From Desulfurobacterium indicum (GTDB lineage Bacteria; Aquificota; Aquificia; Desulfurobacteriales; Desulfurobacteriaceae), in NCBI RefSeq assembly GCF_001968985.1, contig NZ_MOEN01000015.1, forward strand, positions 1-35,248: DNA of 35,248 nt, read 5' to 3'. The position numbers were made by a program, and so were the translations under genes. Shown piece by piece: positions 1-35,248 of this stretch (the first letter of the stretch is position 1; every line of letters starts with the position of its first letter). The notes below the pieces were generated by a model that saw only the letters and a list, made by a program, of their open reading frames with translations, was not told the DNA's origin and did not search any database.

Positions 1-1
1 G

Positions 2-46
2 GCTAAGGAAGAACTTCAGGATATGTTCTCCAGGAGGTACTCCTAA
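2..46 (+). CDS. IS256-family transposase, C-terminal fragment
   Basis: Fourteen codons reading AKEELQDMFSRRYS are followed by TAA. The 5' part lies outside the window. The charged helical tail followed by a terminal repeat within a few bases suits the C-terminus of an IS256/Mutator-type DDE transposase. On its own the fragment is too short to identify. The call depends on the terminal repeat shared with the element at the right edge. Confidence 0.6.
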   Translation, partial: AKEELQDMFSRRYS

Positions 47-222
47 TGGTTTACACAAAATTATTGACACAACCCATGAAAAAGACAATAAATATTTTGA
101 GCAGTTTCAAAAACGGTACCTGGTATAAATTTCAAACCACACCATTTAAAATAAAGCAAAAAGACAAATTAACTACCGCTTTCTACGTTGGGAACCACTT
201 GCGAATAATAAAAAAGAAATAA
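46..222 (+). pseudogene. possible 3' remnant of a gene interrupted by the IS
   Basis: An open frame of 58 codons starts at an ATG that overlaps the transposase stop (TAATG), runs through the IS terminal repeat and ends at TAA 220-222. From the second methionine (76) the protein begins MKKTINILSSFKNG and ends in HLRIIKKK. It has a normal, protein-like composition but no recognised family. The frame crosses out of the IS end, so the likeliest reading is the tail of a chromosomal gene cut by insertion. A chance frame or a tiny real gene is possible. Confidence 0.3.
50..75 (+). repeat. right terminal inverted repeat of the left-edge IS256 element
   Basis: The inner part TTTACACAAAAT and the outer part GACACAACC mirror the left repeat at 34784-34809, with 18 of 26 matches when one is reverse-complemented. 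A TTTTGTGTAA-type inner core is typical of IS256-family ends. Confidence 0.65.
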
Positions 223-247
223 AAAAGAAAAGTAAAACAGTCAAAAG

Positions 248-274
248 CAACTCCTCTTCACAATAATGGAGTTG
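248..274 (+). terminator. weak hairpin with 7-bp stem
   Basis: CAACTCC (248-254) pairs perfectly with GGAGTTG (268-274) across a 13-base loop, and a T-rich stretch follows. It lies downstream of the possible remnant at 46-222. The stem is modest and the U-tract broken, so terminator function is uncertain. Confidence 0.3.
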
Positions 275-302
275 TTGTATCTATTTAAACTTTAAATATT
301 AA

Positions 303-401
303 AACCAAATCATATCCATAATTAACTACAAACAGAGCGAAATTGATAAAAGATTTGGAAAAGAATTCCTTGAACATGAGACTATAAATGTTGAAAAATA
401 A
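303..401 (+). pseudogene. short open frame with coding-like composition, probable remnant
   Basis: The frame between the stops at 300-302 and 399-401 has no start codon. It contains a charged, helix-like stretch (KQSEIDKRFGKEFLEHE) that looks coding. It may be the tail of a decayed gene. No family is recognised. The rest of 76-435 is very AT-rich and shows nothing further that I can name. Confidence 0.2.
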
Positions 402-437
402 AAGAAAAATATGTAAATTATAGAGTATAAATAGAAC

Positions 438-512
438 AGGGCGGGAAGGCGTGCCCCGAACTACCTGACTTTATGTCAAGGAGGTGTGGAGACGGGACAG
501 CCTTCCTTTTGT
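438..512 (+). ncRNA. candidate structured small RNA with built-in terminator
   Basis: A GC-rich island in AT-rich DNA folds as one long hairpin. GGAAGGC (444-450) pairs with GCCTTCC (500-506). CCCG (455-458) pairs with CGGG (493-496). ACCT (463-466) pairs with AGGT (482-485), and GAC (467-469) with GTC (475-477). A TTTTGTTT tract follows at 507-514. TATAAA at 426-431 could be a -10 box, but no good -35 is seen. It does not contain the GGAAG...AGCAG signature of SRP RNA, and I do not match it to a known riboswitch. It could simply be a large terminator. Class unknown. Confidence 0.35.
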
Positions 513-539
513 TTAGATTTCCATCAAAATAAAACAAAA

Positions 540-1514
540 TTAAAATGTTCTGGCAACTATAAAATCGGCTATTTCCATCAAAGAGTTCTTATATTTTGAA
601 CCTTCGAAAGGTGCAAGAAGTGCTTTTGCCTCTTCAATATATTCTCTTGCAAGGTTGAACGTTTCTCCCACTCCCCCTTTCTCCACAACTAACTTTCTTA
701 CGTAATCCACCTCTTCCTGGTGAGAATTATCTTTATTTAAAATATGATTAATTTTCTGCTTTTCAAATGGTGAAAGCTTTTCTCTAACTGAAATCAGAGG
801 AAAGGTCACTTTCCCTTCTCTTATATCGTTTCCAGCCGGTTTTCCTATGGTTTGAGTATCAGAAACATAATCAAAAGCATCATCAACAAGCTGAAATGCA
901 TAACCAATATACTCGCCAAATTTCCTCATAGCCAACTTCTGCTGTTCATCCGCACCACCGACTATTGCTCCGGCTTCACAGCAGGTAGAAAGCAGAGAAG
1001 CCGTTTTCCTGTAAATAATATCGAAATAATCCTCCTCGCTTAAATCAAACTTTCCGATAACTTCCAGTTGTTTGAGTTCCCCTTCGGACATATCTCTGAT
1101 TGCATCCAGAGCTCTTTGAAGAACTTCAACGCCACCGAACGTGGCAAACGTTGAAACCCCTTGAGCAAACATATAATCACCAACTAAAACGGCAACATCA
1201 TTTCCATAAACTGCATTGGCAGACGGTTTACCTCTCCTTAAAGAAGCACCATCAACTATATCATCGTGAAGCAGTGTAGCAGTATGTATATATTCCATAG
1301 CTATTGCAACGGGAATTAAACGGCTATCGTCAGGATCAAAAAGCTTACCTGAAAGTATTGTTAGACCAGGTCTAACTCTTTTACCACCGCTGTTAAAGAT
1401 ATATCCGCCTGCCTCAAGAACTGATTTAACATCCGAGCGAAGGAGTTGTCTCGCATAATCTTCACAGGCTAAAAGCTCCTTTCTTATAACTTCAAAGGGC
1501 TTAAATATTTTCAT
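540..1514 (-). CDS. long-chain polyprenyl diphosphate synthase
   Basis: This 324-residue trans-prenyltransferase makes the isoprenoid tail of quinones by adding isopentenyl diphosphate units to an allylic primer. The first Asp-rich motif is at residues 84-88 (DDIVD), followed by the Arg-rich LRRGKPS. The second Asp-rich motif is at 211-215 (DDAFD). The N-terminal GGKRVRP substrate-binding motif is present. The fifth residue before the first motif is Ala79, a small residue, which suits a long product; this is inference. Length is normal for IspB/HepT/SdsA-type enzymes, and exact chain length cannot be read from sequence. An SD-like AGGAAGGT precedes the ATG. It is the last gene of a leftward run, 10 bases after pyrE. 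Confidence 0.9.
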   Translation of the reverse strand: MKIFKPFEVIRKELLACEDYARQLLRSDVKSVLEAGGYIFNSGGKRVRPGLTILSGKLFDPDDSRLIPVAIAMEYIHTATLLHDDIVDGASLRRGKPSANAVYGNDVAVLVGDYMFAQGVSTFATFGGVEVLQRALDAIRDMSEGELKQLEVIGKFDLSEEDYFDIIYRKTASLLSTCCEAGAIVGGADEQQKLAMRKFGEYIGYAFQLVDDAFDYVSDTQTIGKPAGNDIREGKVTFPLISVREKLSPFEKQKINHILNKDNSHQEEVDYVRKLVVEKGGVGETFNLAREYIEEAKALLAPFEGSKYKNSLMEIADFIVARTF

Positions 1515-1524
1515 AAATACCTTC

Positions 1525-2115
1525 CTACTTTATTTTTCTGCTTCCCGGCTTCTCAAGAGGAATTTTCCCTTCCTTGCAAATAGGACAGCTTGAAGGCTCG
1601 TAAGCAGGCACTTCCAGACGCCACAACGTTACAAAAGGAACGCCGAAATCAACTTTACCTCCACTTCTATCTACAAGGCTACCTACAGCTACAACCTTAC
1701 CACCGAATGATTTTACCACCTCAATAGTCTCTTTTGTCGATTTTCCTGTAGTGACAACATCCTCAACCACCAGAGCTTTTTCACCTGGCTTTATTTCAAA
1801 ACCTCTTCTCAAAACAAGATTAACACCATCTTTCCTTTCAGCAAAAATACCTCTCACACCTGTATGCCTTGCAGTTTCATAAGAAACGATAATTCCACCT
1901 ATAGCCGGTGCTATTACAAAATCGATATCAACTTCAAGCTCCTTAACCTTTTCTGCTATTTCTTTACAGAGAACTTCAGCATACTCAGGATACTGAAGCA
2001 CTTTTGCACACTGAAGATAGTAAGGGCTGTGAAGACCACTTGAAAGCAGAAAATGACCTTCAAGGAAAGCATTAGCTTTCAGAAATATTTCCTTAATCTC
2101 CTCTTCTGTCAGCAT
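1525..2115 (-). CDS. pyrE: orotate phosphoribosyltransferase
   Basis: PyrE joins orotate to PRPP to make OMP in pyrimidine synthesis. The 196-residue protein carries the PRPP-binding motif [12 protein letters not shown] at residues 116-127 and the OPRT-type segment [13 protein letters not shown]-terminal Cys-X2-Cys pair (C177, C180) in a CPICKEGK context is an extension seen in the Aquifex/Thermus-type branch and might bind a metal. A strong SD (GGAGG) lies 8 bases before the ATG. The neighbours are a YhcC-type radical SAM gene upstream and the polyprenyl synthase downstream. pyrD is elsewhere in the window (8580), so the pathway is scattered. Confidence 0.93.
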
Positions 2116-2176
2116 TAAAATTCCTCCGAAAAGTTTACCTGAATTTTAGGCAGATTAGCTTTATCTTTCAAGTTTA

Positions 2177-3097
2177 TCAAAATCTGAAAGCCTTTCCCTG
2201 ATATGTGTTCCTCTCAATAAATCGGTTTCTGATCTTTTGAATTAACCTGGACTTCTCCCTTCTGTCACAGTAATGAGGAGCTATTAATAAATCGGATGGC
2301 ACCTCTCCCGTAATTCTTTGAACAACCGTCTCAGGATAGAGTCTTTCGATAAAATCAACTACAAAATCAACATACTCATCTTCAGAAAGAATGGAAAAGG
2401 ACTCCTTTTCATAAATCTCAGCAAGGGGTGTATTCTTTATAACGTGAAGAGGATGAATTTTTACACCGTCCATCCTCAACGCCGCAAGAATATCAGCCGT
2501 TTCAAGCATTTCCTTTTTACTCTCTCCTGGAATCCCGAGAATAATATGAGAACAGATATTTATCTTTTTATACTTTCTCGTAACAAGATAAGCATTTAAA
2601 AAATCGGAAAAACCGTGACCTCGTTTCATCCATTCGAGGGACTTAAAATGAGGACTTTCAAGACCGTATTCAATCCAGACAAGATAATCATCCGTATAGC
2701 CATTTATAAGCTCAAGCACTTCTTCAGAAACCACATCGGGACGAGTTCCAACAATCAATCCGACCACTTCGGGAAACTTTTTAATTTTATCGTAAACAGA
2801 TTTAAGTTTTTCAACAGGTGCATAGGTATTCGTAAACGCCTGAAAATAAACCAGAAACTTTTTGGCTTTATAACGCCTTCCTATCCGTTCAATACCGAGA
2901 GCTATTTGCTCCTCAACGGATAACTTTCTTTTATCTTTATCATATTCAGAACCAGCATAACAATAGATACAACCTTCTATGCCTTTAGTTCCATCTCTGT
3001 TAGGACAGGTAAAACCGGCATCAACAGTAACCCGATAAACCCGCTCGCCGAAAATGGATTTTAGATATGAAGAGAAGGTCTTAAATCTGACTTCCAC
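2177..3097 (-). CDS. YhcC-type radical SAM protein (TIGR01212 family)
   Basis: This 306-residue radical SAM protein has the cysteine spacing of the YhcC group. C31, C43 and C46 lie in TCPNRDGTKGIEGCIYC, giving C-X11-C-X2-C rather than the usual C-X3-C-X2-C. The Elp3-like region contains YFQAFTNTYAP, VGTRPD and an LGIPGE segment. The cluster would bind SAM and generate a 5'-deoxyadenosyl radical; the substrate of this family is not settled. The start is GTG, supported by an upstream AAGGA. The gene sits 45 bases after an acidic unknown protein and 61 bases before pyrE, probably in one transcript. Confidence 0.85.
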   Translation of the reverse strand: MEVRFKTFSSYLKSIFGERVYRVTVDAGFTCPNRDGTKGIEGCIYCYAGSEYDKDKRKLSVEEQIALGIERIGRRYKAKKFLVYFQAFTNTYAPVEKLKSVYDKIKKFPEVVGLIVGTRPDVVSEEVLELINGYTDDYLVWIEYGLESPHFKSLEWMKRGHGFSDFLNAYLVTRKYKKINICSHIILGIPGESKKEMLETADILAALRMDGVKIHPLHVIKNTPLAEIYEKESFSILSEDEYVDFVVDFIERLYPETVVQRITGEVPSDLLIAPHYCDRREKSRLIQKIRNRFIERNTYQGKAFRF

Positions 3098-3142
3098 TTT
3101 TCCTTCCCGGTAAAATAAAGACGGGAGTTACCCGCCTGAAGT

Positions 3143-3517
3143 TTATTCTTCCCTTTCTTCTTCAAACTCAAGGCCAATAGGAACAAGCTCTGCAACATCA
3201 CCGATATTCCATTTTTCAAGCTTTTCTTTTCCCTCTTCCTCACACTCAAGAGGTACAGAGATGAAGAATCCCTCTCCTGATTGTCTGCAGTGCTCTGCAA
3301 TAGCTTTCGCTCTCTCTTCGGCTTCTTCGGTTTGAAGTGATTGACAATCTTCAACCTGAATAGCTATCTGATACTCAACTTCTTCATCTTTATAGACGGC
3401 AAGAAAATCAGGCTTATACTCTTCGTCAGTATCAACATCATAAACCTCAAACCCCTCCATCTCAAGAACTGTTGCCATAAGTTCAGCAAGCTCTTCTCGT
3501 GTTAACTTCTCTTCCAT
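3143..3517 (-). CDS. acidic hypothetical protein
   Basis: This protein of 124 residues is strongly acidic and I do not recognise it as a named family. A central stretch (KPDFLAVYKDEEVEYQIAIQVEDC) has the D...xVE layout of restriction-endonuclease-like folds, but no clear catalytic Lys follows, so this is only a hint. The frame is open four codons further upstream to a TTG at 3529. The SD GGAGG (3523-3527) sits inside those codons with 5 bases to the ATG at 3517, so that ATG is chosen. It lies between the CxxG redox protein and yhcC in a leftward run. Confidence 0.7.
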   Translation of the reverse strand: MEEKLTREELAELMATVLEMEGFEVYDVDTDEEYKPDFLAVYKDEEVEYQIAIQVEDCQSLQTEEAEERAKAIAEHCRQSGEGFFISVPLECEEEGKEKLEKWNIGDVAELVPIGLEFEEEREE

Positions 3518-3590
3518 AAATTCCTCCAAATTTACTAACTGTTTAAGTTAATTTATAACGCTTTAGAATTATTTCCATAAGAAAAGAGCC

Positions 3591-4151
3591 CTACCGAACA
3601 ATCTCTGAAAAACGAACCTTTTTATTAACAATCTCGGCTGTTTTGACCGCAACATCTGCCGTGATTCTTGCACACCTTTCCCTTCTTTCGGCACTCCTTG
3701 GTGGAATCCCTGTTTTCTTCGCCCAGTTCATAATGGAATCCCTGCATAAAACAGAATCCGGAGAAGCCGATGGAATGAAACTCCCATCACCGGAAAATAT
3801 CGGAAGAGATGTGTCATTGTGAAATTTAACAAGCTCTCTAACCGCAGATTCTATATCTTCTTCCGGAAGAGAAACTGCAAAAACAACAAAAGCACCGGTA
3901 AGAGCACAACATATAGAATGCCATCTAACCGGAATTTTCATCTTATTTTCAATAACTTCATCAAAAGAAATATCCAATCTGGCAATCTCTGTAAATGCTT
4001 TTATTATCCCATACTCACAGTCTCTTTCCCAGTAACCTTTATAAGCCACCTCTCCAAGCCTTTGTAAGTTTTCCACTTTTAATAAACTTCTCTCCCCAAG
4101 TAAATACCTATACTTTTCTATGTTTTTCAAAATGTCTTTAATTTCAAGCAT
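3591..4151 (-). CDS. C_GCAxxG_C_C-like putative redox protein (variant motif)
   Basis: This 186-residue soluble protein resembles the C_GCAxxG_C_C family (PF09719), small cysteine proteins of unknown redox role often found in anaerobes. Ordered cysteines are visible: one in ERDCEYG, a CCALTG box where the family usually has GCAxxG, then one in SVLCRDS and one in RERCARIT. The first Gly of the signature is replaced by Cys. An AAGGAGGTG SD precedes the ATG. A promoter lies at 4178-4205. It heads the leftward run reaching to 540. Metal or cluster binding by the cysteines is inference. Confidence 0.6.
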   Translation of the reverse strand: MLEIKDILKNIEKYRYLLGERSLLKVENLQRLGEVAYKGYWERDCEYGIIKAFTEIARLDISFDEVIENKMKIPVRWHSICCALTGAFVVFAVSLPEEDIESAVRELVKFHNDTSLPIFSGDGSFIPSASPDSVLCRDSIMNWAKKTGIPPRSAERRERCARITADVAVKTAEIVNKKVRFSEIVR

Positions 4152-4177
4152 CTTTCACCTCCTTAATAGCTATCACT

Positions 4178-4205
4178 AATATATGAAAACTACAATGAAA
4201 ATCAA
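4178..4205 (-). promoter_or_regulatory. sigma-70-type promoter for the 4151-540 run
   Basis: On the minus strand, TTGATT (4200-4205) and TATATT (4178-4183) are separated by 16 bases. The predicted start lies about 20 bases before the ATG at 4151. Confidence 0.55.
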
Positions 4206-4231
4206 GCAAAACTGTGGTAGAATTTTTTATT

Positions 4232-4912
4232 ATGAAAAGGACAATAGCTATACTACTTACTCTGATGGCTTCAACATTAACGGCAAAAAGTTCAAATTGT
4301 CCGTCAATAAACTCGGTAGAAAAACAGATAGCAGGAATTTTCAAAAAGAAAATTCACGTAAAAGCAGTTTACCCGATAGGCATCGAAGGATTTTGCAGAG
4401 TAATAACGGTAGAAGCCGGCAACTTCTTCATAGACACGCAAGAAAGATATCTCATTCAAGGCCTTATATTTAAGCTACCAGACAGAAAAGTTGATAAAAA
4501 GTTTTTAAAATTCCTGGAAAGATCTGTTGATTTCAGAGTCGGAAAAGGCAAAGAATATATCTACGTTATCGTTGATCCTAACTGTGAAGCCTGTAGAAAC
4601 AGCAGCGAAAAAATAAAAGAATTTATTAAACATGGAATCCAGCTAAGATTTATAGTTGCCCCTTTCTCAGGAAAAGATGCCGAAGAAAAGGCTTACAGGC
4701 TGGTGTGTAACAACGGTGGAATAAGAATGTTCATGAGCGGAAAATACACAGGAAAAGTTTGTAGTGAAGGAAAATTAAAAGTCTGGTCAGTAATGGACAA
4801 ATTAAAAGCACGGGGCCTTGTTGATACTCCCATATTTATTCTTCCAAATGGCAAGATTTACCTCGGTACAAAAAATTTAAATAAAGTAATAGAAGAATTT
4901 TCTGAAAAATAG
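4232..4912 (+). CDS. DsbC/DsbG-like periplasmic thiol-disulfide protein
   Basis: From the ATG at 4232 the 226-residue protein has a typical signal peptide (MKRTIAILLTLMASTLTA) and would act in the periplasm. A DsbC/G-like layout follows: an N-terminal region of about 100 residues, then a thioredoxin fold with the active pair C118-E-A-C121 in VDPNCEACRNS. The cis-Pro region is seen as DTPIFILPNG. A second cysteine pair (LVCNN...GKVC) probably forms a structural disulfide. The frame is open to a GTG at 4214, but that would put six residues before the signal peptide. No SD is visible. TAGAAT at 4218-4223 sits just upstream of the ATG, so the mRNA may be leaderless. Isomerase versus reductase role cannot be decided. 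Confidence 0.8.
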   Translation: MKRTIAILLTLMASTLTAKSSNCPSINSVEKQIAGIFKKKIHVKAVYPIGIEGFCRVITVEAGNFFIDTQERYLIQGLIFKLPDRKVDKKFLKFLERSVDFRVGKGKEYIYVIVDPNCEACRNSSEKIKEFIKHGIQLRFIVAPFSGKDAEEKAYRLVCNNGGIRMFMSGKYTGKVCSEGKLKVWSVMDKLKARGLVDTPIFILPNGKIYLGTKNLNKVIEEFSEK

Positions 4913-4919
4913 AAAATAA

Positions 4920-4953
4920 ATAAGAAAAAAGCAGAGGGTTTCCCCCCCTCTGC
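4920..4953 (-). terminator. rho-independent terminator of rplU-rpmA
   Basis: GCAGAGGG (4931-4938) pairs perfectly with CCCTCTGC (4946-4953). On the minus strand the stem is followed by TTTTTTCTTATTT. It also faces the end of the plus-strand DsbC-like gene, and the stem could serve both, though the U-tract favours rpmA. Confidence 0.8.
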
Positions 4954-4956
4954 GAA

Positions 4957-5214
4957 TTAGTTATCTAAAGGATAAACGCTTACAATCTTTTTATTTCTTT
5001 TTCTCTCAAATTTAACTACACCATCAACAAGGGCAAAAAGTGTATAGTCTCTTCCAACACCAACATTAGCGCCGGGATGGACGCTTGTTCCTCTTTGTCT
5101 AACGAGAATATTCCCAGCTTTAACTATTTGCCCGTCATGTCTTTTAACACCAAGCCTTTTGCCAATTGTATCTCTACCGTTTTTGGTAGAACCCATACCC
5201 TTCTTATGTGCCAT
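4957..5214 (-). CDS. rpmA: 50S ribosomal protein L27
   Basis: This 85-residue protein shows the full L27 pattern: N-terminal [14 protein letters not shown], then [10 protein letters not shown] and [14 protein letters not shown]27 reaches toward the peptidyl-transferase centre of the large subunit. There is no N-terminal extension needing cleavage, unlike Firmicutes L27. It follows rplU by 13 bases, the near-universal rplU-rpmA order, and ends before a strong terminator. Confidence 0.97.
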
Positions 5215-5227
5215 GACAAACCTCCGA

Positions 5228-5536
5228 TTAGCCTACAATCTCTTCAATCTTGAGTTCTGTAAAGTGCTGACGATGACCATACTTTCTCTGATAATGCTTT
5301 TTGGACTTGTACTTGAACACAATAATCTTCTTACCTTTACCGTGTCTAACTACAGTAGCTTTAACCTTAGCATTCTTAACTTCATCGCCAACTTTAACGC
5401 TTCCGTCATCATTTCTTATCATGAGTGTCTCAAGCTCAACCTCTGACCCTTCAGGTAGGTTGATCTTTTCAACCTTTAAAACCTGACCGGGCTCAACAAC
5501 ATACTGTTTTCCGCCGGTTCTGATAACTGCATACAT
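5228..5536 (-). CDS. rplU: 50S ribosomal protein L21
   Basis: The 102-residue protein begins [17 protein letters not shown], the conserved L21 start. It contains [15 protein letters not shown] and the C-terminal [15 protein letters not shown]-binding segment. The frame stays open upstream to 5617. An SD GGAGGT lies 8 bases before the ATG at 5536, and family conservation starts exactly there, so the longer form is rejected. It is first in the rplU-rpmA operon with its own promoter at 5583-5610. Confidence 0.97.
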
Positions 5537-5571
5537 TACGGAATACCTCCGGACAATAAAATTATAAGAAG

Positions 5572-5605
5572 CAGAGGTGTAATTTATAACAAAAGTACCC
5601 CTCTG
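5572..5605. promoter_or_regulatory. inverted repeat over the rplU promoter
   Basis: CAGAGGTGTA (5572-5581) and TACCCCTCTG (5596-5605) are reverse complements at 9 of 10 positions. The pair flanks and covers the -10 box and spacer of the rplU promoter. It sits mostly upstream of the predicted transcription start, so it looks like an operator more than an RNA leader. No binding protein is known to me for it. Confidence 0.35.
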
Positions 5606-5610
5606 GTCAA
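5583..5610 (-). promoter_or_regulatory. sigma-70-type promoter for rplU-rpmA
   Basis: On the minus strand, TTGACC (5605-5610) and TATAAA (5583-5588) are separated by 16 bases. The predicted start is about 40 bases before the rplU ATG. Confidence 0.7.
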
Positions 5611-5708
5611 GATGCAAATATATGCAAAATTAACTTTCCCGCTATACACCTATTGTAAAAGGCATTATATTAATATCCGTCAACAATTTCCAGTGAAAGG
5701 AGGAAAAG

Positions 5709-6371
5709 ATGAACAAACCTTATGAAATAGAAAGGACAGGCATTACGGATTTTTCATCCTTTCTTTCAAAAGTATTCTTTAACATGTTTCTCGGTCTTCT
5801 TTTAACAGCTATTTCAGCCTACATGACACTTGCTACCGGACTCTGGACAAAAATAGGAACTGCCGGTGCTATCGGTTTTGGAATCCTAAGTTTCGTTCTT
5901 GTAATAATGACCGGGATTCTGAGAAAGAACGGACTATTAGCTGGAATAATGTTCTATCTCTTTTCAGCCTGTGAAGGCATTTTACTTGCACCTATTTTCT
6001 ACATTTATACTGGTGCTTCTATCATAACAGCTTTCGCTTCTGCCAGTATTCTATTCGGAATAATGGCACTGTTTGCAATGACAAAAAAAGTTGATTTCAG
6101 ACAGTTCGGAACCTATTTGTTTGTTGGATTAATAGGGATAATCGTTGCATCTTTGCTGAACATGTTTCTCTTTCACTCCGCAGGCTTTAACATGGTAATC
6201 AACGCCATAACAATCATTATATTCTTAGGACTTACCGCTTACGACATACAGACCCTTGAAGAGGTAGCATACACCGATGGAAATGCATTTTTCGGTGCAC
6301 TTGCTCTTTACCTTGACCTCATCAACCTATTCCTCGCACTTCTAAATCTCTTTGGTGAAAGAAGAAGATAA
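5709..6371 (+). CDS. Bax inhibitor-1 / YccA-type membrane protein
   Basis: This 220-residue protein has about seven hydrophobic segments and the family signature near its end (TAYDIQTLEE, where the Asp lies in the last part of the membrane domain). It belongs to the Bax inhibitor-1 (UPF0005) group. Members are inner-membrane proteins, some of which form pH-gated calcium leak channels; in bacteria YccA modulates the FtsH protease. Which role applies here cannot be read. An SD GGAGG lies 6 bases before the ATG. The gene stands alone, divergent from rplU, with a hairpin terminator after it. Confidence 0.88.
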   Translation: MNKPYEIERTGITDFSSFLSKVFFNMFLGLLLTAISAYMTLATGLWTKIGTAGAIGFGILSFVLVIMTGILRKNGLLAGIMFYLFSACEGILLAPIFYIYTGASIITAFASASILFGIMALFAMTKKVDFRQFGTYLFVGLIGIIVASLLNMFLFHSAGFNMVINAITIIIFLGLTAYDIQTLEEVAYTDGNAFFGALALYLDLINLFLALLNLFGERRR

Positions 6372-6375
6372 TTTC

Positions 6376-6405
6376 GGGGGGCTTTAAAGCCGCCTCTTTA
6401 ATTTT
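6376..6405 (+). terminator. terminator after the BI-1 family gene
   Basis: A self-complementary GGCTTTAAAGCC core extends outward to GGGGGG/CCGCCTC with one mismatch. A CTTTAATTTT tract follows. It starts 5 bases after the stop codon. Confidence 0.6.
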
Positions 6406-6490
6406 CAATCATCTTATCCAGGTCTTTACCTATATAATCCCTCTTGACGTTCAGAATTCTCTCAACTATATTTAAAATTGGAATTGATGA
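6398..6490 (-). pseudogene. short coding-like remnant on the minus strand
   Basis: A 30-codon minus-strand frame between TAG and TAA reads IPILNIVERILNVKRDYIG and ends KDLDKMIEN. The pattern is that of an amphipathic helical protein tail. It has no ATG near its beginning, and the hsp20 promoter lies inside it. It is probably the tail of a decayed gene. A chance frame cannot be excluded. Confidence 0.25.
6444..6472 (+). promoter_or_regulatory. sigma-70-type promoter for hsp20
   Basis: TTGACG (6444-6449) and TATATT (6467-6472) are separated by 17 bases. The leader of about 40 bases includes an AT-rich partial palindrome at 6494-6511 and ends in a GGGGGG SD. No CIRCE or HrcA-type repeat is seen. 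Confidence 0.7.
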
Positions 6491-6521
6491 AATCTAAAAT
6501 AATCTTTTAAGGGGGGAAGCG

Positions 6522-7019
6522 ATGTTCGGAGGATTTTTCGGTAGAAATAGAGGATTTGATCCTTTTGAGGACTTCTTCAGAATTTCTAAAGAAATGGAAA
6601 GAATGCTTGCAGAACTTACACGTTCTTTCGGAGAGGTTCCCGGATTTGAAGTAGGCTTTGAACCGAGAGTGGAGATGTATGAAACACCTGATGAATTGGT
6701 TGTAAGAGCTGAAATGCCGGGACTTGATAAAGATAGCATTGACGTAAGAGTAAGAGGAAATCACCTTATTATAAAAGGTGTTAAAAAACAGGAACAAAAA
6801 GAAGAAAAAGAGAATGTTTTCTTCAGCGAAAGCTTCTACGGTGAGTTTCAGAGAATAATACCTCTACCTGTTGAGGTAAAAGAAGATGGAATCGAAGCAA
6901 CCTACGATAAAGGAATCCTCGAAATAAGACTTCCAAAAGCCGAAACAGCGAAAAAAGAAGTAAAAATAATAGTAAAAGAACCCGAAGAGAAAGAAAAGGA
7001 AGACAACGAGAAAGAATAA
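6522..7019 (+). CDS. Hsp20 / alpha-crystallin family small heat-shock protein
   Basis: This 165-residue ATP-independent chaperone would hold unfolding proteins in the cytoplasm. An N-terminal arm (residues 1-45) rich in Phe, Gly and Arg is followed by the alpha-crystallin domain at about 46-145. That domain begins PRVEMYETPDELVVRAEMPG and contains the late GILEIRLPK strand signature. The tail is very acidic (EPEEKEKEDNEKE), and a clear I-X-I/V oligomerisation motif is not obvious. It has its own promoter and terminator, so it is monocistronic. A strong G-rich SD precedes the ATG. Confidence 0.92.
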   Translation: MFGGFFGRNRGFDPFEDFFRISKEMERMLAELTRSFGEVPGFEVGFEPRVEMYETPDELVVRAEMPGLDKDSIDVRVRGNHLIIKGVKKQEQKEEKENVFFSESFYGEFQRIIPLPVEVKEDGIEATYDKGILEIRLPKAETAKKEVKIIVKEPEEKEKEDNEKE

Positions 7020-7023
7020 CCTT

Positions 7024-7055
7024 AAAGGCGGGAAATTCCCCGCCTTTACTTTTTA
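7024..7055 (+). terminator. terminator after hsp20
   Basis: AAAGGCGGG (7024-7032) pairs perfectly with CCCGCCTTT (7039-7047). A TTTTT tract follows at 7050-7054. Confidence 0.85.
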
Positions 7056-7260
7056 TCTTTCCTTTTTAAGTGCTTCCTCAACAAGAATTTTCCAATTAAT
7101 TGTTTTATTCAATACCCTTCCTCCCTAAACGGCTCAAGGGCAGGCCTATTCATCTTAATTACATCTTTCAACATATACTTCTTATAAGCCTTTTAATAAT
7201 CCTTCTGCTGTATATTTAAATTTCTTAGATTTCCGCCGTGGTAAAATTCAGTCTGCACCA
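7053..7260 (-). pseudogene. decayed gene remnant on the minus strand, possibly nucleotidyltransferase-like
   Basis: Two minus-strand frames fit end to end if one frameshift is allowed. MLKDVIKMNRPALEPFREEGY stops at 7109-7111. The overlapping frame then gives NKTINWKILVEEALKKER before TAA at 7053-7055. Further upstream another piece reads KFMVQTEFYHGG and ends in TAA. The composition is clearly protein-like. The NRPALEPFREEGY stretch recalls tails of small MNT-type nucleotidyltransferases, but this is a weak impression. The remaining 7175-7302 holds only the AT-rich leader of the next gene. Confidence 0.3.
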
Positions 7261-7302
7261 TAAATTTCAATTTATCACTTCCATCATACACAGGAGGTTT
7301 CC

Positions 7303-8580
7303 TTGCAGATTGAGATTGAAAAACTTGTTTACGGCGGTAAAGGACTTGGAAGGTTCAGAGGTAGAACATTCTTCGTGCCTTTTGCAGCTCCTGGAGATGT
7401 TGTTGAAATAAAAGAAACAATACGAAAAAGTGGTTACAGCGAAGGAGAAGTTATAAAAATCCTGAAAAAAGGCAAAAATCGAATAAACCCTAGATGTCCC
7501 TATTTTGGAAAGTGTGGCGGTTGTGACTGGCAACATATAGACTACAATTCACAGGTTGAATGCAAAAGAAACATTCTGGAAGAAAATCTCCAAAAAATAG
7601 GAAGAATTAAAAAACCAAACATCGATGAAGTCATTCCATCCCCATCTCCCTGGCATTACAGGAACAGAGCCCAACTAAAAGTAAAAAATGGAAAAGTGGG
7701 ATTTTTTGCGAAAGGAACTCATGAAATTGTAGATATAGATACCTGCTACATACTAAAAGAAGACATAGCGGGTGCAATTCCAAAAATTAAAGAGTTGGTA
7801 AAAAAACTCGCAACAGAGCCTAACGAAGTTCACATATATTCCTCCAGCAAAGATGAGGTTATTCTCAAATTCATCTATCAAGGAAAATTCAAAAAAATAA
7901 CTTTTACTATTGAGGAGATAAGAGAAATCCTCGGTATTAATGTAATAGGCTTTGGAATATATAAAATAGGAGAATCCGGATACCCGGAAAGAATCAAATT
8001 CTTTGGAAAAGATTTTACATATGAAACAGTAGATAAATTCAAGTTTCGAGTAAGTGCCGATTCTTTCTTTCAGGTCAATAGATTTCAGGTAGAAAATCTC
8101 ATTAAAAAAGTTTCTCGCGGAGCAATGGAATATCAATATCTGCTTGCTGCAGATCTCTATTGCGGAGTGGGAACTTTAACAATACCGGTGGGAAGATACG
8201 TTCACCGAGCTTTTGGTATAGAAGCAAGTTTTTCAGCAATAAGTGACGCTCTCTATAACAAAGACATAAATGGATTAAGAAATATAAGCTTTTACTGCCG
8301 TGAAACAGAAGAGGGCATAGAAATAGTAAAGGAAAACAGCCCGGATTTAATAGTAATTGATCCTCCAAGAAGTGGACTAAATCAGAAAATTATAAGAGAA
8401 ATTGCATCTTTACCAAGGCTTAAAAGAATAATCTACGTCTCCTGCAATCCTGCAACTTTAGCAAGGGACATAGCACTCTTTTATCAGCACGGCATTCACA
8501 TGGAAAAATCAAAGCTTATAGACATGTTCCCTCAGACTTACCATATAGAAACAATAGCCTTTTTAAGGAAGGTGAAATAA
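7303..8580 (+). CDS. RlmD/TrmA-type 23S rRNA (uracil-5-)-methyltransferase
   Basis: This 425-residue SAM-dependent enzyme methylates C5 of a uridine in rRNA. A TRAM-like N-terminal domain (about 1-55) is followed by four cysteines for a 4Fe-4S cluster: C65, C71, C74 (CPYFGKCGGC) and C148. The SAM site is DLYCGVGTLT (284-293). DPPRSGL is at 353-359, and the catalytic nucleophile is C381 in VSCNPATLARD. The start is TTG, fixed by an AGGAGG SD 5-6 bases upstream. The stop overlaps the pyrD start by one base (TAATG), so the two are co-translated. Which uridine is modified cannot be told from sequence. Confidence 0.88.
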   Translation: MQIEIEKLVYGGKGLGRFRGRTFFVPFAAPGDVVEIKETIRKSGYSEGEVIKILKKGKNRINPRCPYFGKCGGCDWQHIDYNSQVECKRNILEENLQKIGRIKKPNIDEVIPSPSPWHYRNRAQLKVKNGKVGFFAKGTHEIVDIDTCYILKEDIAGAIPKIKELVKKLATEPNEVHIYSSSKDEVILKFIYQGKFKKITFTIEEIREILGINVIGFGIYKIGESGYPERIKFFGKDFTYETVDKFKFRVSADSFFQVNRFQVENLIKKVSRGAMEYQYLLAADLYCGVGTLTIPVGRYVHRAFGIEASFSAISDALYNKDINGLRNISFYCRETEEGIEIVKENSPDLIVIDPPRSGLNQKIIREIASLPRLKRIIYVSCNPATLARDIALFYQHGIHMEKSKLIDMFPQTYHIETIAFLRKVK

Positions 8581-9491
8581 TGGCAGACATAAGTGTTGAA
8601 CTTTTTGGTATAAAGTTTGAAACACCTGTTTGGACCGCTTCGGGCACGTTTGGATTCGGTCTTGAGTACGAAAAGTACACAGACTTAAACCGCATAGGTG
8701 CTGTGTGTGTTAAAGGACTATCGATAAAACCTAAAGAAGGAAATCCACCACCAAGGATATGGGAAACTCCCTGCGGCATGCTTAACTCGATAGGACTTCA
8801 AAATCCGGGAGTTCACCATTTCATTGAAAAAGTCCTTCCAAAACTCAAAAAGTATAGATTCAAGATTATCGCAAACATCTATGGAACAACATACGATGAA
8901 TACAGAGCCGTTGCAGAAGCCCTTAAAGGTGTTGAAGGCGTCCACGCAGTTGAGGTGAACATCTCCTGTCCAAATGTAAAAAAAGGCGGACTTGCTTTTG
9001 GAACAGATCCAGAAGAAGCGGCAAAAATAACAGAAATTGTAAAGGAAGCCACAGATAAACCTGTAATAATGAAGCTCTCACCAAACGTTACAAACATTGT
9101 GGAAATAGCAAAAGCCGTAGAAGAAGCCGGAGCAGATGCAATATCTGCTATAAATACTCTCCTTGGTATGGCAATAGACATAAGAACCCAAAAACCTAAA
9201 CTAAAAAATGTAGTAGGCGGACTCTCCGGCCCTGCAATAAAACCTGTAGCTGTGAGAATGGTATATCAGATAGCCAGAGCCGTTTCCATTCCTGTAATAG
9301 GAATAGGAGGAATTACAACCTGGCAGGATGCAGTTGAATTTTTCCTTGCAGGAGCTTCAGCAGTTCAGGTCGGAACAGCAAATTTCCTCAATCCAAACAC
9401 TGCTGTTGAGATCGCTGAAGGCATTAAAAAATACCTTGAAGACAACGGATATAGCTGCATTGAAGAGATAAAAGGAAAAGTTAAAGTTTAA
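8580..9491 (+). CDS. pyrD: dihydroorotate dehydrogenase, class 1B catalytic subunit
   Basis: PyrD oxidises dihydroorotate to orotate with FMN. The 303-residue protein has the class 1 active-site Cys (C130 in VNISCPN), the FMN-binding GIGGI near residue 241, and the substrate segment NSIGLQNPG. Class 1B enzymes use Cys where membrane-bound class 2 enzymes use Ser, and they pair with the iron-sulfur flavoprotein PyrK. No pyrK is present in the window, so the partner must be elsewhere or the electron route differs. The ATG shares a base with the upstream stop. A terminator follows. Confidence 0.92.
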   Translation: MADISVELFGIKFETPVWTASGTFGFGLEYEKYTDLNRIGAVCVKGLSIKPKEGNPPPRIWETPCGMLNSIGLQNPGVHHFIEKVLPKLKKYRFKIIANIYGTTYDEYRAVAEALKGVEGVHAVEVNISCPNVKKGGLAFGTDPEEAAKITEIVKEATDKPVIMKLSPNVTNIVEIAKAVEEAGADAISAINTLLGMAIDIRTQKPKLKNVVGGLSGPAIKPVAVRMVYQIARAVSIPVIGIGGITTWQDAVEFFLAGASAVQVGTANFLNPNTAVEIAEGIKKYLEDNGYSCIEEIKGKVKV

Positions 9492-9495
9492 AGAG

Positions 9496-9516
9496 GGCGC
9501 TTTAAGCGCCTTTCCT
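9496..9516 (+). terminator. terminator after pyrD
   Basis: GGCGC (9496-9500) pairs with GCGCC (9506-9510) in a tight hairpin extended by T-A pairs. TTTCCT follows. It begins 5 bases after the pyrD stop. Confidence 0.6.
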
Positions 9517-9647
9517 CATCTCATGTTAAAGTAGAGAACCTTCCTTATGTTACCGTTTACCAAAATATCCATTTCATATCTTCCCGGCGGCCAGCTTCTG
9601 CAAATTTCCAAAACAATACAGGTTGTCTCTAAACTCTCTATTTCTTT
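9516..9647 (-). pseudogene. orphan C-terminal coding fragment
   Basis: A 43-codon minus-strand frame without a start codon runs from just after two in-frame TAG codons to TGA at 9516-9518. It reads coding-like throughout: SLETTCIVLEICRSWPPGRY and then EMDILVNGNIRKVLYFNMR. The PGRYEMDILVNG pattern resembles the last beta-strands of Ig-like periplasmic domains. It lies in the same frame as the small gene at 9654-9932 but is cut off from it by TAG-ATT-TAG. It is probably a gene tail left by deletion. Confidence 0.4.
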
Positions 9648-9653
9648 CTAAAT

Positions 9654-9932
9654 CTAACGCTTTTTCATGGAAGAAAAAATAGCTTTTACTTTCGAGAGCA
9701 AAAGTTCATATTCAAGGTAAAGAGAGTCAACAAAAGCCTGGAAAGGGTCTTCTTCTGCAAGGATTTCAGGAAATTTTTCCTTTAAAAACTCTCTAACAGC
9801 CTTTTCAAAATCTTCCTTTTCGTGATTGTTTCTCTCTTCTTCAATAGCTTTAGAGAGGGCTTCCTCTCTTGAAAGCCCTCTAGCTATGTTATCTTCATAC
9901 TTTTTTTCAAGATTCTTTTTAATTTCTTCCAT
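9654..9932 (-). CDS. small hypothetical protein coupled to infB
   Basis: This 92-residue, highly charged and helical protein is not recognised. It starts [20 protein letters not shown] and includes REEALSKAIEEERNNHEKEDFEKAV, so most of it should be alpha-helix, perhaps coiled. Its ATG shares a base with the infB stop (TAATG), so translation is coupled to IF2. This is the place where many bacteria have rbfA, but I see no KH-domain pattern. It may be a genus-level protein. Confidence 0.65.
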   Translation of the reverse strand: MEEIKKNLEKKYEDNIARGLSREEALSKAIEEERNNHEKEDFEKAVREFLKEKFPEILAEEDPFQAFVDSLYLEYELLLSKVKAIFSSMKKR

Positions 9933-12562
9933 TATAGCTCTCTCTCAACAGTTTCTATCGTATAACACTCAACAACATCACCGACCTTAATGTCGTTAAA
10001 GTTTTCAAGCCCAAGACCGCACTCGTATCCTGCCTGAACTTCCCTGACGTCATCTTTAAATCTCTTTAAGGATGCAATCTTACCGTCGTAAATGATGACA
10101 CCATCCCTCACAAGTCTCACATTGGCATTCCTTCTTATAACACCGTCTTTAACGTAACAACCGGCAACAGTTCCAACTTTTGGCACTTTAAACGTTGCTC
10201 TTACTTCAGCACTTCCAAGGTAAACCTCTTTTTCTTCAGGCTGGAGAAGACCTTGCATAGCTTTCTTGACTTCATCAACGATATCGTAAATAACACGGTA
10301 AGTACGCATATCAACCTTTTCTCTTTCTGCCGCTTTTCTGGCAGCAGAATCAGGCCTAACGTTAAATCCAACAATAATGGCATTTGACGCTGCTGCAAGC
10401 ATAACATCATTTTCAGTTATAGGACCAACACCTGCATGTATTATCTTAACTTTAACTTCATCTGTTGAAAGCTCTTCAAGAGATTTACGTATAGCCTCTA
10501 TTGAACCTTGAGCATCAGCCTTGAGAACGATGTTAAGTTCTTTAACTTCACCTTCCTGTATCTGAGCAAAAAGATCTTCAAGGGATACCCTCTTTTCTTT
10601 TTCAAGAGCAGATTCTCTGGCAAGCTCCTGTCTTTTCTCTGCTATTTTCCTTGCCGTCTTTTCATCCTTAACAACATAGAATTTATCACCGGCAAGAGGC
10701 ACATCTTCAATGCCAAGAACCTCAACAGCCATTGAAGGTCCTGCCTCTTTAACAGACCTCCCTTTATCATCAAACATGGCTCTTATCTTGCCTGCGTAGA
10801 GACCGGCAACAATCGGATCACCGACTTTGAGCGTTCCTGACTGTACCAATAATGTTGCAACAGGACCTCTCTGTTTATCAAGCTTGGCCTCAAGAACAAC
10901 GCCACGAGCCTTTTTATCAGGATTAGCTTTAAGCTCCATAAGCTCTGCCTGAAGTGAAATCATCTCAAGAAGTTCATCTACACCTTCTCCTGTTTTCGCA
11001 GAAACAGGCACCATTATGGTTGTACCACCCCAATCTTCAGGAATAAGTCCGTGCTGAGTTAATTCCTGCTTTACCCTATCAGGATTTGCTCCTGGCTTAT
11101 CTATCTTGTTAATCGCAACGATTATAGGTACTCCTGCAGCCTGAGCATGGTTTATGGCCTCTATAGTTTGAGGCATAACGCCGTCATCTGCCGCAACGAC
11201 AAGAACGGCAATATCTGTTACCTGCGCTCCCCTTGCCCTCATTGCGGTGAAGGCTTCGTGTCCTGGCGTGTCAAGGAAGGTAATCTTTTTCTTACCTTCG
11301 CTCGTATCAACTTCAACGATTGAAGCACCAATATGCTGCGTAATTCCACCGGCTTCACGCTCGGCAACTTTTGTGTTCCTTATATAGTCAAGAAGTGTCG
11401 TCTTTCCGTGGTCAACGTGGCCCATTATTGTTACAACAGGTGGCCTCGGCTTGAGGTTTTCAGGTTTGTCTTCTGCCTCTTCAAGTTCGGCTTCAAGTAT
11501 AGCCTCTTCTTCTTCCGCACCTTCAAGCTTCGCAACTTTTCCGTATTTTTCAACAAGCTTACTTACCGTTTCAAAATCTATTGCCTGGTTAATGGTCACA
11601 AACTTACCAAGAGATATAAGGTCTGCGATAAGCTTGTTAGGGTCTTCGCCCATCTTTTCGGCAAGCTCTCTAACAGAAATAACTTCCGGAACAATAACCG
11701 TTTTGGCTTTCTCTTCCTCTTCAATGAGTCTCTGAAGTTGTTCTTCTTCAGAGAGCTGCTCAAAAGGAATCTCTTCGGACTTTTCTTCTTTCTTTTTCTT
11801 CTTCTTACGTTTTTTCGCTTTTGCCCTGTTTTTCTCTTCTATCTTACGCATAAGCTCCATAAAATGCTTCTCACTTTCTCTCTCTTTTTCTTCTCTTTTC
11901 TTCTCGGCAATTATTGCCTCTTCTGTTTTCGGTTTTTCTTTCTCTCTCTGCTCTTTTGTTGATGCAACTAACTTTTCAAGTTGTTCTCTTGTAATTTTCT
12001 CTTCTTTTTTGGGCATAGAAGCAGAACGTTTCCTGTCTCTCTGAAGATGCTTTTTGTCTCTTCTCTCTCTTGGACTTCGTTCTCCTCTCTCTTCATCTCT
12101 TCTACGAGGAGGACGGCGTCTTCTACGTCTTTTAGCAAGCTCTTCCGGAGACAATATCCTAACGTCTTTTTTATCTTTTTTATCTTTAGGCCTTCTTTCT
12201 CTTCTCACTTCTCTTTCTGACTTTCTCTCTTCCTGCTGCTCCTTTCTTTCAGAAGGAATATTTGGCTTTAAAGGCTTAACTTCCTTTTCAAAAACAGGTT
12301 TTTCAGCAGGCGTTTCCGTTTTTTCAACTTTTTCTATTTTTACAGATTCTTTTTTCTGTTCAACACTCTTTTCTTTTCTTTTAGGAGCAGATTTCCTTTC
12401 AGGAGGCTTAATGAATTCTTTAACAAGCATTACCTGCTTTTCATCAAGTCCTGACTGGGCGTTTTTAACCTGAATATCAAGTTCATTTTTAAGTTTTTCT
12501 ATCAGCTCTTTTGAACTCATTCCAAGTTCTTTCGCAAGCTGATACACTCTCGTCTTAGCCAA
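9932..12562 (-). CDS. infB: translation initiation factor IF-2
   Basis: IF2 is the GTPase that places initiator tRNA on the ribosome. The 876-residue protein opens with an IF2_N domain ([19 protein letters not shown]). A long charged linker of about 55-290 carries runs of Lys, Arg and Glu, including an (R)6 and a (K)7 tract. A second IF2_N-like domain lies near 300-350. The G domain starts near 378: [26 protein letters not shown] and SAKTGEG. The beta-barrel and C-terminal domains follow. The start is TTG with a GGAGG SD. It has its own promoter at 12591-12618. nusA and rbfA are not adjacent, unlike the classic operon. Confidence 0.97.
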
Positions 12563-12590
12563 TTACAACCTCCAAAATGTTTACGCCTTA

Positions 12591-12618
12591 AATATAAACA
12601 CCCGCACAATTATATCAA
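12591..12618 (-). promoter_or_regulatory. sigma-70-type promoter for infB
   Basis: On the minus strand, TTGATA (12613-12618) and TATATT (12591-12596) are separated by 16 bases, in the 59-base gap between yraN and infB. Confidence 0.55.
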
Positions 12619-12621
12619 CTT

Positions 12622-12987
12622 TTAAAAGGCGTTTTCTATGTGATTAACTTTTATTTTCTCCCCATCTTTTTCAATGCCTATAACATCAAATCGCATACCA
12701 CGAAAGCTGCTTCTGTAAGTATCCAGAAACTTCAAAGCTGCTTTTTTTATCCTTCTTATCTTTTCAGCAGTAACTGCTTCCTCCGGTAAGCTCAAAGAAC
12801 CTTTACTTCTTAACTTTACTTCCACAAAAATCAATGTTTCCGTATAGGAATCAAAGGCAATAAGATCAATTTCCCCGCAATAACTCTTGAAATTTGTCTT
12901 CAAAATAACGTAACCTTTCCTGAGCAGATACCGGGAAGCAATCTTTTCCCCTTCTTCTCCCAGGTTTACACTCTCTAACCCGGCCAA
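12622..12987 (-). CDS. YraN / UPF0102 family endonuclease-like protein
   Basis: This 121-residue protein belongs to the UPF0102/YraN family, which has a Holliday-junction-resolvase-like nuclease fold of unknown role. The nuclease core is visible as [10 protein letters not shown] followed by LIFVEVKLRS, the D...E-X-K pattern. I start at the TTG at 12987 because AGGAGGA (12991-12997) stands directly before it and family similarity begins at GEEGEKIAS. An ATG at 13017 would add ten residues without an SD. The gene overlaps the rnhB end by 122 bases in a different frame, an unusually long dual-coding stretch. The rnhB-yraN pairing is conserved in many bacteria. Confidence 0.8.
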   Translation of the reverse strand: MAGLESVNLGEEGEKIASRYLLRKGYVILKTNFKSYCGEIDLIAFDSYTETLIFVEVKLRSKGSLSLPEEAVTAEKIRRIKKAALKFLDTYRSSFRGMRFDVIGIEKDGEKIKVNHIENAF

Positions 12988-13576
12988 AACTCCTCCTATG
13001 AACAGGTGAAGTTCCATTTTCCTTCAAAAGATTTATATGCTCCTTCGTAGGATAACCTTTATGTTTTTTAAAGTTATATTCTGGAAATATTTGATGGAGT
13101 GATTCCATTATAAAATCCCTGGTAACTTTGGCTATGATGCTCGCAGCTGCACAGGACAGGCTTTTTTCATCGCCTTTAACAAGGTTAAGTTGATTCTTTC
13201 CAAAAGGAAGAAGAAAAACCGCATCGGTAATTGCAAAATCAGGTTTTACGGATAAAGATTCAACTGCTCTCATCATCGCTAACTTTGTTGCATTTAAAAT
13301 GTTTATTTCATCTATTTCAATACTATCGGCAAAACCAACACCAACAGATATAGCCTTTTCAAAAATTTCAAAAAAAAGAGATTTCCTCTGCTTCTCGGAA
13401 AGTTTTTTTGAATCTCTAAAGATAAAAGGCGAGATCCTCTCCGGAAAGATAACTGCGGCAGCAACAACGGGACCCGCAAGGGGACCCCGTCCTGCCTCAT
13501 CTATACCAACAACATATCTTTCACCAGACTGCCACAGTTTACGTTCAAAAGAAATTATTTTTTCTTTGTCATCCAC
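12866..13576 (-). CDS. rnhB: ribonuclease HII
   Basis: RNase HII cuts RNA at ribonucleotides embedded in DNA. The 236-residue protein has the catalytic residues D25 and E26 ([13 protein letters not shown]), D118 (ITDAV) and D136 (KGDEK). The C-terminal HRRSF motif is at 193-197. The last ~34 residues after RVRE are an Arg-rich tail (PGRRRGKD) that many RNase HII enzymes lack. This tail is encoded in the region also coding the start of YraN. The start overlaps the rplS end by 22 bases. The tail may be genuine, or stop-codon drift in an overlapping arrangement. Confidence 0.92.
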
Positions 13577-13932
13577 TCTTTCTTCTCTTTAATTCTTGCA
13601 GCTTTACCTTTACGCTCTCTGAGGTAGTAGAGTCTTGCTCTTCTCACAATACCTCTCTTGAGAACCTCAACTTTCTCAATTACCGTAGCATTAAATGGAA
13701 AAATTCTCTCAACACCGATTCCGTAGGAAACTTTTCTTACTGTAAACGTTCCGTCTGTTCCGTTTCCTCTCTTTCTGATAACTACACCTTCAAATGCCTG
13801 GACTCTCTCTTTGTCACCTTCTTTTACTTTAACGTAAACTCTTACAGTATCTCCAGGTCTGAAGTCAGGAAGAGGGACTTTCGCGACATACTTTTCTTTA
13901 ACCACATTTAAAAGTTCGTCCATTCCAGCCAT
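13555..13932 (-). CDS. rplS: 50S ribosomal protein L19
   Basis: This 125-residue protein shows the L19 core: [32 protein letters not shown], and [11 protein letters not shown]. The C-terminal [19 protein letters not shown] segment touches rRNA at the subunit interface. A GGAGG SD lies 8 bases before the ATG. The gene leads the leftward rplS-rnhB-yraN group. In many bacteria trmD precedes rplS, but here a promoter and intergenic DNA do. The promoter is at 13976-14003. Confidence 0.97.
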
Positions 13933-13953
13933 ATCTAAAACCTCCAGATTCGT

Positions 13954-13969
13954 TTCGCTATTTTGCGAA
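13954..13969 (-). promoter_or_regulatory. small hairpin at the start of the rplS leader
   Basis: TTCGC (13954-13958) pairs with GCGAA (13965-13969) across a six-base loop, right at the predicted transcription start. It may stabilise the 5' end or act in feedback by L19. Function is unknown. Confidence 0.3.
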
Positions 13970-13975
13970 GTTCAA

Positions 13976-14003
13976 ATTATATTTGGAAAATCAAAAAAGT
14001 CAA
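13976..14003 (-). promoter_or_regulatory. sigma-70-type promoter for rplS-rnhB-yraN
   Basis: On the minus strand, TTGACT (13998-14003) and a perfect TATAAT (13976-13981) are separated by 16 bases. Confidence 0.75.
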
Positions 14004-14130
14004 CTGTAAACACCAAACCTTCCGAAAGCACAAAAGCAAAAGTTCTGTGAAAAAAACACTTACAGAAATTCATTGATTCAAGGAAAAACTATTTTATGAA
14101 AACATTCAGATTTAAAATCGACATTCTAAA

Positions 14131-14160
14131 TTGACAATGTATTTCAACATAAATTAAAAT
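14131..14160 (+). promoter_or_regulatory. sigma-70-type promoter for the helix-hairpin-helix gene
   Basis: TTGACA (14131-14136) and TAAAAT (14155-14160) are separated by 18 bases. A perfect 14-bp palindrome TTAAAATATTTTAA (14154-14167) covers the -10 box. Confidence 0.6.
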
Positions 14161-14190
14161 ATTTTAAGAAATCTCTAACTGGGGGAAACT

Positions 14191-14598
14191 ATGGCAAAAA
14201 AAATTACAGAAATCGAAGGAATCGGAAGTGCCTATGCCGAAAAACTGGCACAAATAGGTATAACTTCCGTGGAAGAACTGCTTGAAAAAGGAGCTACAGC
14301 AAAAGGAAGAGAGGAGATTGCCGAAAAAACCGGAATATCTAAAAAAGTAATTTTGAACTGGGTAAACAGAGCAGACCTTATGCGCGTTAAAGGCATCGGA
14401 GAAGAATATGCAGATCTTTTGGAAGCAGCTGGCGTTGATAGCGTTCCTGAACTTGCAAGGAGAAATCCAGAAAACCTTTATCAGAAATTAAAAGAAGTTA
14501 ACGAGCAAAAGAAACTGGTACGCCAGATTCCAAGTGTAAAACAGATAGAAAAATGGATAGCACAGGCAAAAGAACTTCCTAAAAAAGTTACACATTAA
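14191..14598 (+). CDS. DUF4332-like helix-hairpin-helix protein
   Basis: This 135-residue protein contains two helix-hairpin-helix units, IEGIGSAYAEKLAQIGI near residues 8-24 and VKGIGEEYADLLEAAGV near 69-85. The second half is Lys-rich. The layout fits DUF4332. Such GIG hairpins usually grip the DNA backbone without sequence preference, so a DNA-binding or architectural role is a reasonable inference. No enzymatic motif is seen. It has its own strong promoter and a GGGGG SD, suggesting good expression. Confidence 0.75.
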   Translation: MAKKITEIEGIGSAYAEKLAQIGITSVEELLEKGATAKGREEIAEKTGISKKVILNWVNRADLMRVKGIGEEYADLLEAAGVDSVPELARRNPENLYQKLKEVNEQKKLVRQIPSVKQIEKWIAQAKELPKKVTH

Positions 14599-14608
14599 AG
14601 CTAATAAT

Positions 14609-14631
14609 GTGGGGGATAATATTGCCCCCGC
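14609..14631 (+). terminator. hairpin after the helix-hairpin-helix gene
   Basis: GGGGG and CCCCC pair around a nine-base AT-rich loop. No clean U-tract follows, so it may be an attenuator or 3' stabiliser. Confidence 0.45.
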
Positions 14632-14688
14632 GCTCCTTATTCTTAAAACTTGATAACACTAACAAGAAAAAGAGGGATGGAGGTTGTT

Positions 14689-14991
14689 ATGGAATTGCTT
14701 GAAATACTTTTCGACTTTAAGTTTTCAAAATTTATAACAACAAAAGTAGCAGGAGTTACGTTGGGCATCGCTTACCTTGCAGAAACCTTATTTGCCCTTG
14801 CCGCTTTACTCGGAAGCTCAAGAGAAGGCGTCGCTGCTTTCATAGGAACATTTATCGCTGTAATCATCATTCTTCCGATGGCCATGGTCGGAACAAGAGT
14901 ATGGATGGAGGGAATGATCAGCCTCATAAAAGTAGCCGAAGAAAGCTCAAAAATTAGAGAACTTCTAGAGAAAAAAGTTGATTCAAATTAA
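14689..14991 (+). CDS. DUF4282-like small membrane protein
   Basis: This 100-residue protein begins MELLEILFDFKFSKFITTK and has two hydrophobic helices (AGVTLGIAYLAETLFALAALL and FIGTFIAVIIILPMAMVGT) with a cytoplasmic helical tail. The amphipathic FDF..F.T start and the RVWMEGMISLIKVAEE segment fit DUF4282. Function unknown. The frame is open upstream to 14650, but GGATGGAGG just before the ATG at 14689 fixes the start. It precedes the FmdE-like gene by 57 bases. Confidence 0.7.
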   Translation: MELLEILFDFKFSKFITTKVAGVTLGIAYLAETLFALAALLGSSREGVAAFIGTFIAVIIILPMAMVGTRVWMEGMISLIKVAEESSKIRELLEKKVDSN

Positions 14992-15003
14992 GGTTTAATA
15001 TCC

Positions 15004-15048
15004 GGAATCCTCATAGTTTTATAAAAACCATACTATCTGGAGGATTCC
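15004..15048 (+). promoter_or_regulatory. hairpin burying the Shine-Dalgarno site of the next gene
   Basis: GGAATCCTC (15004-15012) pairs perfectly with GAGGATTCC (15040-15048). ATAG (15013-15016) can pair with CTAT (15033-15036) to lengthen the stem, leaving a three-base bulge. The SD GGAGG (15039-15043) lies inside the stem and the ATG follows immediately. Translation of the FmdE-like gene should be blocked unless the stem opens. Confidence 0.6.
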
Positions 15049-15645
15049 ATGAAATATCCAAAATTTTTTGACGAAATTGAGAAAATCAAATTGAAAGACG
15101 AACTTGCATCATTTTTGGGTGCAGGAAACGGAATTTTTGAATACTCATACTATGACATGGTTAAGATAACAGGACACAGCTGTGCAACAGTAGCCGGCGG
15201 GTACCTTATAGCATCAGAAGGACTAAAAGTCCTTTACAGAAATGGCGAAATTCCCGAAAGGGGAAAAATCAAGGTAGAGATATCAAAATCACCAACAGAA
15301 AACAATTTCGGAGTTATCGGATTTGTCCTATCAGCAATAACAGGCGCTGGAGGCGATGAAGGCTTCTCAGGAATACCCGACGGAAGATTTAAAAGAAGGG
15401 AGTTGCTGTTTTTTAATGCAGATATAGATTACGACGTTGTTATGACCAGACTTGATACCGGTAAAAAAGTAGGAATCAACTACAACCCTTACGCTGTTGT
15501 AAATCCGAAAAAGATACTGAAAACCGTTCTGAATCCAGACGCAACTGAAGAAGATATCGAAACATTTCCCGAAAGATTTCAGAACATGGTAAAAACTATT
15601 TTTGAGAACAGAGATAAGGTAATTGAGGTAAAAGAAATCTATTAA
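15049..15645 (+). CDS. FmdE-like protein of unknown function
   Basis: This 198-residue protein has a GHSCATVAGGYL stretch near residues 42-53 that resembles the GH-x-CP-x(n)-GY signature of the FmdE family, a family named from an operon for formylmethanofuran dehydrogenase. Family members bind metal through the His and Cys. The later GVIGFVLSAITGAGGDEGF segment fits the same fold. There is no other sign of methanofuran metabolism, so the substrate is unknown. No zinc-finger tail is seen. Its SD is sealed in a hairpin (15004-15048). Confidence 0.55.
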   Translation: MKYPKFFDEIEKIKLKDELASFLGAGNGIFEYSYYDMVKITGHSCATVAGGYLIASEGLKVLYRNGEIPERGKIKVEISKSPTENNFGVIGFVLSAITGAGGDEGFSGIPDGRFKRRELLFFNADIDYDVVMTRLDTGKKVGINYNPYAVVNPKKILKTVLNPDATEEDIETFPERFQNMVKTIFENRDKVIEVKEIY

Positions 15646-15665
15646 AAATAGCACCTTTTATTTTT

Positions 15666-16017
15666 TGGTGGAGGTGGCGGGAATCGAACCCGCGTCCGGA
15701 GATGCGGTCCGGATAGCTTCTACACGCTTAGCCTGTGTTTTACCGTTTCGCTTCGGAGTTAGCCCACAGGCAGGCGCTCCGAAGCTATCCCCGTAAATTT
15801 TCGGCTATCACCTCCGGGGAAAAGGTGATAACCTATCTCCCCTCTCTGTCGCCCTACCTGCAGCCGGGGAGATGAGCTACAGGGGGCGTCGCTGCGTTAT
15901 TAGGCAGCGAGAGCTAAGTTTTCGTCGGCAGCTATTTGCTGTGCCTTTTTTACGAGGTAGGCGCCTCGGCGTGCCGCTATCCGAACCGTTGCATCCCCGT
16001 CGAAACCTGTCACCCCC
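15666..16017 (-). ncRNA. ssrA: transfer-messenger RNA (tmRNA)
   Basis: On the minus strand the RNA begins GGGGGTGACAGGTTTCGACG, the hallmark tmRNA 5' end. It ends with a T-arm-like GGGTTCGATTCCC and an encoded CCA. The 5' GGGGGTG pairs with CACCTCC near the 3' end to form the acceptor stem. The tag frame spans 15944-15897 and reads AQQIAADENLALAA followed by TAA TAA. The C-terminal LAA is the usual protease signal. With SmpB this RNA rescues stalled ribosomes and tags the nascent protein. Length 352 bases, one-piece type. Confidence 0.97.
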
Positions 16018-16106
16018 ATTATTTATGAAAACTAATGAGGGCAAACACAATAAACCCTATTCAATTTTGCATAATAGTAATTTATGCTATAATGAAATTT
16101 TGGCAA

Positions 16107-17120
16107 TCACTTCATCAACAGTTCTTTAGCCCACTTAACGTTAAATCCCTGTTTCAAAATTAGAAAAGCCTCATCCCTCTTAGAAAGTTGAGAGTGCCAC
16201 ACTCCAGAGTACATAAACAGAAAAATAACTCCCATAAAAGTTCCTACCAAAAGGGCAGGATAAAGTAATGAGGGAATTTCCCTACCCAAAATTTGAAGCC
16301 TCACAGCATTTTTATTGCAGGCACTTCTACAATCAAGGCACATAGTGCATTCTGTATTATTAAATTCAACACTTTTATAAGGTTTAAGTCCCACAATGCA
16401 TTTTGAACACAGTTTGCAATTGTTACACTTCTCTGGGCACCTTCTAAGGTGTGTAAAAGAAAACAAATTGAAAATTCCGTAAAACGCACCTAAAGGGCAC
16501 AGATATTTGCACCAAAATCTCGGAATAATAACGGAAAGGAGCACTATTATCGCAAGTATAAGAGCAACCACCGGCCTATTACCTTTGAAAAGTTCAATCC
16601 AGAATTTAAAAAGTTCAATATCGGCAGTGGCATTGATATTTTGATTCATCATAGCCATCATCTGAGCGGGTATTTGAAAGATAATGTATAAAATCCAGGC
16701 AAGTAAAATAAATTTAATTGAGCGTAAAGAATAATCAATAAAGTTATAAAACTTCCAGCTCTTTATCTTTTCTCCAAAATTATCAATCTTTTTAAAAAAA
16801 GAGAGCTTATTTCTAACAAAAGTGATATAATCTTGAATTGTTCCAACAGGACAGATGAAACTGCAAAACCCCTTACCCAAAATAAACGTTGTAACTATCG
16901 CAGCTACCATTATCGCCATTGCAGCAGGATGAAAAGGATCCGTTACTCCACTTCTAATTTTCATAATGATGTCATAAACGCCGGAAATAGGACAGAAACC
17001 ATCCATAAAATCGGGACGGACTGCACCGTAGTAGACAAATTGAGCATACTTATAGACTCCGTAAACTACCAGAAGAAAAAAAGCGGTCTGAACGAGCCAT
17101 CTGATTTTTCTTACATTCAT
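16107..17120 (-). CDS. NapH-like polyferredoxin membrane protein
   Basis: This integral inner-membrane iron-sulfur protein has about 337 residues. Two C-X3-CP motifs (CSFICPVG and CKYLCPLG) near the membrane helices are typical of NapH/NosR/MauN-type quinol-oxidising proteins. Two ferredoxin-like 4Fe-4S motifs follow (CPEKCNNCKLCSKC and CTMCLDCRSAC). About five transmembrane helices can be seen. It probably passes electrons from menaquinol to a periplasmic or membrane oxidoreductase, but no partner gene is next to it. The frame extends to a GTG at 17132. The GGAG at 17127-17130 is better spaced for the ATG at 17120; 17123 is a close alternative. Confidence 0.8.
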   Translation of the reverse strand: MNVRKIRWLVQTAFFLLVVYGVYKYAQFVYYGAVRPDFMDGFCPISGVYDIIMKIRSGVTDPFHPAAMAIMVAAIVTTFILGKGFCSFICPVGTIQDYITFVRNKLSFFKKIDNFGEKIKSWKFYNFIDYSLRSIKFILLAWILYIIFQIPAQMMAMMNQNINATADIELFKFWIELFKGNRPVVALILAIIVLLSVIIPRFWCKYLCPLGAFYGIFNLFSFTHLRRCPEKCNNCKLCSKCIVGLKPYKSVEFNNTECTMCLDCRSACNKNAVRLQILGREIPSLLYPALLVGTFMGVIFLFMYSGVWHSQLSKRDEAFLILKQGFNVKWAKELLMK

Positions 17121-17151
17121 CATACTCTCCACATTTCTGCTATTTGATTTA

Positions 17152-17179
17152 AAAATAGACCGCTTTTAATTTTTGGCAA
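17152..17179 (-). promoter_or_regulatory. possible promoter for the NapH-like gene
   Basis: On the minus strand, TTGCCA (17174-17179) and TATTTT (17152-17157) are separated by 16 bases. Confidence 0.4.
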
Positions 17180-17214
17180 ATAAATAAATTTATTGTTTCA
17201 TTAAAAACAGAAAG

Positions 17215-18438
17215 TTATTCTCCTGCTATTTTCACATTTTCCGGTTTTATTCTGGCAAACCTTCTCTTTCCAACTTGAAGGATTAACTCTTTTTCAAAAA
17301 CATCAACTTTTTTGTTCTCATCAAGGACCTTCTCTCCATCTATCCTGACACCACCACCTTTTATTTGTCTCCTACCTTCAGACGTACTCTTGACAAGCCC
17401 CGCTTCCTTTAAAAGTCTCGGAAGCCATATAGGATTTTCCGGTAGCTTAACCTCTGGTTCGGGAATCTCTTCTGGAAGCTCTCTCTTTGAGAAAACTCTC
17501 TCAAAATGTGCTCTTGCTTCTTTTGCAGCTTCTTCTCCGTGGAATGTCGAAACAATAATTTCAGCAAGCTTCTTTTTAGCTTCCATAGGATGAAGCTTTC
17601 CTTCGGCTACCTCATTCTTCATCTTTTCTATTTCTTCCTGAGGCAGCCTTGTAACAAGCTCATAGTAACGCCACATGAGCTCATCGGAAATCCTCATGAC
17701 CTTACCGAACTGCTCTTTCGGATCTTCCATTATGCCGATGTAGTTTCCAAGAGACTTACTCATCTTCTGAACACCGTCAAGTCCCTCAAGAATGGGCATC
17801 ATTATGCAGGTCTGCTGGGATTTGCCATATTCTCTTTGAAGATGTCTCCCTACGAGCAGATTAAACTTTTGATCAGTTCCTCCAAGCTCAACATCAGCTT
17901 CAAGAGCAACAGAGTCATAACCCTGTAAAAGGGGATACAAAAATTCGTGAATGTGAATCGGCCTGTTCTCAGCAAACCTTTTTGCAAAATCATCTCTTTC
18001 AAGCATACGTGCAACTGTATATTTTGAAGCAAGCCTTATAAGATCTGCCGAAGACATTCCAGAAAGCCATTCACTGTTGAAAACAACAACTGTTTTTTCA
18101 GGATCAAGAATCTTGTAAACTTGCTGGGCATAAGTTTCAGCATTCTTTAAAACCTCTTCCCTCGTTAAAGGTGGTCTCGTTTCGCTTTTCCCGGTAGGAT
18201 CGCCAATCATCGCCGTAAAATCACCTATAAGGAAATAAACCGTGTGCCCTAACTCTTGAAAATCTCTCAACTTCCAGAGCAATACCGTATGTCCAAGGTG
18301 AAGATCCGGAGCCGTCGGGTCAAAGCCAGCTTTTACCTTCAAAACCTTCCCTTTTTTTAATTTTTCAAGGAGTTCCTCTTCTCCAATAATTTCAGCAACG
18401 CCTCTTTTTATAATCTCAAGTTGCTTTTCAGGATTCAT
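17215..18438 (-). CDS. tyrS: tyrosyl-tRNA synthetase
   Basis: This class I synthetase charges tRNA-Tyr. The 407-residue protein has the HIGH-type motif as HLGH (47-50), a KMSKS motif in [11 protein letters not shown], and an S4 RNA-binding domain at the C-terminus (about 345-407, with [14 protein letters not shown]). The length and the HLGH form suit the TyrRS branch common in thermophiles and cyanobacteria. Its start overlaps the end of the N-acetyltransferase gene by 4 bases (ATGA). It is the last gene of a four-gene overlapping operon starting at lysS. Confidence 0.95.
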
Positions 18439-18905
18439 TCATCTCCTCCTGTTCTAATTTCCATGGCCGTTTCGTCACAGTTTGGAAACTTTACACAATT
18501 TATGCAGTCACGCCATATCTTTTGCGGCAGTGCATTTTTATCTATCTGTTCAAAACCCAATTTCTTAAAAAACTCAATCTGATAGGTAAGTGTGAATATC
18601 CTGTTTATTCCAAGAACTTCAGCATCTTTAAGACAACTTTCAACAAGCGCCGAACCTATTCCCTGCCTTACCCGTTCCGGATGGACTGCAAGAGAACGAA
18701 CCTCGGCAAGATTATCCCAGACAACAGTCAACGCACATACGCCCAGAATTTTTCCATCTTCCTCGTAAACGAAGAAGTCCCTTATGCTTTCATAAATACT
18801 GTTTAAAGAACGAGGTAGCATCAATCCCTTTTTTGCATATTCATTAATGAGGAACTGTATGGCTTCCGCATCTTTTATTGTTGCTTTTCTTATTATTCCC
18901 TTCAA
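18435..18905 (-). CDS. short N-acetylglutamate synthase (GNAT family)
   Basis: This 156-residue single-domain acetyltransferase matches the short NAGS type, which makes N-acetylglutamate, the first step of arginine synthesis. The GNAT acetyl-CoA loop is [11 protein letters not shown], preceded by [10 protein letters not shown]. The C-terminal [16 protein letters not shown] cysteine cluster is characteristic of this ArgA-like group and may bind metal. The kinase-like domain of classical ArgA is absent, as expected for this type. It overlaps lolC/E upstream and tyrS downstream by 4 bases each. Confidence 0.78.
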
Positions 18906-20125
18906 TTTTCACCTGCCCTTAAAACCTTTATAGGATCTGTCTTGGCAGCTTTCTTAGCAGGGTAAATTGTTGCCAGGACACTTATCAATATAGCCGCTAT
19001 ACCGGCAATTATACAGTCTGACGCCTGAAGTTTAAACGGCAGGTGATCTATATAATAAACATCAGGAGGTAAGGCTATAAGCTTATATTTTTCACCAAGA
19101 AATGAAATACCAATACCCAAAATTTCTCCTATCACCGTCCCTATTATGCCTATCAAAAAACCTTGAGCCATAAATATTTTAAGAATAAATCCATCTTGAG
19201 CACCAAGTGTTTTCAGTATTGCAATGTCTTTACTTCGGTAGTTTACGTTCATCATGAGAAGGCTTGAAATGTTAAAAGAAGCCACTATAACAATAAGTGT
19301 CAATATCAAAAACATTGCCAACTTCTCAAGTTTCAGGGCTGAAAATAGACTTTTGTTCATTGATATCCAATCGTTAACCGTGAATCCCGGACCTAAAACT
19401 TTTCTTATCTTTCTTTCAACGAGTTTAACATTGTCGGGATTATCAAGCTTTACCATCAAACCTGTCGGTTGCTTTACATTAAACATTTCCTTCACCGTAT
19501 CCATATGAGCAAGGACTAAAGCCGAATCAAACTGATACATCCCGACATTAAAAATACCTACAACTTTAAAGCGGCCGGTTTTCGGAATATAACCGAAAGG
19601 CGTTTTTGTTCCCATTGGAGTAATAAGAGTTATAACGTCACCAACGGAAACGCCTATCGTATCTGCCAGAGTTTCACCTATTACCGCACCTCTTGGTGTT
19701 TTTTCAAAATTCTTCCAGCTACCCATAACAAGATGAGATGGAATATCCGTTATATCAGGCTCTTTGGAAGGAACACATCCCCTTAAAGTGCCTCCGGAAA
19801 ATGAGTGAGTACCAGCAGAAACCATCACAGGAATATATATGAACGGTTCCACTCCTTTAACGTGAGAGAGAGCAGAAATCTTTTTTTCTGCCTCTCCATA
19901 AGAAGTTTTCAGCTCGGTTCCCATGACAATTATGTCTGCGTTACTGGCGAGAAGCCTCTCTTTTATGGCACTCTGAAACCCTGTCATAACAGAATTCACA
20001 ATGATAAGAGCAGCCACTCCTACAACAACACCGAGTACAGCAATAAGAAAAACGAAAGAAAGGTAGCCACCTCCCCTTCGCGGTTTAACCGTTCTTAAAG
20101 AAAACCATTCTATAAGTTTATTCAT
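18902..20125 (-). CDS. LolC/LolE-type lipoprotein-releasing ABC transporter permease
   Basis: This 407-residue inner-membrane permease has one N-terminal helix (LSFVFLIAVLGVVVGVAALI), a large periplasmic MacB/LolE-like domain of about 50-260, and three C-terminal helices ending near the YPAKKAAKTDPIKVLR signature. It would extract lipoproteins from the inner membrane for transport outward, together with a LolD ATPase. A single LolC/E, acting as a homodimer, is normal outside gammaproteobacteria. No lolD is in the window. It overlaps lysS by 8 bases; lysS next to lolC/E is a known arrangement. Confidence 0.85.
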   Translation of the reverse strand: MNKLIEWFSLRTVKPRRGGGYLSFVFLIAVLGVVVGVAALIIVNSVMTGFQSAIKERLLASNADIIVMGTELKTSYGEAEKKISALSHVKGVEPFIYIPVMVSAGTHSFSGGTLRGCVPSKEPDITDIPSHLVMGSWKNFEKTPRGAVIGETLADTIGVSVGDVITLITPMGTKTPFGYIPKTGRFKVVGIFNVGMYQFDSALVLAHMDTVKEMFNVKQPTGLMVKLDNPDNVKLVERKIRKVLGPGFTVNDWISMNKSLFSALKLEKLAMFLILTLIVIVASFNISSLLMMNVNYRSKDIAILKTLGAQDGFILKIFMAQGFLIGIIGTVIGEILGIGISFLGEKYKLIALPPDVYYIDHLPFKLQASDCIIAGIAAILISVLATIYPAKKAAKTDPIKVLRAGEN

Positions 20126-21644
20126 CAGTCTCTTCTTCTTTTTTCTCCGGCTTTAACTGAGGAAATAAAAGCACCTCTCTTATTGAATCTTTATCTGTAA
20201 AGAGCATTGTAAGCCTGTCTATACCTATACCTTCTCCTGCCGTTGGTGGCATACCGTATTCAAGTGCCCTTACAAAATCCTCATCATAAGCCATAGCCTC
20301 ATCATCACCTTTTGCCTTCTCCTGAAGCTGCTGAAGAAATCTCTTTGCCTGCTCTTCAGGATTATTAAGCTCTGAATAGGCGTTAGCTATCTCCTGGCCA
20401 AAAATGAAAAGTTCAAACCTCTCAACAAGTTCCGGATTATCCCTTTTCTCTTTTGCAAGAGGAGAAATCGCTTTCGGGAAATCAATTACAAACGTCGGTT
20501 GAATAAGCTCCGGCTCTATCAAAATCTCAAATAGCTCCTGAACTCTTTTAAAGTGCGAAAGTTTCTCCGCATCTTCAACACCGTGTTTTTTTGCCGCCTC
20601 AAGAACCTTCTGCTCGTCGTGAAGAATCTCATCAACCGTAAGCCCCGTTCTCCTGGCAAGCTCTCCAACGAAAGAAATCCTTTTCCATGGCCTTTCAAAA
20701 GAAATCTTTGTTCCCTGATATTCTATCTCTCTGACACCTTTACCCTTTATCTCATCAAGGAGATATTCAAAAAGCTCTTCTGTCATATCCATCAAATCGT
20801 AATAGTCAGCATAAGCCATATACCACTCTATCATCGTAAATTCAGGGTTATGCCTCGTGCTTATACCTTCGTTCCTAAAGTTCCTACCTATCTCATAAAC
20901 CCTGTCAAGTCCACCGACAATTAATCTCTTCAAGTAAAGTTCGGGGGCTATCCTCAAATAAACATCTATATCAAGGGCATTGTAGTGAGTAATAAACGGC
21001 TTTGCAGCAGCACCGGAAGCAACAGTTTGGAGAATCGGTGTTTCAACTTCCATAAATCCTCTACTGTTCAAGAAGTCTCTTATCTTTTGAATAAGCTTTG
21101 AACGCGTTTTAAAAATATCTCTAACTTCCGGATTTACGATCAGATCAAGATAGCGCTGTCTATATCTTTTTTCTACATCTTTAAGCCCGTGCCACTTTTC
21201 GGGAAGTGGTCTCAAAGACTTTGTAAGCGGTGTCATCTCCTTCACTTCTAAAGTCAGTTCGCCGGTTCTTGTCCTAAAAAGTGTTCCCTTAACCCCGACA
21301 ATATCTCCGATATCTATTAACTTTTTGAAAACTTTGTTATAAAAATCGCCACCCACATCATCTCTTCTTATATAGCACTGAATCCTTCCGGTAGAATCCT
21401 GAATATGAAAAAATGCTGCCTTTCCCATAATCCTCATAGAAACTATTCTTCCGGCAAGAGAAAACGTATCCTCAGGCAGTTTTTCTTCTTCTCTTTCCTC
21501 TTCATTCTTTGTCCTGCCAAATTTCTCTATAAGTTCACCGCAAGTAGCGTTGGTTTCATACTTGTAAGCGTAAGGATTAAAACCTTCTTCCTTCCATCTT
21601 TCAGCTTTCTCTTTACGAATTTCCATGATGGTCTTTTCAGCCAT
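20118..21644 (-). CDS. lysS: lysyl-tRNA synthetase, class II
   Basis: This 508-residue class II synthetase charges tRNA-Lys. An OB-fold anticodon domain occupies about 60-165. The catalytic domain follows, with motif 2 around FRNEGISTRHNPEFTM and motif 3 GIGIDRLTMLF. The C-terminus is an acidic tail (EKKEEETDE) partly encoded in the overlap with lolC/E. It is first in the lysS - lolC/E - NAGS - tyrS operon, with a promoter at 21688-21715 that is back-to-back with the one for the Mla genes. Confidence 0.96.
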   Translation of the reverse strand: MAEKTIMEIRKEKAERWKEEGFNPYAYKYETNATCGELIEKFGRTKNEEEREEEKLPEDTFSLAGRIVSMRIMGKAAFFHIQDSTGRIQCYIRRDDVGGDFYNKVFKKLIDIGDIVGVKGTLFRTRTGELTLEVKEMTPLTKSLRPLPEKWHGLKDVEKRYRQRYLDLIVNPEVRDIFKTRSKLIQKIRDFLNSRGFMEVETPILQTVASGAAAKPFITHYNALDIDVYLRIAPELYLKRLIVGGLDRVYEIGRNFRNEGISTRHNPEFTMIEWYMAYADYYDLMDMTEELFEYLLDEIKGKGVREIEYQGTKISFERPWKRISFVGELARRTGLTVDEILHDEQKVLEAAKKHGVEDAEKLSHFKRVQELFEILIEPELIQPTFVIDFPKAISPLAKEKRDNPELVERFELFIFGQEIANAYSELNNPEEQAKRFLQQLQEKAKGDDEAMAYDEDFVRALEYGMPPTAGEGIGIDRLTMLFTDKDSIREVLLFPQLKPEKKEEETDE

Positions 21645-21687
21645 TTACGTCTCCTTCTTTTGAATTTAGCCAAATGCAGAGTGTAAT

Positions 21688-21715
21688 ATTATAATCTTAT
21701 TGCTAAGATTGTTAA
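21688..21715 (-). promoter_or_regulatory. sigma-70-type promoter for the lysS operon
   Basis: On the minus strand, TTAACA (21710-21715) and a perfect TATAAT (21688-21693) are separated by 16 bases. The -35 overlaps the -35 of the divergent promoter. Confidence 0.65.
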
Positions 21716-21737
21716 ATCCCAACTTGTGGTCTATAGT
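21709..21737 (+). promoter_or_regulatory. sigma-70-type promoter for the MCE transporter operon
   Basis: TTGTTA (21709-21714) and TATAGT (21732-21737) are separated by 17 bases. The -35 is shared with the divergent lysS promoter, so the two polymerases would compete. Confidence 0.6.
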
Positions 21738-21776
21738 AGAATTAGAGCGTTAACTTTTGAATGAGAGGTTTAACCT

Positions 21777-22556
21777 GTGAAACTTTTTGAAATAACCGGC
21801 AAAATAGTCATCCATTTTCTTGAATTTATCGGAAGATGGTTTTTAATAGCCGGTAAAGCAGTCTCTCTCGCCTTTAAAAAACCTTTAAGAATAGGAAGGT
21901 ACTTTTATTATCTTGCAACAATCGGAGCTGACTCTTTTCCAGTAATAGCAATTACATCTCTTTTTACCGGTGGTGTTATAGCTCTCGAAACCTACAACGC
22001 TTTTCATCGATTTAACGCAGAATACCTGATTGGAGCGGTTGTCGGTATATCCATGGCAAGGGAACTAAGTCCCGTTTTAACGGCACTTCTCGTAACGGCC
22101 AGAACCGGTTCTGCAATGGCAGCGGAGATCGGAACAATGAAGGTGACTGAACAGATTGATGCCCTGGAAATGATGGCCGTAAATCCAATAAAGTATCTGA
22201 TAACTCCGAGAGTATACGCAACCATTATAGGAACTGTCGTTCTGACAATCCTATCGGACATCATAGGTTTCATAGGGGGATACATAGTTGGCGTAAAGAT
22301 GTTTCATATAAACAGCACACTGTTTATGAGATACACTCAGAATTTTATGACAATGGACGATATATGGCACGGACTCATCAAGGCAGCTTTTTTCGGATTT
22401 ATCCTATCAGTAACAAGCTGTCTATACGGATACTACACCAGAGGTGGAGCAAGAGGCGTGGGAGAAGCTACAACAAAAGCGGTGGTTACCTCATCAATGG
22501 CTATTCTCATATTTGACTACATAATTACCTCTATTTTGAGAGCAATGAACCTTTAA
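21777..22556 (+). CDS. MlaE-type permease of an MCE lipid ABC transporter
   Basis: This 259-residue membrane protein has five or so helices and the MlaE signature region (ARELSPVLTALLVTARTGSA and EIGTMKVTEQIDALEMM). MlaE forms the membrane core of phospholipid transporters between inner and outer membranes. The start is GTG with a GAGAGG SD-like site. It is the first gene of mlaE-mlaF-mlaD and is divergent from lysS. No mlaB or mlaC follows, as is common outside gammaproteobacteria. Confidence 0.92.
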   Translation: MKLFEITGKIVIHFLEFIGRWFLIAGKAVSLAFKKPLRIGRYFYYLATIGADSFPVIAITSLFTGGVIALETYNAFHRFNAEYLIGAVVGISMARELSPVLTALLVTARTGSAMAAEIGTMKVTEQIDALEMMAVNPIKYLITPRVYATIIGTVVLTILSDIIGFIGGYIVGVKMFHINSTLFMRYTQNFMTMDDIWHGLIKAAFFGFILSVTSCLYGYYTRGGARGVGEATTKAVVTSSMAILIFDYIITSILRAMNL

Positions 22557-22566
22557 CGGAGAATGA

Positions 22567-23337
22567 ATGGAGATTGCAATTAAAGTTGAAAACCTGAAAA
22601 AACGCTTTGGAAATAAGGTTATACACGACGGCGTCTCGTTTGAGGTTTATGACAAAGAGATATTCGTCATTATGGGACCTTCAGGAACGGGAAAAAGCGT
22701 GCTATTAAAACAGATATCCGGACTGATAACTCCAGATGCTGGAAGGGTCATCGTTTACGGAAAAGACGTTTTTTCCTTATCCGAAGATGAGAAATTCCAT
22801 TTTAGAGAGGAACTCACATACGTATTCCAGGGAGGAGCTCTATTTGACTCTTTAACCGTATGGGAAAACGTTGCATTTTTTCTTCTGGAAAACAAGGAGC
22901 TTCCGCCAGAAGAAGCAAGAAAGCAGGCTGAATATTTCTTATCTCTTGTCGGCATGCAGGGCACAGAAGATCTCTACCCTTCGGAACTTTCCGGAGGAAT
23001 GAGAAAAAGAGTTGCAATAGCAAGAGCTCTCTGTGTTAACCCGAAATGTATCATGTTTGACGAACCAACATCAGGGCTTGATCCTGTAATGACAGCTATA
23101 ATTGACATGATGATTTTAAAACTTAAAAATGAACTCAACAAAACGTGTGTTGTTGTCAGCCACGACATTAAAAGTGCTTTCAGAATAGCTGATCGAATGG
23201 CTATTTTGTGGAACGGGAAAATATTGGAAATAGGAAAGCCGGAAGACATAAAAAGGTCACAAAATCCAGCGGTAAGACAATTCATAGAAGGGCTTCCAGA
23301 AGGCCCGATAACAGCTAATTTGGGGTATAGAGGATGA
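22567..23337 (+). CDS. MlaF-type ATPase of an MCE lipid ABC transporter
   Basis: This 256-residue ABC ATPase powers lipid transfer by the MlaE/D complex. Walker A is GPSGTGKS at 37-44. The signature is ELSGGMRKR, Walker B is CIMFDEPTSGLDP and the H-loop is VVVSHDI. The VFQGGALFDSLTVWENV Q-loop region is typical of the MlaF group. It lies 10 bases after mlaE and overlaps the MCE gene by 4 bases (ATGA). Confidence 0.93.
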   Translation: MEIAIKVENLKKRFGNKVIHDGVSFEVYDKEIFVIMGPSGTGKSVLLKQISGLITPDAGRVIVYGKDVFSLSEDEKFHFREELTYVFQGGALFDSLTVWENVAFFLLENKELPPEEARKQAEYFLSLVGMQGTEDLYPSELSGGMRKRVAIARALCVNPKCIMFDEPTSGLDPVMTAIIDMMILKLKNELNKTCVVVSHDIKSAFRIADRMAILWNGKILEIGKPEDIKRSQNPAVRQFIEGLPEGPITANLGYRG

Positions 23338-24926
23338 AAAATCTCTCAATTGAAGCAAAAGTAGGTGCCTTTGTGATTGCAGGCCTTGTAGGACTGGGAG
23401 TTATTGCTACCACAATAGAACCGCTTAAATACAGTACAAAAAAGGTAACAAGCTACTATTACATAATATTTGACAACGTTGCAGGACTTGCGAAAGAAGC
23501 TCCTGTCATGGTTGCCGGTGTTCGCGTCGGAAAAGTCGACGACATAGAAGTCCTTCCTAATGGAAAAGCAAAGGTAAAAATCGTATTCACAAAGAAAGTG
23601 ACGCTCCACCGTGACGCCTATGCAATCATAGAAACCATGGGGCTAATGGGCGAAAAATATGTAGAAGTTATACCTGGCTCGGAAAACACACCTGTCCTTG
23701 CATCCGGAGCCACCATAACAAGAGGAAAATCAACAATATCCACCGATCAGCTAATGATAAAAATTTACGAAACAGTTGATGCTCTTAACAAATCATTGAT
23801 AACACCAGACGGGAAAAACAGAATAGCAATGCTACTTGACCAGATCACAAAATTAACGAAAGAGGTGACAGCAACTGTTGAGGATAACAGAGAAAACCTT
23901 CGGAAACTTGCTCAGAATCTTGCTTCTCTCTCAGACTTTCTTAAAAGTGATATTCCCGAAATTGCAGAAAACCTGAAATCTCTATCTGCACAGCTCAATG
24001 AAATAGTTGTAGAAAATAGAGGAGACATAAGAGACATAGTTAAAAACCTGAAAACATCTTCCGAAGAAGCACCTCAGCTGGTGGCAGAGGCGAAAAATAT
24101 TGCAGATAAGATAAATGCAACCATATCTCAAATAAACAAACTGCTGAGCGGTAGAAATGAAGAAAACATTGAAGCAGCAATTGAAAACGTTAAAAAATCA
24201 ACGGAAAATCTCAACGAACTTATCAAGAAACTTCAAAAAGGCAACGGCACGATCGCAAAGATCATAAATGACGATACTCTCTACAAAAATCTCACCAGTG
24301 CCGCTCACGCTCTCGGAAAGCTGGCTGATAAATTCGAACAGACAAAGGTTTACATAGGTTTCAGAGGAGATGTAAACACTGCAACCGGAAATTCAAGAGG
24401 CGGCATATCTTTAAAAATCGTTCCTGAATCAAAGGACAGATACTACCTGTTTGAAGTCGTTGCAGACTCTCACGGAAAGATAGATCACACAACCTATTAT
24501 ATAACAAACGCCGCCGGTTCCGTATCTGTTCAGGAAGAGGTTAAACAAAGTTTTGATACAGAATTTACCCTCCAATACGCAAGAATCTTTAACGATCCGT
24601 TCTTCCTGAAAAATGGAAAGTGGGTGCTCAGAGGCGGTATTATAGAAACGACCGCCGGCGGTGGAGTCGATTACCTCTTCCCAGATAAGAAATGGAAACT
24701 ATATTCATCCATCTGGGATATAGACAGAAAAGATGGTTACGGGAAGCAACTCCCGCCCCATCTACGGGTAGGTCTTTCCTACAACATAAACAAAAACTGG
24801 TATCTTTACTTTGGTGGCGACGAACTTCTCTATAACAAATGGCGCGGATTCTTTATCGGAAGCGGCCTTGTATTCGGAGACGATGACGTCAAATATTTGA
24901 TGGGATCAATGCCATCTCTAAAATAG
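23334..24926 (+). CDS. MlaD-like MCE-domain protein with long coiled coil and beta-rich C-terminal domain
   Basis: This 530-residue protein is far longer than MlaD of E. coli (about 180). A single N-terminal anchor (9-28) leads to one MCE domain (about 38-115, with NVAGLAKEAPVMVAGVRVG). A helical region rich in heptads follows (about 145-345). The last ~185 residues alternate aromatic and polar residues in short strands (KWKLYSSIWDIDRKDGYGK, then NINKNWYLYFGGDELLYN) like an outer-membrane beta-barrel or lectin-like sheet. It may span the periplasm and touch the outer membrane. The barrel reading is inference. Confidence 0.82.
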   Translation: MKNLSIEAKVGAFVIAGLVGLGVIATTIEPLKYSTKKVTSYYYIIFDNVAGLAKEAPVMVAGVRVGKVDDIEVLPNGKAKVKIVFTKKVTLHRDAYAIIETMGLMGEKYVEVIPGSENTPVLASGATITRGKSTISTDQLMIKIYETVDALNKSLITPDGKNRIAMLLDQITKLTKEVTATVEDNRENLRKLAQNLASLSDFLKSDIPEIAENLKSLSAQLNEIVVENRGDIRDIVKNLKTSSEEAPQLVAEAKNIADKINATISQINKLLSGRNEENIEAAIENVKKSTENLNELIKKLQKGNGTIAKIINDDTLYKNLTSAAHALGKLADKFEQTKVYIGFRGDVNTATGNSRGGISLKIVPESKDRYYLFEVVADSHGKIDHTTYYITNAAGSVSVQEEVKQSFDTEFTLQYARIFNDPFFLKNGKWVLRGGIIETTAGGGVDYLFPDKKWKLYSSIWDIDRKDGYGKQLPPHLRVGLSYNINKNWYLYFGGDELLYNKWRGFFIGSGLVFGDDDVKYLMGSMPSLK

Positions 24927-24936
24927 GAGATAAACA

Positions 24937-25554
24937 ATGATAGCAGTCATAGATTACGGTATGGGAAATTTAAGAAGTGTTAGCAAAGCGGTTGAATATG
25001 TTGGCGGTAACGTTATTATCACCGACAATAAAGAAAAAATAAAAGATGCCGAAGCCATAATTCTTCCTGGAGTAGGAGCCTTTAGAGATGCCGTTAAAAA
25101 TCTCAAAGAAAGAGGTCTCTGGGAAACAGTAACAATAGAAGTAAAAAAAGGCAAACCTTTTCTGGGTATATGTCTTGGACTCCACCTTCTCTTTGAAAAA
25201 GGATACGAATTCGGTGAAGAAGATGGTCTCGGAATAATAAAAGGAAAGGTGGTAAGATTTGATCTCCCTCACGACTACAAAATCCCTCACATGGGTTGGA
25301 ATCAGGTTTCAATAAAGAAAAACTCCTCTTTCCTTGAGAGAATAAAAGAAGGTGAATTCTTCTATTTTGTTCACTCTTATTACGTAAAACCGGAAGACAA
25401 ATCGGTAATTCTCACAACAACCGACTACGGAATAGAGTTTGTATCATCCATTGAAAAAGACAACGTAATAGCAACACAATTCCATCCAGAAAAAAGCCAG
25501 AAAGCAGGACTTAAACTTCTATCTAACTTTCTTAAACTGGTAAGGACAAGCTAA
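24937..25554 (+). CDS. hisH: imidazole glycerol phosphate synthase, glutaminase subunit
   Basis: HisH frees ammonia from glutamine and channels it to HisF in histidine synthesis. The 205-residue class I glutaminase shows the triad C79 (FLGICLGLHLL), H173 and E175 (QFHPEKSQ). The oxyanion-strand segment ILPGVGAFRDA is also present. hisF is not adjacent, so his genes are dispersed. The stop shares a base with the rlmB start (TAATG). Confidence 0.95.
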   Translation: MIAVIDYGMGNLRSVSKAVEYVGGNVIITDNKEKIKDAEAIILPGVGAFRDAVKNLKERGLWETVTIEVKKGKPFLGICLGLHLLFEKGYEFGEEDGLGIIKGKVVRFDLPHDYKIPHMGWNQVSIKKNSSFLERIKEGEFFYFVHSYYVKPEDKSVILTTTDYGIEFVSSIEKDNVIATQFHPEKSQKAGLKLLSNFLKLVRTS

Positions 25555-26258
25555 TGGTTATCTATGGTGTAAACCCAATAATGGAAGCGCTAAGGGCAGA
25601 TTATCCGATACTCAAAGTTTATGTTGACGAAAAATTTAAGCACAGAGAAATCATTTCCCTTTTAAGAGGAAAAGGCATCAAAACGGTAAAAACCGGAAAG
25701 AAAAAACTCTCTGAAATTGCAGGAACCGATAAGCACCAAGGAATCGTAGCAATCGTTTCCCCTGTCGAACCAACGCCTTTCGAGGAACTTGTCGAAAAAA
25801 CAATAGCAACAAATGGATACTTGCTGTTTTTAGATCACGTAGAAGATCCTCACAATTTAGGAGCTATCTTCAGAAGTGCAGATGCGTTCGGAGCTTCAGG
25901 AATAGTTATTCCCAAAGACAGAAGTGCAACCATAACAGACACAGTGGTAAAATCCTCAACCGGTGCTGTATTTTACGTGCCTTTTGCCATAGTAAACAGC
26001 TTCCGCCAGAGTCTGTTTAACTTTAAAGAAAAAGGCGGCTGGCTGATAGGACTTGAATCCGGCGGAAAAGACATAAGCAGATACTCTTTTCCTTATCCAG
26101 TAGGGCTTGTCGCCGGTTCCGAAGGCAGAGGCATATCAAAACCTGTAAAAAAACTGCTGGACGACATCATAACCATACCGATGAAAGGACATGTTAACTC
26201 TTTAAACGTTTCCAATGCCGTAGCCATAGGATTATATTTATTATCAGTCAAAAAATAA
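25554..26258 (+). CDS. rlmB: TrmH/SpoU-family rRNA 2'-O-methyltransferase
   Basis: This 234-residue SPOUT enzyme probably makes 2'-O-methylguanosine in 23S rRNA. An N-terminal ribosome-binding domain starts IYGVNPIMEALRA. The three SpoU motifs are NLGAIFRSADAFGASG, VGLVAGSEGRGI and NSLNVSNAVAIGLYLL, which form the trefoil knot and SAM site. I use rlmB because the N-terminal domain fits; the exact nucleotide target is by family only. It is translationally coupled to hisH. Confidence 0.85.
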   Translation: MVIYGVNPIMEALRADYPILKVYVDEKFKHREIISLLRGKGIKTVKTGKKKLSEIAGTDKHQGIVAIVSPVEPTPFEELVEKTIATNGYLLFLDHVEDPHNLGAIFRSADAFGASGIVIPKDRSATITDTVVKSSTGAVFYVPFAIVNSFRQSLFNFKEKGGWLIGLESGGKDISRYSFPYPVGLVAGSEGRGISKPVKKLLDDIITIPMKGHVNSLNVSNAVAIGLYLLSVKK

Positions 26259-26269
26259 CGGAGGAAGTT

Positions 26270-26665
26270 ATGGAAAATCTGAAAGGAAAACTTGTATTCA
26301 TTCAAACAACAGCAGGAGAGGGCGTAATTCCATCTTCAGGTATCATAGGTATTTTAGATGAAATAGGGGATGATTACTTAAAAATCAAAGATGCCGGTAT
26401 GTTCGCCCTCATTCCTACATCTCAGGGAGCACAGGCTACCATAATGCCTGTAGATCCAACGGCTAACGAACCTGTTGATGCGTTTGTTATGAAATCTCAA
26501 ATAGTGACAATCGTTCCGGTAGGTGACAGATCCAGAATGAAAGAATTTCATCAGCAGTTCAAGGCTGCAGCTGCCGGAATAGAACTTCCATCAACTGGAC
26601 TTGACATTTCAAAGATTAAAGAATTTCCAAAAGGTGGACAGGGAGGAGGTATATCCTTAACTTGA
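26270..26665 (+). CDS. unknown small protein upstream of the NtrB-like kinase
   Basis: This 131-residue protein is not recognised. The first half reads as beta-strands (GKLVFIQTTAGEGV, GIIGILDEIGDDYLKI and IVTIVPVGD), perhaps an Sm- or SH3-like barrel. The second half has a helix (HQQFKAAAAG) and a Gly-rich end (KGGQGGGISLT). There is no signal peptide. A strong SD GGAGG precedes the ATG. Its stop overlaps the kinase start (TTGA), so the two are made together. It may modulate the kinase; that is inferred from position only. Confidence 0.65.
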   Translation: MENLKGKLVFIQTTAGEGVIPSSGIIGILDEIGDDYLKIKDAGMFALIPTSQGAQATIMPVDPTANEPVDAFVMKSQIVTIVPVGDRSRMKEFHQQFKAAAAGIELPSTGLDISKIKEFPKGGQGGGISLT

Positions 26666-27675
26666 AAAATCCAGAATTTTCAGACTTGATATTTTCTCTA
26701 CCCTTCCCGATTGCAGTATGCGACAGATCGGGAAGGGTTTTCTTTTTCAATCAAAAACTGGAAATGCTTCTGAACCGCTCAAGGAAATACCTTGAAGGTA
26801 AAAACATTTCAGAGATACTGTCTGCCGATTTAAAAAAATGGATAGACAAATGCATAACGGAAGGAATAGAAATTCACAATATAGAGGTAAACAGTTTTAT
26901 ACTTTCCATATCTCCGTTTTTCTCAGGAGAAGATATAAAAGGCGCCGTCGTGGCAGTTAAGAAAAAGAAAAATGAAAGCCCGACAGAGCATTTTGATATT
27001 TTTCTAAAAGGCATCTCCCACGAACTTAGAAATCCTCTAAGCGGAATGAAAGCCTCTGCAAAATTAATGTTAACATTGAAAATTTTTGACGAAGAATTAC
27101 TGGAAGTTATCCTTTCAGAAATAGAAAGGATAGAGAGGTTCCTCGATAGAATTTCCAAAAGTTTTGACTTTACAAGCTTAGAATGGTGCAAATACAACGT
27201 TCATCGACTCTTAAATGATGTTCTAAAAACATTCAAAACCGTATTTGAAGAAAAGAAAATTGAAATAGACAGACGGTTCGACCCGTCACTACCTGAAGTT
27301 TACATGGACAAAGACAGAATGTTTCAGGTTTTATCAAACCTTATTAAAAACAGCATAGAGGCACTGGAAAAGTCAAAAATCAGAAAAATAACGATAGAGA
27401 CAGGTTATGCCATTCAACCCAAAGGCTTTTACTTCATAAAAATAAAAGACACCGGCAGCGGTATGGAAAAAGAAGATCTTGAAAATCTTTTCACTCCGTT
27501 CTTCACAAAAGGAAAAGAGAAGGGAACAGGACTTGGAATGTATATTTCAAAAGAAATAGTTAGCAATCACGGTGGTAAAATAGAAGTTCAAAGTGAGAAA
27601 GGAAAAGGCACAACCGTATCCATCTACCTACCAATCGGAGATCTGAAAAACAATGGCAAGAATTTTAATAGCTGA
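26662..27675 (+). CDS. NtrB-like sensor histidine kinase
   Basis: This 337-residue cytoplasmic kinase has no membrane helix. A PAS domain lies at about 10-100 (FPIAVCDRSGRVFFFN). The phospho-acceptor His120 is in the HisKA box ISHELRNPLSGMK. The ATP-binding domain follows, with the N box NLIKNSIEALE, then DTGSGM and GTGLGMYISKEIV. It would phosphorylate the NtrC-like regulator encoded next, which it overlaps by 23 bases. The start is TTG. The GGAGGAGG further upstream is about 13 bases away, so coupling to the preceding gene may matter more. Confidence 0.88.
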   Translation: MKNPEFSDLIFSLPFPIAVCDRSGRVFFFNQKLEMLLNRSRKYLEGKNISEILSADLKKWIDKCITEGIEIHNIEVNSFILSISPFFSGEDIKGAVVAVKKKKNESPTEHFDIFLKGISHELRNPLSGMKASAKLMLTLKIFDEELLEVILSEIERIERFLDRISKSFDFTSLEWCKYNVHRLLNDVLKTFKTVFEEKKIEIDRRFDPSLPEVYMDKDRMFQVLSNLIKNSIEALEKSKIRKITIETGYAIQPKGFYFIKIKDTGSGMEKEDLENLFTPFFTKGKEKGTGLGMYISKEIVSNHGGKIEVQSEKGKGTTVSIYLPIGDLKNNGKNFNS

Positions 27676-29035
27676 CGACGAAAGAAACATAAGGCTGGTT
27701 TTAAAAAAATACCTTGAAACCCTCGGACACATCGTTTACGAGGCAGAAAACGGAAATCAGGCTCTTGAAATACTTAAAACAAAAAAACCGGACATGGCAT
27801 TTTTAGACATAAAAATGCCCGGAATAAGCGGCATAGAACTTCTATCCTACGAAAAGAACATTCCCAAAGTCATTCTCACAGCATACGGAACAATGGATTA
27901 CACGATAAAAGCCATAGACAAAGGAGCTGTTGAATACATCACCAAACCTTTCGAACTGGAAGAGATAAAAACAATCATCGACAAAATCACATTTTCAACA
28001 GAAAAAGAAGAACTTGACGTTATAGACGAAGACGCCATCATAGGCTCCAGCAAAAAGATGCAGGAAGTATTTAAATTAATAGGGAGAGTTGCCAGAACCG
28101 ATGCAACCGTACTCATAGTCGGTGAAAGTGGAACAGGCAAAGAGCTTGTAGCCAGGGCAATTCATAAGTATTCCAAAAGGGCAAATGGGCCTTTCGTTGC
28201 CATAAATTGCGCCGCCCTCCCGACAAACCTGTTAGAAGCCGAACTGTTCGGATACGAAAAAGGAGCATTCACAGGTGCAACTTCAAGAAAGAAAGGGTTT
28301 TTCGAACAGGCACACGGAGGAACGCTATTCCTTGACGAAATAGGAGAAATTGAACTTCCCCTTCAATCAAAACTATTAAGAGCAATACAGGAAAAAGAGA
28401 TAAGACGGCTTGGAGGAGATGCACCGATAAAGGTTGATGTGAGAATAGTTGCAGCCACAAACAGAAATCTTGAAAAAGAAGTAAAAAAAGGACGTTTCAG
28501 AGAAGACCTCTTTTACAGACTTAACGTCTTAAAAATAGAGCTCCCGCCACTAAGAGAACGGAAAGAAGACATAATTCCCCTTACAAACTTCTTCATAAAA
28601 AAATTCTCAAAGGAATTCAAGCTTCCGATAAAACAGTTAACAGAAAGGGCAAAGAAATGGTTATATTCCTATGATTTTCCAGGAAACGTCAGAGAACTTG
28701 AGAACATGATACTTAAAGCAATGCTCCTTTCTCCGATTGATATAATAGATATTAACGACCTTCTGACAGAAAAACAGGAAGAAAAAGCGCCTAATCTACA
28801 AGAAGCCATAAGAGAATTTGTAACTTACGTATTCACGGTAGAGCAAAAAGACAAAAACAATCTTTACGACATAGTAATGAAAAGCGCGGAGAAAATACTC
28901 ATAACGGAAGTTTTAAAACATACCAACTGGAATCAGGTAAAAGCTGCAAGAACACTTGGCATACACAGAAACACCCTTAGAGCAAAAATCAAAGAACTCG
29001 GAATAGAAATCCCCCGCAAAAAGCATAAATTCTAA
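27653..29035 (+). CDS. NtrC-family sigma-54-dependent response regulator
   Basis: This 460-residue transcription activator has a receiver domain (acid pocket DD at 8-9, phospho-site D52, K98). An AAA+ domain follows with Walker A GESGTGKE (157-164), the sigma-54 loop GAFTGA (204-209) and Walker [11 protein letters not shown] Fis-type helix-turn-helix lies near the end ([20 protein letters not shown]). It opens sigma-54 promoters when phosphorylated. Its targets are unknown, and I see no clear -24/-12 promoter in the window. NtrC versus another NtrC-family member cannot be decided because no nitrogen genes are nearby. Confidence 0.92.
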
Positions 29036-29070
29036 ATGTCAAAATCACAAAATTTATAAGGAGTGCGATG

Positions 29071-30333
29071 ATGGGAATGACAATAACTCAAAAAATCTTA
29101 GCCGAGCATGCTGGCAAAGAAGAAGTCCACCCCGGCGAATTGATAATGTGTAAGGTAGATATCGCTCTTGCAAATGACGTTACAGCACCTATTGCAATCA
29201 AAAGAATAAAAGAGTTAGGTGCGGAAAAGGTATTTGACAAAGATAAAATAGCTCTCGTTCCGGACCACTTTACTCCGGCAAAAGACATAAAGTCTGCCGA
29301 ACAGGTAAAAATGATGAGAGATTTTGCAAAAGAGTTCAACATTACCCACTTCTGGAACGAAGGAAGAGTCGGTGTAGAACACGCCCTCCTTCCAGAGCAA
29401 GGTGTTGTTGTTCCCGGCGATGTTGTAATCGGAGCAGACTCACACACCTGTACATACGGCGCTATCGGTGCATTCTCAACAGGCGTCGGTTCAACCGACA
29501 TGGCTTACGCATGGCTAACAGGAGAGGTATGGTTCAAAGTCCCAGAACAGATAAAGTTTATCTACTACGGAAAGAGACAAAAATGGGTCTCTGGAAAAGA
29601 CCTTATCCTTTATGTAATAGGAATGATAGGTGTTGACGGCGCCCTTTACAAAACGATGGAACACACAGGTGAAGCCATAAGAGAACTTCCTATAGATGAC
29701 AGATTTACGATTTGCAATATGGCAATCGAAGCAGGCGCCAAAAACGGCATAATAGAACCTGACGAAATTACACTTGAATACGTTAAAAATAGAGCTAAAA
29801 GACCTTTCAAATTCTACAAGAGTGATCCTGATGCAGAATATTCAGAAATCTACGAAATTGACGTTTCAAAAATAGAACCTCAAGTTGCGTTCCCTCACCT
29901 CCCTTCAAATACCCGTCCAGTAACAGAATCTACACACGTTACCATTGACCAGGTCGTCATCGGTTCATGCACAAACGGAAGGATAACAGACCTTAGAATA
30001 GCTGCTGAAATTCTCAAAGGTAAAAAGGTCAACCCGAACGTAAGATGTATCGTAATTCCTGCAACTCAGGAAATCTACAAGCAGGCAGCAGATGAAGGCT
30101 TAATTGATATCTTCATCGACGCCGAATGCGTGGTTTCAACACCTACGTGTGGACCGTGCCTCGGCGGACATATGGGTATTCTTGCAAAAGGCGAAAGAGC
30201 GGTCGCCACAACAAACAGAAACTTCGTCGGAAGAATGGGACATCCTGAAAGTGAAGTTTACCTTGCTTCTCCTGCCGTTGCAGCAGCATCAGCTATTCTT
30301 GGCAGAATTGCTCACCCTGACGAAGTTCTTTAA
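29071..30333 (+). CDS. leuC: 3-isopropylmalate dehydratase large subunit
   Basis: LeuC isomerises isopropylmalate in leucine synthesis and holds a 4Fe-4S cluster. The cluster cysteines are in IGSCTNGRI and in the [11 protein letters not shown] box. [15 protein letters not shown] is the substrate and cluster region. The 420-residue length matches the short LeuC/HacA type of thermophiles and archaea rather than the ~465-residue enterobacterial type, so homoaconitase-like activity cannot be fully excluded. The small subunit leuD is not adjacent. An AAGGAG lies 7 bases before this ATG; an ATG three bases earlier (29068) is possible. A terminator follows. Confidence 0.9.
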
Positions 30334-30343
30334 AAATTCAATC

Positions 30344-30375
30344 GCCGGGGAATTCCCCGGCTTATCTTCTCTTTT
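30344..30375 (+). terminator. terminator after leuC
   Basis: An 18-base perfect palindrome GCCGGGGAATTCCCCGGC (30344-30361) is followed by TTATCTTCTCTTTT. It lies 10 bases after the leuC stop and just before the AK6-like gene, so it may only partly stop readthrough. Confidence 0.8.
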
Positions 30376-30388
30376 CTTGGAGGGGGCA

Positions 30389-30892
30389 TTGCGAATAACA
30401 ATCACAGGAACGCCAGGTACGGGGAAAAGTACAGTCGCTCAAATACTCTCTAAAAAACTATCTCTTCCGCTGTACAACTTAAGCGATCTTATAAAAAAGG
30501 AAAAACTTTACACCAGTTACGACGAAAAAAGAGACGCATTTATCGTAGATATTGAAAAATTAAAAGAGTTTTTCGAAGAAAAAAAAGATTTTATAGCAGA
30601 AGGACTTATCGCCCACTACATACCTTCAGATGTTATCGTGATTTTACGGGCAAAACCGGAAGTTATCATCTCAAGACTCAAAGAGAGAAATTATCCTCAG
30701 GAAAAGCTTAATGAAAATGCCGAATCTGAAAGAATCGCATTCTGCGCAAATGAAGTTTTCGAACTCAGACCAGCACCTGTCACAATTCACGTAGATACAA
30801 GCACCAGAAAGCCTGAAGAAGTTGCAGATGTTATAATAGAAGGAATTAAAGAAGGCGGCTTGATAGAGGAGATAGACTGGCTGGAGGATTAA
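30389..30892 (+). CDS. AK6/Fap7-like adenylate kinase family protein
   Basis: This 167-residue P-loop kinase opens RITITGTPGTGKSTV. It shows the layout of archaeal and eukaryotic AK6 (Fap7): a Leu-rich segment before YDEKRDAFIVDIEKL, then FIAEGLIAHYIPSDVIVILR, RLKERNYPQEKLNENAESE and VHVDTS-like end strands. It is a small NMP kinase or ATPase; eukaryotic AK6 acts in ribosome assembly. I start at the TTG at 30389 because GGAGGGGG lies directly before it and the P-loop follows at once. The open frame runs further upstream to 30104, but that would overlap leuC in another frame. The stop shares a base with pgi. Confidence 0.78.
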   Translation: MRITITGTPGTGKSTVAQILSKKLSLPLYNLSDLIKKEKLYTSYDEKRDAFIVDIEKLKEFFEEKKDFIAEGLIAHYIPSDVIVILRAKPEVIISRLKERNYPQEKLNENAESERIAFCANEVFELRPAPVTIHVDTSTRKPEEVADVIIEGIKEGGLIEEIDWLED

Positions 30893-32115
30893 TGGGGTAT
30901 TTAAAATATGACATCAGCGGACTTAATTTCAATCCAAATAACTTAGAAAAAGAAATAACAAAAATCAAAAAAACCTTAGAAATAAATAAAAAAAATATGC
31001 CGTTTCTCTCCTGCTTCTCAACCAGGGTAAAAAAGATAAAAGAAACCTTAAGACGTTTCAAAATGGATTTTGACAATATGTTTGTAATAGGTATAGGTGG
31101 ATCTTCCCTTGGCATACAGGCGATATATGAAGCCATACACGGAAAGTATAAAATAGGTGGAAGGAAGCTCTACTTTCTTGAAAACATAGACCCTTTTAAC
31201 ATACACCAGATATTTCAGAATGCTCCATGGGACAGAACTGTTTACTGTGTTATCAGTAAATCGGGTAAAACGCTGGAAACAATTTCAATAATGAACCTCG
31301 TTCTTCACGAAATGAAAAGGAGGGGGTTCAGAGACCTGAATCGGCGATTCATCTTCATATCAGGCGAAAACACTCCGCTTCACAAATTGTCAAAAGAGCT
31401 AAACGCTCCATTTTTCCAGATACCGAAAAGTATCGGAGGAAGATTTTCTGTCCTGACACCGGTAGGGCTTGTTCCTTCAGAATTTGTTGACATAGACCCT
31501 TACGCTCTGCTTGGCGGTGCGATGGAAACGGTCGAAGAGATAATAAGAGAGCCCCTCCATCCGTCTCTTGTGTCCGTGTTTACCCAATACATTAATTACA
31601 AAGATGGAAGGAACATAGCAGTTTTGATGCCTTACTCTGACTCTCTCCGAAAATTTTCTGATTGGTGGGTGCAACTCTGGGCTGAAAGTCTCGGCAAAGA
31701 CGGAAAAGGGCAGACACCTCTTCCGGCCGTCGGAACTGTTGACCAGCACTCGCTACTCCAGCTTTTCATTGACGGTCCCGACGACAAGTTTTACCAATTT
31801 ATAAAACTTAAAAGTTACGGCAGTAATTTTGTCCTTCCAGAAAAAACAGAAATTCTCGACTTTATAGGAGGAAAAACCGTCTCCGAAATTGTCCATGCCG
31901 AATTTGAAGGAACGGTGGAATCCCTTAAAATGAAAAAACGGCCTATGTGCACGATAGAAATAGACAGAATTACACCTGAGGCCATTGGCGCTCTTTTCAT
32001 AGTTTTCATGATAAAAACGGCAATAATGGCACATCTTATAGGTGTAAACCCTTACGGGCAACCGGGTGTTGAAATAGGAAAGAAAATAGCAAAAGAAAAA
32101 TTAGGCGGTAGTTAA
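30892..32115 (+). CDS. pgi: glucose-6-phosphate isomerase
   Basis: PGI interconverts glucose-6-phosphate and fructose-6-phosphate. The 407-residue protein is shorter than the ~550-residue enterobacterial form but carries the SIS-fold motifs: VIGIGGSSLG, the phosphate loop SKSGKTLET, and the signature GGRFSVLTPVGL. The late NPYGQPGVEIGKK segment is the catalytic-Lys region. Its TAATG overlaps link it to the AK6-like gene before and rsmB after. Confidence 0.95.
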   Translation: MGYLKYDISGLNFNPNNLEKEITKIKKTLEINKKNMPFLSCFSTRVKKIKETLRRFKMDFDNMFVIGIGGSSLGIQAIYEAIHGKYKIGGRKLYFLENIDPFNIHQIFQNAPWDRTVYCVISKSGKTLETISIMNLVLHEMKRRGFRDLNRRFIFISGENTPLHKLSKELNAPFFQIPKSIGGRFSVLTPVGLVPSEFVDIDPYALLGGAMETVEEIIREPLHPSLVSVFTQYINYKDGRNIAVLMPYSDSLRKFSDWWVQLWAESLGKDGKGQTPLPAVGTVDQHSLLQLFIDGPDDKFYQFIKLKSYGSNFVLPEKTEILDFIGGKTVSEIVHAEFEGTVESLKMKKRPMCTIEIDRITPEAIGALFIVFMIKTAIMAHLIGVNPYGQPGVEIGKKIAKEKLGGS

Positions 32116-33410
32116 TGAACACAAGAGAAACTGCCGTAAAAATCCTCTGCAACTTTGAGAAAGACCTGAAACTTAAACCACACTTTGAATCACTGACAAA
32201 CCATCTAAACTTTAGAGACAGAAGCTTTGTAAGGGAGCTGACTTCCGGTACCGTTAGATTTTTAAAGCTTCTGGACTTTTCAATAGAAAAGGTTTCCGGA
32301 AAGAAACAGAAAAAGCAAAAACCCTTTGTAAGAAACGCTCTCCGAATTCTGGCTTACCAGCTTTTTTTCATGTCAGTTCCACCGTATGCAGCATTAAACG
32401 AAACGGTAGAAGCGGTGAAAAAATTCAACAAAAAGAGTGCCGGTTTTGTAAATGCTGTCGGTAAGAAACTGATAAAGTTTGACTACAAAAAAGAAATCCA
32501 AAACATCCCGAATAAAATCGAACGGATTGCAACACTATTTTCTTTTGAAACATGGATGGTAAAAAGGTGGAAAACCTTTTATCAAGATTACATCGAACTT
32601 CTTGAAGGACTGAACAAAACACCATCTCTTTTTTTAAGAATAAACAGGATAAAAACATCGCCAGAAAATTTCGCAAAACTCCTTAAAAAAGCACATGTAG
32701 AATTTGAACCACATCCTTTCCTGCCCGACATGTTCAGAATAAAGGGAAAAGTAGAAATAACCTCAATTCCGGGCTACAAAGAGGGATTTTTCTACATTCA
32801 AGATCCTGCTTCTTTTCTATCGGCAGTTCTACTAAATCCACAACAAAATGAAAAGATACTTGACATAGCCGCCGCGCCCGGCGGAAAAACGACAGCAATA
32901 GGTTCTTTAACAGAAGGAAAAGCCGAAATCACTGCTGTTGACATAGACGAAAAGAGATTAAAGCTTCTAAAAGAAAACGTCCAAAAGGCAGAACTAAAAT
33001 GTAAAATCCTCCTTGAAGACATAACAAGAGAAACTTCCCTTCCGGAAAACTACTTTGACAGAATACTTCTTGATGCACCGTGCAGCGCAACAGGCGTAAT
33101 AAGAAGGCACCCGGAAGGAAAGTGGAACAAAAGCATGGAATTAATAAAACACAATCGGAAAATACAGCAAAATCTCCTTAAAAGTGCCTATAAACTCCTG
33201 AAATCTGGTGGTCGATTACTTTACAGCGTCTGCAGCCTGGAGAGAGAAGAAGGCGAAGAAAACGTAGAATACGCAATCAATATAGGTTTTAAACCAGCCG
33301 ATTTTGATATAAAATTTGAAGATGTGGGAGCAAGTTGCGAAAACATGATAAGAGTATTTCCCCACAAAAACAACACAGACGCTTTCTTTTACGCCATATT
33401 TACAAAATGA
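32115..33410 (+). CDS. rsmB: 16S rRNA m5C methyltransferase RsmB
   Basis: This 431-residue enzyme methylates a cytidine (C967 in E. coli numbering) of 16S rRNA. A NusB-like RNA-binding domain fills the first ~135 residues. The Rossmann domain has the SAM loop AAAPGGKTT. Two active-site Cys regions are visible, DAPCSATGVIRRHPEGKW and YSVCSLEREEGEE, the usual pair for m5C enzymes of the RsmB/NOL1 group. The RsmB rather than RsmF identity rests on the NusB-like N-terminus. It is coupled to pgi. Confidence 0.9.
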   Translation: MNTRETAVKILCNFEKDLKLKPHFESLTNHLNFRDRSFVRELTSGTVRFLKLLDFSIEKVSGKKQKKQKPFVRNALRILAYQLFFMSVPPYAALNETVEAVKKFNKKSAGFVNAVGKKLIKFDYKKEIQNIPNKIERIATLFSFETWMVKRWKTFYQDYIELLEGLNKTPSLFLRINRIKTSPENFAKLLKKAHVEFEPHPFLPDMFRIKGKVEITSIPGYKEGFFYIQDPASFLSAVLLNPQQNEKILDIAAAPGGKTTAIGSLTEGKAEITAVDIDEKRLKLLKENVQKAELKCKILLEDITRETSLPENYFDRILLDAPCSATGVIRRHPEGKWNKSMELIKHNRKIQQNLLKSAYKLLKSGGRLLYSVCSLEREEGEENVEYAINIGFKPADFDIKFEDVGASCENMIRVFPHKNNTDAFFYAIFTK

Positions 33411-33419
33411 GGAGGGGAC

Positions 33420-34070
33420 ATGGCAGAAGTTGAAAGACTAAAATTAAAAAGAGAAGTGATGCTTAAACTTATCAAAGCCCTGATAGACGGTGAAGAGCTT
33501 GAAAAAGTCTCCGAAATAGTCAGTATGGATCCGAACCTATCATTAAGACTTCTAAAATTTATTAACTCACCATACTTCGGTTTGAGAAAAGAGATAACCT
33601 CCATCGTTCAAGCCGTAGCTTATCTCGGATACCAAAACCTTAAAGATTACATTTTTGTTCTTTTAACATCTTCGCTTCTTAAATCAGCGGATAAGGACGA
33701 AATCGCCAAAATACTCAAACAGGCATTCGCGATGAGATACGTCGCCGAAAAACTCATTCCCGCCCACGCCGATGAAGCATTCATGGTGGGACTACTCGAT
33801 CCTGTCCTCAAAGAAGTCGATGAAGCAGAAATCAAAAAGATACTACAAAAAGCTGGCGTCTCTGACAACATCGTGATGGGGCTTCTTGACGAAGATAGTT
33901 CTCTTTACAGAATAAAAGAATTCACAAAGAAAATTCTTTCATTCTGCGAAAAAGTGTCAAGAAACGAACAGGCTGACTTAAAAGATACAGAAGGTTTATC
34001 TTTCAGCGAAATAGACGAAATATGTAAAAGGGCAGAAAAGGACGCAAAGGCCCTCGTATCTGCCCTATAA
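33420..34070 (+). CDS. HDOD-domain protein
   Basis: This 216-residue protein carries an HDOD domain (PNLSLRLLKFINSPYFGLRKEITSIVQAVAYLGYQ is the typical core, near residues 38-72). HDOD is an HD-fold that has lost the metal-binding residues; it is often found in signalling and motility control. There is no attached EAL, GGDEF or kinase domain. After about residue 150 the protein is acidic and helical. An AGGAGGGG SD precedes the ATG. A terminator follows, closing the leuC-to-HDOD stretch. Confidence 0.8.
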   Translation: MAEVERLKLKREVMLKLIKALIDGEELEKVSEIVSMDPNLSLRLLKFINSPYFGLRKEITSIVQAVAYLGYQNLKDYIFVLLTSSLLKSADKDEIAKILKQAFAMRYVAEKLIPAHADEAFMVGLLDPVLKEVDEAEIKKILQKAGVSDNIVMGLLDEDSSLYRIKEFTKKILSFCEKVSRNEQADLKDTEGLSFSEIDEICKRAEKDAKALVSAL

Positions 34071-34093
34071 AAGGGAAACAAAAAACCAAACAC

Positions 34094-34122
34094 AGGCGCC
34101 CTTTAAAGGGCACCTTTTTTTT
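34094..34122 (+). terminator. terminator after the HDOD gene
   Basis: GCCCTTTAAAGGGC is a perfect inverted repeat at 34098-34111, with outer AGG/CCT pairs. A run of eight T's follows at 34115-34122. Confidence 0.85.
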
Positions 34123-34136
34123 ATTTAATGCAAAGT

Positions 34137-34150
34137 CTTGAAAATTCAAG
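34137..34150. promoter_or_regulatory. palindrome over the -35 box of the histone gene promoter
   Basis: CTTGAAAATTCAAG is a perfect 14-bp palindrome that includes the -35 hexamer TTGAAA. It has the size and position expected for a repressor operator. No regulator is known from the sequence. Confidence 0.4.
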
Positions 34151-34166
34151 CCAATATCCCTAAATT
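34138..34166 (+). promoter_or_regulatory. sigma-70-type promoter for the DUF1931 histone gene
   Basis: TTGAAA (34138-34143) and TAAATT (34161-34166) are separated by 17 bases. An AT-rich inverted repeat TTAAAATAATATTTTAA lies at 34181-34197, just before the GGAGGGAG SD. Confidence 0.55.
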
Positions 34167-34207
34167 CTATGTTAGAAAATTTAAAATAATATTTTAAGGA
34201 GGGAGCT

Positions 34208-34657
34208 ATGGCTATCGTCGGTTTCGGAAAACTTGAAACACTTTTCAGAAAAGCGGCCGGACTTGACATTGACAAGAACAAGGCAAAAGCAATCACCGAT
34301 ATCGTTGAAAAGAAACTTTACGACCTGCTTCTCATAGGAGAGAGAAATGCCAAGTATAATGGGAGAGATGTAATATGGGAATGCGATGTTCCACTTACAA
34401 AAGGATTCCTTGAAACTATTCAGAAATTTAAAGAACTGGAAGAACAACTTGAACTGCAAGATATACTGGACTTTCTGGCAACTCAACCACCTCTAAAATA
34501 TCCACTTGAGGCAGAGCTTGAAAACAAACTCCCGGAAATCGTAGGAACACTTCTGTTCATAATCGCAAGAATCATAAAAACTGTTGACGAAGGTTGCCGT
34601 CAACCATCAACAGAAGATATTGAAAGAGCAGGTAAAATTCTCGATCTAACAATGTAA
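34208..34657 (+). CDS. DUF1931 double histone-fold protein
   Basis: This 149-residue protein matches the DUF1931 family (PF09123), known from Aquifex and Thermus structures to hold two histone folds in one chain (a pseudodimer). The N-terminal MAIVGFGKLETLFRKAAGLD and the NGRDVIWECDVPLTKGF segment are the recognisable pieces; the second half repeats the helix-strap-helix plan. Archaeal histones wrap DNA as dimers, so this single chain could bend or coat DNA, but DNA binding by this family is not firmly settled. It has its own promoter, a strong SD and flanking terminators, which suggests steady expression. Confidence 0.85.
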   Translation: MAIVGFGKLETLFRKAAGLDIDKNKAKAITDIVEKKLYDLLLIGERNAKYNGRDVIWECDVPLTKGFLETIQKFKELEEQLELQDILDFLATQPPLKYPLEAELENKLPEIVGTLLFIIARIIKTVDEGCRQPSTEDIERAGKILDLTM

Positions 34658-34658
34658 T

Positions 34659-34680
34659 GAAGGGGGCCACCGCTCCCTTC
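34659..34680 (+). terminator. hairpin after the histone gene
   Basis: GAAGGGGGC (34659-34667) pairs with GCTCCCTTC (34672-34680), nine pairs with one G-U, around a four-base loop. No U-tract follows, so termination may be weak. Confidence 0.5.
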
Positions 34681-34783
34681 TAAATCCTCTTCAACCAGTA
34701 GAGCAGGTTATCCGGCGAATTTTCAGAACCCTTTAAATACTACAAAGACTTTACACCGTCCAAACAAACGTTTCCGTAAGCAT
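34680..34783 (-). pseudogene. gene remnant cut by the right-edge IS256 element
   Basis: On the minus strand the DNA next to the IS reads in one frame AYGNVCLDGVKSL, a TAG stop, then YLKGSENSPDNLLYWLKRI and a final TAG at 34680-34682. The text is protein-like across the internal stop. It ends against the IS terminal repeat. It is likely the 3' end of a gene interrupted by the IS and since degraded. The family is not recognised. Confidence 0.4.
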
Positions 34784-34809
34784 AGGTAGTGTACGATATT
34801 TTGTGTAAG
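34784..34809 (+). repeat. left terminal inverted repeat of the right-edge IS256 element
   Basis: The inner core ATTTTGTGTAAG matches the reverse complement of the repeat at 50-75, with 18 of 26 positions identical. Confidence 0.7.
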
Positions 34810-34826
34810 CTTGAGAAATGGGATAA

Positions 34827-34865
34827 CCTCCTGGGGAACACCCCACAAATACCAACCCCAGGAGG
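34827..34865 (+). promoter_or_regulatory. leader hairpin sequestering the transposase Shine-Dalgarno site
   Basis: CCTCCTGGGG (34827-34836) pairs perfectly with CCCCAGGAGG (34856-34865), a ten-pair stem with a 19-base loop. The second arm contains the SD AGGAGG, 5 bases before the ATG at 34871. A competing small stem TGGGG/CCCCA (34832-34836 with 34841-34845) would free the SD. Read-through transcripts from outside would carry this stem and translate poorly, as known for other IS families. Confidence 0.65.
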
Positions 34866-34870
34866 CAAAA

Positions 34871-35248
34871 ATGGAACTACAGAAGATTTTACCAGACCTA
34901 GTTAAGGAAGTGGTAAAGCAAACCTTAGAGTCAATCATGACGGCTGAAAGAGAAGTGTTTCTTAAAGAACATGGAGGAACAAAGAACGGCTTTTACGTTA
35001 GAAACTTAGATACTGTTATCGGTAAGCTTGAAAATCTGAGAATTCCAAGAGATAGAGAGGGAAAATTCAGAACAAAGTTGATAGAACCTTATAGAAGAAG
35101 AGATATCAATCTTGAAGACTTAATACTTGGGATGTTTGCCTCTGGTATGAGTGCAAGAGCAGTAGCCCAGGCTCTTGAAAGCGTGTTTGAACTTAAATAC
35201 TCACCCTCAACCATAAGCAAAATATCGCAGGTAACCTTAGAGGAAATA
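34871..35248 (+). CDS. IS256-family transposase, N-terminal part
   Basis: The first 126 residues of a Mutator/IS256-type DDE transposase are visible. It begins MELQKILPDLVKEVVKQTLE and continues with KNGFYVRNLDTVIGKLENL, IPRDREGKF, and YRRRDINLEDLILGMFASGM. This is the N-terminal DNA-binding region of the family, where the GxxxRxxxT-L-xxPRDR pattern is typical. The catalytic DDE residues lie beyond the window. The ATG at 34871 has an AGGAGG SD hidden in a hairpin. Confidence 0.9.
   Translation, partial: MELQKILPDLVKEVVKQTLESIMTAEREVFLKEHGGTKNGFYVRNLDTVIGKLENLRIPRDREGKFRTKLIEPYRRRDINLEDLILGMFASGMSARAVAQALESVFELKYSPSTISKISQVTLEEI

Follow-up and report, generated by a model that had tools for sequence, protein, structure and literature searches.

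The window, by which we mean the whole 35,248-nucleotide stretch of DNA that was analysed, carries on its plus strand (34208..34657) a 149-codon open reading frame that starts with ATG and encodes a protein of 149 residues with a calculated pI of 4.86 (21 K+R, 27 D+E). The product matched the PF09123 (DUF1931) profile over positions 1-138 of 138 with an E value of 1.8e-55 and a score of 187 bits, against a cut-off of 21.8 bits, and thus is a full-length DUF1931 protein. Among the histones of bacteria, DUF1931 forms one of two main families. The gene is present in a single copy in the window genome, the named relatives of which are Desulfurobacteriaceae (Aquificota), and no name was returned for its product by NCBIfam. 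In a phmmer search, the nearest solved relative was TTHA1479 of Thermus thermophilus (1WWI; E 1.8e-41), with Aq_328 of Aquifex aeolicus (1R4V; E 3.4e-16) far behind.

An AF2 model built from 37 sequences (pLDDT 88, pTM 0.83) contained two helix-long helix-helix units in one chain, with predicted helices at residues 6-17, 23-50 and 65-75 in the first unit and 83-92, 102-126 and 135-148 in the second, i.e. a predicted double histone fold. The best structure match of this model was 1WWI (TM 0.95), followed by 1R4V (TM 0.82), while H2A-H2B chimeras and the Methanopyrus kandleri double histone 1F1E scored lower (TM about 0.6-0.67). TTHA1479 has its family, length and fold in common with the window protein and is 46% identical to it, but groups in the tree with actinobacterial and cyanobacterial plasmid copies, whereas the window protein belongs to Aquificota. 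Aq_328 shares family and fold, but is only 29% identical and falls into a long-branched, separate subfamily despite the common phylum. The window gene is an ordinary member of a known family. The first-pass annotation of this DNA had named a DUF1931 double histone with an open cell role; the full-length profile match and the fit of the model to 1WWI bear out the name.

The DUF1931 gene is flanked by an HDOD gene, an RNA-methyltransferase-like open reading frame and an insertion sequence. The HDOD gene (33420..34070, +) lies upstream and encodes a protein of 216 amino acids (PF08668, 3.5e-21). The insertion sequence is represented by the left end of a mutator/IS256-family element (34785..35248, +; PF00872, 9.1e-25), the transposase of which begins at 34871 and is cut by the contig end. 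This segment gave 41 matches in its own genome; most of these begin at query base 93-96 and lie at contig ends, and the genome contains about 30-40 near-identical copies of the element, full or partial. IS256-family copies are very often found at the contig ends of the 1.6-Mb, 61-contig assembly, and a recent burst of the element probably explains its 61 contigs.

At the window locus, DUF1931 is not clustered with Hsp20, YfdX, HdeD, Clp or Trx genes. A gene for an Hsp20 small heat-shock protein (6522-7019) lies 27 kb from DUF1931 and is itself unclustered with other stress genes. The window genome has one YfdX gene, on another contig, with no stress cluster in its neighbourhood, and HdeD is absent from this genome. 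The window also contains a DUF4332 helix-hairpin-helix protein gene (14191-14598), unlinked to DUF1931, and a tmRNA gene (15666-16017, -) with the tag ADENLALAA. In two of the four sampled genomes of the genus, G001 and G002 (the latter only 85% complete), the HDOD gene is present and no DUF1931 was found; DUF1931 appears to have been gained or lost within the genus. A phage origin of the gene was rejected, as no phage record matched. In other Desulfurobacteriaceae genera, DUF1931 is divergent from a gene that we take, by reading of the sequences, to be purL, and lies upstream of what are presumably DUF2148 and CorA genes. These were dismissed as divergent or operon partners, since the arrangement is lineage synteny that is not kept elsewhere.

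Upstream of DUF1931 lies a putative sigma70-like promoter, TTGAAA-17-TAAATT (34138..34166, +), with the -35 box at 34138-34143, a 17-nt spacer and the -10 box at 34161-34166. The pattern TTGNNN plus TAAATT, 16-17 nt apart and 36-50 nt 5' of the ATG, recurs in 13 of the 14 Desulfurobacteriaceae genomes carrying DUF1931, which include close relatives and do not amount to 13 independent events. This conservation of hexamers and spacing supports the promoter call. An A/T-rich leader, TTAGAAAATTTAAAATAATATTTTAA (34172..34197, +), is well conserved in genera g1 and g5 and leads to a strong Shine-Dalgarno region, AAGGAGGGAG (34198..34207, +), that is conserved in relatives. Inside the leader is an inverted repeat, TTAAAATA-A-TATTTTAA (34181-34197), a possible leader RNA structure for which three to four related sequences were noted. 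The leader TTAGAAAATTTAAAATA...TTTTAA 5' of the Shine-Dalgarno region is near-identical in two genera (G000, G003, G007 and G012) despite differing upstream neighbours.

An intrinsic terminator of the HDOD gene (34094..34123, +) sits between that gene and the DUF1931 promoter, so that a separate DUF1931 transcript is likely; in the same-genus genome G003, DUF1931 likewise follows a terminator at the equivalent place. Directly 3' of the stop codon is an imperfect hairpin without a T-run (34659..34680, +), possibly a weak terminator, and G003 has a canonical terminator at the corresponding place. As judged from these sequence features, the gene is probably monocistronic. An own promoter and a strong Shine-Dalgarno had both been claimed before and hold, and the earlier claim of a monocistronic gene is retained at the grade of probable.

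A further claim of the first-pass annotation, that a perfect 14-bp palindrome overlaps the -35 box and points to dedicated regulation, perhaps autoregulation, fared differently. An inverted repeat, CTTGAA-AA-TTCAAG (34137..34150, +), does overlap the -35 box, but as a 14-mer it is imperfect: CTTGAAAATTCAAG consists of two perfect 6-bp arms flanking a central AA that is not self-complementary. The sole perfect 14-bp palindrome nearby is GCCCTTTAAAGGGC (34098-34111), the stem of the HDOD gene's terminator. The left arm of the -35 repeat is the -35 box itself, and the right arm lies in the variable promoter spacer. In G003, CTTGAAAAAAAGAA stands where the window has CTTGAAAATTCAAG; the -35 (TCTTGAAA) and -10 (TAAATT) boxes are kept, and AAAAAAAGAAAA takes the place of the right arm. 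The repeat is absent from all 13 other DUF1931-bearing Desulfurobacteriaceae genomes, the same-genus G003 included, although 12 of these keep the promoter hexamers at nearly equal spacing. Because relatives keep the hexamers yet lack the right arm, the comparison speaks for the promoter and gives an operator no support; the annotation had itself named absence of the palindrome from close relatives as one half of what would refute it, and this half came out against it.

Repeats of this type are also about as frequent as expected by chance. In dinucleotide-shuffled versions of the 74-nt leader, at least one inverted repeat with 6-bp arms arose in 43% of cases and one over the -35 position in 15.5%, and exact 6-2-6 repeats number 18 in the 35-kb window. 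CTTGAANNTTCAAG occurs twice in the window genome and 0-2 times in relatives, and a reversed control pattern also occurs 0-2 times. The repeat is accordingly judged a chance one. Its overlap with the -35 box speaks for an operator, but no second site of this kind was seen at other DUF1931 genes, and with non-conservation and chance frequency also against it, we rejected an operator bound here by the DUF1931 protein or by another regulator as a reading with hardly any likelihood. Autoregulation is less likely also because DUF1931 proteins were published as lacking the histone DNA-binding residues (PMC11390915, PMC12701072). CIRCE and HAIR patterns, sought with mismatches in the window and the neighbour loci, gave weak scattered matches, none of them convincing 5' of DUF1931, and these heat-shock operators were rejected. 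This takes a false lead away from the window, a regulatory function of the palindrome being very unlikely.

What the protein itself does is a separate question. Its double histone fold invites the reading that DUF1931 is a nucleoid-associated protein, which would bind or protect DNA in the manner of other histone-fold proteins, perhaps most of all in the heat. Consistent with such a role, basic residues K23, K35, K36, R53, K97 and R131 are conserved in 37 sequences, the gene occurs in every sampled reverse-gyrase Campylobacterota genome, and published data show high expression of the Thermus gene (PMC10627809 Fig. 6, correction PMC11521991). However, the proteins are acidic overall (family pI 4.8-5.6), and with its pI of 4.9 the window protein is not net basic as a genome-packing histone would be. 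Moreover, conservation reaches 90% or more at 16 acidic positions in the same 37 sequences, the histone DNA-binding residues have been described as missing (PMC11390915, PMC12701072), and the gene context is that of proteostasis rather than DNA metabolism. In our own motif reading of the 37 sequences, R53 and D60 are invariant at histone spacing, with V55 at the T position of the canonical DNA-contact motif RxTxxxxD, in agreement with PMC11390915. HBb (Bd0055) and other bacterial alpha3 histones likewise contain a histone fold, but HBb is a single-fold dimer that has DNA-binding residues and bends DNA, whereas in DUF1931 the two folds are fused into a pseudodimer, which is reported to be without them. 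We regard a nucleoid-associated role as unlikely.

The proteostasis context is seen in other lineages. On Rhodococcus and Nocardia plasmids, many of the former being one related group, the gene order is DnaK-GrpE-DnaJ-CbpM-ClpB-TrxA-UBPzf (UBP zinc finger)-TrxR-DUF1931, with DUF1931 last in the run and 13 nt behind the thioredoxin reductase gene; one such plasmid has the identical order with DUF1931 unannotated, and two further records list fewer of the genes. This conserved chaperone-redox operon (L091, L092, L095, L096 and L165-L167), located on large, sometimes mobilizable plasmids, comprises a general stress protein, DnaK, GrpE, DnaJ, CbpM, ClpB, Trx, a UBP zinc finger, a cNMP-binding TrxR and DUF1931. 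In cyanobacteria, a Trichormus plasmid has DUF1931 and GroES-GroEL in divergent orientation, with genes for Hsp20, thioredoxin and DnaK farther on, and GroEL lies near DUF1931 on a Nostoc plasmid. An Aquicella plasmid has two Hsp20 genes ahead of a fragment of DUF1931. The order in Persephonella/Hydrogenothermaceae is prefoldin, YfdX, membrane proteins, DUF1931 and UPF0114 (YqhA-type). Several Campylobacterota have YfdX-DUF1931-HdeD, one locus (L070) also having two Hsp20 genes close by, and in Sulfurovum HtpX directly follows DUF1931. The Rhodococcus, Nostoc, Persephonella and Campylobacterota copies thus lie in stress islands. No clear stress context surrounds the A. aeolicus copies or the one on the Streptomyces plasmid, and the Nautiliaceae copies follow fatty-acid genes. 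A YfdX-HdeD pair at one further locus (L148) lacks DUF1931, and no DUF1931 was found in that genome (G116), which suggests that the gene was inserted into, or lost from, the YfdX-HdeD operon. In the tree, three Campylobacterota sequences (L111-L113) fall inside the Aquificota group, which suggests movement of the gene between Hydrogenothermaceae-type Aquificota and Campylobacterota.

Co-occurrence was counted from profile matches above cut-off in a sample of 200 Campylobacterota genomes, with DUF1931 in 17, YfdX in 25, HdeD-type DUF308 in 38 and reverse gyrase in 11. YfdX was present in 17/17 genomes with DUF1931 versus 8/183 without (Fisher 6e-19, shared ancestry ignored), and HdeD (DUF308) in 17/17 versus 21/183 (Fisher 2e-14, shared ancestry again ignored). 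YfdX lay within 2 kb of DUF1931 in 9, and HdeD in 10, of the 17 genomes. In 61 Aquificota genomes, YfdX was above cut-off in 9/24 with DUF1931 and 1/37 without (P 6e-4). These statistics are inflated by thermophily and shared ancestry, and thermophily, which DUF1931 tracks in Campylobacterota, could lie behind the co-occurrence. The association with stress genes might then be a side effect of lifestyle, DUF1931 being an accessory gene that bacteria living at hot vents carry together with other stress genes but without a common function; it occurs in 11/11 reverse-gyrase Campylobacterota, and many DUF1931 genes, that of the window included, do not adjoin stress genes. Nonetheless, the co-occurrence holds when the 11 reverse-gyrase genomes are dropped (YfdX in 6/6 with DUF1931 versus 8/183; P 5e-8, uncorrected for ancestry). 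In addition, DUF1931 is adjacent in operon-like fashion to YfdX/HdeD and to DnaK-ClpB-Trx in unrelated phyla, including the mesophilic Rhodococcus, Nocardia and Nostoc, and the heat-loving Aquificaceae-type family f4 is mostly without DUF1931. A mere lifestyle effect is, in our estimate, improbable.

A role in heat or protein stress is favored over genome packing because of the stress-gene context, the co-occurrence and the acidity of the proteins. The window gene encodes a predicted pseudodimeric histone-fold protein, probably from a single-gene transcript; the conserved sigma70-like promoter is an ordinary one, and the palindrome adds no dedicated operator to it. Most likely the protein serves as a soluble accessory in the tolerance of protein and heat stress. 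It would act as a scaffold that binds proteins, or as a holdase-like partner to the chaperone/redox machinery, and not as a histone that packs the genome; the molecular act itself (holdase, scaffold or adaptor) is a guess. In line with a working role, the Thermus gene, besides its high expression, was reported to tolerate Tn insertion poorly (PMC13140390), and Tn-seq suggests that TTC1115 of T. thermophilus HB27 cannot be dispensed with freely. Taken as a whole, an ordinary promoter without an operator combined with a stress accessory rather than a genome packer has, we estimate, an even chance of being right. We infer that co-location and co-occurrence with stress genes reflect one common function, and that the window copy keeps this function although it is unlinked to stress genes. 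Against a stress role is the fact that the copies of the window and of most Desulfurobacteriaceae do not adjoin stress genes. The literature searched, beyond which lay most subscription papers and all preprints, yielded no link between DUF1931 and stress.

The neighborhoods overlap in gene content with the transmissible locus of stress tolerance (tLST), which includes sHsp20, YfdX, HdeD, Trx and an HtpX-like protein (PMC8290217). The neighbors of DUF1931 in other bacteria are drawn from this same kit, namely Hsp20, YfdX, HdeD, thioredoxin, an HtpX-like protein and a Clp-type disaggregase, the last being ClpB beside DUF1931 and ClpK in the tLST. On the other hand, PMC8290217 mentions neither DUF1931 nor histones, and no tLST gene adjoins DUF1931 in the window. 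Tentatively, and with somewhat less than even confidence, DUF1931 may be a conserved, horizontally moving part of bacterial heat/protein-stress islands, a chaperone partner or stress scaffold in which the histone fold serves proteostasis and not chromatin. If DUF1931 belongs to the toolkit of chaperones and stress survival, the family would gain a concrete, testable function, with heat and aggregation phenotypes to be sought in Thermus or Rhodococcus, and would illustrate how a histone fold can be put to use elsewhere than on DNA.
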